Translations under genes and position numbers: made by a program
Notes under the pieces: model-generated
The model's input: only the letters and a program-made list of their open reading frames with translations
Told to the model about the DNA's origin: nothing
Database searches by the model: none
Shown: positions 1 to 44,374 of the stretch, piece after piece
Numbering within the stretch: position 1 is the stretch's first letter
Layout of the letters: every line of letters begins with the position of its first letter
From: Bacteroidota bacterium
GTDB taxonomy: Bacteria > Bacteroidota > Bacteroidia > Cytophagales > Thermoflexibacteraceae
NCBI GenBank assembly: GCA_004292785.1
Contig: RDXG01000228.1
Location: 1-44,374 of the forward strand
Direction of reading: 5' to 3'
DNA length: 44,374 nt

Positions 1-1
1 T

Positions 2-1048
2 ACCGTAAAAACTGCTTTGCTTTCGGCAAATTATCGCGGAATTTTTGTTTCTTTTATTATTTTGGCAATTTTTGGCGGAATTGTAGCCGTGATTTGGTAT
101 GGCGCAGGTTTGGTGCAAAAAAACGAAATTTCTATCGGAGATTTGACTTCTTTTGTGATTTATACCATGTTTATTGGCGGTTCGATTGGCGGTTTGGGCG
201 ATATGTACGGACAGTTGCAACGCGCCATCGGTGCGTCTGAAAGAATCAGAGAAATTTTGGACATGGAATCGGAAATTATTTTGGAACAAACAAATCCAAA
301 CTATCAGATTTCAGGAAATATTGAGTTCAAAGATATTCGTTTTTCTTATCCAAGTCGAACAGAAATTGAAGTTTTGAAAGAAGTAAGTTTTCATATCCAA
401 AAAGGCGAAAAAGTGGCATTGGTTGGGCAAAGTGGCGCAGGAAAATCGACCATGATTCAACTTTTGATGCGTTTTTATCAGGTTTCTGGTGGAAATATTA
501 GCCTAGATGGAAAAAATATTCAAGATTACGATTTACAATCTTTTCGTTCTCATGTCGGAATTGTGCCGCAAGAAGTGATTTTGTTTGGCGGAACTATTGG
601 CGAAAATATTGCCTACGGCAAACCTTCTGCCACAGAATCTGAAATTATAGAGGCGGCTACACAAGCAAATGCATGGAATTTTATACAACAATTTCCCGAA
701 GGTTTAAAAACCATTGTCGGCGAAAGAGGAATTAAACTTTCTGGCGGACAACGCCAAAGAATTGCGATTGCAAGGGCAATTTTGAAAAATCCGAGCATTT
801 TGATTTTGGACGAAGCCACAAGTTCGCTAGATGCCGAATCCGAACATTTGGTACAAGAAGCCCTCGAAAAACTCATGAAAAACCGCACCACCATCATTAT
901 TGCGCACCGTTTGGCAACCATCAGAGAGGCAAACCGAATTTATGTGCTAGATCAAGGCAAAATTATTGAACAAGGCACTCACGAGCAACTTTTGGCTTTG
1001 GAAGGCACGTATCATAATTTGGTGCGTTTGCAAATGAAGGAAAAATAA
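2..1048 (+). CDS. ABC exporter, C-terminal part (MsbA-like), 5'-truncated
   Basis: This is the 3' part of a fused membrane-ATPase ABC exporter. The reading frame is open to the left edge of the window, so the true start lies upstream and the TTG at 17 is not a start. The first ~70 residues contain two hydrophobic stretches of the transmembrane domain. The rest is a complete ATP-binding domain: Walker A GQSGAGKST, signature LSGGQRQRIAIARA, Walker B ILILDEATSSLD and the switch histidine in IIAHRLATI. The family exports lipids, peptides or drugs across the inner membrane as a dimer; the MsbA/multidrug subgroup is inferred from the linker and nucleotide-binding domain, and the substrate cannot be told from this part. 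A strong terminator follows, so it probably ends its transcription unit. Confidence 0.93.
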   Translation, partial: TVKTALLSANYRGIFVSFIILAIFGGIVAVIWYGAGLVQKNEISIGDLTSFVIYTMFIGGSIGGLGDMYGQLQRAIGASERIREILDMESEIILEQTNPNYQISGNIEFKDIRFSYPSRTEIEVLKEVSFHIQKGEKVALVGQSGAGKSTMIQLLMRFYQVSGGNISLDGKNIQDYDLQSFRSHVGIVPQEVILFGGTIGENIAYGKPSATESEIIEAATQANAWNFIQQFPEGLKTIVGERGIKLSGGQRQRIAIARAILKNPSILILDEATSSLDAESEHLVQEALEKLMKNRTTIIIAHRLATIREANRIYVLDQGKIIEQGTHEQLLALEGTYHNLVRLQMKEK

Positions 1049-1094
1049 TCAAGAAAATAAATATTATTTCCTTTCAAGTCATAATTTCGTATTG

Positions 1095-1136
1095 TAGCTT
1101 TAAGATTCTTTGAGGATTTTAAAGCTAGTTTTTTTT
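1095..1136 (+). terminator. Intrinsic terminator after the ABC exporter
   Basis: A perfect 9-bp stem, TAGCTTTAA (1095-1103) with TTAAAGCTA (1119-1127), is followed by a G and a run of eight T. It lies 47 bases after the exporter stop codon and before the SUKH gene. Confidence 0.8.
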
Positions 1137-1178
1137 AATAAAAAGCAGTTTATTTAATTAAATCAAAGATTAATAAAA

Positions 1179-1565
1179 ATGACAAAAGAAGACATTACAA
1201 AAATTGAAAACAAATTAGGCTTCACATTGCCTGAACATTATAAAAAGTTTCAACTAAATTATCCAAAAGAATTGACAGAATTAGAATATAGTTGTGAATC
1301 TATTTCTAATGACGCTGATTGGGTAATTAGAACAAACATGATGATGTATTTGGGTCATGTTCCAAAAAGTTTTATGTCAATTGGAGAAGATGTAGGGGGT
1401 AATTATTTTTTCATAAGAACAGATATTTCTAAGGAGTCTGTTTATTACATAGATCATGAAGAAGCTAGTGAGGTTGAAGAAGGCTTACCTTGGGAAAGTT
1501 ATTTTACCAAAGAATATAAAGACTTACAAGAACTAAAAGAGAAGTTAATAGCAAATTGGTCTTAA
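1179..1565 (+). CDS. SMI1/KNR4 (SUKH) family protein
   Basis: This 128-residue protein begins with the typical SUKH pattern: an N-terminal helix with IxxxExxLGFxLPEHYKKFQ, a central 'IGEDVGGNYFFI' strand resembling the family's GD.GG..f motif, and an acidic C-terminal half ending in a helix. SUKH proteins are best known as immunity proteins that bind and neutralise toxins of polymorphic or contact-dependent systems, and many are found as orphans. The length is normal for a single-domain member. No toxin gene lies directly beside it, although a small HNH-type gene begins 1.3 kb downstream. The gene stands alone between two terminator-like hairpins. The assignment to SUKH is fairly sure; the immunity role is inferred from the family. 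Confidence 0.82.
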   Translation: MTKEDITKIENKLGFTLPEHYKKFQLNYPKELTELEYSCESISNDADWVIRTNMMMYLGHVPKSFMSIGEDVGGNYFFIRTDISKESVYYIDHEEASEVEEGLPWESYFTKEYKDLQELKEKLIANWS

Positions 1566-1588
1566 AATAGTAAATATTATTGATCATC

Positions 1589-1616
1589 AAAACTACGCAG
1601 TCCTTATAGTTTTTTT
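1589..1616 (+). terminator. Terminator-like hairpin after the SUKH gene
   Basis: AAAACTA (1589-1595) pairs with TAGTTTT (1607-1613) and is followed by more T. The loop holds CGCAGTCCTTA. The left arm and loop (AACTACGCAGT.CTT) resemble the hairpin at 4856-4897, so this may be a copy of a dispersed element serving as a terminator. Confidence 0.6.
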
Positions 1617-1660
1617 GCTCTTTTTTTGAAAGTCTTTTGACAAAAAAAATAAAAACGTTT

Positions 1661-1692
1661 TTTGCTCTTTTCTCTATTTTTTTGTATATTTG
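1661..1692 (+). promoter_or_regulatory. Bacteroidota-type promoter for the DUF4240 operon
   Basis: TTTG (1661-1664) is followed by 20 bases and then TATATTTG (1685-1692), matching the TTTG-N19/20-TAnnTTTG promoter of Bacteroidota. Transcription would start near 1698, about 20 bases before the ATG at 1717. Confidence 0.6.
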
Positions 1693-1716
1693 ATAAAATG
1701 CTAAACCTTTTTCATA

Positions 1717-2256
1717 ATGAATTTACCAAGTTTTTCTGAACGAAAATTGCAATTTATTCAGGTGATTAGCCAAATGACCGATCCAGAAGAATTTTCGCAA
1801 TTAGAGGCTTTAAGCCAAAAATATCATAAAAAAGACGAGAGTTTTTTTTGGGAAATGATCGATTTATTGGATTGGGAACAGTCTGATAATGAACTAATTA
1901 TAAAACCTTTAATTCAAGTTTTGTCCCAAAAATCATTATCGGAAATTTTTACTTTTCAAGAATATTTATCTCAAAAGTTATTTTTTTTGGATCAGAAACG
2001 TTTTGCCCAAAATTTTGCCGATCAATATTTTTCTGTGGATACTTTTTTGTATGTACGTGCTTGTGTGGTAGCTAATGGCAAGGCTTTTTATGATCACATT
2101 TGCCAAAATCCACAGGAAATGCCAAGCGATTTGACTTTTGAATCACTTTTATACGTGGCACAAAAAGCCTATCAACAACAAACAGGGCAACATTTTATGC
2201 CTTATTTGCCTACTGTTTCTTATGAAACTTATAGCAATAAAATAGCTTGGTTATGA
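1717..2256 (+). CDS. DUF4240 domain protein, possibly frameshifted at its end
   Basis: This 179-residue protein has the DUF4240 pattern: 'FFWEMIDLLDW', then '..PLIQVLSQ', 'EIFTFQEYLSQKLFFLD', 'FLYVRACVVANGKAFYDHI', 'FESLLYVAQKAYQQQTG' and a terminal 'SYETYSNKIAW'. The family's function is unknown. It is the first gene of an operon behind a good promoter. The frame stops with TGA at 2254-2256. If one base is dropped near 2251, reading continues for 46 residues (YENTWKFFEQ...) and ends with TGA at 2393-2395, overlapping the next ATG as ATGA, exactly as the next pair of genes overlaps. This suggests a one-base frameshift, either a mutation or a sequencing error. The core domain is complete either way. 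Confidence 0.8.
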   Translation: MNLPSFSERKLQFIQVISQMTDPEEFSQLEALSQKYHKKDESFFWEMIDLLDWEQSDNELIIKPLIQVLSQKSLSEIFTFQEYLSQKLFFLDQKRFAQNFADQYFSVDTFLYVRACVVANGKAFYDHICQNPQEMPSDLTFESLLYVAQKAYQQQTGQHFMPYLPTVSYETYSNKIAWL

Positions 2257-2391
2257 AAATACATGGAAATTCTTTGAACAGCCCAAATTTGCATCATTTG
2301 TACGAAATTATAGATTTGGTGAGGATATCAAATGCGGAGAAGAGCAAAAGTTTTTTTATTTTTTTTATCAAAAAATTAAATTATTTTTAAA

Positions 2392-2865
2392 ATGAATCAA
2401 GAGGAAATTATACAAAAATTTGAGGCTTTTTTAGAAAAAGTTGAACAAACACAGAGAACAAATTTTATCAAAGAATTGGCAAAAATTACTCCTAAAAATG
2501 CCGATTCTGTGGTAGAATGGCGTAGTCGGTTGCATTATCAAGATGATGATCAAATTCAAGCAGGAGCTTATTTGTTTGTCCGACCTGCCCAAGAAAGACC
2601 AGAATTGATCAATTTTAGAGAAATTTTTGCTTTATTTCTTGAAAATAGGCATTTGCAAATGTGGGAAATTATGAAAGATGTTTTTGAATCTTTGGAAAAA
2701 GATATGATTTCGCCTTTTAGTTTGCGCATGGGTTTGGCGTTGTATATTTCCGAAAATTACGGAAGTTTTATGTTTAGTTTTTTGGCTTTGGCAACAGAAC
2801 AAGCAAAGACAAAATTTGAAATTAAACATAAAGAAATTGAGCAAAATCTAAGTTTAAAAAAATGA
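2392..2865 (+). CDS. Uncharacterised helical protein
   Basis: I do not recognise a family for this 157-residue protein. It is predicted to be soluble and mostly helical, with charged amphipathic helices, a proline-flanked loop 'FVRPAQERPELINFREIF', and a lysine-rich C-terminal helix ending in KK. There is no signal peptide or membrane segment. The ATG overlaps the end of the shifted reading frame of the gene before it, and its own stop overlaps the start of the HNH-type gene as ATGA (2862-2865). It is therefore very likely co-translated with both, and a related role is likely but unknown. Confidence 0.75.
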   Translation: MNQEEIIQKFEAFLEKVEQTQRTNFIKELAKITPKNADSVVEWRSRLHYQDDDQIQAGAYLFVRPAQERPELINFREIFALFLENRHLQMWEIMKDVFESLEKDMISPFSLRMGLALYISENYGSFMFSFLALATEQAKTKFEIKHKEIEQNLSLKK

Positions 2866-3119
2866 AAAGAGATTATTGCGATAAATGCGGAAAATATGAT
2901 GTAATTGAAATTCATCACATTTTACCACAAACAACTTTTGGAAAAAATACAGAAACTGCCAAACTTTGCCCAAATTGCCATGCCAAATATCATGAATTTC
3001 TTGGCAAAGAAGGTCTAAAAAATACGGACATGGTTTTTCATTTTGCTACTTTTTATAAGTGGGTAGCAGGACTTTTGCCTGTTATTTTTTTTATTTTATG
3101 GTGGTTTTGGGCTAAATAA
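2862..3119 (+). CDS. Small HNH-type zinc protein with membrane anchor
   Basis: This 85-residue protein has an N-terminal HNH-nuclease-like core: two zinc cysteines C6-x2-C9, the paired histidines H18-H19, then C36-P-N-C39-H40 and H44. HNH domains typically cut nucleic acids using a metal bound by these residues. Unusually, the C-terminal ~20 residues (GLLPVIFFILWWFW) form a hydrophobic segment, so the domain is probably held at the inner membrane. The start ATG overlaps the stop of the upstream gene by four bases. Nuclease activity is inferred from the motif only. With so short a domain it may instead be a zinc-binding structural or toxin-related protein. A SUKH gene lies upstream. Confidence 0.72.
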   Translation: MKRDYCDKCGKYDVIEIHHILPQTTFGKNTETAKLCPNCHAKYHEFLGKEGLKNTDMVFHFATFYKWVAGLLPVIFFILWWFWAK

Positions 3120-3130
3120 AGTACAGCCAT

Positions 3131-3161
3131 TCCTCGTTTGGTGGGGGACACCAAACGAGGA
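3131..3161. repeat. 13-bp perfect hairpin between convergent genes
   Basis: TCCTCGTTTGGTG (3131-3143) is perfectly inverted as CACCAAACGAGGA (3149-3161) around a GGGGA loop. It is much more GC-rich than its surroundings. It could act as a terminator for the operon to its left, though it lacks a T run, and could also be a small dispersed palindromic element. Confidence 0.75.
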
Positions 3162-3164
3162 GAA

Positions 3165-3184
3165 GGGTATTTTCGAAAATACCC
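3165..3184. repeat. 20-bp perfect palindrome
   Basis: GGGTATTTTCGAAAATACCC reads the same on both strands and starts four bases after the hairpin at 3131-3161. It lies in the gap between convergent genes and may serve as a bidirectional terminator or be part of the same palindromic element. Confidence 0.7.
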
Positions 3185-3210
3185 TCATGGAGAGTTAGTA
3201 TTTGATTAGT

Positions 3211-4293
3211 TTACAGACTCTTATACAACTGTTCCACATCTGCAAAATTAAAAGCACGATTATAAATGCGAACATCATCAATAACTCCACGATAGTAATA
3301 GTCTAATCCGCTTGTTGCTCTTCTACCAATTAAAATATTAGGTTTGGAAGCACTTAATATTTCTCCCGTTACGTCTTTTTGAGAAACTAATTGATTATCA
3401 GCAAGAGTCATTAGTTTTTTACCATTGTAGGTAACAACAAAATGATGCCATTTACCGTCAGCGTAGTCTGTTCCGTTACCAGATAGGGATACATTACCCA
3501 AGTCCTTAAAAGATGTTCTAAAATCACCAGAACTTGATAATTTTACATCCCAAGAATCACTATAAGCAGATAACATATAACCATCAAATGAAGGTTTATT
3601 AGGTTTGGCTAAAATAGAGATGGTAAAGGCTTTGCCTAAGCCAATAGCAGGTCTTCCTAAATCAATATAGGAACCACCATTAAATTCATAAGCCGTATTA
3701 GCTTGTCCGCTTTTGCCTGTGGTTAGAACTGCATTCTTTACAGCCCCGTTATTAGCATTACTTGTTACATCGAGGGCATTTCCGTTAAAGGGATAATGAG
3801 CAATTAGCCCATCTGAAATACTACCTGTGGTAGAAGTTCCTGTACCGCCTGTTCCTGTGCCACCCGTTCCTGTACCTCCTCCAGTTCCTCCACCTGTGTT
3901 ATTATTAGCACTAACACCTGCTCCTGAAATGGCAATGCTATTTGTTCCTGAAGTTTGATTGGCATTAATGGTAAGCAAGCCACTAAAAACTCCTACTGTG
4001 GTAGGTTTGAAGGTAATAGTTAGATTTTGGGAGGTGTTAGAGGCTATATTACCACTAAACGAACCCTCAAAACCATTAGGCAAACTAACACTACTAATCG
4101 TAAGAGCATCTGTGCCATCATTTCGAACAGTTAGTACACGGGAGGCACTTTGCCCTGCAGTAACATTTCCAAAATCTGTGTTGCCTGAAATGCTAACGAT
4201 GCGTGTTTTATTAGCAACAATTTCTTCTAATTTTTTGCAACCTATCAGAAGAATACTTAGACATACAGAAATGGTGAAAATTAATTTTTTCAT
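3211..4293 (-). CDS. Lipoprotein with ASH-like and LamG domains
   Basis: This is a 360-residue exported lipoprotein. The N-terminus has a signal with lipobox LLIGC (Cys at 19). Residues ~33-130 form an ASH/'choice-of-anchor D' immunoglobulin-like domain ('FGNVTAGQSASRVLTVRNDGTDALTISSV', 'ITFKPTTVGVFSGLLTI'). A flexible Gly/Thr linker made of GGTGT units follows (~131-160). Residues ~165-355 form a LamG/concanavalin-like lectin domain ('GLIAHYPFNGNALDVTSNANNG', '..GKWHHFVVTYNGKKL..', 'GVIDDVRIYNRAF'). It probably sits on the cell surface and binds glycans or proteins. It is a single gene, converging on the HNH operon across two palindromes. Confidence 0.9.
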   Translation of the reverse strand: MKKLIFTISVCLSILLIGCKKLEEIVANKTRIVSISGNTDFGNVTAGQSASRVLTVRNDGTDALTISSVSLPNGFEGSFSGNIASNTSQNLTITFKPTTVGVFSGLLTINANQTSGTNSIAISGAGVSANNNTGGGTGGGTGTGGTGTGGTGTSTTGSISDGLIAHYPFNGNALDVTSNANNGAVKNAVLTTGKSGQANTAYEFNGGSYIDLGRPAIGLGKAFTISILAKPNKPSFDGYMLSAYSDSWDVKLSSSGDFRTSFKDLGNVSLSGNGTDYADGKWHHFVVTYNGKKLMTLADNQLVSQKDVTGEILSASKPNILIGRRATSGLDYYYRGVIDDVRIYNRAFNFADVEQLYKSL

Positions 4294-4374
4294 AATAAAA
4301 TAAAATCAAGTTGATTTTGCCTACTCTTTCTGCTTTTTGGCTTTCGCAGGGAAATTTTTTTGTTAAAAAGTTTC

Positions 4375-4401
4375 TTGTTACAAAAAAACTTATTATATTT
4401 G
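4375..4401 (+). promoter_or_regulatory. Possible promoter for the XRE gene
   Basis: TATATTTG (4394-4401) fits the Bacteroidota TAnnTTTG element. A TTG at 4375-4377 lies 16 bases upstream, slightly close for the -33 element. The gene starts 47 bases downstream. Confidence 0.45.
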
Positions 4402-4447
4402 GTTTGTAATAATCATTTTGCCAAAAATTTCATTCAAATTCTGAAAG

Positions 4448-4846
4448 ATGAAAATGCGTATAGGAACAAGACTTTTAGCATTAAGAGAAGATAGGAAAAT
4501 GAGCCAAGCAGAAATGGCTGATTTATTGGGCGTTTCAGCCCCTACCTATTCACGTTTAGAACGCAACGAAACTTCGGTAGATTTGGAACAAATCGTGCAT
4601 TATTCTAAAATCCTAAAAGTTCCTGTTCAAGAATTTTTGCCTGAAACTATCACTATTAATGGTTCAAATCATAATGGAAATATAGGTTTAGTTATTGGTA
4701 CAGTCAATAGTTATTCAGATAAAGACAGCCAATTGCAAATCGAAAAACTCCAACTCCTCCTCACCGCCAAAGACGAAAAGATCGCTTTTTTGGAAACACG
4801 AATCAAAGATTTAGAAGAACTTTTAGCTTTTTATAAGCAAAAATAA
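4448..4846 (+). CDS. XRE-family transcriptional regulator with coiled-coil tail
   Basis: Residues 4-60 of this 132-residue protein are a Cro/C1-type helix-turn-helix ('IGTRLLALREDRKMSQAEMADLLGV', '..TYSRLERNETSVDLEQI'). Residues ~66-90 form a short Asn/Gly-rich strand region, and ~93-132 form a coiled coil ('LQIEKLQLLLTAKDEKIAFLETRIKDLEELLAFYKQ'-like heptads) that probably dimerises the protein. This layout is common in Bacteroidota regulators of unknown targets. It is a single gene, divergent from the lipoprotein gene upstream, and it may regulate that gene or itself. It is not adjacent to the HipA-type genes at 26.4 kb, so there is no reason to call it HipB. Confidence 0.9.
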   Translation: MKMRIGTRLLALREDRKMSQAEMADLLGVSAPTYSRLERNETSVDLEQIVHYSKILKVPVQEFLPETITINGSNHNGNIGLVIGTVNSYSDKDSQLQIEKLQLLLTAKDEKIAFLETRIKDLEELLAFYKQK

Positions 4847-4855
4847 ACGTTTTTT

Positions 4856-4897
4856 ATCAAGAACTACGCAGTTCTTAAAAAACTGCATAGTTCTGAT
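4856..4897. terminator. Hairpin between convergent XRE and DUF2911 genes
   Basis: GAACTACGCAGTT (4861-4873) pairs with AACTGCATAGTTC (4881-4893) with one mismatch, extended by ATCA/TGAT on the outside. It sits between two convergent stop codons and probably terminates both. The sequence ACTACGCAGT.CTT is shared with the hairpin at 1589. Confidence 0.6.
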
Positions 4898-4904
4898 GGT
4901 TTTA

Positions 4905-5429
4905 CTAAAACCCAATTTGCAAACTTACCTGCGTATTGTCCCATTTAATTTGCAATTCTGTTCCGTTTTCGGTTTCTTCAAAACCAATGGTCAGCATTTC
5001 TACCACTGTTTCAAGTTCTTTTACTTTGGCGGGCAATTTGAACAAGTCTTTTTCAGGATCGTGTTGCGTTCCCCATTGGTCTGCATTTTCGTTGATCAAA
5101 ATTGTCCAACTGTCTTTTTCTGGAATCGAATACAAGGAATAAACGCCTTTTGGAATGGTTTTGTCGCCAATTTTTGCATCTGCTTCAAAAGTAATTTTGG
5201 TGGCTTCGTTTGCGCCTGTTCGCCAAACTTTTCCGTAAGGAATGAGCTTTCCAAACACTTCTCTGCCTTTTTTGGAAGGTTGGCAATATTCAATTTTTAC
5301 TTTTCCGTTTTTGCTTTTGGCTTCAGCAAAAGGACTATGCGATTTGGTGTAATTTTTTAAAGCAAAAAAAGCAACCACAGCGGCAACCAAAATGCCAACC
5401 ACTATATACACAATTTTTTTCGATGTCAT
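4905..5429 (-). CDS. DUF2911 family exported protein
   Basis: This 174-residue protein starts with one membrane segment (residues ~5-25, IVYIVVGILVAAVVAFFAL) that acts as an anchor or signal. The rest is a DUF2911 domain, recognised by 'VKIEYCQPSKKGREVFGKLIPYGKVWRTGANEATKI' and 'IPKGVYSLYSIPEKDSWTILINENADQWGTQHDPEKDLFKLP'-type blocks. The family is widespread in Bacteroidota, its function is unknown, and the domain is beta-rich and probably periplasmic. The gene is alone and divergent from the giant protease gene. A TAGATTTG box lies just upstream of its start. Confidence 0.92.
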   Translation of the reverse strand: MTSKKIVYIVVGILVAAVVAFFALKNYTKSHSPFAEAKSKNGKVKIEYCQPSKKGREVFGKLIPYGKVWRTGANEATKITFEADAKIGDKTIPKGVYSLYSIPEKDSWTILINENADQWGTQHDPEKDLFKLPAKVKELETVVEMLTIGFEETENGTELQIKWDNTQVSLQIGF

Positions 5430-5448
5430 AAAGGAAAGGATTTAGACG

Positions 5449-5456
5449 CAAATCTA
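5449..5456 (-). promoter_or_regulatory. -7 element for the DUF2911 gene
   Basis: Read on the minus strand this is TAGATTTG, matching TAnnTTTG, 20 bases before the ATG. No convincing -33 element was seen. Confidence 0.45.
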
Positions 5457-5512
5457 ATCTTTTATTCATTAAATTACGTTTTTAAGATACAAAATTATTT
5501 AAACAAAATCTT

Positions 5513-8500
5513 ATGAAATACATCTTTATTCTTATTTTTTCCTTCACTCATTTTTTGGTTTTTGCGCAAAATTCGGAACGCAAATTGGTTTCTAACCAAG
5601 ATTTAAAGGCTTTTTTTGAAAATCAAAATCAATTTGATAGCTATTTATTTGAAGAAAATTATTTTCTGAACGTTGAATTTAAGCAAATTCCGACCTTCGA
5701 ACAATGGCAAAACTTGCAAGCAAGCCCAATCAAAATTCAGGATTATCAAGGAAATAAAGTGTATAGCGTTAGTTTTCCTAAAAATATTTCTTTGCAAACC
5801 TTAGAAAATTTGAATGTAAAAAGAGTTTTAAGAGTCGATTCTGAATCAAAAATTCAAAAATACGATTTTCCCGATTCTGAAGTTTTGGCAGAAGTTCAAG
5901 TTTTTAAAGATATTTCTTCCCAAAAAGTAATTCAAGAATTTAAAAAATTAGGTCTAAAAATTATCGATGAACAGCCTTTTTTTCATATTTTTAGGATTTT
6001 AACCACCAAAAAACAAGTTATTTCTTTGTCTGAATTGCCTTTTGTGGCGTATATTGGTTTTTCAGAAAAAAACGAATCCCTACACGTACTTGGAAATAAT
6101 CAAACCAAAGCCAATATTTTAAGCAATGGAGTCCGCAAATTAGATGGTTCAGGTGTGAATGTGATGGTCATTGATGGCGGAAGTATTGGTTCGCATATCG
6201 ATTTTCAAAATCAGGTGAATAACATGGAAAATGTGGCAGAAAACTTCCACAGCACACACGTTTTGGGCATTATGGGCAGTGCAGGTTTGCGAGATACTTT
6301 TGCGGAAGGAATTGTTCCAAAAGCCAATTTTTTTAGCTATCATTTTTCAGATGTTCCCTACAAAATGTATCAAGCAATCCAAAATAATGACGTGCAAATT
6401 ACGCAAAATTCATACGGAGTAAATCCTACAACTTGTACAGGTGCAGTTTACAATCTAGAACAGCGTTTGCGAGATCAAGTCGTAAATCAATTTCCATATT
6501 TGTTGCCTGTTTTTGCCGTTGGAAATTCTTTTGGAGTTTGTGGTAATTCTCGAAATACAGCAGGAAACGCCTTTAAAAATAACATTTCTGTTGGTGGGGT
6601 TTTTTATTTTGACGAATTAAATAATTGTGGGACTTGTAGCAGTTCAGGTCCTACGCAAGATGGGCGTGTAAAACCTGACATTGTGGCTTTGGGAATTGGC
6701 GTTTATAGCACTTATACCAATAATTCTTACGGACAAACTGCGATTGGGACTTCGCAAGCCTGCCCTGCGGTTTCTGCGGTTTCTGCACAATTAGCACAAC
6801 GTTATCAGCAAATTTTTGGCAAAAGACCACCTATGTCTTTGCTAAAAGCTAGTTTGTGCAACTCTGCCTTAGACATCAATACTTTGGGCGTAGATTACAG
6901 GTCAGGTTTTGGGCGAATGGATGCAGAGAAAGCCGTTTTGACTTTGGAAGAAAACCGTTTTTTGGTAAATAAAATTAGCACAGGACAAAGCCAAACCAAA
7001 ACCATTTCTGTTCCTTTTGGAGCTATTCGTTTGAGAGCCATGATTTGTTGGAACGACCCCGCCGCCGCCGCCGATGCCAATCCTGCTTTGGTAAATAATT
7101 TGAATTTGTCCGTAATTCATTCTCAAACTTCTACTACTTGGAATCCTTGGATTTTGAATCCTGCTTCCCCAATGGCGGCGGCTACCAGAGGAATTGATAA
7201 TTTGAACAACATCGAACAAGTAACCATCGATAATCCGCAAGCAGGTGATTATCAATTACTTGTAAACGGTTTTGCGGTGGCGATGGGAGGTACACAAGAA
7301 TATTCTTTGGTTTGGCAAATTGATATGCCTTCTTTGGAATTAACTTTTCCTGCGGGAAACGAAAAATTACCTTTGTCTAATCAAGCCATTTTTGGGCAAT
7401 CTGCAAATGCTCGACGTACCTTGTTTCGATGGAATGCAGACGGAATTGCTTCGAATTTGACCTTCGATTATTCGTTAGACAACGGAAATACATGGAATTT
7501 GATCGTCAATAATATTGCCCCTTCTGGGGGTACTTATATTTGGATTCCGCCAAATGTTACAAGCTCACAGGCAAGAATTCGAGTGAGTAGTGGTGCTTAT
7601 TCCGATATTTCAGGGGCTTTTCATTTGATCGAACAGCCCGTTATTTCCTCTGTTACTTCGGGGAATAATCAATTAACCATTTCTTGGAATGCCTCCACAA
7701 CTGCCACAAATTATGACGTTTACAAACTAAATACGCAAAATTGGCAATACGAACTGGTCGGAAACGACATTGTAGGAACTTCTTTTGTTGTGCCAAATTT
7801 GGTCAATGGCGCAAATTATTGGCTTACTATTCGAGCAAAAAACAACAGCACCAATGCGGTTAGCGAGCGCGCCGTTGCGTTTAGCGGAACGCCCACAGGT
7901 GCGGGTGCAAACAACGATTTGAGTTTGCTTGCCATCCAAAATCCAACAAATTCGGCTTGCCTAAATGCCCGATCTGCTACTGAAATTATTTCTTTGCAAA
8001 TCAAAAATAATGGTACAAGCACAATTACTTCAGGAACATTTGTTACGGCTTTCTATCAAATTGATAATCAGACTGTTATACAAGAAAGTTTCATAACTTC
8101 CAATTGGAATGTGAACGATATTTTTACTTATAATTTTGCGCAAACTGCCAATTTTTCTGCCGAAAAAACTTATTTTTTGTCTGCCAATGTTCAATTTTCT
8201 GGAGATTTATTGACTGATAATAATTATTTGAACAAAAAAATTATTAGCAAAAATACATTTTATTTAAGTCAAGACCAAGCAAACGGCATTTGTGGCGAAA
8301 CAGTAAATATTTCTGCTCAAAATTTGCCTTTAACTTATAACCTTGCTTCTACAACTTTTGCTTTACAAGACATGAGTTTTGCAACCACGATTTATGTGCC
8401 AGACAACAGCATTTCTGATCCGCTCTCTATTGGTTTCGATTTTTATTTTTTTGGAAAAAAGCAAACAGAATGTGAAATTTCGAATGATGGTTTTTTGCTT

Positions 8501-11494
8501 TTTAATGGCAAAACTTTCAAACAATTTAACAGTTATTTGGCAGAAAATTTGCCTAAACCGTCTTATTTAAACAATTTGATTGCTTTGTGTTGGGCAGATT
8601 TAAACCCCTCTCCTACCAATATTCGCTATTTTAGGTCAGGAACTGCCCCAAATCGCAAGTTTATTGTCGAATTTTTGACTGTTTCTACTTTTTACACAGG
8701 AAAAATTAGTGGGCAAATTATTTTGAACGAAAACAACACCATCGAACTCCAAGCGGCAAGCATTACGGCAAATGGACTTTCAGAAAAAATGACGATGGGC
8801 ATCGAAAACGAAGATGGAACGATTGCAAACACTGTTTCAGGGCGAAACCAAGTTGCAAATTGGACTGCCACAAACGAAGGCTATTTGTTTTCGCCAAACT
8901 ATACTTCTTTGAGTTGGAATTCTGGCGAAACTGTGCCAAACATCAGCAAAAATACGGCAGGAACTTATACGCTTTCTTTCACGCAAGGAAGTTGTAATTA
9001 TTCTGCAAGTACCACATTATCAAATACTTGCGGGCAAAATCCTTTGCTAAATTCTGTTTTTCCTGCAAATAATTCCACAAATATTCCTTTGAAAAGCAAT
9101 TTGCAATTTGCCTTTAACGAAAACATTTTTGCAGGCACAGGTTTTATTACGATTTCTGATGGCACAAATTCTATTTTCCTAACTGCCTCTGATTCAAGGG
9201 TTTCGATCACAAAAAACGTGGTCGACATTCAATTAAATCAAGATTTGTTGCCAAACAAAAATTATTTTGTTCAAATCAATGCTGATGCTTTCAAAGACAA
9301 CGAAAATCTGTTTTTTACAGGCATCAACAGCCCGACTGTTTGGAATTTTAGCACGCCAAATCAAGCTCCGACAGACATTGCTTTGTGCGCAAAAAATTTG
9401 TCTGAAACTACGGCTGTTGGCACTTTAATAGGCGAATTAAGCACTTCCGATCCTGATGCAAATTCGAGTTTTACCTACGCAATTACGGCAGGTTCGGGCA
9501 TAGGAACTTTTGCGATTTCTGAAAATAAAATTTATACAAATGCCATTTTAAATTATGCTACAAACCCATTTTATACCCTCGAAATTTCGAGTACGGACAA
9601 CGGAATTTCTCCGCTTTCGGTAAAAAAAATGTTTCAAATTTATGTGCATAATCAAGAAGTTTTTAAGGCAGGAAGTTCACAAATTTTGTGTGCGGCGGGT
9701 TCAGCTTACACAAGTGGCGTGCTAAAACCCACAACGGCGGGAACTTGGCGTTTTATAAGTGCAAACCCTGTGCCTGCCATTTTGCCTACGATTGTTTCGC
9801 CAAATTCGCCAATTACAGAAATTTCGAATTTGCAAGCAAACACCGATTATAAATTTGTTTGGCAAAATAATTTGCTTGCAAACGCTTGTATGCCCGAAGA
9901 TTTGGCAGTTTTGAACATCAAAGTTTTAGGAAATATTGCAAATCCGACCTCGACAACAGCAAATTGGCAAGGTGCGCAAAATACAAATTGGTATGATTGT
10001 AGAAATTGGCAAAATCAATATGTTCCAAATGACCAAATGAGCGCGCAAATTTCAAATTCTACGATCAATATTCCTTTAATTTCTGCGCCTTACGTTAGAA
10101 TCCAAAATTTGACTATCGATCCTTTGCAAAGTCTTCAAATTCAGACAAATGGCGTGTTGGAAATTGCCCAAAATTTTTCTAATTCTGGGGTTTTAAACAA
10201 TTTAGGAAACATTTTTATTAGCGGAAATTTTACAAATTCTCAAACTTTAAACCAAAGCACAGGAAAAATTACTTTTAGCGGCGCAAATTCTGCGAATTTT
10301 GTGGCTTTTGCAAGCACAACTTTGTTTAATGTGGAAATAAATAAACCAAATTCGAGCCTAAATTTGCAAAACGATTTGTTCATAAACGGTCAAATGCTGT
10401 TCACAAGCGGAAAAATTAATAGCACAAATTCGGCTTTGTTGGTTTTTAATGACAACGCTACAAATAATGGCGGAAATAATTTGAGTTTTGTAAACGGCAA
10501 AGTCAGAAAAATTGGTGATGACGCTTTTGTGTTTCCTGTTGGAAAAAACAATTATTGGGCAAGAATTGGCATAGAAAACCTTGTCAGCACACACGTAAAC
10601 GACTATTTTACGGCAGAATATTTTGATCAAAAACATAGTTTTTATTACGTTTTTCAAAGCCCTTTGAAGCGTGTAAGTTTGATAGAACATTGGATTTTGG
10701 ACAGAGGAACGAATGGCGGATCGGGCAATACGGGTGCAAAAGTGCGGATTTTTTGGGAAAACAACAGCCGTAGCGGAATTGATATGGTTACAGTTTCGGA
10801 TTTGCAAGTGGCGCGCTACAACGGCACAACTTGGGTTTCGCATGGAAATGGTGGAATTTCGGGCGGAATACCCGCTGGAAGTGTGCTTTCCAACGATATT
10901 ATTACTTCTTTTAGTCCTTTTACGGAAGGTTCTTCGCTAGATAACAACAATTTGTTACCTTTGGAATGGCTAGTTTTTACGGCAGAAATTAAAGATGAAA
11001 AGGTAAAATTGTTTTGGAAAGTGCTTGACGAAAGAGAAACGGTTTTTTATGAAGTGCAAAAATCGAAAAATGGCGTAGATTTTGAAAATATCAAGCAGAT
11101 TCCAAGTGCGAGAAAGTCCGAAAACGAATATGAATTTTGGGATTTGATGCCCGAAGGAATTGCGTATTACAGAATTAAGCAAACGGACATCAACAAATTT
11201 AGTACGTACAGCAAAATTAGGGCGGTGGTTCAAAAAACAATTTCTGAAAACAAATTGATCGCTTTTCCAAATCCGACAGTTGCCGAAAACGTGAATTTGA
11301 TTGTGTTAAGCAAAAATACGATCAAAACCAATTTGCAAATGATTGATGTTTTGGGCAGAAATGCCTTTACTATGGATTTGGATTTGCAAAATGGCGTAAA
11401 TGAGTTTAAATTGTCTAAAATTGCTTTTGCAAAAGGAGTTTACACGCTGATTATCAAGGAATTAGGTTTAAGTACAAAAATTTTGATCGAATGA
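5513..11494 (+). CDS. Secreted S8 (subtilisin-like) serine protease with T9SS sorting domain
   Basis: This is a 1993-residue multidomain protease. A signal peptide (residues 1-19, ending FAQ) is followed by a propeptide-like region to ~195 and an S8 domain at ~200-475. The catalytic residues are visible: D221 in VMVIDGG, H246 in HSTHVLG, N338 in FAVGNS (oxyanion hole) and S414 in GTSQACP. Downstream are a P-like beta domain (~480-610), a fibronectin type III-like domain (~700-790), a CARDB-like region (~800-900), an SbsA-type Ig-like domain (~1174-1285) and a cadherin-like repeat (~1283-1380). The last ~75 residues are a type A T9SS sorting domain ('AFPNPTVAENVNL', '..DVLGRNAF', '..KGVYTLIIK'). 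It should be secreted through T9SS and released or anchored at the surface. Its stop overlaps the DUF3667 gene. Confidence 0.95.
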   Translation: MKYIFILIFSFTHFLVFAQNSERKLVSNQDLKAFFENQNQFDSYLFEENYFLNVEFKQIPTFEQWQNLQASPIKIQDYQGNKVYSVSFPKNISLQTLENLNVKRVLRVDSESKIQKYDFPDSEVLAEVQVFKDISSQKVIQEFKKLGLKIIDEQPFFHIFRILTTKKQVISLSELPFVAYIGFSEKNESLHVLGNNQTKANILSNGVRKLDGSGVNVMVIDGGSIGSHIDFQNQVNNMENVAENFHSTHVLGIMGSAGLRDTFAEGIVPKANFFSYHFSDVPYKMYQAIQNNDVQITQNSYGVNPTTCTGAVYNLEQRLRDQVVNQFPYLLPVFAVGNSFGVCGNSRNTAGNAFKNNISVGGVFYFDELNNCGTCSSSGPTQDGRVKPDIVALGIGVYSTYTNNSYGQTAIGTSQACPAVSAVSAQLAQRYQQIFGKRPPMSLLKASLCNSALDINTLGVDYRSGFGRMDAEKAVLTLEENRFLVNKISTGQSQTKTISVPFGAIRLRAMICWNDPAAAADANPALVNNLNLSVIHSQTSTTWNPWILNPASPMAAATRGIDNLNNIEQVTIDNPQAGDYQLLVNGFAVAMGGTQEYSLVWQIDMPSLELTFPAGNEKLPLSNQAIFGQSANARRTLFRWNADGIASNLTFDYSLDNGNTWNLIVNNIAPSGGTYIWIPPNVTSSQARIRVSSGAYSDISGAFHLIEQPVISSVTSGNNQLTISWNASTTATNYDVYKLNTQNWQYELVGNDIVGTSFVVPNLVNGANYWLTIRAKNNSTNAVSERAVAFSGTPTGAGANNDLSLLAIQNPTNSACLNARSATEIISLQIKNNGTSTITSGTFVTAFYQIDNQTVIQESFITSNWNVNDIFTYNFAQTANFSAEKTYFLSANVQFSGDLLTDNNYLNKKIISKNTFYLSQDQANGICGETVNISAQNLPLTYNLASTTFALQDMSFATTIYVPDNSISDPLSIGFDFYFFGKKQTECEISNDGFLLFNGKTFKQFNSYLAENLPKPSYLNNLIALCWADLNPSPTNIRYFRSGTAPNRKFIVEFLTVSTFYTGKISGQIILNENNTIELQAASITANGLSEKMTMGIENEDGTIANTVSGRNQVANWTATNEGYLFSPNYTSLSWNSGETVPNISKNTAGTYTLSFTQGSCNYSASTTLSNTCGQNPLLNSVFPANNSTNIPLKSNLQFAFNENIFAGTGFITISDGTNSIFLTASDSRVSITKNVVDIQLNQDLLPNKNYFVQINADAFKDNENLFFTGINSPTVWNFSTPNQAPTDIALCAKNLSETTAVGTLIGELSTSDPDANSSFTYAITAGSGIGTFAISENKIYTNAILNYATNPFYTLEISSTDNGISPLSVKKMFQIYVHNQEVFKAGSSQILCAAGSAYTSGVLKPTTAGTWRFISANPVPAILPTIVSPNSPITEISNLQANTDYKFVWQNNLLANACMPEDLAVLNIKVLGNIANPTSTTANWQGAQNTNWYDCRNWQNQYVPNDQMSAQISNSTINIPLISAPYVRIQNLTIDPLQSLQIQTNGVLEIAQNFSNSGVLNNLGNIFISGNFTNSQTLNQSTGKITFSGANSANFVAFASTTLFNVEINKPNSSLNLQNDLFINGQMLFTSGKINSTNSALLVFNDNATNNGGNNLSFVNGKVRKIGDDAFVFPVGKNNYWARIGIENLVSTHVNDYFTAEYFDQKHSFYYVFQSPLKRVSLIEHWILDRGTNGGSGNTGAKVRIFWENNSRSGIDMVTVSDLQVARYNGTTWVSHGNGGISGGIPAGSVLSNDIITSFSPFTEGSSLDNNNLLPLEWLVFTAEIKDEKVKLFWKVLDERETVFYEVQKSKNGVDFENIKQIPSARKSENEYEFWDLMPEGIAYYRIKQTDINKFSTYSKIRAVVQKTISENKLIAFPNPTVAENVNLIVLSKNTIKTNLQMIDVLGRNAFTMDLDLQNGVNEFKLSKIAFAKGVYTLIIKELGLSTKILIE

Positions 11495-12771
11495 AAAAAA
11501 GAAGAAAAGGGCATCAATGCATGAACTGCGAATTGTTGGTTCAGGAACGTTTCAATTTTTGTCCGCAATGTGGTCAAGAAAACACAAACAACAGGGTTTC
11601 TTTGAAAGAATTAGGCAAAGATTTGCTAGACAATTTTTTGAGTTTCGATTCACGTTTGGCGCGCAGTATTTTGCCTTTTTTGTTTAAACCAGGCGAATTG
11701 ACAACGGCTTTTAACAACGGAAGTCGCCTGAAATACATTCACCCTGTTCGGTTTTATGTGATTATGAGTGTGTTTTTCTTTTTTGTTTTTGGGAAAATTG
11801 CCATTTTTCCTCCTGAAGCAGAAGACATGAATTTGAGTGCGCTCAACGAAGAAATACGAATGAATTTGCGCAGAGAAATTACAGACGAATATTACAATTC
11901 TAAAACCATTTTAGACAGCTTAATTTTGGATTCTTTGGTAGATCATCGCTATGAAAAAGCCTTTGGAAAGTTGGCAGTTGGGGCGGATCAGGATTCGTTA
12001 AGAGAAATTATTGATCAAGAAGAGGCTCAAAACGAAAAATTGAAACAACAAAAAGATAGCCTTGCCATCGATTCCTTGTTCAAATTGCGAAGCACAGAAA
12101 TAGAAAAAAAGGCTTTAAAAGATAAAAAAAAGCAAATTTACGGCAATAAAGGCGGAGTAAAACCCAAACTATTCAAGCGCGATTCTGCAAATAAAACTTT
12201 GTTTTGGTTTCCTTTTATCTTGGATTCTGTGCATTTTGATGTAAAAAAAGCCAAACATTTGGCAAAATTTCCTCGCATGAGTGCTGAACGTTTGCTCGAT
12301 TCTTTGGACGTAAAACCCCTCCCAATTCATGTCAAAGTTGCGACTCAATACATTAAATTTGTCCGAAATGACGTGGGTGTTTTTGTGCAAAACGCCATCG
12401 GAAACGTGCCTTTGATGATGATGTTTATGTTGCCTTTTTTTGCCATTTTTCTTAAACTTTTGTATGTTCGTTCTAGCAAATTGTATATCGAACACCTGAT
12501 TTTTACCTTTCATTTACAGACTTTTGTGTTTTTTATTTTTGGGCTTGCCCTGTCCATGATTTTGTATAACAGTGAAGACGAAAATATTGCTTTGGCACTT
12601 TCTTTTGCTATGTTTTCTCTACTTTTTTATGCTTATTTTTCGTTTAAAAGGGTGTACGGACAAGGTTTTTTTAAGACAAATCTAAAAATGATTGTCTTGT
12701 TTTGGCTGTATGTCTTTACAATTTCACTTTTTTTGTTTTTGGAAATTATGTATTCGTTTTTTATGTACTAA
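11491..12771 (+). CDS. DUF3667 zinc-ribbon membrane protein
   Basis: This 426-residue protein begins with a zinc ribbon (C10-x2-C13 and C24-x2-C27). It is followed by the DUF3667 core, with 'LLDNFLSFDSRLARSILPFLFKPGELTTAF' and 'HPVRFYVIMSVFFFF'. Hydrophobic segments lie at ~92-112 and, in the C-terminal part (~305-425), there are four further membrane helices. Between them is a charged, mostly helical segment of ~180 residues. The family is common in Bacteroidota and has no assigned function. The ATG overlaps the stop of the protease gene (ATGA at 11491-11494), so the two are co-translated, though a functional link is not established. Confidence 0.9.
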   Translation: MKKRRKGHQCMNCELLVQERFNFCPQCGQENTNNRVSLKELGKDLLDNFLSFDSRLARSILPFLFKPGELTTAFNNGSRLKYIHPVRFYVIMSVFFFFVFGKIAIFPPEAEDMNLSALNEEIRMNLRREITDEYYNSKTILDSLILDSLVDHRYEKAFGKLAVGADQDSLREIIDQEEAQNEKLKQQKDSLAIDSLFKLRSTEIEKKALKDKKKQIYGNKGGVKPKLFKRDSANKTLFWFPFILDSVHFDVKKAKHLAKFPRMSAERLLDSLDVKPLPIHVKVATQYIKFVRNDVGVFVQNAIGNVPLMMMFMLPFFAIFLKLLYVRSSKLYIEHLIFTFHLQTFVFFIFGLALSMILYNSEDENIALALSFAMFSLLFYAYFSFKRVYGQGFFKTNLKMIVLFWLYVFTISLFLFLEIMYSFFMY

Positions 12772-12798
12772 ATCTTCATTTTTTCCAAAAAAACAAAT

Positions 12799-12806
12799 TA
12801 TCTTTG
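12799..12806 (+). promoter_or_regulatory. -7 element upstream of the interrupted small gene
   Basis: TATCTTTG matches TAnnTTTG and lies 21 bases before the ATG at 12828. Its preservation supports reading 12828-13120 as a former gene. Confidence 0.45.
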
Positions 12807-12827
12807 TTTCAATTAAATTCAATTTTT

Positions 12828-13120
12828 ATGTCAAATTATCCTTTATGCCGTTGTTTGTGTCTGCACAAATATTGTAGGGAGTTGTTTGTGTGGACACAAA
12901 CAATGGCATAGAATTAAATAAACTCAAAGACGTTTGACAGGCTCAAGACGATTTTGAGTTTGGAATAGTCATTGATGCTTTTGCCAAAAAATACCATGTT
13001 GCAGATCATCAAAAAGAGATTATAACAAGAGATTTTAGCGAAATTTTAACAATTCCTTGTATGGATAATTTGGAAATTGATTTGGAAAAATTGTATGCGC
13101 GCGCCTACAAACAGAAATAA
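12828..13120 (+). pseudogene. Small gene of unknown family split by a 63-bp palindromic element
   Basis: A start ATG gives MSNYPL up to 12845, and then a palindromic element flanked by TA interrupts the frame. If 12846-12910 (element plus one TA) is removed, the frame continues as ELNKLKDV, a TGA at 12935-12937, then QAQDDFEFGIVIDAFAKKYH and so on to ...KLYARAYKQK and TAA at 13118. The restored protein would be about 75 residues with one nonsense codon. I do not recognise the family. A related peptide (SNYPIG..., KDFSEILTI.C) is present at 14120-14175. The gene appears dead because of both the insertion and the stop codon. The remnant after the stop (12938-13120) contains no early ATG. Confidence 0.65.
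12844..12910. mobile_element. TA-flanked palindromic element, copy 1 (MITE-like)
   Basis: The element of 63 bp (12846-12908) is bounded by TA on both sides. Its outer arms TGCCGTTGTTTGTGTC and GACACAAACAATGGCA are inverted with one mismatch. Inside, CACAAA and TTTGTG can extend the long stem, or two small hairpins (TTTGTG-N4-CACAAA, twice) can form instead. A second copy lies inverted at 42721-42787 with 62 of 67 identical positions. The TA on both sides resembles the target duplication made by IS630/Tc1-mariner transposases. The copy interrupts a small reading frame, and removing it restores the frame. Confidence 0.75.
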
Positions 13121-13128
13121 GGAAATTT

Positions 13129-13461
13129 TTAAAGTTTATCCATAATTTTTAGCCAAATTTGCCTAAATTCTTTTTGAAAACCAAGATTAAGATCAAGTAA
13201 TAAAACCTGACAAATCAAACATTCTGCCTGCCTGTATTCTTGAATTTGTATTGCCAAAGTAATAGCTCCTCTAAACAACAAAGCCTGATCTAAGGTTGCT
13301 GTCGGGGTTTTTAGGGACATCATGGCTGCTTGTTGTTCCAAATCAAAGGCTTGTTTGTACAAAGAATCTACATTTTGCGTAATTCCTTTTCGTTGATCAA
13401 AAATGGCTTGATCATAAAAAAACATCGCTTGTTGGTGGATTTCGTGAATATTTATGTTCAT
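13129..13461 (-). CDS. Small TPR-like protein of a two-gene cassette
   Basis: This 110-residue protein is all-helical, with two or three antiparallel helix pairs resembling tetratricopeptide repeats ('HQQAMFFYDQAIFDQRKG', 'VDSLYKQAFDLEQQAA', '..ALLFRGAITLAIQIQEYRQAECLICQVL'). There is no signal peptide or membrane segment, so it is cytosolic. TPR folds usually hold partner proteins. Its ATG overlaps the stop of the 175-residue gene upstream as ATGA, so the two are translated together and the partner is probably that protein. No family name is known to me, and the function is unknown. Confidence 0.75.
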   Translation of the reverse strand: MNINIHEIHQQAMFFYDQAIFDQRKGITQNVDSLYKQAFDLEQQAAMMSLKTPTATLDQALLFRGAITLAIQIQEYRQAECLICQVLLLDLNLGFQKEFRQIWLKIMDKL

Positions 13462-13985
13462 CTTTTTAGAATTGAAATTTGAGGTTGGCTAAATTCTACT
13501 ACTACAATAAATACGGGAATATCAAAATGATCGCTTTGCGTGGATTGTTCTACTTTTTGCTTAATTCTCTGTTGAATTTGCGCAGGAGAACCCTTTAAAA
13601 TTCCAGATATCTCTAATCTTGCACAAGAATAATATTGATCACCTTCTTTTGTACCTAACAAAAAATCTACTCCTGTTCCTTTGGGAGTTTGTCTAATGAC
13701 CTGATAACCAGTGAGTTCTTCAATAACCAATATTGCCAAACATGAAGCACCGTCTTCTACCGTTTCCACCAAATTACTCCTTGAATCTATAGCGGATTGA
13801 CTTGCTTGTTCCCATGCTAACTCAAATTGTGCCTTCAAATCTCCTTCAACAGTAAGCAAAACATTTTGTAAATGTTGGCAATGATCTAAACAAACTGTGG
13901 CAGCTTCCGAAAAATTATCGCATCTGATAGGACTCAAATAATTTTGCTTTTTTAAGGCATAAATATTGATTTTTTTTACAATCAT
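13458..13985 (-). CDS. Uncharacterised protein of a two-gene cassette, possible nuclease-like fold
   Basis: This 175-residue soluble protein has a conserved-looking N-terminus ('INIYALKKQNYLSPIRCDNFSEAATVC'), a middle region with 'EDGASCLAILVIEELTGYQVI', then 'KGTGVDFLLG' and 'ARLEISGILKG', and a C-terminal 'VFIVVVEFSQP'. From memory similar proteins occur in cyanobacteria and Bacteroidota, often beside a small TPR protein as here, but no function is attached to them. The spacing D107 ... E125-x-S127 on likely adjacent strands recalls PD-(D/E)xK nucleases, but the usual lysine is replaced by serine, so enzyme activity is only a guess. It is the first gene of a two-gene operon and overlaps the TPR gene. 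Confidence 0.75.
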   Translation of the reverse strand: MIVKKINIYALKKQNYLSPIRCDNFSEAATVCLDHCQHLQNVLLTVEGDLKAQFELAWEQASQSAIDSRSNLVETVEDGASCLAILVIEELTGYQVIRQTPKGTGVDFLLGTKEGDQYYSCARLEISGILKGSPAQIQQRIKQKVEQSTQSDHFDIPVFIVVVEFSQPQISILKR

Positions 13986-14084
13986 TAGGTTTTAGTTAAA
14001 AATTTATCATTAAATTTACTGCTGTAAAGGTAATAATTTTGTTTGCAAAAAAACAAAATTCAAATGATATTTTTTTTTATTTTC

Positions 14085-14178
14085 AAAAAAGCAAAAATTA
14101 TCCTATCCAACTATCCTATTGGCAAAACCGCAAAAGATTTTAGCGAAATTTTAACAATTTCTTGCATAGAAACAGATT
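14085..14178 (+). pseudogene. Second remnant of the small DFSEIL gene family
   Basis: Reading the + strand gives ...LSNYPIGKTAKDFSEILTISCIE, which shares SNYP and DFSEILTI.C with the interrupted gene at 12828-13120. About 33 of 36 bases match between 13029-13066 and 14131-14167. The fragment runs into the 3' end of the FAD-related gene on the other strand and has no matching C-terminal half. It looks like a truncated or internally deleted relative, leaving direct repeats on either side of the two-gene cassette. Confidence 0.5.
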
Positions 14179-14183
14179 TTTTT

Positions 14184-15404
14184 TTAATTTTCTTTATTCA
14201 CAAACGGACTCAAACTAGTTTCTATCAAAAATAACAATTCTTTGCGTTTGATTGGTTTTGCTCCTTCAAATAAATTTCCTTCTGCCCAATTTTTTGTCCA
14301 ATTTTGTTCCTGAAAGTACATCAATACAGGTTTTTGGGCGGTTACAAAATCTTCATAAACAAGGTGATTGAGTTCTGCTTTTGGCGAGTCTAATTGTTGC
14401 CACAAAAAATGAATGGCTTGATAGCGATTGATAACTTGGGTTTGTTTTTCGGTAGCAATTTTTTGTAAATTTGCAGAAATATTTTTGTTAGAACTTAGAG
14501 TCAAAATTTCTAACATTTCTTTGGCAAAAATACTAGAATCAGCGCCAAAAAACGGATCAGGTTTTAAAATTCCACTGACAAAACTTTTTTGTACCGATTC
14601 AAAAGCCCAATCATTGATCGAAATATTGGCATATTCGAATAAAGGAATTTTTGAGTTTAACATCATTTGTTGTAACTGCCTGATTTCTAATTGTTTAGGA
14701 TAAATATTCTGTTCCACACAAAGCGTAGCCAAAGCCCCTGCTGCCATGCCTATTTTTTCCAAAAAATCACTTTCATTTTCTAAAAGTACCGTTTTGTTGA
14801 TCGAAATATTTTTTTCGGCAGCCAACAAACCCTGTATTTTTGGCGAAAAAAATACTTCATAAGGCAAAATAAAAGGCATTTTTATTTGTACGCTATCGTT
14901 TTTTTGGATCAAATAATTGGCTGAAAAAACAGATTGTCGGATTTTGCTTAAATCTTGTAAATTATGGATAAAATTTGCTGTTATTTTTGTTCTTTCGCAA
15001 GAAACAGAGTCTTTTTCGACTGTAAAATCTGCTCCTGAAAGTTCGATCAGTTTGCCACATTCGCTTGCGTCAATGCTCATTTTGCTAAAAATTTTTATGG
15101 TATCTTTGCCTGATAAAAATACAGCACCTCGCAAAATATTTCCATCTACAATGGTAGAAATGAGTTGATGATTGTCCAGAATTTTGATGTTTTTGTTGTC
15201 TGTCGGAAAGGTATTTTTGCTTTCTTCGGATAACCAAATTACTTCGGCATTACTTTTGGCAGCTTGCACAGCAGCATAAAAAGCACTTGAAGCATTACCA
15301 AAAACCAATATTTGCGTATAAAATTCTTTTGGTACGCCCTCTTTTGAAACACAAGCTGCCCCAAAAACGGTCAATAATAGACAATAACTTAAAAAATATT
15401 TCAT
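14184..15404 (-). CDS. Degenerate FAD-oxidoreductase-like lipoprotein
   Basis: This 406-residue protein has a lipoprotein signal (lipobox FGAAC, Cys at 18). The body resembles the FAD-dependent oxidoreductase family of secreted Bacteroidota proteins: an N-terminal Rossmann-like 'ILVFGNASSAFYAAVQAAKSNAEVIWLSEE', then 'LPYEVFFSPKIQGLLAAEKNIS' and 'IGMAAGALATLCVEQNIYPKQLEIRQLQQMML', which match the family's C-terminal FAD-contact blocks. The GxGxxG dinucleotide motif is replaced by GNASSA, and the central part is shorter than usual. FAD binding is therefore doubtful and it may have become a non-enzymatic surface protein. The C-terminal ~150 residues are helical, possibly an S-layer-homology-like segment. 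It is a single gene. Confidence 0.72.
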   Translation of the reverse strand: MKYFLSYCLLLTVFGAACVSKEGVPKEFYTQILVFGNASSAFYAAVQAAKSNAEVIWLSEESKNTFPTDNKNIKILDNHQLISTIVDGNILRGAVFLSGKDTIKIFSKMSIDASECGKLIELSGADFTVEKDSVSCERTKITANFIHNLQDLSKIRQSVFSANYLIQKNDSVQIKMPFILPYEVFFSPKIQGLLAAEKNISINKTVLLENESDFLEKIGMAAGALATLCVEQNIYPKQLEIRQLQQMMLNSKIPLFEYANISINDWAFESVQKSFVSGILKPDPFFGADSSIFAKEMLEILTLSSNKNISANLQKIATEKQTQVINRYQAIHFLWQQLDSPKAELNHLVYEDFVTAQKPVLMYFQEQNWTKNWAEGNLFEGAKPIKRKELLFLIETSLSPFVNKEN

Positions 15405-15433
15405 AGAAAATTAAAATGGTTTGCAATCCTTGT

Positions 15434-15441
15434 CAAAGATA
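15434..15441 (-). promoter_or_regulatory. -7 element for the FAD-like lipoprotein gene
   Basis: On the minus strand this reads TATCTTTG, matching TAnnTTTG, 30 bases before the ATG. Confidence 0.5.
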
Positions 15442-15705
15442 TTTTATTTTATGAAAGTTAAAAATTTTTTTTTGGATTTTTAACGATATTGGGCAATTTA
15501 TTCGCTAAAAGTATTTCTATATCAAATTTTATAAGGAAATACTTTTGTTAAAAATAAAACAATTTCTTCAATAAATGTCTATTTTTTAATAAAAAAACAA
15601 ATGAAAATCTTAATTTTGCGTAAACAGATAAAGACCGCTAAATTTTTGAGTACAAAATTTGCTTTTATTTCTTTAGATTTTCTAAAAAATTAATTTGAAC
15701 ACGCC
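15442..15705. other. AT-rich divergent intergenic region
   Basis: This spacer separates the divergent lipoprotein and phosphatase genes. It is very AT-rich with long A and T runs. Apart from the minus-strand -7 element next to it I see no convincing gene, hairpin or repeat. The promoter of the phosphatase gene must lie here, but no clear TTTG/TAnnTTTG pair could be chosen. Confidence 0.5.
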
Positions 15706-18303
15706 ATGAAAAAATTTTTGTTTACAATTTTTGTCTGTTTTTTGGTCGTTTTTGAGTCTTTGTATGCGCAGGATATTTTGCAAATTCAAGCACTCAACAA
15801 ACAAGCTATGGAACTGTTGCAAAACAAAAAATTGGATCAAGCCATAGAGATTTCTAAAAAAAACTTTGAACTTTCAGTTAATTTTCCAGAAGAACACCTA
15901 AAAAATATGTTGATTTTGGCAAAAGCCTATCGAGGAAAAGGAGATGCATCAAACTCTTTAAAATATTATTTACAAATTCTCAAAATTGACGAAGATTTAA
16001 AAGATGATCGCAGCATTTTGGATACAGATGCCGAAATTGGGACTTTGTATCAAGAATCAGGAGTTCATAAAAAAGCCTTAGTTTATTTGAATAATGCTTA
16101 CAAGCAATCAACAGCAAATAATAATGACAAAAAAACATTGTTAAAACAAATTGCGCTTTCTCAAAGGCAACTCAAACAGTATGCGCGCGCGCTTAGTTCT
16201 TATGAAGAATTGTTAAATCTTTGCCAACATTCTGCATCCTTAGATTTGCAAAATACCTTGTATGCGGTCAGAAATATGGTGGAAGTCCAAAAAGATTTGG
16301 GAAAATACGAAAAAGCAATGGAAATTAACAGGCGAGTGATCGAAATTGCTCGTCAGATGAAAGATTCTACTTCTTTGGCAGTAGCTTTGAACAATGGCGG
16401 TTTTTTGGGGAAATATTTAGGAAAAAATCCTGAAGCCTTGCAAGATTTTAGAGAGGCTTTTGACATCGAACAAAAGCTAAAATTACCAGAAAAAGACAGA
16501 ATGGTTACTTTGGTAAATATTGGAATTATTTATCAAAACCTAAAAGATTATGAAAATTCAGTGGCTTTTTTGTTGCAAGCTCTCAAAATGATCGAAAAAG
16601 AAGGCAACAACAAAACCATTGCCAGCACCAACAATTTGATTGCTACCGTTTATTTGTCCATGCAAGATTATTCCCTTGCCGAAAACTACAACCAAAAAGC
16701 GATCAGTTTGGCAAATAACGATTTTGAAGTCTTGGAATCCGCCAATTTTACCGCTTCGCAAATTGCTCGCAGAACAGGAAATTTTAGACAGGCTTTGACT
16801 GCTTACGAAAAATATGCAGCCTACGGCGACTCAATTCTCAAACAAAGAGATTTGCAAAGAGAGGCAGAACTAGAAGCCCAAATCAATTTGGAACAAACCG
16901 AAAAGGAAGTAAAATTGTTGATGGTTGATAAAGAAATTAAAGCCTTAGCGGTTGAAAAATATCAATTACAAGCCGAAAAAAAGGAACAAGAAGTGCAATT
17001 ACTCAAAAAACAAAATGATTTGGAAATTGCAGGACTTAGACAAAAAGAATTAGACAAAGAACGAGTGTTGCAAGATTTGTTATTGAAACAACAACAAAAT
17101 CAGGCTGAAGTTAGAGAACAAGAAATTTCGGGTTTGCAAAAAGACAAACACATTCAAGAGTTGGCGTTGCAGCAAGGCGAATTGCAGAAAAAAGAAGGTT
17201 TGCAAAAAATAGAATTGTTGAACACCCAAAAAGCAAGTTTAGAACAAGCACAAAAATATCAAGAAGAACTTAGAAAGCAAGATGCTGTAAAACAACGTTT
17301 TACGTATTTGGTTGCTGCTTCACTTTCGCTTTTACTTATTTTTATGATTTTTGCATACCGAAGAAACCAAAAACAGGCAAAACTTTTGGCGGTGCAAAAA
17401 GATAAAATTGAGTTGGCAAACACAGCTTTATTGCAAACACAGGAAGAAATTTTGGCTCAATCTGAACATTTGAAACAAGCAAACGAGGAGATTTTGGCAA
17501 AAAACGATTCTTTGGAAGACCAAAAACGAATCATTGAACACAAAAATAAAAACATTACGGATAGTATCAATTATGCAAAACGTATCCAAACGGCAATGTT
17601 GCCTTCTGACGAGTCTATTTTGGAGGCTTTGCCCGAATCTTTTGTGTTTTTTAGACCTAGAGATGTGGTGAGTGGCGACTGTTATTGGTTTGCAGAAAAA
17701 CATCATATTTGCATTATTGCTGCCGTAGATTGCACAGGACATGGGGTTCCTGGTGCTTTTATGTCTATGATTGCCAATGATTTATTGAATTTGATTGTTC
17801 ACGATAAAGAAGTTCATAGACCCGATTTGATTTTGAATCAGTTGCATAAATTGGTCAGAAAAGCACTCAAACAAGGAGAAACCAATAGCAAGGACGGCAT
17901 GGACGTAACCATTTCGACTTACCATAAAAACACAAAAATAGTAGAATGTGCGGGAGCAATGAATCCAATTATTTACATACAAAACAACGAATTACATACT
18001 TTAAAAGCCGATAAAATGCCAATTGGCGGAGAACAAAAAGAGATGGAAAGGATTTTTACAAACCACGAAGTTTCGGTGGCAGAACCTACTACTTTCTATT
18101 TGTTTACAGACGGGTTTCAAGATCAGTTTGGTGGGGCAGAAAATAGAAAATATATGATCAAAAATTTCCGTGAATTATTATTTGAAATTTATCAAAAACC
18201 AATGGAAGAACAACATGATATTTTGGAAAACACCATCAAAAATTGGATGGGAAAAAAGCACCAAATTGACGATATTTTAGTGATTGGTTTTAGAGCAAAT
18301 TAA
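15706..18303 (+). CDS. TPR / coiled-coil / SpoIIE (PP2C) serine phosphatase
   Basis: This 865-residue signalling protein starts with a signal peptide (1-22, ending YAQ). It is followed by about seven tetratricopeptide repeats (~30-330), which would be periplasmic, and a long coiled coil (~335-530, Gln/Lys/Glu-rich). A single membrane helix (~532-552, YLVAASLSLLLIFMIFAY) and a second coiled coil come next. A cytosolic SpoIIE phosphatase domain occupies ~618-865. Metal-binding aspartates are visible: D675 in AAVDCTGHG, D802 in FTDGFQD and D855/D856 in IDDILVIG. Such proteins probably sense a signal outside the membrane and dephosphorylate an anti-sigma-antagonist-like target. The architecture is very common in Cytophagales. 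Its stop overlaps the stop of the next gene on the other strand. Confidence 0.94.
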   Translation: MKKFLFTIFVCFLVVFESLYAQDILQIQALNKQAMELLQNKKLDQAIEISKKNFELSVNFPEEHLKNMLILAKAYRGKGDASNSLKYYLQILKIDEDLKDDRSILDTDAEIGTLYQESGVHKKALVYLNNAYKQSTANNNDKKTLLKQIALSQRQLKQYARALSSYEELLNLCQHSASLDLQNTLYAVRNMVEVQKDLGKYEKAMEINRRVIEIARQMKDSTSLAVALNNGGFLGKYLGKNPEALQDFREAFDIEQKLKLPEKDRMVTLVNIGIIYQNLKDYENSVAFLLQALKMIEKEGNNKTIASTNNLIATVYLSMQDYSLAENYNQKAISLANNDFEVLESANFTASQIARRTGNFRQALTAYEKYAAYGDSILKQRDLQREAELEAQINLEQTEKEVKLLMVDKEIKALAVEKYQLQAEKKEQEVQLLKKQNDLEIAGLRQKELDKERVLQDLLLKQQQNQAEVREQEISGLQKDKHIQELALQQGELQKKEGLQKIELLNTQKASLEQAQKYQEELRKQDAVKQRFTYLVAASLSLLLIFMIFAYRRNQKQAKLLAVQKDKIELANTALLQTQEEILAQSEHLKQANEEILAKNDSLEDQKRIIEHKNKNITDSINYAKRIQTAMLPSDESILEALPESFVFFRPRDVVSGDCYWFAEKHHICIIAAVDCTGHGVPGAFMSMIANDLLNLIVHDKEVHRPDLILNQLHKLVRKALKQGETNSKDGMDVTISTYHKNTKIVECAGAMNPIIYIQNNELHTLKADKMPIGGEQKEMERIFTNHEVSVAEPTTFYLFTDGFQDQFGGAENRKYMIKNFRELLFEIYQKPMEEQHDILENTIKNWMGKKHQIDDILVIGFRAN

Positions 18304-19358
18304 GGGCTATATTTCCTAAAAGGTCGTTGAATGTCGAGCAAAGTATCTATTTTTTGACCCAAAACAAGGCAATTCACAAATATTTTTGCCATAAAAGGTG
18401 CTAAACTAATGCCTTTTGTTCCCAAACCATTAAAAATTCCAATTTGTGGAAACTCTTTGTGAAAACCCAAAAAAGGTCTACGATCTTGGGTGGCAGGGCG
18501 GACTCCAACTTCCTGATTTACAACATCTTGCTCTAATATTTCAATCATTTTGTTGGCTTCCGCCAAAATATGCGCTCTAGCAATTTTGGTGGGCGTAAAA
18601 CTCAAATCTATCCATTCGTAAGTTGAACCTATTTTATAAAAATCGTTGCCAATGGGCAAAATCCAAACATTTTTATTCAAAATAGAATCAGATTTAAGAT
18701 TTGGCAAATATACGGTCAAAATTTCGCCTTTAGCAGGCTGAAAAGGCAAAAAATCGAACAATTCGCTATCTTTTTCGGTGAAACCTCTACAAAAAATCAC
18801 TTTTTCTGCCTCGATGTCTTTCCAAATCACTTTATTTTTTTCAAAAATCAAATCATTTTCCAAAACTTCTGTTTCTACAAAAAAATCGTTTTTTCTCAAA
18901 AAATCTTGATAGTTTTTTAGTAAAATTTTTGTATCAATATTTCCGCCTTGCAAAATTTCTAATCCGCCAAAGTGGTTGTTTAACAGATAGTTATATTTAT
19001 TTTTAGGAAAATTATGGTTTACATAATGGCTAACATCTACACTGTTGGAAATCCAATAATTTTGTTTTTCGATGGAATCAAAAGGTCTGTAAATGGGTTT
19101 GCTATGCAAAAAATTTACTTTCAAAAGATTTTCTAATTGTGCGTAAAATTGATGCAAATAAGGAAAAATATCGTCTGCAAGCCATGTTTTGTTCATTTTG
19201 TTGCCCGTAATTGGGTTGAACATTCCCGCTGCGACCTGCGAAGAATTGGGTAAATTAGGGTCTGCGAGCAGTATTTTTTTGTTTGCTTGCAAAAGCGAAT
19301 AGGAAAGTACCGTTCCAGCAATTCCTTGCCCAACAATTAAATAATCAATTTTTTTCAT
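18300..19358 (-). CDS. FAD-dependent oxidoreductase, DAO family
   Basis: This 352-residue flavoenzyme begins MKKIDYLIVGQGIAGTVLSY, a Rossmann GxGxxG motif (G11-x-G-x-x-G) close to the N-terminus. I chose the ATG at 19358 rather than the longer in-frame start at 19484, because the extra 42 residues are hydrophobic/basic and unrelated, and the longer start would overlap the divergent lipoprotein gene. The C-terminal 'GVRPATQDRRPFLGFH' and 'GIFNGLGTKGISLAPFMA' match the DAO-family FAD blocks. The family oxidises amines or amino acids; the substrate is unknown. Bacteroidota carry a conserved single-copy gene of this type. The gene converges on the phosphatase gene with overlapping stop codons (18300-18303). 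Confidence 0.88.
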   Translation of the reverse strand: MKKIDYLIVGQGIAGTVLSYSLLQANKKILLADPNLPNSSQVAAGMFNPITGNKMNKTWLADDIFPYLHQFYAQLENLLKVNFLHSKPIYRPFDSIEKQNYWISNSVDVSHYVNHNFPKNKYNYLLNNHFGGLEILQGGNIDTKILLKNYQDFLRKNDFFVETEVLENDLIFEKNKVIWKDIEAEKVIFCRGFTEKDSELFDFLPFQPAKGEILTVYLPNLKSDSILNKNVWILPIGNDFYKIGSTYEWIDLSFTPTKIARAHILAEANKMIEILEQDVVNQEVGVRPATQDRRPFLGFHKEFPQIGIFNGLGTKGISLAPFMAKIFVNCLVLGQKIDTLLDIQRPFRKYSP

Positions 19359-19466
19359 TTTTTTTGTAAAATTAACGATTTTTTGTTGTTTGTGCAAAGA
19401 ATTTAAGATTTTTTTAATTAGATTTATCCATAAAATAAGTAATTTTAAACGTAAAACAAAATTTAC

Positions 19467-20186
19467 ATGAAAAAAAATAAACATTTTCTATCAATTTTAA
19501 CGGTTTTATTTGTGTTTGTAGGTTTGCAGTCCTGCGATTATGCACACTCAAACGTTACGACCATGCTCACCGAAGATTGCGGTGTTAGTTGGAAAGTAAT
19601 CAAATCAGGTGAAAAAATACCTTCTAGCATGGCAAATCCTTGTCATTACAAGGTAACTATTCCCGATTATCCAATGCAAGGTGATAGCAAATTCAAAATT
19701 ATGTTCAAAGGTAATGTTTTGGCAAATATTGATGTAAGCTATAACTACGTGATTATCAATGCAGTATCTTTTATGGGTGAAGCCAAATATTTGGGCAAAG
19801 CCAATTCAAAATCTGATGACGAAAGCAACAAACCTGCAAGTTTTGAGATGGCAGAAAATACTGTGATTGACAAACGGATCAAAGATATTGCTCGCGAAAT
19901 GTTGATTATGGAAGATGTAGTGGATTTTAGTCCTTCCGATTTTGAAAATAAATTGACCACAGCTGCCAACAAATCATTGAATCCGTTGGGCATACAACTC
20001 GATTATGTGTCTTTTGTGCCTGTTTTTGAAGAACAAACAAGCCAAGCCATTGATGTGGCAACCGCCTTAAAAATTTATGAAAGTAAAGGAATTAGAAAGG
20101 AGGGACTTGATATTATTGTTGCGAAAGCAGGCGCAGCCAAAATTACGGTTGAAAGCAAAACTGTTCCTACTGGACAAGGACAATAA
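19467..20186 (+). CDS. Lipoprotein, possibly SPFH/prohibitin-like
   Basis: This 239-residue protein has a signal with lipobox LQSC (Cys at 23). The remainder is alpha/beta with the pattern 'DFENKLTTAANKSLNPLGIQLDYVSFVPVFEEQTSQAIDVATALKIYES', which resembles the end of SPFH/band-7 domains (a helix, then '..GI.l..v.f.pv..e....aid...a'). The N-terminal part has beta strands with 'YKVTIPDYPMQGDSKFKIMF'. The likeness to SPFH is my own reading and should be tested. The gene is followed by a strong bidirectional terminator. Confidence 0.6.
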   Translation: MKKNKHFLSILTVLFVFVGLQSCDYAHSNVTTMLTEDCGVSWKVIKSGEKIPSSMANPCHYKVTIPDYPMQGDSKFKIMFKGNVLANIDVSYNYVIINAVSFMGEAKYLGKANSKSDDESNKPASFEMAENTVIDKRIKDIAREMLIMEDVVDFSPSDFENKLTTAANKSLNPLGIQLDYVSFVPVFEEQTSQAIDVATALKIYESKGIRKEGLDIIVAKAGAAKITVESKTVPTGQGQ

Positions 20187-20201
20187 ATTTTTAGAAAAAA
20201 T

Positions 20202-20248
20202 TATAACTTTTATAAAGTATCAAGCCTTATAAAAGTTATAGTTTTTTT
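20202..20248. terminator. Bidirectional terminator
   Basis: TATAACTTTTATAA (20202-20215) is perfectly inverted as TTATAAAAGTTATA (20227-20240), followed by G and a T run. A run of A precedes the left arm, so it can stop transcription from both the lipoprotein gene and the convergent symporter gene. Confidence 0.85.
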
Positions 20249-21844
20249 ACTCTGGAGTTTTTTCGTTTGGATGTTCGGCTTTAAAATCTAGCCAATATTT
20301 TTTTAAGGTTTCTTTCATGTCTTCTCGCAAAAGCAAAATTCCGATCAAATTTGGCAAAGTCATTAAAGCAATCACAAAAAAGCCAATCACATATACAATT
20401 CTGAAATAAATCACCGAAGAAGAACCCAACAAAAAAGTCATTGCCCGATCTCCGTAATAAGACCAAGAAATAGCCGTAGAAAAGGCAAAAAGCAATAAAC
20501 CGATGGCAATAATGTATTTTCCCCAACTACCAAAAAAACTACGCTGAAAAGCCTCCGTAGTCAAAGCAGCACTGTGAATCAAAGATTTGCCTCGAACAGA
20601 AATATTTGGATTTGGACTGACCAAAGCCCCGTCTTTCACGGGCAATATTCCCGAAAAAAGTTTCGCATCTTCATAAATCAATACATTTTCTGCCAAAGAT
20701 CGAGCATGAACAATAGACACTTGCGAATTTATTTTTCCGTCTGTAACTTCCAAATTTCCATCGTAAAGCAATAATTTTTTTGGCGTAAGCACATGGTCAG
20801 AAAGCTCTTTGAGTTCTTCCACTTTTTTATCGTCATAAATTCCTGCCAAAATTTGCATATCAGTATATTGAAATTTATTTTCCAATTTTTCCTTCCAAAC
20901 TCCCGAAGAAAGCACTACTAAGCCCGTTAAAGTACAAATAATTACGGTATCGATAAAAGGTTCGAGAATGGCAACCAAACCTTCCGAAACAGGTTCGTTG
21001 GTTTTGGCAGAAGAGTGTGCAATGGGCGCAGAACCTTGTCCTGCTTCATTAGAAAATAATCCTCTATTTACACCTCTGTTGAAAGCATAAGCAAAAGTTG
21101 CCCCAAAAAAACCTCCGCCAGCAGCAGTTCCAGTAAAAATGTCAGAAAAAATAGCAAAAATAGAAGGAATTACGTTTTCGATGTTATAAAAAATAACCGC
21201 TAATGCTCCTATAAAATAAATTAAAGCCATTGCAGGGACAAGTTTTTCGGTTACTTGTGCAATTCTTTTGATTCCACCAATGATCACAAAACCCAAAATC
21301 ACTGCCAAATAGTAAAAATAGAAGTGGCAATACTGTTGATTTGTGGCAAACTTCCTGTTCCAAAAGAGGAAATAACAGTAGCAATAGCAAAAATAACGGC
21401 AACCCAACGCAATTTGAGTTTATTTTTCATGTAGTACATCGGACCGCCAGAAATGCTACCATCTTCGGCTTTTTCGCGGTATTTTAGCGAAAGCGTAACT
21501 TCTACAAATTTGGTGGTCATACCCAACAAAGCGGTCATAAGCATCCAAAAAAGTGAAGCGGGACCGCCCAAATGAATTGCTAAAGCCACTCCTGCAATGT
21601 TTCCTGTGCCAACCGTACCCGACAAAGCGGTTGTAAGTGCTTGAAAATGAGAGGTTTCGCCAACGTCTTCTTTGTGATCGAATTTGCCTTGCACAATTTT
21701 GAGTGCGTGCCTAAAATAACGAATCTGCGGAAAACGAAGATAAATTGTGAAAAATAACCCTGTACCCAATAACAAAAATACAAACCATTGTGAACTTCCC
21801 ACATGATTGTCTATGAAAATCAGGAGTTCGTTGAGTTGTTGCAT
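20247..21844 (-). pseudogene. Alanine/glycine:cation symporter (AGCS), broken by a small deletion
   Basis: The gene reads from 21844. The first frame encodes the N-terminal AGCS part ('[22 protein letters not shown]', '[15 protein letters not shown]', '[20 protein letters not shown]') and stops at 21299. The second frame picks up at ~21318 with [22 protein letters not shown] and runs to 20247, including 'NRGLFSNEAGQGSAPIAHS', a ~100-residue Bacteroidota-type insert, and the last helices with 'STAISWSYYGD'. Between TSIFTI and LAVILGF about 11 residues of a membrane helix are missing compared with relatives. This fits a deletion of roughly 31-35 bp that also shifts the frame. The family imports alanine or glycine with sodium. 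As written, this copy cannot make a full transporter. Confidence 0.85.
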
Positions 21845-22295
21845 AATTTCCTAAAAATTAATGTGTATATGCAAAGCAAAGCAAAATATATGAAATATGT
21901 AAATTTTTCTTAATTATTTATTAAAATGATATTTATTTGTATTCAAAATCTGGTTTATTTAGGATTATTCTAAATTTTTTTTGACCTAATTAATTTATTT
22001 TTTTTGTTTATAATTAAAATGTTATTCATTATTTTTGCTTGAATGCAAAGAAGTTATTTAAAATTTTAGAATAAACGTATTTAGAACTTACACAAATCTT
22101 AAATTTTGAAGCCTGTACCACACATTTTGTGTAAGTCCTAGTATTTATTAAAAATCTCTTAAAAATAAATTATAGGAAAAATATTTTTTTTATAATTCAT
22201 TGATTATCAATAACTAATACTTTTTTTAACTCTTAGTTCTTAAATTTCGTATTCCTAAAAGCAAAACTTTTAATTTACCTAAAAATTATTTCAAC
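21845..22295. other. AT-rich intergenic region with one small inverted-repeat element
   Basis: This 450-base spacer separates the divergent symporter and LamG-Grx-CAP genes. It contains no gene that I can see. The only distinct structure is the 59-bp inverted-repeat element at 22082-22140. The promoters of both flanking genes must lie here, but the sequence is too AT-rich to choose boxes with confidence. Confidence 0.5.
22082..22140. mobile_element. 59-bp inverted-repeat element (tiny MITE-like remnant)
   Basis: TAGAACTTACACAAA (22082-22096) and TTTGTGTAAGTCCTA (22126-22140) are inverted over 14 of 15 positions. GTATT flanks both sides (22077-22081 and 22141-22145), as a 5-bp target duplication would. 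The ends also carry TA. The interior has no reading frame. It could be a deletion product of a larger insertion sequence. Confidence 0.5.
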
Positions 22296-23792
22296 ATGAA
22301 AAAAAATTGGATAATATGTTTGTGTTTGTTTTTCTTTTTTTCTGCAAACGCACAAGAACGTGATTTGCTGGCACACTTTCCGCTTCAATCAGATGGAAAT
22401 GAAGCCAGCGGTAAAATTGAACCTCTAACGCTAATCAATATTTCTCTCAAAGGCGGAGGAGCTTATTGTCAAGGCGTTTATGGTGATTATGACAACAGTG
22501 AGGGCAATTTGATCACTACGCAAAACATAAATCATTGGAATTTGCAAAACTTTGGAGTCATGCTTTCTTTCAAGGTCAAAACATACAGCACTATGCCTGT
22601 TTTTATGATTGGGTATGCGTACCGTTTGATTGGCGTTTATTTGATGGACAACGGAACTTTGGAATTGCGTGCCAACAACATGGACATTGTTCTGCCCGCC
22701 ATAAGCGAAGTAACTTATGCCACAAACAGATGGCAAGATTTGACGATTGATTACAGAGATAACAGAATAATGATGTTTTTGAACGATCAGCCCATTCTTG
22801 ACGAAGTGCTGGAATTGAAGCCTGACGGTTTGGAAGACCAAAACATGAGTACAGCCAATTTTAGCAATGGCGAAAGTTTTAAAGGTCATTGGAAAAATTT
22901 GCAAATTTATGGGGAGGCTTCCGAAGAAAAAAATCAAGAAGAACAAATCGAGGATAGCGGAAATAACGAAATCATTGCAGACAATAACAATAACAACAAT
23001 GGCAATAATGTTTCCAATAATCCAAATTTACAAATTTTTACTTCCAAAACTTGTGGACGTTGCCGCATGAGCAAACAGTTTTTGGCTTCAAATAACATTG
23101 CATATACCGATCTCGATGTGGATAACAATGAAGCAAACAAAAATAAAATGTGGAATTTATTACTTGCAAAAGGCGTAAATAACGTAACTTTTCCTGTGGT
23201 GATCAACAATGGCGAACTTTTCTACAATATTGCGGATTTGAATGGTTTTTTGAACAATTTGAAAAACAAAAAAGGCGGAGTTCAAAACGTAAATTCTAAC
23301 AACAATGGCGGAAATACCAACAACAATTCGGATGCAAACACAAACACAACCGCCAAAGAATATGTAGAAAGACACAATTATTGGCGTTCTCAATTAGGAA
23401 TCGCACCTGTGAAATGGTCAGACGAATTGGCTAAATATGCACAGGCTTGGGCAAACGAACTCGGCAGACAAAACTGCAAAATGGAACACAGACCCAGAGA
23501 TGGACAATGGAAACAAATTTATGGCGAAAATATTTTTTGGGCATCAGGTTTTGTGCCAAGCCCGAAAGATGTCGTAGATTCTTGGGCAGCAGAACGCAAA
23601 GATTATAACCACAACACGCAAGAATGTAAAGGTGGCTGGTATCCTTGCGGACATTATACGCAAGTAATTTGGGAAAAAAGCACGCAAATTGGTTGCGCAA
23701 GTTTCAAATGCAAAGACGGATCGGTGGTCGTGGTTTGCAATTATAATCCGCCAGGAAATTACAGCGGAGAAAAGGCTTACAAAAAGAAATAA
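22296..23792 (+). CDS. Secreted LamG - glutaredoxin - CAP fusion protein
   Basis: This 498-residue protein has a signal peptide (1-19, ANAQ). Residues ~22-207 form a LamG-like beta sandwich ('HFPLQSDGNEASGK', '..GHWKNLQIYGE'). An Asn-rich linker follows, then a glutaredoxin domain (~244-323) with C253-G-R-C256, the family's TFPVV cis-proline motif (P300) and 'NGELFYNIADLNGFL'. A second Asn-rich linker leads to a CAP/SCP domain (~353-495) with 'RHNYWRSQLG', H398, E411 in GENI, H453 in GHYTQVIW and 'VVCNYNPPGNY'. CAP domains are extracellular and may bind lipids or act as proteases; a glutaredoxin normally acts in the cytosol. The combination suggests disulfide handling outside the cell, perhaps for the cysteine-rich CAP domain. 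No T9SS tail is visible. Confidence 0.9.
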   Translation: MKKNWIICLCLFFFFSANAQERDLLAHFPLQSDGNEASGKIEPLTLINISLKGGGAYCQGVYGDYDNSEGNLITTQNINHWNLQNFGVMLSFKVKTYSTMPVFMIGYAYRLIGVYLMDNGTLELRANNMDIVLPAISEVTYATNRWQDLTIDYRDNRIMMFLNDQPILDEVLELKPDGLEDQNMSTANFSNGESFKGHWKNLQIYGEASEEKNQEEQIEDSGNNEIIADNNNNNNGNNVSNNPNLQIFTSKTCGRCRMSKQFLASNNIAYTDLDVDNNEANKNKMWNLLLAKGVNNVTFPVVINNGELFYNIADLNGFLNNLKNKKGGVQNVNSNNNGGNTNNNSDANTNTTAKEYVERHNYWRSQLGIAPVKWSDELAKYAQAWANELGRQNCKMEHRPRDGQWKQIYGENIFWASGFVPSPKDVVDSWAAERKDYNHNTQECKGGWYPCGHYTQVIWEKSTQIGCASFKCKDGSVVVVCNYNPPGNYSGEKAYKKK

Positions 23793-23806
23793 GTCTAATG
23801 AATACC

Positions 23807-23837
23807 ATTATCAGACACTTTCTAGCTGTCTGATAAT
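23807..23837. terminator. Bidirectional hairpin between convergent genes
   Basis: ATTATCAGACA (23807-23817) pairs perfectly with TGTCTGATAAT (23827-23837). It follows the CAP-fusion gene and overlaps the last codons of the convergent gene, so it probably ends both transcripts. Confidence 0.65.
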
Positions 23838-24595
23838 GCTGTATTATTGGTTAATTTGTCAAATTCTGGAGAAATTTTTTCTTGTATAAAAAAAGGAAAA
23901 CTATCTAAAAACTCAATAACAATATGTGGAACACCGTCAGAATCCAATACGTCATCGTATAATACATAAATAATCTTCACAAATTCTTGATCTTTTTCTG
24001 CTTTTTCCAAACTTACTTCCCTGTCTATTGCTCTCTGATGTCCAAGTTTGTCTTCAAAAGTGAAAAACATTTTTACCATTTGTATTATTTTATCATCATC
24101 TTTTTTTTCTATAATTTCATCGCGCAAAAACTTACCATATACAATTTCTCCATGTTCTAAAATGTAATTTCTATCTAGGAGTGAATATATATAGACACAT
24201 ACAAGCAATAAAAAAAATATCATAGCAAGAGTCTTAAAAAAGCCAAAAGGAGATTCTACAGTTTCTAACTCATCTACCACTGAATATTCTGGTTGCCAAG
24301 GAATATATCTGACTGTAAACTTTATATTTACCTCCTTATCACCTATTATCTCAGAAGGCTTATACGCTTCATATTTATAAGAAACACCATCCACTTCATA
24401 TAAAACCAGATAACTATCATATCCGCTAATAACTATTTTGCTATCTACTGAACTAGAAAAAAGAGCTAAAGCAGATTCTTTGAGGTCAGGACAAAAATAT
24501 CTGACCATAAAAAGACAAAATATTGCGAAATAAAAAGTAGCACTAAAAAGAACAATAAATATTTTTTCAAAAATCGAAAGATGACGTTTTTTCAT
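23822..24595 (-). CDS. Membrane protein, DUF3592-like
   Basis: This 257-residue protein has two membrane segments (~12-32, IFIVLFSATFYFAIFCLFMVRYF; ~120-140, TLAMIFFLLLVCVYIYSLL). Between them is a beta-rich domain of ~85 residues ('YDSYLVLYEVDGVSYKYEAY', 'VNIKFTVRYIPWQPEYSVV'). After the second helix is another beta domain with a similar strand pattern ('VYGKFLRDE', 'MFFTFEDKLGHQRAIDREVS', 'VKIIYVLYDD'). The order 'domain-helix-domain' and the 'v.v.Y.p..p' pattern recall DUF3592 proteins, but I am not certain. Function is unknown. It is a single gene. Confidence 0.55.
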   Translation of the reverse strand: MKKRHLSIFEKIFIVLFSATFYFAIFCLFMVRYFCPDLKESALALFSSSVDSKIVISGYDSYLVLYEVDGVSYKYEAYKPSEIIGDKEVNIKFTVRYIPWQPEYSVVDELETVESPFGFFKTLAMIFFLLLVCVYIYSLLDRNYILEHGEIVYGKFLRDEIIEKKDDDKIIQMVKMFFTFEDKLGHQRAIDREVSLEKAEKDQEFVKIIYVLYDDVLDSDGVPHIVIEFLDSFPFFIQEKISPEFDKLTNNTALSDS

Positions 24596-24976
24596 AAAGA
24601 TTTTATATTTTTGAGAAATGTAAGAAAAAAAAATGAGGTTAAATTATTAAATTTACAAAATATTTTTTTAACTCGAATTTCTATGTCAAAACCAAAGTTA
24701 GACATTCGTAGAAATTTTATTGGGTTTGGTTGAAAAAAATAAACTACAAAAATAAAAAAGGTACAAGAACAATTATAAAAAGGTAGTCTTAAAGACTAAT
24801 GCCACAACCGTCTGACCGCTAAGAGCATTACATCTTTAACACCACCTATAAAAATTATTCTATTTCCTAAAAAATGTTTTTTTTTCTTTTTTTTGCAAAA
24901 AAATTGCTTAATCATTCATAAAAATACTTAATTTACATTCTATTTTACAAAAAAGCCATTTTACATAAATAAACAC
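24596..24976. other. AT-rich divergent intergenic region
   Basis: This 380-base spacer lies between the membrane-protein gene and the symporter gene. A weak inverted pair AATTTCTA (24676-24683) / TAGAAATT (24719-24726) and a short AGTCTT/AAGACT pair near 24786 are visible, neither convincing. Around 24800-24840 a stretch is more GC-rich than the rest but encodes nothing that I recognise and has no tRNA shape. Confidence 0.4.
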
Positions 24977-26260
24977 ATGAAAAAATTAGCTCTACATTGG
25001 CAAATCATTATTGGTATGACCGCAGGCGTAGTTTTTGGTCTGATTCTTAGCTTTTCGGGCAACAGCACTTTTTCACAAGATTGGATCAAACCCTTCGGAA
25101 CTATTTTTATTAATTTGCTCAAAATGATTGCCGTTCCTTTGGTTTTGGTTTCCTTAATTAGCGGAATTGCAAGCCTAAAAGACGTTTCCAAACTTTCGCG
25201 CATTGGTTCTAAAACCATCGGAATCTATTTGGGAACTACGGTTTTGGCTGTTTCGTTGGGTTTGGTAGTTGTCAATATCATTCAACCGGGAAAATATTTT
25301 TCTACTGAACAAAGGGAAAAATTTAAGGAACAATACGCAAACAAAGCCACTTCTGCCAAAGAAGATGCTGGAAAAGTTAAAACACAGGGCCCCCTTCAAC
25401 CCATTGTAGATATGTTTCCTTCCAATGTTTTTCAGGCAGCAACTTCAAACAGCGATATGTTGCAAGTCATTATATTTGCAATTATGTTTGGCGTGGCTTT
25501 GGTGCTAACCAAACCCGAATCTGCTGAACCTGTCAAATTGTTTTTTGCGGGTGCAAATGACGTGATGGTCGGTTTGGTAGAATTGATTATGAATTTTGCG
25601 CCTTTGGGAGTTTTTGCTTTGCTTTCCTCTTTAATTGTTGATTTTGCAGGAAATGATCCTGCCGCCGCCCTCGAATTATTTGCTGCTTTGGGCTTATATT
25701 CTATTTCTGTTTTGATTGGTTTGGCAATGATGGTTTGGGTAGTGTATCCGCTTTTGTTAAAAACTTTTGCAAATTATAGCTACAAACGCTTTACAAAAGG
25801 CATGAGTCCTGCGCAATTATTGGCATTTTCTACGAGTTCAAGTGCAGCAACTTTGCCTGTAACTATGGAACAAGTTGAAAAAGAATTGGGCGTTCCTCAC
25901 GAATTATGTAGTTTTATTTTGCCCATCGGCGCAACCGTAAACATGGACGGAACTAGCCTTTATCAAGCTGTTGCAACGGTTTTTATTGCGCAAGCCTTTG
26001 GCATGGATTTGGGTTTTCAGGCACAATTAGGCATTGTAGTTACGGCAACTTTGGCTTCTATTGGTTCGGCGGCGGTGCCAGGTGCGGGCATGGTGATGTT
26101 GGTTATTGTTTTGGAACAAGCAGGAATCCCTTTGGAAGGAATTGCTTTAATTTTTGCTGTGGATAGAATTTTGGATATGTGCAGAACCGTTGTAAACGTT
26201 ACAGGTGATGCTTGTGTGGCAGTAATTATTGCCAAAACCGAAGGACAACTGACCGAATAA
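24977..26260 (+). CDS. Dicarboxylate/amino acid:cation symporter (DAACS)
   Basis: This 427-residue inner-membrane transporter is of the glutamate/aspartate/C4-dicarboxylate (GltP/DctA) family. Family motifs are clear: 'FSTSSSAATLPVTMEQVEKELGV' with the serine-rich hairpin, 'LPIGATVNMDGTSLYQ' with NMDGT, 'ASIGSAAVPGAGMVML' and the substrate-binding 'DRILDMCRTVVNVTGDACVAVIIA'. About eight membrane helices plus two re-entrant loops are expected, and the length is normal. It imports glutamate, aspartate or dicarboxylates with sodium or protons; the arginine in DMCRT favours amino-acid substrates, but this is inference. It is a single gene ended by a strong hairpin. Confidence 0.94.
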   Translation: MKKLALHWQIIIGMTAGVVFGLILSFSGNSTFSQDWIKPFGTIFINLLKMIAVPLVLVSLISGIASLKDVSKLSRIGSKTIGIYLGTTVLAVSLGLVVVNIIQPGKYFSTEQREKFKEQYANKATSAKEDAGKVKTQGPLQPIVDMFPSNVFQAATSNSDMLQVIIFAIMFGVALVLTKPESAEPVKLFFAGANDVMVGLVELIMNFAPLGVFALLSSLIVDFAGNDPAAALELFAALGLYSISVLIGLAMMVWVVYPLLLKTFANYSYKRFTKGMSPAQLLAFSTSSSAATLPVTMEQVEKELGVPHELCSFILPIGATVNMDGTSLYQAVATVFIAQAFGMDLGFQAQLGIVVTATLASIGSAAVPGAGMVMLVIVLEQAGIPLEGIALIFAVDRILDMCRTVVNVTGDACVAVIIAKTEGQLTE

Positions 26261-26277
26261 TTTTACTCAACTTTTAT

Positions 26278-26310
26278 AGAAATACCATTTCTTTAAGAAA
26301 TGGTATTTCT
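26278..26310 (+). terminator. Hairpin after the symporter gene
   Basis: AGAAATACCATTTCTT (26278-26293) is perfectly inverted as AAGAAATGGTATTTCT (26295-26310) with a one-base centre. The 16-bp stem lies 17 bases after the symporter stop codon and just before the HipA-type genes. Confidence 0.8.
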
Positions 26311-26329
26311 GATTTTCATATTAAATTGA

Positions 26330-26337
26330 TACATTTG
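26330..26337 (+). promoter_or_regulatory. -7 element for the HipA-type genes
   Basis: TACATTTG matches TAnnTTTG, 33 bases before the ATG at 26370. A TTTC at 26306-26309, 20 bases upstream, could serve as a weak -33 element, overlapping the terminator arm. The overlap might couple termination with promoter use. Confidence 0.4.
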
Positions 26338-26369
26338 AGAACATTTTTTCATTTAAAATAAACTTTTCT

Positions 26370-26759
26370 ATGCAAAATATTTTTTATGTGGCTACCGCCG
26401 AAGTATTATTAGAAAAGCAAAAAGTAGGTATGCTTAGTAAAATAGTTACAGAAAATAAAGAAATTTATGTTTTTGCGTATGATCAAGCCTATTGCGAAAA
26501 CAAAGATGCCAAGCCACTTGTGCCGTTAATGCCCAAAATTTTACAACCTTATTATTCAGATATATTATTTCCTGTCTTTTTTTCTTTGCTTTCCGAAGGA
26601 AATGCAAAAAAATTTCAATGCCAAATACACAAAATAGATCAAAACAACTATTTTCAACTTTTATTAAAAACTTGCGTGCATAATACCATGTCAGGCATAA
26701 AAATTAGAGAAATTACCAAAAAAGCATACAAAAATAAACCAAAAAATGAAATGTCATAG
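26370..26759 (+). CDS. HipA N-terminal-subdomain protein (HipS-like)
   Basis: This 129-residue protein matches the N-terminal subdomain of HipA kinases: 'TAEVLLEKQKVGMLSK' (compare V..n...vG.L), 'IYVFAYDQAYC' and 'VFFSLLSEGNAKK'. In split systems (HipBST) this piece is a separate protein, HipS, and can act as the antitoxin of the HipT kinase. Here it is followed at once by the kinase gene, whose ATG lies 14 bases inside this gene in another frame. No XRE (HipB) gene is next to it. It is assigned by pattern and by its neighbour; the antitoxin role is inferred. Confidence 0.78.
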   Translation: MQNIFYVATAEVLLEKQKVGMLSKIVTENKEIYVFAYDQAYCENKDAKPLVPLMPKILQPYYSDILFPVFFSLLSEGNAKKFQCQIHKIDQNNYFQLLLKTCVHNTMSGIKIREITKKAYKNKPKNEMS

Positions 26760-27705
26760 TTGTTTGAAACCTGTAGAAAATACAACAAGTTTTTGTGAAC
26801 AATGTAGCCATGAGCTATTTGAAAAGAAAATACAATCGGCAGTTTTGCCCTTTGTTCTTACTAATTATTCTGAAAAAATCCAAAAACAGTTACAAAAAAA
26901 TTCTTTGGTAGGTTTTCAAGATAAAATTTTTGTCAAAATTAATGGCAAATGGACTATTCCAGAATGGGGAAAAGTTACTCATTTGATAAAAATACCCAAA
27001 ATTAGCCAAATTTCAGCTTACAAATTGGCGCAGGATATGGCAGCTAATGAGCATTTGACCATGCAATTAGCCAAACAAGTTTTTCAGTTGCCAACTGCTG
27101 AATGTGCTTTTATGTATTTGGAAGATAAGCAAGCCGTTTATTTAACAAAACTTTTTGATAGAAAAACCGCAAAGGATTTTGCAGTTCTGCTTGATACGAC
27201 AGTGCAAAAAAATCCAGATTATAAATATGATAGTAGCTACGAAGAAATTGCAGAATGTATTACTTTGTATTCAGAACAAAAAATAATAGACTTAGTATTT
27301 TTTTATAAGTTATTCATTTTCAATATTTTAACTCGCAATGGTGATGCGCATCTCCGAAATTTTTCGATGTATTACCAAAATGACACTTTTTGCTTGACTC
27401 CTGCTTATGATTTGCTCTCTACTTTATTGCATTTACCTGATGATCGTTATTTGGCTTGTTACCTGTATAAAAATGATTCTAAAAAAACAAAATTTGATGC
27501 CATTAGCTATAAAAAACTAATGACTTTTGGCAAAAAAATAGGTTTAACATCAGATCAAATATCGCAAATTTTAGATTTTTTTTCTGGTCAAAAAAGCAAA
27601 GTAATTGAACTTATAGAAAATTCATTTTTGAGTGAAAATGCAAAAAATAAGTACAAAAATTTGATTCAGGATGGTTATAAAATCATTTTTCAAACGAAAA
27701 AATAA
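26746..27705 (+). CDS. HipA-family serine/threonine kinase, C-terminal part (HipT-like) with zinc knuckle
   Basis: This 319-residue kinase begins with a cysteine motif (C3-x2-C6 and C17-x2-C20), seen in Bacteroidota HipA proteins. The kinase body follows. The glycine-rich loop NSLVGFQDK contains S53, the position equivalent to the autophosphorylated serine of E. coli HipA. It is followed by 'WTIPEWGKVTHLIK' (as in E. coli), 'NEHLTMQLAKQVF', the catalytic loop NILTRNGDAHLRN with D200 and N205, and the metal motif LTPAYDLLST with D222. HipA kinases phosphorylate aminoacyl-tRNA synthetases and stop growth. The gene overlaps the HipS-like gene by 14 bases and is followed by an MmeI-type restriction gene, so this looks like a defence/toxin island. 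Confidence 0.9.
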   Translation: MKCHSCLKPVENTTSFCEQCSHELFEKKIQSAVLPFVLTNYSEKIQKQLQKNSLVGFQDKIFVKINGKWTIPEWGKVTHLIKIPKISQISAYKLAQDMAANEHLTMQLAKQVFQLPTAECAFMYLEDKQAVYLTKLFDRKTAKDFAVLLDTTVQKNPDYKYDSSYEEIAECITLYSEQKIIDLVFFYKLFIFNILTRNGDAHLRNFSMYYQNDTFCLTPAYDLLSTLLHLPDDRYLACYLYKNDSKKTKFDAISYKKLMTFGKKIGLTSDQISQILDFFSGQKSKVIELIENSFLSENAKNKYKNLIQDGYKIIFQTKK

Positions 27706-27737
27706 AAATGCTTCACAAATATTTTCCAAAAACTTCG

Positions 27738-27745
27738 TAAATTTG
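27738..27745 (+). promoter_or_regulatory. -7 element for the MmeI-type gene
   Basis: TAAATTTG matches TAnnTTTG, 15 bases before the ATG at 27760. Its placement supports 27760 as the original start of the gene rather than the TTG at 27898. Confidence 0.45.
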
Positions 27746-27759
27746 TAAAAAAACATCAC

Positions 27760-30546
27760 ATGGCAATTACTTGGCAGGAAATCAAGTAAAGATCGGCAGA
27801 ATTTGCTAAAAAATGGGAAAATGAAACTTCTGAAAAAGCAGAAGCAAAAACTTTTTGGGACAATTTCTTTCATATTTTTGATTTAGATCGCAGAAGATTG
27901 GCAACTTTTGAACAAAATGTCAAAAAATTAGGCGGAAAACAAGGTTTTATAGACTTATTTTGGAAAGGCGTTTTGATTGTCGAACACAAATCTGTTGGCA
28001 AAGATTTAGACAAAGCCTTTGATCAAGCCCTCGATTATTTTCCAAACCTCAAAGAATACGAATTGCCTCGTTATGTTTTGGTTTCAGATTTTGCACGTTT
28101 CAGACTCTACGATCTCGATGACAATTTGCAACACGAATTTTTAATTCAGGAATTAACCGAAAATATTTCGCTTTTTGGTTTTATGGCAGGACATTTTACC
28201 AAAATTTACAAAGAAGAAGACCCAATTAACCTCATCGCTGCCGAATTATTGGGCAAACTTTTCGACAATTTAAGTGATTTGGGTTATGAAACGCATTTGT
28301 TGGAAAACTTTTTGGTGCGTTTGGTTTTTTGTATGTTTGCCGAAGATACTGCCGTTTTTGACTATAAAAACCAATTTTTAGAATATTTAGAAAATCATAC
28401 CCAAACCGATGGCAGTGATTTGGGAATACATTTGGCAAAAATTTTTCAGGTTTTGAATCAGCCTTTGGAAAAACGAATGTTTTTGAGTGAAGATTTACAA
28501 AAATTTCCTTTTATCAACGGCAAATTATTCGAAGAAAAGTTTGATTTGGTGGATTTTAACGCCCAAACTCGCCAATTAATTTTAGAATGTTGTTATTTGG
28601 ATTGGAGCAAAATTTCGCCCGCCATTTTTGGTTCACTTTTTCAAGCCGCCATGAATCCCAAAAAACGCAGAGATTTGGGGGCACATTATACTTCCGAAAA
28701 AAATATTTTAAAAGCAATTTCACCCTTATTTTTAGATGATTTATACGATCAATTCGAAAAGGCACGCAAAAATCCTCGAAAATTAAAGGAATTGCACAAC
28801 AAATTAGGCAAAATTACTATTTTTGATCCTGCTTGCGGTTGCGGAAATTTTTTGATCATTGCCTACCGAGAATTGCGTTATTTGGAAATTGAAATTATCA
28901 AAGAATTGTATGGAGGGCAACAAGTTTTGGAGGTTTCGACTTTGATTCAAGTCAATGTAGATCAGGTTTTTGGCATTGAAATCGAGGAAATTGCCTACCG
29001 AATCACGCAAGTTGCGATGTGGATCACCGATCATCGGTGTAACCAATTGGTCAGCCGTAATTTTGGAAAATATTTTATCAGAATTCCGCTAACTGTTGCT
29101 CCTAACCTATTGAATAGCAATGCTTTACAAAGTGATTGGAAAAAATTTGTATCCCCAAAAAAGATCAGTTTTATTTTAGGAAATCCGCCTTTTATTGGCA
29201 AACAATTCAGAAATGAATCACAAAAAAAGGACATGAAATTGGTTTTTGAATCTGTAAAAATTAATAATTCTGCTACAAATTCTTTGGATTATGTGGCGGC
29301 TTGGTACATCAAAGCGGCGCAGTACATTCAAAATACAAAAATTAGGGTGGCTTTTATTTCCACAAATTCGATCACGCAAGGCGAACAAGTTGGGATTTTA
29401 TGGAGCAAATTGTTTCAGTTGGGCATCAAAATTTTCTTTGCGCACCAAACTTTCAAATGGTCAAATGAGGCTTCACACAACGCACAGGTGCATTGCGTAA
29501 TCATTGGTTTTTATAAAAATGGCGAAACTTTGTTTGATTTTGAGAACAAACCTGTTCCAAAAAAAATATTTTCTTACAAAACTGTAAAATCGGAAGCCAT
29601 CGAAAAAATTGTGCCAAATATTAACCCATATTTGGTTGATAGCAAAGATGTTTTAATTCAAAGGCGTTCAGAACCACTTTGTGATGTCCCAAAAATTAAA
29701 TTTGGGAATCAACCCATCGATGGCGGTTTTTTGTTGTTTTCGACAGAAGAAAAAAATGAATTAATTGCTTTAAATCCTGTTTTAAAACCGTTTTTAAAAC
29801 GTTTTTTGGGTAGCCACGATTTCATTAACAGGCATGAAAGATGGTGTTTGTGGGGTTTGAATCAAGAAATTTCAGAATTAAGAAAAATAAAAGCTATTAA
29901 AAACAGACTCGAAAAAGTCAAAGAATTTCGAGAAAGTAGCATCAGAAAAGAAACAAATGAATTGGCAAAACAGCCACATGAATTTGCTTTTGTTTCTTAT
30001 CAAGAGGCGGATTATTTGTTAATTCCTCGTGTTTCTTCCGAAAAAAGAGCTTATATTCCGATGGCTTTTTTTACAAAAGAAGAAATTGCAGGCGATAGTT
30101 GTTTGGTAATTTATGGAGCAAATCTATTTATTTTTGGAATTTTAACTTCTTTGATGCACATGGCTTGGCTAAAATCGGTTGGCGGAAGGCTAAAAAGTGA
30201 TTTTAGATACTCAAATTCCATTGTTTACAACAATTTTCCCTTCCCAAAAAATGTAGAAAAAAAGAAAATTGAAAAAGTAGAACAAAAAGCGCAAAATGTT
30301 TTAGATATTCGCAAAATTTATGAGCAAAAAGGCAACAGTTTAGCCGATTTGTACGACCCACTTTTTATGCCTGCGGACTTGCAAAAAGCCCACCAAGAAC
30401 TCGACAAAGCAGTAGATTCTTGCTATCGTCCTGAAAAATTTGATGGCGAAAATCAAAGAATTTCCTTTTTGTTTGGCTTGTACGAACAATATCTTTCGCC
30501 TTTGGAATCGGCTATGAAAAAAGCAAATAAAATTAGGAAAAAATGA
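27760..30546 (+). pseudogene. MmeI-type restriction-modification enzyme with stop at codon 10
   Basis: From 27760 the frame reads MAITWQEIK, then TAA (27787-27789), then RSAEFAKKWENETSEKAEAK and on to 30546, about 928 residues. The N-terminus (both sides of the stop), spacing and whole length align from memory with MmeI, a single-chain type IIL/IIG enzyme that both cuts and methylates DNA. The nuclease motif is intact: D65, then E75-x-K77 in GFIDLFWKGVLIVEHKS. So are the methylase motifs: DPACGCGNF (motif I) and LGNPPF (motif IV), followed by target-recognition and C-terminal regions with 'GGRLKSDFRYSNSIVYNNFPFP'. The next possible start is TTG at 27898, which would lose 46 residues but keep D-E-K. 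Either the gene is dead, or a weak internal start gives a shortened enzyme. Confidence 0.88.
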
Positions 30547-30709
30547 TTTTTTTGTTAAAAAAAGTCAGACATTTGTCGGACAGATTCTATTTTTAGAAAG
30601 CCTCAAAGCCTTATAAAAGTTGATAAAAAAATTAAGAAAAAATGCTTTTTTCTGAAAAAAACTTACTAGATTAGCAATGAAATTCTAAAACAAACTCAAA
30701 CAAAAATCT

Positions 30710-33700
30710 ATGAAAAACCTATTTTTTGCCTTGTTTTTACTTTGTACTTTTTCGGTTCATGCGCAAATTACAGAATATTCTTTTACAGGTTCAGTAGGAA
30801 ATGAAACCTTTTTAAATGCTGATTATCAACCCATTAACGGATTTATTACTGCCATAACCAGAAGTCCTGCTTTGGGAATTACAAGTTCGGCAGGCAAATT
30901 TGCTGCTAATGCTTTTCCTACTTCGGGAATTGATCTTGCCAAATATTTTTCCTTGACCATTCGCCCAAATCCTACTTATTTTTTGGACATTACGCAAATC
31001 AAATTAGACGAAGATCGAAGTTTGACAGGCATCAGAAATTGGGCAATTCGTTCTAGCAAAGACAATTTTACAACAAATTTAGCCACTTTTAACGTTCCTG
31101 ATGACGATTTGCAACGCAATCAAACCATTAATTTGTCAGGTTTTACGGCTTTTACAACTGCCGTAGAATTTAGGATTTACGGTTACACTTCGGAAAGCGG
31201 AACTACGGGTGCTTGGCGAATTGACAATCTCAAAATTTTTGGCTCAATTTACGAATATACGCCTCCCAGCATTGTTTCCGTTGGTGGAAATCCAGATAAT
31301 CCAAAGGAAGTGATCGTTATTTTTGATGAAAATGTGCAAAATCCTTCCGCCGAAAATCCTAGTTTTTACCAAATCAAAAATATAGGAAATCCAAACTCTG
31401 TAATTCGTCATTCGGTTGATAATAAGCGAGTTAGCCTAAATTTTAGCAACGATTTTGTTAGTGCCAATACCTATTTTTTGACTGCTTACGGAATAAAAGA
31501 TATGTTTTCAAACGAAATGCAGACCGCAACCAAAGCCTTCATTTACAACGATCTTGCGCCGCCTTTGCTCTCTCAAATCAATACCATTTCCAACCAAAGT
31601 CTTGATGTACTATTTAATGAAAAAATAGATAAAATTTCTGCTGAAACGCTTGCAAATTACCAAACCAACAACGCTTGGACTCCTGTTTCTGCCATTCAAG
31701 ACGAAAACGATCCTAAACTTGTGCATTTGTTTTTTGCGGATAAGTTTTCTTCGAATACAACTTTTAACCTAAAAATCAGCAATATCAAAGATCAATCGAA
31801 CAATTCTGTCATTGGTTTTTTGTCTGCAAACTTTGTTTATGACACACAAAAGCCTAGCATTCAATCAGTTACAGCTATTTCTGCCACCCAAATCCAAATC
31901 CTTTTTTCAGAAAATATCGACCCAATTTCTGCGCAAGTTTTTGGGAATTATGTCTTGTCAAACTCAATTTTTCCTATCAATTCCTTTGTTTCTGCCAATA
32001 AAGTGCTGCTTACGTTTAGCCAAAATTTGATTCCAAATACAATTTATCCGCTAAAAGTATCAAATATCAAAGATTTATTGCAAAATGTGATCACAAGTAC
32101 CACAAAAAACGTACTTTTTGACCCAAATCCGCCTGCTTTGCAAAAAATAAATATATTTTCAGATCAAGAAATTGAACTCATTTTTAATGAAGAACTAGAC
32201 AAAATTTCAGGCGAAAATATTGCAAATTATGTCTTAAATAATGCTTTAAACCCAATTTCTGCTGTCCAAAATATCAATGATTTAAAATCTATTAAACTGA
32301 TTTTCAGTAGTTTAGGAAATTCTGCAAATACTTTTTTGTCGGCTTCAAACATCAAAGATTTGGCGGGAAATATTGCCAATTTGCAAACAATTTCTTTCAA
32401 TATATTCAGTCCTGCACTTTCCAAAGTAACGGTGCTTTCAAAAAACAAATTACAAATTCAGTTTTCCAGAAAAATGCAAATGGCTGCGGTTCAAAATATT
32501 GCTAACTATTTGGTAAACAACAATTTACAAAATCCTGTTTCCGTTTTTGCTTATGATTTTGCAAATTTTACAACCACCATTCTAACTTTTGCAAATAATT
32601 TTGAAATTAAACAAGCTAATTCATTGACAATCAATAATTTAACTGATCAAAGCAATCGTTTTTTGACTGCCCAAAGCGAAAATTTTACTTATATTCCAAG
32701 AGTTCAAAGCCTAAAATTAGTTTCTCAAAACCTAATTGATGTGATTTTTGAAAGCGAAGTAGAAAATATAACTGCTTCACAAACAAGTCGTTACAATATT
32801 TCAAACATAGGTTTTCCAATTTTGGCTTTGCAAGACGATGATCAAAAAATTGTGCATTTGCAATTTGCCAAAAACATTCCAAAAAATGTTCTCCAATTTT
32901 TGACTGTGGGCATAGGTTCAATCAATTTGCAAAACGGAATTATTGCTCCACAATCCGAACATTCCTTTATTTTTGACTCCCAAGCTCCCACAATTTTGAA
33001 TGTAAGTTTATTGTCAAATTTTGAGATTTTATTGCAATTTTCTGAAAATATTAGCGAAAACACTGCCGAAGCATTGAATTTTTATCTGCTTAACGGCACA
33101 GAAACACCTATTTCTGCCTCTTTAAACACTTCAAACCCAACTTTGCTGACTCTCAAATTTGCAAACAAATTCCAAGTAAATATAAATTATAGCCTGATAA
33201 TCAAGAACATACAAGATTTGGAAGGCAATACCAATTTTTCACAAACAATTAGTTTTAGGCGACCTGCTGTGCCAAATTTTAAACAATTATTGTTTACAGA
33301 AATTTTTGCAGACCCGACTCCAAAAGTCAATTTGCCCGAATCGGAGTTTATAGAAATTTACAATAATTCTACGCAAGTATTTGATTTACAAGGACTTAAA
33401 ATTTCAGATGGCAACACAGAAAGCATTTTGCCACGCTATCTTTTTCAACCTGATTCTTATCTCGTCCTTTGCCCAAGTTCTGCGGTTTCAGATTTTGCCA
33501 AATATGGAAACGTGATCGGGCTTTCTAATTGGGTTTCACTCACAAATTCAGGAAAAACACTAAATTTTCTAGATTCTGATGATAAATTGATCGATAAAAT
33601 TACTTATTCTGATGATTGGTATAAAAATGAGGTCAAAAAAGGGGGCGGTTGGACTTTGGAATTGATCAACTTAAAAGCGCAATGTATGGATTCTGAAAAT

Positions 33701-36700
33701 TGGACTGCTTCAGAAAACGCAAACGGAGGAACTCCTGCACAACAAAATTCAGTTTTTAACAACAATCCCGACAAAACCGCACCGCAATTATTAAGCATAA
33801 ACACTGATAATCAAGGCTTTATCAATATAAATTTTACAGAAAATACGGATAGTTTGAGCCTAAATAATTTGAACAATTACAAAATTGAGGGTTTGCCAAT
33901 AAAAAGCGCAAAAGCAATAAATCCAAAATCTGTTGCCTTAGAATTGTTTGGAAATTTGCCTGAAGGAAAAGTTTATAAGCTGATTATCAATGGTATACGA
34001 GATTGTGCGGGCAATTCTACAGCTGATACGCTTACTTTTGGGATAGGAAAAAAAGCCAATTTTAACGACATTTGGATCACAGAAATTATGGCAGACGAAG
34101 AACCTTCTCGCGGTTTGCCTTTGGCTGAATATTTAGAAATCTATAATGCTAGTAATCAGGTACTTAGCTTAGGAAATTTGATTTTGTCAGATGCCACTTC
34201 TAGTGCAAAATTGCCAAATGTGTTAATTTCTCCGAAAGAATATTTAATTTTGACAAGCATCACCAAAGCAATTTTGTTCAAAAATATAAGAGTTGTAGAT
34301 GTACCTTCTTTCCCAACTTTAAACAATTCTGGTGAATTATTGACTTTGGCAGATAGCACAGGAAAGCAAGTATTTTCGGTAAATTATTCGGATAGTTGGT
34401 ATGGAAGCGAAATCAAAAAACAGGGTGGTTGGAGTTTGGAAATGACGCAAAGCAAAGATTTTTGTAAAAATAGCTTTTTTTGGACTGCTTCCGTCAACGA
34501 AAAAGGTGGAACTCCTGCCCAAGAAAATTCCGTAAAATTTATTGACTTTAATTTTCAAAAACCTGAAATTAAATCGGTTAGCGTAAAAAATAATCAACAA
34601 ATTAACCTTATTTTTTCTGTAAATATGGATACTTTGAATTTGAAAAATTTGGCAAATTATCAGGTCAGTAATGCGCAAATTAAAAATATTCAAATTGTGT
34701 CAGCTACGGAAATAAATTTGTTTTTTCAGAATGCAATTCAAAATATTAGCCTGAAAATCAGTGGTTTAAGTGATTGTTTTGGAAATGTGATCAATGTTTT
34801 TGAACAAGAAATAATACTTGGCAGAAGTCCAAAAGCTAACGATTTGATTATCAGCGAGATCATGGCAGACGAGTCGCCTTCTACGGGCTTGCCTTTGGCA
34901 GAATACATTGAAATTTATAATCGTAGCAACGATTTTTTGAGCCTCGAAAATTTGTTGTTGAGCAACAACAGAAGCAATATTAAACTGCCAAACGTGATTA
35001 TTTCGCCAAAAAATTATTTGCTTTTGTGCGGTAGCAAAGCCGATAGTTTTAGGTTGAACCAAGAAATTTCTGAAAAAGTCCTGCAAATTCCTAACTTTTT
35101 TAGTTTGTTAAATTCTGGTGATTTACTGAAAATCAGTAATTTAGCAAATAATGAAGTTGTTTTTTCTGTCAATTATTCGGATAGTTGGTACAAAGACAAT
35201 CGCAAAAAACAAGGCGGTTGGAGTTTAGAAATGATCGATTTGGATAATTTGTGTAGCGAAACAGAAAATTGGACAGCTTCTATGGGCATCAAAGGAGGTA
35301 CGCCTGCCCAACAAAACTCGGTTTTTGACATCAATGCGGATAAAATTAATCCTCAAATCTCAAAATTGAACGTAATTTCTGAAAAAGAGGGCTTGTTGGA
35401 GATCGTTTTTAGTAAAAATATGGATACACTTTCTTTAAAAAACTTGGCAAATTTCAAAATTACGCAAAACATTGTTATTCAAGCAGTTACGATTATTGAT
35501 TCCAAAACCATTCGCCTAAAAACTTCCGCCATACAAGCCTTTACTTTGTACGAATTTGAAACACAAAATTTACAGGATTGTGCAAGTAATTCATTGATTA
35601 ACAACAAATTATATTTTGGGAAAGGCAATATTCCACAAAAAAATCAATTAATTATTACAGAAATTATGGCTGATCCTTCGCCCAAAATAGGCTTGCCAGA
35701 ACGTGAATTTTTGGAGTTGTATAACAAAAGTGAAAACACAATAAATTTGTCCGAAATTAAACTTGTAGACGAGTCGGGAGAGGTTTTTTTGCCCGATTTT
35801 AACCTAAAAAGCAAGGAATTTGTGCTGATTTGTGCCAATTCTGCGCTAGCAGATTTTGAGAAAATATTGCCCAAAAACGCTGTGCTTGCTGTGCCAAATT
35901 TTCCATCTTTAGACAACAGAGGAGAAAAATTAGTTTTGAAAAATTGCTTGAATGAAACCCTATTTTCTGTAAATTATGATGTAAATTGGCATTCAGAGGG
36001 TAAAAAAGAGGGCGGTTGGTCGTTGGAAATGAAAGATTTTGAAAAATCTTGTGTAGAAAAAAATAATTGGATAAGTTCAGAAAATAAATTGGGTGGAAGT
36101 CCTGCAAAATCTAATTCGGTTGAAAGTCAAATTCAGAGTTTTGCGCCTGAAGTTATAAGTTTCAAAACATTGAATGACAGCACTTTACAAATTATTTTTG
36201 ACCAAAACATAGACAGTTTGGCTTTGGCAAAAGGAAATTACAAGGTTTCTGATGCAAAAATTAAATACTTGATTATCAATGGTTTAACAGAAATTTTATT
36301 TATTACTGAAAAATTATCTTCTCGCAATATTTATGAAATTTTTGTTACAGAAGTTTCGAATTGTTTGGGGCAAAAAAATGTGGCTTTTCAGCAAAATTTT
36401 GGCATTGGCAGAACGCCCCAAAAACACGAACTTTTGATTAGTGAAATTATGGCTGATCCAAGCCCGACTGTGAGTTTGCCTGAAAGCGAATACATAGAAT
36501 TATACAACCCAACCAACGATATTTTGCAGTTAAAAAATTGTCAATTATCTGTAAATCAAGAGTTTATAACTTTGCCTTCGCAAACTATTTTCCCAAAAGA
36601 ATATGTTTTGCTTGTGCCAAAAAGTGCTTTGGCAGACTTCGAAAACCGTTTTCCGAAGGCAAAAATCCTTGCTTTGAGTACTTGGAAAACAATCGCAAAC

Positions 36701-38062
36701 AACGGAGATCGTTTGATGTTGCGCAACGAAAAAAATATGTATGTTTTTGGCGTAAATTTTACAAAAAATTGGTACAAAGACAGCGAAAAAAGCGACGGAG
36801 GTTGGTCTTTGGAAATGAAAGATTTGCAAAATCCTTGCGCAGAAAGTGCAAATTGGGAATCGTCTTTACATAAAAGCGGCGGAACGCCAAGTTTTAAAAA
36901 TTCTTTTGACTCGAAAATTGGTGATCAAAAACCTGCAAATTTGCTGAAAATAGAAGTTCGGGATTCCTTGAATTTGCAAGTATTTTTTGATGATCGTTTG
37001 GATAGTTTGAGTATCATTCAGGCAAAATGGGCATTGAATGAGGGCATAAAAATAAAAAAAGTAGTGTTTTCTTATGAAAAAGATCGAGAAATAAGCCTAT
37101 TTTTAGAAAATCCTTTGAAAATTAGAACTCAATACGAATTGCAAATCAAAGATTTTGCAGATTGTGCAGGAAATTTGCAAGTAAATACGCAAACAAAAAC
37201 TTTTTTTAAAGCAGAAAAAGGCGGAGTTCAAGATGTGATTCTGAACGAAATTTTGTTTAATCCGCTAGTGGGAGGCATAGATTTTGTTGAAATTTTTAAC
37301 AATTCGGACAAATATATTGATCTTAAAGGCTGGAAATTGGCAAATGTAGAGGAAAACAAGATCGCAAATTTGACAGAAATTTCAGATGAGCAACAGATTG
37401 TTCAGCCTTTTGGCTACCGAATTTTGACCGAAAACAAAACTTTACTCAAATCGCAATATTTGAATATGATAGATAGTAACGCTTTGGAAATGAAGAACTT
37501 ACCAACTTTTAACGATAAAAATGGCAGTGTGATTTTGATGGATTTGGAAGGACAAACAGATCGTTTTGATTATGACGAAAAATTGCATTTTCCTTTGTTA
37601 GACAATAAAAATGGCGTTTCTTTGGAAAGAATTTCTAGCCAAAAAGCTACGAATGATCTCGCAAATTGGCATTCGGCGGCGAGTCCGTTTTATGCAAGTG
37701 CAGGATTTTTAAATTCTCAAAACACTGATTTTCAAGTAGTTGCGCAAGATTGTATTTCGCAAACGAACCAAGTTTTTACGCCTGATGGCGATGGTTTTCA
37801 AGATTTTACTTTGCTAAATTTTCATTGCGTTGCAAACGGAACTTTGGCAAATGTCATGATTTTTGATGCTGTGGGCAGAAAAATTACGGATTTGTTGCAA
37901 AATGCTTTGGTTGGAACAGATTTTTTGTTGCAATGGAATGGCACAAATTCCGATGGCGAAAAAGTGCGCACAGGTTATTACATTTTCTACATCGAATTGT
38001 TTGATTTGAAAGGAAATGTAAGTAAAATTCAGAAAAAAACGGTAGTCGGCGCAAGATTTTAA
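30710..38062 (+). CDS. Giant surface protein with six lamin-tail modules and gliding/T9SS C-terminus
   Basis: This 2450-residue secreted protein has a signal peptide (1-18, VHAQ). It continues with an N-terminal beta-sandwich domain (~20-180) and about seven SbsA-type Ig-like repeats (~195-850). Six lamin-tail domains then begin near 860, 1121, 1380, 1647, 1908 and 2177, each opening with '..EIMADPSP...LPE.EYIEIYN'. The first five end with 'GGW.LEM....C....NW..S....GGTPA..NS' and one Ig-like spacer, so the period is ~260 residues. The last ~100 residues (from ~2354, 'VFTPDGDGFQDF', '..GTNSDGEKVRTGYYIFYIELFD') are a FlgD-like/gliding-motility C-terminal domain that serves as a T9SS type B signal. 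It is probably a surface adhesin or exported nuclease-like scaffold; no catalytic domain was found. Confidence 0.92.
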   Translation: MKNLFFALFLLCTFSVHAQITEYSFTGSVGNETFLNADYQPINGFITAITRSPALGITSSAGKFAANAFPTSGIDLAKYFSLTIRPNPTYFLDITQIKLDEDRSLTGIRNWAIRSSKDNFTTNLATFNVPDDDLQRNQTINLSGFTAFTTAVEFRIYGYTSESGTTGAWRIDNLKIFGSIYEYTPPSIVSVGGNPDNPKEVIVIFDENVQNPSAENPSFYQIKNIGNPNSVIRHSVDNKRVSLNFSNDFVSANTYFLTAYGIKDMFSNEMQTATKAFIYNDLAPPLLSQINTISNQSLDVLFNEKIDKISAETLANYQTNNAWTPVSAIQDENDPKLVHLFFADKFSSNTTFNLKISNIKDQSNNSVIGFLSANFVYDTQKPSIQSVTAISATQIQILFSENIDPISAQVFGNYVLSNSIFPINSFVSANKVLLTFSQNLIPNTIYPLKVSNIKDLLQNVITSTTKNVLFDPNPPALQKINIFSDQEIELIFNEELDKISGENIANYVLNNALNPISAVQNINDLKSIKLIFSSLGNSANTFLSASNIKDLAGNIANLQTISFNIFSPALSKVTVLSKNKLQIQFSRKMQMAAVQNIANYLVNNNLQNPVSVFAYDFANFTTTILTFANNFEIKQANSLTINNLTDQSNRFLTAQSENFTYIPRVQSLKLVSQNLIDVIFESEVENITASQTSRYNISNIGFPILALQDDDQKIVHLQFAKNIPKNVLQFLTVGIGSINLQNGIIAPQSEHSFIFDSQAPTILNVSLLSNFEILLQFSENISENTAEALNFYLLNGTETPISASLNTSNPTLLTLKFANKFQVNINYSLIIKNIQDLEGNTNFSQTISFRRPAVPNFKQLLFTEIFADPTPKVNLPESEFIEIYNNSTQVFDLQGLKISDGNTESILPRYLFQPDSYLVLCPSSAVSDFAKYGNVIGLSNWVSLTNSGKTLNFLDSDDKLIDKITYSDDWYKNEVKKGGGWTLELINLKAQCMDSENWTASENANGGTPAQQNSVFNNNPDKTAPQLLSINTDNQGFININFTENTDSLSLNNLNNYKIEGLPIKSAKAINPKSVALELFGNLPEGKVYKLIINGIRDCAGNSTADTLTFGIGKKANFNDIWITEIMADEEPSRGLPLAEYLEIYNASNQVLSLGNLILSDATSSAKLPNVLISPKEYLILTSITKAILFKNIRVVDVPSFPTLNNSGELLTLADSTGKQVFSVNYSDSWYGSEIKKQGGWSLEMTQSKDFCKNSFFWTASVNEKGGTPAQENSVKFIDFNFQKPEIKSVSVKNNQQINLIFSVNMDTLNLKNLANYQVSNAQIKNIQIVSATEINLFFQNAIQNISLKISGLSDCFGNVINVFEQEIILGRSPKANDLIISEIMADESPSTGLPLAEYIEIYNRSNDFLSLENLLLSNNRSNIKLPNVIISPKNYLLLCGSKADSFRLNQEISEKVLQIPNFFSLLNSGDLLKISNLANNEVVFSVNYSDSWYKDNRKKQGGWSLEMIDLDNLCSETENWTASMGIKGGTPAQQNSVFDINADKINPQISKLNVISEKEGLLEIVFSKNMDTLSLKNLANFKITQNIVIQAVTIIDSKTIRLKTSAIQAFTLYEFETQNLQDCASNSLINNKLYFGKGNIPQKNQLIITEIMADPSPKIGLPEREFLELYNKSENTINLSEIKLVDESGEVFLPDFNLKSKEFVLICANSALADFEKILPKNAVLAVPNFPSLDNRGEKLVLKNCLNETLFSVNYDVNWHSEGKKEGGWSLEMKDFEKSCVEKNNWISSENKLGGSPAKSNSVESQIQSFAPEVISFKTLNDSTLQIIFDQNIDSLALAKGNYKVSDAKIKYLIINGLTEILFITEKLSSRNIYEIFVTEVSNCLGQKNVAFQQNFGIGRTPQKHELLISEIMADPSPTVSLPESEYIELYNPTNDILQLKNCQLSVNQEFITLPSQTIFPKEYVLLVPKSALADFENRFPKAKILALSTWKTIANNGDRLMLRNEKNMYVFGVNFTKNWYKDSEKSDGGWSLEMKDLQNPCAESANWESSLHKSGGTPSFKNSFDSKIGDQKPANLLKIEVRDSLNLQVFFDDRLDSLSIIQAKWALNEGIKIKKVVFSYEKDREISLFLENPLKIRTQYELQIKDFADCAGNLQVNTQTKTFFKAEKGGVQDVILNEILFNPLVGGIDFVEIFNNSDKYIDLKGWKLANVEENKIANLTEISDEQQIVQPFGYRILTENKTLLKSQYLNMIDSNALEMKNLPTFNDKNGSVILMDLEGQTDRFDYDEKLHFPLLDNKNGVSLERISSQKATNDLANWHSAASPFYASAGFLNSQNTDFQVVAQDCISQTNQVFTPDGDGFQDFTLLNFHCVANGTLANVMIFDAVGRKITDLLQNALVGTDFLLQWNGTNSDGEKVRTGYYIFYIELFDLKGNVSKIQKKTVVGARF

Positions 38063-38064
38063 GT

Positions 38065-38208
38065 CTATTTTTTATTCATTCGGCAGCGATCACTGCAATA
38101 TTTTACTTCGTGCCAACATTTTTCCCATTTTTTGCGCCAAGCAAATGATTTTTGGCAAGTTTCGCAAATTTTTGTAGGCAAATCAGATTTTTTTCGCATT
38201 TTTGGCAT
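38065..38208 (-). CDS. DUF2256 microprotein
   Basis: This 47-residue protein reads MPKMRKKSDLPTKICETCQK and on with 'SFAWRKKWEKCWHEVKYCSDRCR'. It matches DUF2256: the pattern K-[ST]-x-LPxK.C..C.(KR)PF.WRKKW...W..VKYCS.RCR with four cysteines (C15, C18, C38, C42) that likely bind zinc. The gene starts five bases after the stop of the porT-like gene, so it is cotranscribed with it. The alternative ATG at 38199 would drop three residues. Family function is unknown; the basic zinc knuckle suggests nucleic-acid binding. It ends two bases from the stop of the giant surface gene, with no terminator between them. Confidence 0.88.
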   Translation of the reverse strand: MPKMRKKSDLPTKICETCQKSFAWRKKWEKCWHEVKYCSDRCRMNKK

Positions 38209-38213
38209 AAAAA

Positions 38214-38909
38214 CTATTCAAAATTGATGTAAATTGCTACTTTATGGGTCGTCAAACGATCTATACTTCGAGCAAAAGCCGATCCATTATCGAGCATGAC
38301 GTTCATGAGTCCATGCGAAAAACGAATTTCAGGCGAAAATTTGAACATATCAAAATAAATGTCAAAACCTGCTCCATATTGCACTTCCAAATTTGTACTT
38401 TTGGTAACTAAACCGTTGTCATCCAGTTCGGCTCGCTTGTTTCCCACTTCATAACTTGCCATAAAACCGCCTGTCATATACATTCTAAGGTTGTTTCTGC
38501 GAACAGATTGGTATTTTAACAAGACAGGAAACTCGATTACAGTGGTTTCAAAACGCTGCGTTTTTAGAGTATTTGGATATTGAAAATCTACTTTTCGGTC
38601 ATAAAAAACAACGGCAGGCAATAAACGCAAATTCCAAAGTTCATCTTTAAGTTTAAAATTCAGAATAAAACCCAAAGAAAATCCTGCGGTTGCATTTGGT
38701 ATAATAGAAACGGTACTGTCGCCATCACCAACGAATTTTTCGGAATGTTTGACGTTGTAATAGGCGTTGTGAAGACCAATTTGAAAGCCATAATGTAACT
38801 TTTTTTCGTCATAAAAAGGCAAATTTTTAGTTTTTTGTTTTTGCGAAAAACCTTGTTTTCCTGCTAACAAACAAAAAACTAAAAATAGATAAAAGAAGGA
38901 ATATTTCAT
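38214..38909 (-). CDS. porT: PorT-like type IX secretion outer-membrane barrel
   Basis: This 231-residue protein has a signal peptide (1-22, GFSQ) and an eight-stranded beta-barrel pattern. The sequence follows PorT/SprT from gliding Bacteroidota: 'NLPFYDEKKLHYGFQIGLHNAYYNVKHSE', '..SIIPNATAGFSLGFILNFKL', 'LRLLPAVVFYDRKVDFQYP', 'TTVIEFPVLLKYQSVRRNNLRMYMTGGFMASYE', '..YGAGFDIYFDMFKFSPEIRFSHGL'. PorT is needed for T9SS-dependent export, which would serve the two giant T9SS substrates in this window. The gene is the first of a two-gene unit with the DUF2256 microprotein. Gene identity is judged from this alignment by eye; it could be a PorT-family porin with another role. Confidence 0.82.
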   Translation of the reverse strand: MKYSFFYLFLVFCLLAGKQGFSQKQKTKNLPFYDEKKLHYGFQIGLHNAYYNVKHSEKFVGDGDSTVSIIPNATAGFSLGFILNFKLKDELWNLRLLPAVVFYDRKVDFQYPNTLKTQRFETTVIEFPVLLKYQSVRRNNLRMYMTGGFMASYEVGNKRAELDDNGLVTKSTNLEVQYGAGFDIYFDMFKFSPEIRFSHGLMNVMLDNGSAFARSIDRLTTHKVAIYINFE

Positions 38910-38977
38910 AAAAAAAAATTGGAAAATTGTTTCCTACATTCTAAAAGCCTTTTTTAGTAAAAAATTGCATCAAAGCC

Positions 38978-39601
38978 TTATAAATATTTTGTTTGAATGT
39001 AATCCACCGTATCAAAAACCCTTGTGGTGGTATTTGGTTCGCCAATAGCTTCAAAATGCCAGCCGTCTTCTTTTTTGGACAATTTGCCCATGACCATCGA
39101 AATATAACCCGCATAACCTTTGTCTGAAGACAGGTCAAAAGTTGCCAAAATCTTGTCTTGATGCATGGGTTCGTCTGCGCGAGTCGAATAAATATTTATT
39201 GTTGAATAGGGAATATCTGCAAAATCTTGTTTTTTGTAGCTATTCAAAAAAAACACAATGTCTGTGGCAATTGGTGTAATTTTCAACAAATCAATGGTAA
39301 TAATTTCATTGTCTCGGTTGTCATTGCCATACAAATCGCCTCGAAGATCGTCTCCGCTATGTTTGACTGCCTTATCTTTGGACAACAAATTTTTGAAATA
39401 AACCACTTCGATCAATTTTTTGTTTTTATCAAAAATAGCTGCGCTACCGTCCAAATCAACACTTTCTTGGTTTTCTAACAAACCAAAAAAAGATTTCTTT
39501 TTAATTGCACCCCAATTTAAGCCAACTCCCACAAATTCCAACGGACTTCCATCGGGTTTGGATAAATTTATTTTAGAACCTTTTTTTAAATTAATTGCCA
39601 T
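38978..39601 (-). CDS. TerD-family calcium-binding protein
   Basis: This 207-residue protein starts MAINLKKGSKINLSK, the TerD hallmark, followed by 'EFVGVGLNWG', 'VDLDGSAAIFDKNKKL', 'HSGDDLRGD' and 'GNDNRDNEIITIDL', whose acidic clusters bind calcium. TerD proteins belong to the tellurite/stress-resistance (Ter) group and act as cytosolic calcium-binding scaffolds. This is a single-domain member of normal length with the short 'KKKSFFGLL' insertion. No other ter gene is beside it. A barrel-protein cluster lies upstream and the porT pair downstream, so its context gives no more detail. Confidence 0.93.
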   Translation of the reverse strand: MAINLKKGSKINLSKPDGSPLEFVGVGLNWGAIKKKSFFGLLENQESVDLDGSAAIFDKNKKLIEVVYFKNLLSKDKAVKHSGDDLRGDLYGNDNRDNEIITIDLLKITPIATDIVFFLNSYKKQDFADIPYSTINIYSTRADEPMHQDKILATFDLSSDKGYAGYISMVMGKLSKKEDGWHFEAIGEPNTTTRVFDTVDYIQTKYL

Positions 39602-39747
39602 ATTTTGATAAAAATTTTGATAAAATGAAGTTTTTATGATTTTTGTTTAGCAAAAATTGTAGCAGAAATGTTGTTTGGCTTGCTAAAAGCTAAATATTTT
39701 GCATTAAAAACTAAACAAAAATAAAAACAAAATTATTCCTTTATTGC

Positions 39748-39779
39748 TGTAATCAAAAAATTATTTCTTTTTGATTACA
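39748..39779 (-). terminator. Hairpin at the end of the ftsB-type gene
   Basis: TGTAATCAAAAA (39748-39759) pairs perfectly with TTTTTGATTACA (39768-39779) around an 8-base loop, with the last codons of the ftsB-type gene inside the stem. This probably ends the minus-strand transcript. Confidence 0.6.
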
Positions 39780-40063
39780 TACACGTCTTCTGTGCGTTTT
39801 TTCATTTGGTAATTTTCGCGCGCAAATTTTTCTAAAATTTCGTTATTTTTCAAAAGTTCGAGCTTTTGTTGCTTTAAAATTTCGATATTTTCTAAATAAA
39901 ATTTACGTTCTTCTTCCATTTGCGAAAGTTTTTTGCGAAGTTGATATTGGCTATACAAGTCGTTTCCGTCAAAAAAAGACATCCAAACCACAAAAATAAG
40001 CGTAGAAATTACATAAAAAGTTTTTTTCCCGCTGAATAAATTTTTAAGAAATCTCGAAAACAT
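39761..40063 (-). CDS. FtsB/DivIC-type cell-division protein
   Basis: This 100-residue protein has a short N-terminal cytosolic tail, one membrane helix (~15-32, FYVISTLIFVVWMSFF), then 'DGNDLYSQYQLRKKLSQMEEERKFYLENIEIL'-type coiled coil, and the C-terminal 'ENYQMKKRTEDVYVIKKK' with the family's 'A[RE]..Y.mk...E.vy.i' pattern. FtsB/DivIC forms part of the divisome through its coiled coil. The gene starts seven bases after the stop of the barrel-protein gene, so it is probably cotranscribed with it. In Bacteroidota this family is often near unrelated genes. Confidence 0.92.
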   Translation of the reverse strand: MFSRFLKNLFSGKKTFYVISTLIFVVWMSFFDGNDLYSQYQLRKKLSQMEEERKFYLENIEILKQQKLELLKNNEILEKFARENYQMKKRTEDVYVIKKK

Positions 40064-40070
40064 TTTTTTC

Positions 40071-41710
40071 TTAGAAAGAGGCTGTTACACCTGTGATAAA
40101 ATTGAAACCACGCGAATCGTAATACAAAAAACGTTGATAATTGCTAGAAAACAAATTGTTCAGGCTCGTAAAAAACGAAAATCTTTTGCTTACATAATAA
40201 TTGGCTTTTAGGTTCAGATCGACAATATTTTTTAGGCTAACTACTTGATTATTAGACATATCCAAAGCCTGCAAACCGCCAATATGAAACAAATCCAAAT
40301 TGAACATCAATTGGTCAAAATAACGATAACTTACAAACAAAGTATTTCGCAAACTTGCCCTGTGCCATGCTTGTTCAAGGTTTTTAACGCCATAATTGGT
40401 ATATTCTGTTTTCAATAAGGCATCAAATTCGTTGATTTTCAGAGAAAAAGAACTTTGAAAACCAAAAACAGAAATGGCGGCAGGATCGTACAGAACCGCA
40501 AATTTGGAAGCATCTTGAGCAGAATTGGTAAAAAACGCCATATTGGTAAATTGCGAATACGATCCGCTGATGTCAAAACCCAAAATTTGCAAATAATTTC
40601 CTCTTACTCCTGCTCTAAATTCCAAATTTTTGTCAGTATTTTTTAAAGCAATTTGATTGTTCAAAAACGGATTTTCGTCTGTAAAAGATCGCCAAGTATT
40701 GCGTTGCAAATCGCCTCGCAAATGCAAATAAGCCGAAAGTTCGCCTTCTGAAATGTCGTAACTTGCACTCAAATCGGGATAAATTCTTAAACGTGAAGCC
40801 GCCCCAACAGAATCCGAAGCGTGAACCATGCCCAAACCCAAACGAAAAAACAAATTCCCGATTCTGCTCATGTGCGCAGGCGAAAATTTGACAAAATATC
40901 GAGTTGTTTGTGTGTCAAAATTGCTGTATTGCGGCAAAGCAATCGTCAAATCACCTACAAAACGAGCATCTACGGCAAATTGATAAATGGCTTTTCCGTT
41001 CAAAATAATTTCTTGTTCTTTGCCCTGAAAACGATCCCATAATTGACTGTATTGTAAAGCCAATTTGTAAGATAAATTAGGATTTGCATTTCCTTCCAAC
41101 GAAAGATTTGCTTCAATATTTTGGAAATTTTGGCTAATACTCGACTTTTCTACATTTTTTTTGCCGTTATAACCATAAAAAAATAGGCTATTTTTAGAAT
41201 ATTTGATCGAAGAAAATAGTTTGCTTTTGGCTAATTGCCTTCTGAAATTCAATCTTATTTCGTTGTAGGCACTGCCCGAATTGTCGTCATCTACAGAACC
41301 TGTGCCTAAATCGAGGTGTTTGGCGTACAAACCCACATAATTTTTTTTGAACCCACTTTTATATAATTGCTGTATTCGTTTTCTTCGGTTTGAATATTTG
41401 CCACAGGTTTAAATGATTTGAGATCGGGAATTACGCCTTGTGCGTCTTCTTTGATGCTCATAATTTCATAATGTTGTATGGCAACGGCGCGCCCTACTTT
41501 GTTCATTTGGGAAAATAATTTTTGCTTGCGTTGTTCTTCTAAAACCCTTGTTTTTTTGATCAAACCATTTTTCACACTATCAGAAACAGAATCAAGGGCT
41601 TTTTTTTGAGCCTGCGCACAAAAACTCTGGAAAATACAAAGTATTCCAAAAAAAATGATCTTTAAACTTTGGGGAAGATCAAACGTAAGTTTAGTTTGTA
41701 GAGTTTTCAT
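40071..41710 (-). pseudogene. Outer-membrane barrel protein with a frameshift in an A8 run
   Basis: The gene reads from 41710: signal peptide (~1-35, CAQAQ), a charged N-terminal region, then '..PDLKSFKPVANI.TEENEYSNYIKVGSKK', where the frame runs into IMWVCTPNTSI and stops. One extra A in the run of eight A (minus strand; T8 at 41341-41348) would give SKKNYVGLYAKHLDLGTGS and on to 40071, a protein of ~546 residues. The rest is alternating strands ending in an aromatic F ('GFNFITGVTASF'), the mark of an outer-membrane barrel. The family resembles plug-less TonB-receptor-like proteins of Cytophagales. The shift may be a sequencing error, phase variation or a true loss. Its product sits in the outer membrane if made. 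Confidence 0.75.
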
Positions 41711-41800
41711 ATTAGGTATTCGAAAAAATAATTCAAAGCAGGTACGGATTTAAAGCGCAATTTAGTTAAACGTATAAATAAATCTATTGTTATGTAAGAA

Positions 41801-41829
41801 TTGTTTTATTTTTTTTACGTTTACGTTTG
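41801..41829 (+). promoter_or_regulatory. Promoter for the SDR gene
   Basis: TTG (41801-41803), 18 bases, then TACGTTTG (41822-41829) fits the Bacteroidota promoter. Transcription would begin around 41836, inside the left arm of the hairpin at 41825-41891, so the leader would carry at least 19 bp of that stem. Inferred from sequence only. Confidence 0.5.
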
Positions 41830-41891
41830 TCAAGGTCATTCGACCATTGCCAACGTTGTAGGTTGGCAATGGTCGAATGACCTTGACAAAC
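41825..41891. repeat. 30-bp perfect inverted repeat upstream of the SDR gene
   Basis: The arm GTTTGTCAAGG...GCCAAC (41825-41854) is repeated exactly inverted at 41862-41891 around a 7-base loop GTTGTAG. It is GC-richer than its neighbours, lies between two divergent genes rather than after one, and ends 22 bases before the SDR start codon. It may be a small palindromic mobile element or a leader control structure. Confidence 0.85.
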
Positions 41892-41913
41892 CTTAACCCT
41901 AAACACAAAATTT

Positions 41914-42666
41914 ATGAAAAAAATTGCATTGGTTACAGGAGCAAGTTCGGGAATTGGACAAGCTACCGCCCGAATTTTTGCACAAAACGGCATCAATTTG
42001 ATTATTTGTGGCAGAAGAAAAGAAAAAATTGCAGAATTAGCCACAGAATTACGAAAATTGGTCGAAGTTCAGGAATTGATTTTTGATGTCAGAGATCGAA
42101 AAGAAGTTTTTAGACAAATAGAAAATTTGCCAGAAAATTTCAAAAAAATAGATATTTTGATCAACAATGCGGGAAATGCACACGGTTTGGATACCTTTCA
42201 AGCAGGAAATTTGGACGATTGGGACTCCATGATCGACATCAACGTGAAAGGTTTGCTGTATGTGAGCAAGGCGGTTGTGCCGTGCATGATCGAGGCAAAA
42301 TCGGGGCATATTATCAATATTGGTTCTTTGGCGGGCAAAGAGGCGTATTTGAAAGGCAACGTATATTGTGCAAGCAAATTTGCCGTAGATGCCTTGAATC
42401 AGGGTTTACGAATGGATTTGAACGAATATGGAATTAGAGTTGGGGCGGTAAATCCTGGTATGGTGGAAACTGAATTTTCTTTGGTGCGTTTCAAAGGCGA
42501 TGAACAAAAGGCAAAAAGCGTGTATCAGGGTTTGCAACCTTTGACTGCCCAAGACATTGCCGAAATTATTTATTTTGTAATTAGCCGCCCTGCACACATC
42601 AATATTGCCGATTTGTTGGTTTTGCCGACTGCACAGGCAAGTCCGACTTTGGTGAAAAGAAGTTAG
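41914..42666 (+). CDS. Short-chain dehydrogenase/reductase (YdfG-like)
   Basis: This 250-residue enzyme has all classical SDR landmarks: NAD(P)-binding TGASSGIG (residues 8-15), NNAG (~85-88), the catalytic serine in NIGSLAG, Y-CAS-K in VYCASKFAVDALNQGLRMDL, and 'NPGMVETEF'. The GRR at residues 32-34 favours NADP. The sequence is closest to the YdfG/serine-3-dehydrogenase group, which oxidises 3-hydroxy acids or serine. It is a single gene behind the large hairpin, followed by the hairpin-rich spacer. The substrate is inferred from the family. Confidence 0.94.
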   Translation: MKKIALVTGASSGIGQATARIFAQNGINLIICGRRKEKIAELATELRKLVEVQELIFDVRDRKEVFRQIENLPENFKKIDILINNAGNAHGLDTFQAGNLDDWDSMIDINVKGLLYVSKAVVPCMIEAKSGHIINIGSLAGKEAYLKGNVYCASKFAVDALNQGLRMDLNEYGIRVGAVNPGMVETEFSLVRFKGDEQKAKSVYQGLQPLTAQDIAEIIYFVISRPAHINIADLLVLPTAQASPTLVKRS

Positions 42667-42684
42667 GAAAATGGAAAAATGTGG

Positions 42685-42715
42685 TTTTGCGTAGGGTTTG
42701 TGGCTCTACGCAAAA
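42685..42715. repeat. 10-bp hairpin after the SDR gene
   Basis: TTTTGCGTAG (42685-42694) pairs perfectly with CTACGCAAAA (42706-42715). It begins 18 bases after the SDR stop codon and can act as a terminator. A similar arm (TTTTGCGTAGA) recurs at 42850. Confidence 0.65.
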
Positions 42716-42720
42716 TACTT

Positions 42721-42787
42721 TATGACGTTGTTTGTGTCCGCACAAACAACCCCCTACAATGTTTGTGCAGACACAAACAACGGCATA
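42721..42787. mobile_element. TA-flanked palindromic element, copy 2 (inverted)
   Basis: This is the inverted copy of the element at 12844-12910: 62 of 67 positions agree. It too is bounded by TA (42721-42722 and 42786-42787) with a 63-bp body. Some differences from copy 1 keep base pairing: CACAAAC/GTTTGTG here is CACAAAT/GTTTGTG (a G-T pair) there. The spacer is otherwise non-coding. Confidence 0.75.
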
Positions 42788-43032
42788 AAAATATTAATTC
42801 ACAAAATCCAACTATTTTCCTTTATTTTTTATGTAATCAAATTTCTCTATTTTGCGTAGAGTTTAGCAAAGCCCTTCTACACAAAACTTTACCTTGCGGA
42901 AAATACATCAATTTTTGAGCTTACAAAAACAAAAATAAGAAAAAAGTTATAGGAATGAAAACAAAAAAAACAGTTTAAAAACCTAAACAAAAATCATTCG
43001 TTGTCAAAATAGAATCATGCAAACTTTAATAG
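42788..43032. other. AT-rich spacer before the last complete gene
   Basis: Apart from the hairpin at 42850-42886 this stretch shows no gene or clear promoter. It is very A-rich toward 43000. Together with 42667-42787 it forms a 366-base non-coding region unusually rich in palindromes. Confidence 0.5.
42850..42886. repeat. 11-bp hairpin related to the one at 42685
   Basis: TTTTGCGTAGA (42850-42860) pairs with TCTACACAAAA (42876-42886) at 10 of 11 positions. The left arm and following bases (GTAG.GTTT) match the hairpin at 42685-42715. Confidence 0.55.
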
Positions 43033-44220
43033 ATGAAATTTACCATCAAATTACTTATTTTTAGTATTTTTCTGCTTATTTTTTTGTTGGTTTTTCTGAT
43101 TAATTATCAACTTTACGATTCGCCAAAAGTTGATAATTCAAAAACAGGAAAATTGAATGAAGATGTACTTTTTCAACTTCACTTTTTGAAAACTCAAATG
43201 CAAGCAGGCACGGCAGAACAAATGCAAAATATATATCCTGAAGGCTTTTTCTTTTCTCATGTTTTATACGGATTGGCTTGCACAGATTTGTTAAAAAATG
43301 CTGATCTTACTCATTTTCAATATCTTACAAGAGAAATTGATTGGACTTTGGCACAACTCGAATCTGAAAAAGCAAAGGAAATTTTCCCAATTTATTTGCC
43401 TTTGGAATATGGAGCTTTTTATGTGGGTTGGAAAAATTATTTGTTAGGCAAAAAATTATCTTCTACAAACAAACCCGATTCTTTGGACATACAAAAATTT
43501 CAAAAAAATTGTGAAAAAATTTATGAAGCCTATCACAAAACAGATACTTTATTTTTGGAGTCTTATACAGGAGCAATTTGGCAGGCAGACAATGTGGTTT
43601 GCATGGCAAATTTGGCAATGGCAGATCGGCTTTTTGGTACAAAATATCAGGGTTTTATAAAATTTTGGGTAGAAAAAATGAAAAAACATCTCGATCCAAA
43701 AACAAATTTAATTCCTCATTCTGCGTTTTTGGAAAGTGGCAAAATGAACGAAGGAGCTAGAGGTTCTTCGCAAAGTTTGATGCTTAATTTTTTGCCTGAA
43801 ATAGATTCGGTTTTTGCAAAAAGCCAGTTTTTACAGTTCAAAAAGCTGTTTTTGGATTATCGTTTGGGTTTGCCCGCTGTTCGGGAATATCCCAAAAATT
43901 CGCAAGGCGAAGGTGATATTGATTCAGGGCTTATCATTTTTGACATGGGAAGTGCGGCTTCTATTGTTGGGATTCGTGCTTTTGCGCAAAACGGAGATTC
44001 GGACATGGCTTGGCAAATCAGAAATTGCGTGGAAGCCTTTGGTTTTCCTTTGATTTATGAAGAAAAAAAGTCTTATTTGTTTGGAATTTTGCCAATAGCA
44101 GACGTTTTTATTGCTTGGGCAAATGCTCATGAAACTTTTGTGAAACAAGAAAAACCTATTTTTTGGCAAATGATTTTTCATTTTTTGTCGTTTTTAGTAA
44201 TTTTTCCTATAAATTTCTGA
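43033..44220 (+). CDS. Membrane-anchored protein, helical toroid-like, uncharacterised
   Basis: This 395-residue protein has one N-terminal membrane helix (~6-26, LLIFSIFLLIFLLVFLINY) and then a soluble, mostly helical domain likely outside the cytosol. Conserved-looking blocks are 'YPEGFFFSHVLYGLA', 'LPLEYGAFYVGWKNYLLGK', 'FLESYTGAIWQADNVVCMANLAMADRLF', 'GARGSSQSLMLNFLPEID' and 'GEGDIDSGLIIFDMGSAASIVGIRAFA.NGD'. The repeated helix pairs with acidic and aromatic residues at their ends suggest an (alpha/alpha) barrel as in some glycan-active enzymes, but this is a guess from pattern. The C-terminus is hydrophobic (~375-395). Function is unknown. The next gene begins 13 bases after its stop, so they may be cotranscribed. 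Confidence 0.75.
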   Translation: MKFTIKLLIFSIFLLIFLLVFLINYQLYDSPKVDNSKTGKLNEDVLFQLHFLKTQMQAGTAEQMQNIYPEGFFFSHVLYGLACTDLLKNADLTHFQYLTREIDWTLAQLESEKAKEIFPIYLPLEYGAFYVGWKNYLLGKKLSSTNKPDSLDIQKFQKNCEKIYEAYHKTDTLFLESYTGAIWQADNVVCMANLAMADRLFGTKYQGFIKFWVEKMKKHLDPKTNLIPHSAFLESGKMNEGARGSSQSLMLNFLPEIDSVFAKSQFLQFKKLFLDYRLGLPAVREYPKNSQGEGDIDSGLIIFDMGSAASIVGIRAFAQNGDSDMAWQIRNCVEAFGFPLIYEEKKSYLFGILPIADVFIAWANAHETFVKQEKPIFWQMIFHFLSFLVIFPINF

Positions 44221-44232
44221 AAAAACAAAAGA

Positions 44233-44374
44233 ATGGCTGAAAAAAACATTGATCCAGAATCACGGGCAAAAGAGTTACATAGCCTAATAAAAAACAAAGT
44301 TGCCCGAAGTTTTGTTACGATTGCCGTTTTAACTACTGAAACAGAAACAGTAATCGTTGGAACAAATGAGAGGA
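44233..44374 (+). CDS. 5' part of an unknown gene, possibly a deaminase-toxin-like protein
   Basis: An ATG at 44233 opens a frame that runs off the window. It encodes MAEKNIDPESRAKELHSLIK and on with '..NKVARSFVTIAVLTTETETVIVGTNER'. The pattern 'R..ELH.......A....T.AV..T......V.....R' resembles the first part of YwqJ/BURPS-type deaminase domains found as toxin tips in polymorphic systems. Without the catalytic HAE and CxxC this is only a hint. No signal peptide is seen, and it follows the membrane-anchored protein by 13 bases. Confidence 0.5.
   Translation, partial: MAEKNIDPESRAKELHSLIKNKVARSFVTIAVLTTETETVIVGTNER

Follow-up and report, generated by a model that had tools for sequence, protein, structure and literature searches.

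REPs have been studied well mainly in Proteobacteria and with GTAG feet, and the REP-associated tyrosine transposases (RAYTs) cut single strands and copy paired REPs around bacterial genomes. In the REPIN of Pseudomonas fluorescens (PMC3116915), two inverted REPs with their feet outward are separated by a short spacer and fold into one hairpin as single-stranded DNA, and the doublet is copied as such and tied to a RAYT. The 67-bp elements described here are like it in all these respects, but the foot is (TAT)GCC and not GTAG, the stem is AT-rich with a TCCN loop, and a genome holds only ~24 units. The E. coli system (4er8; PMC8266576), in which the HuH/Y1 enzyme TnpAREP takes a foot plus hairpin in single-stranded DNA, is similar as well, whereas here the enzyme is of another subclass, the foot differs from the GTAG REP and the stem is perfect, without a bulge. 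RAYTs of subclass 2.6 (RAYT group 5), as far as the main text of PMC6006769 describes them, occur mostly in Bacteroidetes, lack GT[AG]G feet and have "atypical secondary structures" on their flanks, further copies of which are found elsewhere in the genome; they carry the motifs NH[LIV]H, WQ, YIH[QN]NP and SS, with a median length of 179 aa and an HuH-Y spacing near 82. That main text gives no motif for the flanking structures; here a foot, a loop and a stem consensus with its variation are given, and the two sets may overlap.

The window, by which we mean the whole stretch of 44,374 nucleotides analysed (contig C89 of a 3.7-Mb assembly in 391 contigs, 89.9% complete), contains two of the elements (Table 1). 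We conclude, with a probability of roughly 0.85, that they are REPINs/BIMEs of a Bacteroidota type, mobilised by a RAYT via single-stranded DNA.

The two copies, already recognised in the sequence-only reading, lie in inverted orientation and are identical at 62 of 67 positions, each starting with TATG and ending with CATA, while their 60-base flanks agree at 22% and 33%, which is about chance. The high identity between unrelated flanks indicates that the copied unit is exactly 67 bp, from foot to foot. When folded as single-stranded DNA, either strand of both copies closed into a single long hairpin (−18.9 to −26.6 kcal/mol, z −8.1 to −10.3), with 27 bp in copy 1. The alternative fold into two small hairpins, which that reading had also proposed, is accounted for by the presence of two REP units in each copy. 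The linker of copy 1 is, among the pairs compared, common only to copy 2, with one change. No Rfam family was found in the window. A separate hairpin, TTGCGTAGGGTTT...TCTACGCAA, lies just upstream of copy 2 at 42687-42713, with no other exact pattern match in the genome, and an imperfect hairpin similar to it is seen near 42852-42886.

Table 1. Features in the window, and arrangement of the same hairpins over the genome (positions are those of the window unless a contig is named)
Feature	Position	Strand	Basis
REPIN copy 1, two inverted REP units, feet outward	12844..12910	+	identity to copy 2, single-stranded DNA fold
REP unit 1a, foot TATGCC (12844-12849) and hairpin GTTGTTTGTG-TCTG-CACAAATATT	12844..12873	+	
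Copy 1 linker, GTAGGGA	12874..12880	no strand	
REP unit 1b, foot TATGCC and hairpin ATTGTTTGTG-TCCA-CACAAACAAC	12881..12910	- (minus-strand reading)	
C-terminal remnant of Uma2-type (PF05685) gene, in-frame TGA	12908..13120	+	match to C150 paralogue
REPIN copy 2, inverted relative to copy 1	42721..42787	-	identity, fold
REP unit 2a, foot TATGAC and perfect hairpin GTTGTTTGTG-TCCG-CACAAACAAC	42721..42750	+	
Copy 2 linker, CCCCTAC	42751..42757	no strand	
REP unit 2b, foot TATGCC and hairpin GTTGTTTGTG-TCTG-CACAAACATT	42758..42787	-	
Single hairpins	C86, C241, C356		
Inverted pairs	both window copies, C158, C102, C290		
Triple	C211:9765-9911		

The genome was searched by pattern and by BLAST, and the copy counts rest on these searches. 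About 24 hairpins of the form GTTGTTTGTG-N4-CACAAACAAC (up to 3 mismatches) were detected, against 0 for a reversed control pattern, which bears out the idea of a small, non-autonomous palindromic element with many copies. They occur as singles, as inverted pairs and as one triple; of 17 sites, 13 lie between genes, and at the remaining four the only overlap is with ORFs of 97-129 aa. The single unit is thus a short palindrome within the 20-50 nt of REPs, repeated and mainly extragenic, and the pair has the build of a REPIN or BIME, two inverted REPs and a linker that form one long hairpin and are replicated as a unit. Outside this genome, the relatives, and the named records in which this hairpin recurs, belong to the Bacteroidota, mainly to the Cytophagales. 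Among named genomes, 79 stretches match it exactly, for example in Bernardetiaceae, Mucilaginibacter, Runella, Arcicella, Flectobacillus and Dyadobacter.

Some of these matches deserve separate mention. The exact hairpin is also present in 17 viral-contig stretches (L271-L287), which may represent phages or wrongly assigned DNA of a host. In one relative (G002), two REPIN copies (L044 and L051) are identical including their flanks and lie beside an apparent tRNA gene; this is probably a longer duplication or an assembly repeat and not a pair of independent insertions. A different hairpin, CGTTTGGTG-TCTT-CACCAAACG, occurs three times in locus L174 (C86:30855-30911 and 29509-29530), and its GTG-TCYN-CAC top, the same as here, possibly makes it a related REP subfamily.

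With the orientation of each unit set by its loop alone (TCC/TCT/TTC/TTT versus the complement), GCC was found next to the stem on the 5' rather than the 3' side in 13 versus 5 of the 23 units of this genome, in 25 versus 0 of 34 units in relatives and in 67 versus 1 of 129 units elsewhere. The five units with a 3' GCC are mostly single hairpins footed on both sides. As in REPs, the conserved foot thus stands 5' and, in most units, on one side only; its consensus is NGCC, extended to TATGCC in this genome, and is neither the GTAG/GTGG nor the CGTC of the known REP superfamilies. At C86:30782-30811, a single hairpin has TATGCC at one end only; the sequence at its other end is unrelated.

This one-sided foot bears directly on the interpretation first given to the elements, namely that they are MITEs of an IS630/Tc1-mariner element, with terminal inverted repeats, insertion at TA with its duplication, and a DDE transposase acting in trans. 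The pair does have an inverted-repeat form, and TA stands at both ends of both window copies. However, two units placed head-out read TATGCC...GGCATA, so the terminal TAs are the ends of two feet and not a target duplication, and the TA is found on single hairpins too. At positions −6/−5 it occurs in 17 of this genome's 23 units, compared with 1 of 34 in relatives and 5 of 129 elsewhere (6 of 163 together), and a check for TA on both sides, which the sequence-only reading had itself suggested, found copies at C158, C290, C241 and C134 without it on one or both sides. A search of the genome (90% complete) with the PF13358 profile (DDE_3, IS630 type) gave no match to the partner transposase that was expected, no IS630 element with such ends was seen, and the units adjoin RAYT genes instead. 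Contradicted by the foot, the TA counts and the absence of DDE_3, the IS630/TA interpretation was rejected, and we regard it as hardly credible.

The variation of the stems was assessed in 45 distinct units chosen by GCC, left arm and loop only, with the right arm left free. Watson-Crick pairs were present at the variable pairs 5, 6 and 7 in 32, 34 and 29 of the 45, compared with shuffle means of 21, 21 and 19. Changes of the left arm (GTTGTTTGTG, GTTGCCTGTG, GTTGTTCGTG, GTTGTCGGTG) are compensated by the right arms while the loop and the foot stay constant; the tendency of copy differences to preserve pairing, first noticed between the window copies, therefore extends across the units. Conserved stems with compensatory change would also be expected of non-mobile host elements, kept for their function as bidirectional terminators or as stabilisers of mRNA 3' ends, and the units do lie mostly between genes, several of them just past a stop codon. 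REPs, too, may secondarily acquire terminator or stabiliser roles. Yet no T-run follows copy 1, a terminator scan around it found none, and such a role would account neither for the one-sided GCC foot and the exact copying of the unit nor for the grouping around RAYT genes described below, making a purely host function very improbable.

The PF01797 (Y1_Tnp) profile matched three proteins in the genome. Two of them, 146 and 155 aa long, have the size of IS200-type transposases, and the third, a RAYT-like protein of 181 aa (C357:6828-7370), passes the NCBIfam model REP_Tyr_transpos (103.8 bits; curated cut-off 80) and fails the IS200 model (31.3 bits; cut-off 55). Its HuH motif (H60, H62) and Y144 are conserved in the alignment of its relatives, and the best PDB match of its profile is the E. 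coli TnpArep (4er8, E 8e-9). With the motifs NHIH60, FWQQ, YIHKNP144 (K in place of Q/N) and SSAK and an HuH-Tyr spacing of 84, it has the features of subclass 2.6 (RAYT group 5). The likeness to what PMC6006769 reports in its main text thus includes the Bacteroidota host, a RAYT of ~180 aa with NHIH, WQ, YIHxNP and SS, the lack of a GT[AG]G foot and the copies elsewhere in the genome. One REP unit, with the variant foot CTCC, ends 102 bp upstream of the gene; of the other flank, the contig retains only the 24 bases that follow the stop codon. Mobilisation in trans, as the earlier interpretation had assumed, is probable, and the enzyme serving the units is likely an HuH/Y1 RAYT.

Around 62 distinct RAYT genes, 20 units were found within 400 bp (46 kb searched) versus 1 at 400-1400 bp (109 kb). 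For part of these loci the presence of a REP was itself the reason for fetching them; this choice inflates the overall unit count but has no bearing on where the units lie relative to the RAYT. At the loci chosen by RAYT alone, 3 units were near and 0 far for 56 RAYTs, suggesting that the GCC-foot family serves only some RAYTs. REPtrons, in which a RAYT is flanked by cognate REPs, are represented by four loci with units on both sides of the gene (L107, L115, L117 and L134), and a broken RAYT (L090) also has units on both sides. The RAYTs of the two-sided REPtrons are 31-34% identical to the one studied here, which has its one unit on the flank within the contig. RAYT genes at L204, L249, L255, L261 and L263 are flanked by different hairpins of their own, such as GGTCAAGATT..AATCTTGACC at L255 and, at L204, GGCTAAAGTTGCAAACTTTAGCC on either side; this points to several further REP families within the order.

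Units and RAYTs do not always occur together. In four relatives with units, G010 (100% complete, 34 unit matches), G008, G012 and G007, neither RAYT query found a match; G002 has units and only a weak RAYT match, and RAYTs are present in G004 and G005, where no match to GCC-foot units was found. The units may outlive their RAYT, or another enzyme may serve them. One variant of the REPIN/RAYT explanation, a sub-case of it and not exclusive of it, is that the units are relics of an earlier amplification, the responsible RAYT having since disappeared or decayed in many lineages, and that they now move little or not at all. This agrees with the units of G010, G008 and G012, where no RAYT was detectable, and with single units whose feet have decayed, but the window copies are still identical at 62 of 67 positions and the genome retains an intact RAYT. 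We regard the relic variant as possible, though doubtful.

Copy 1 had been thought to interrupt a small gene. As claimed, MSNYPL and ELNKLKDV come into a common frame once 65 bp are removed. The rejoined frame, however, has 14 codons and is followed directly by TGA, and what lies beyond is the tail of an Uma2 gene: ELNKLKDV-stop-QAQDDFEFG... downstream of copy 1 corresponds to residues 150-219 of a 220-aa Uma2-type protein encoded on C150, an intact paralogue with a PF05685 (Uma2) domain (43.6 bits). The remnant lacks the first ~150 codons, i.e., the first two thirds, and fewer than 60 bases separate the ATG of MSNYPL from the end of the preceding DUF3667 gene at 12771. With the TGA next and a truncated tail behind it, "interrupted small gene" is misleading, and insertion into an intact gene is not supported; copy 1 sits at the edge of a decayed scrap of an Uma2 pseudogene, which it may have broken itself or entered as a remnant. 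No orthologue of the remnant close enough for a clean empty site was found: an 87% identical piece on C385 starts after the junction, and the C150 and C31 sequences differ by about three codons at the junction, so that MSNYPL is only possibly coding sequence. Some 15 Uma2-like matches indicate that this family is expanded in the genome.

In the REPIN/RAYT explanation that we prefer, each element is built of two inverted REP units, each with a 5' foot (TAT)GCC and a 10-bp hairpin with a TCCN loop, joined by a short linker, and the pair, when single-stranded, forms one long hairpin. The RAYT (TnpAREP, an HuH/Y1 tyrosine transposase) would recognise foot and hairpin in single-stranded DNA, cut beside them and paste a copy of the pair into other intergenic DNA with no target duplication. 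Since several relatives have units and no detectable RAYT, and the REPtron RAYTs share 31-34% identity with ours, mobilisation by a RAYT is what we infer, with E. coli TnpAREP as the homologous model for cutting and copying; the units, their direction, their spread and their grouping around RAYT genes are direct observations. RAYTs of the Bacteroidota type (subclass 2.6/group 5) most likely serve the GCC-foot units. A broader proposal, which we hold to be evenly balanced, is that units with an NGCC foot and a TCCN loop in Cytophagales and Sphingobacteriales constitute a third REP superfamily, the cognate substrate of subclass 2.6/group 5 RAYTs, with NGCC instead of GTAG as the guide, arms whose changes compensate each other around a constant foot and loop, and units that long outlast the loss of their RAYT.

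A definite foot and loop consensus, together with REPtrons, is a useful addition for a GCC-footed REP/REPIN family of Bacteroidota. The foot, stem and loop and the two-sided REPtrons make up a substrate-enzyme pair for testing the target choice of another RAYT group, and the genomes with and without a RAYT offer material on how long REPs outlive it.
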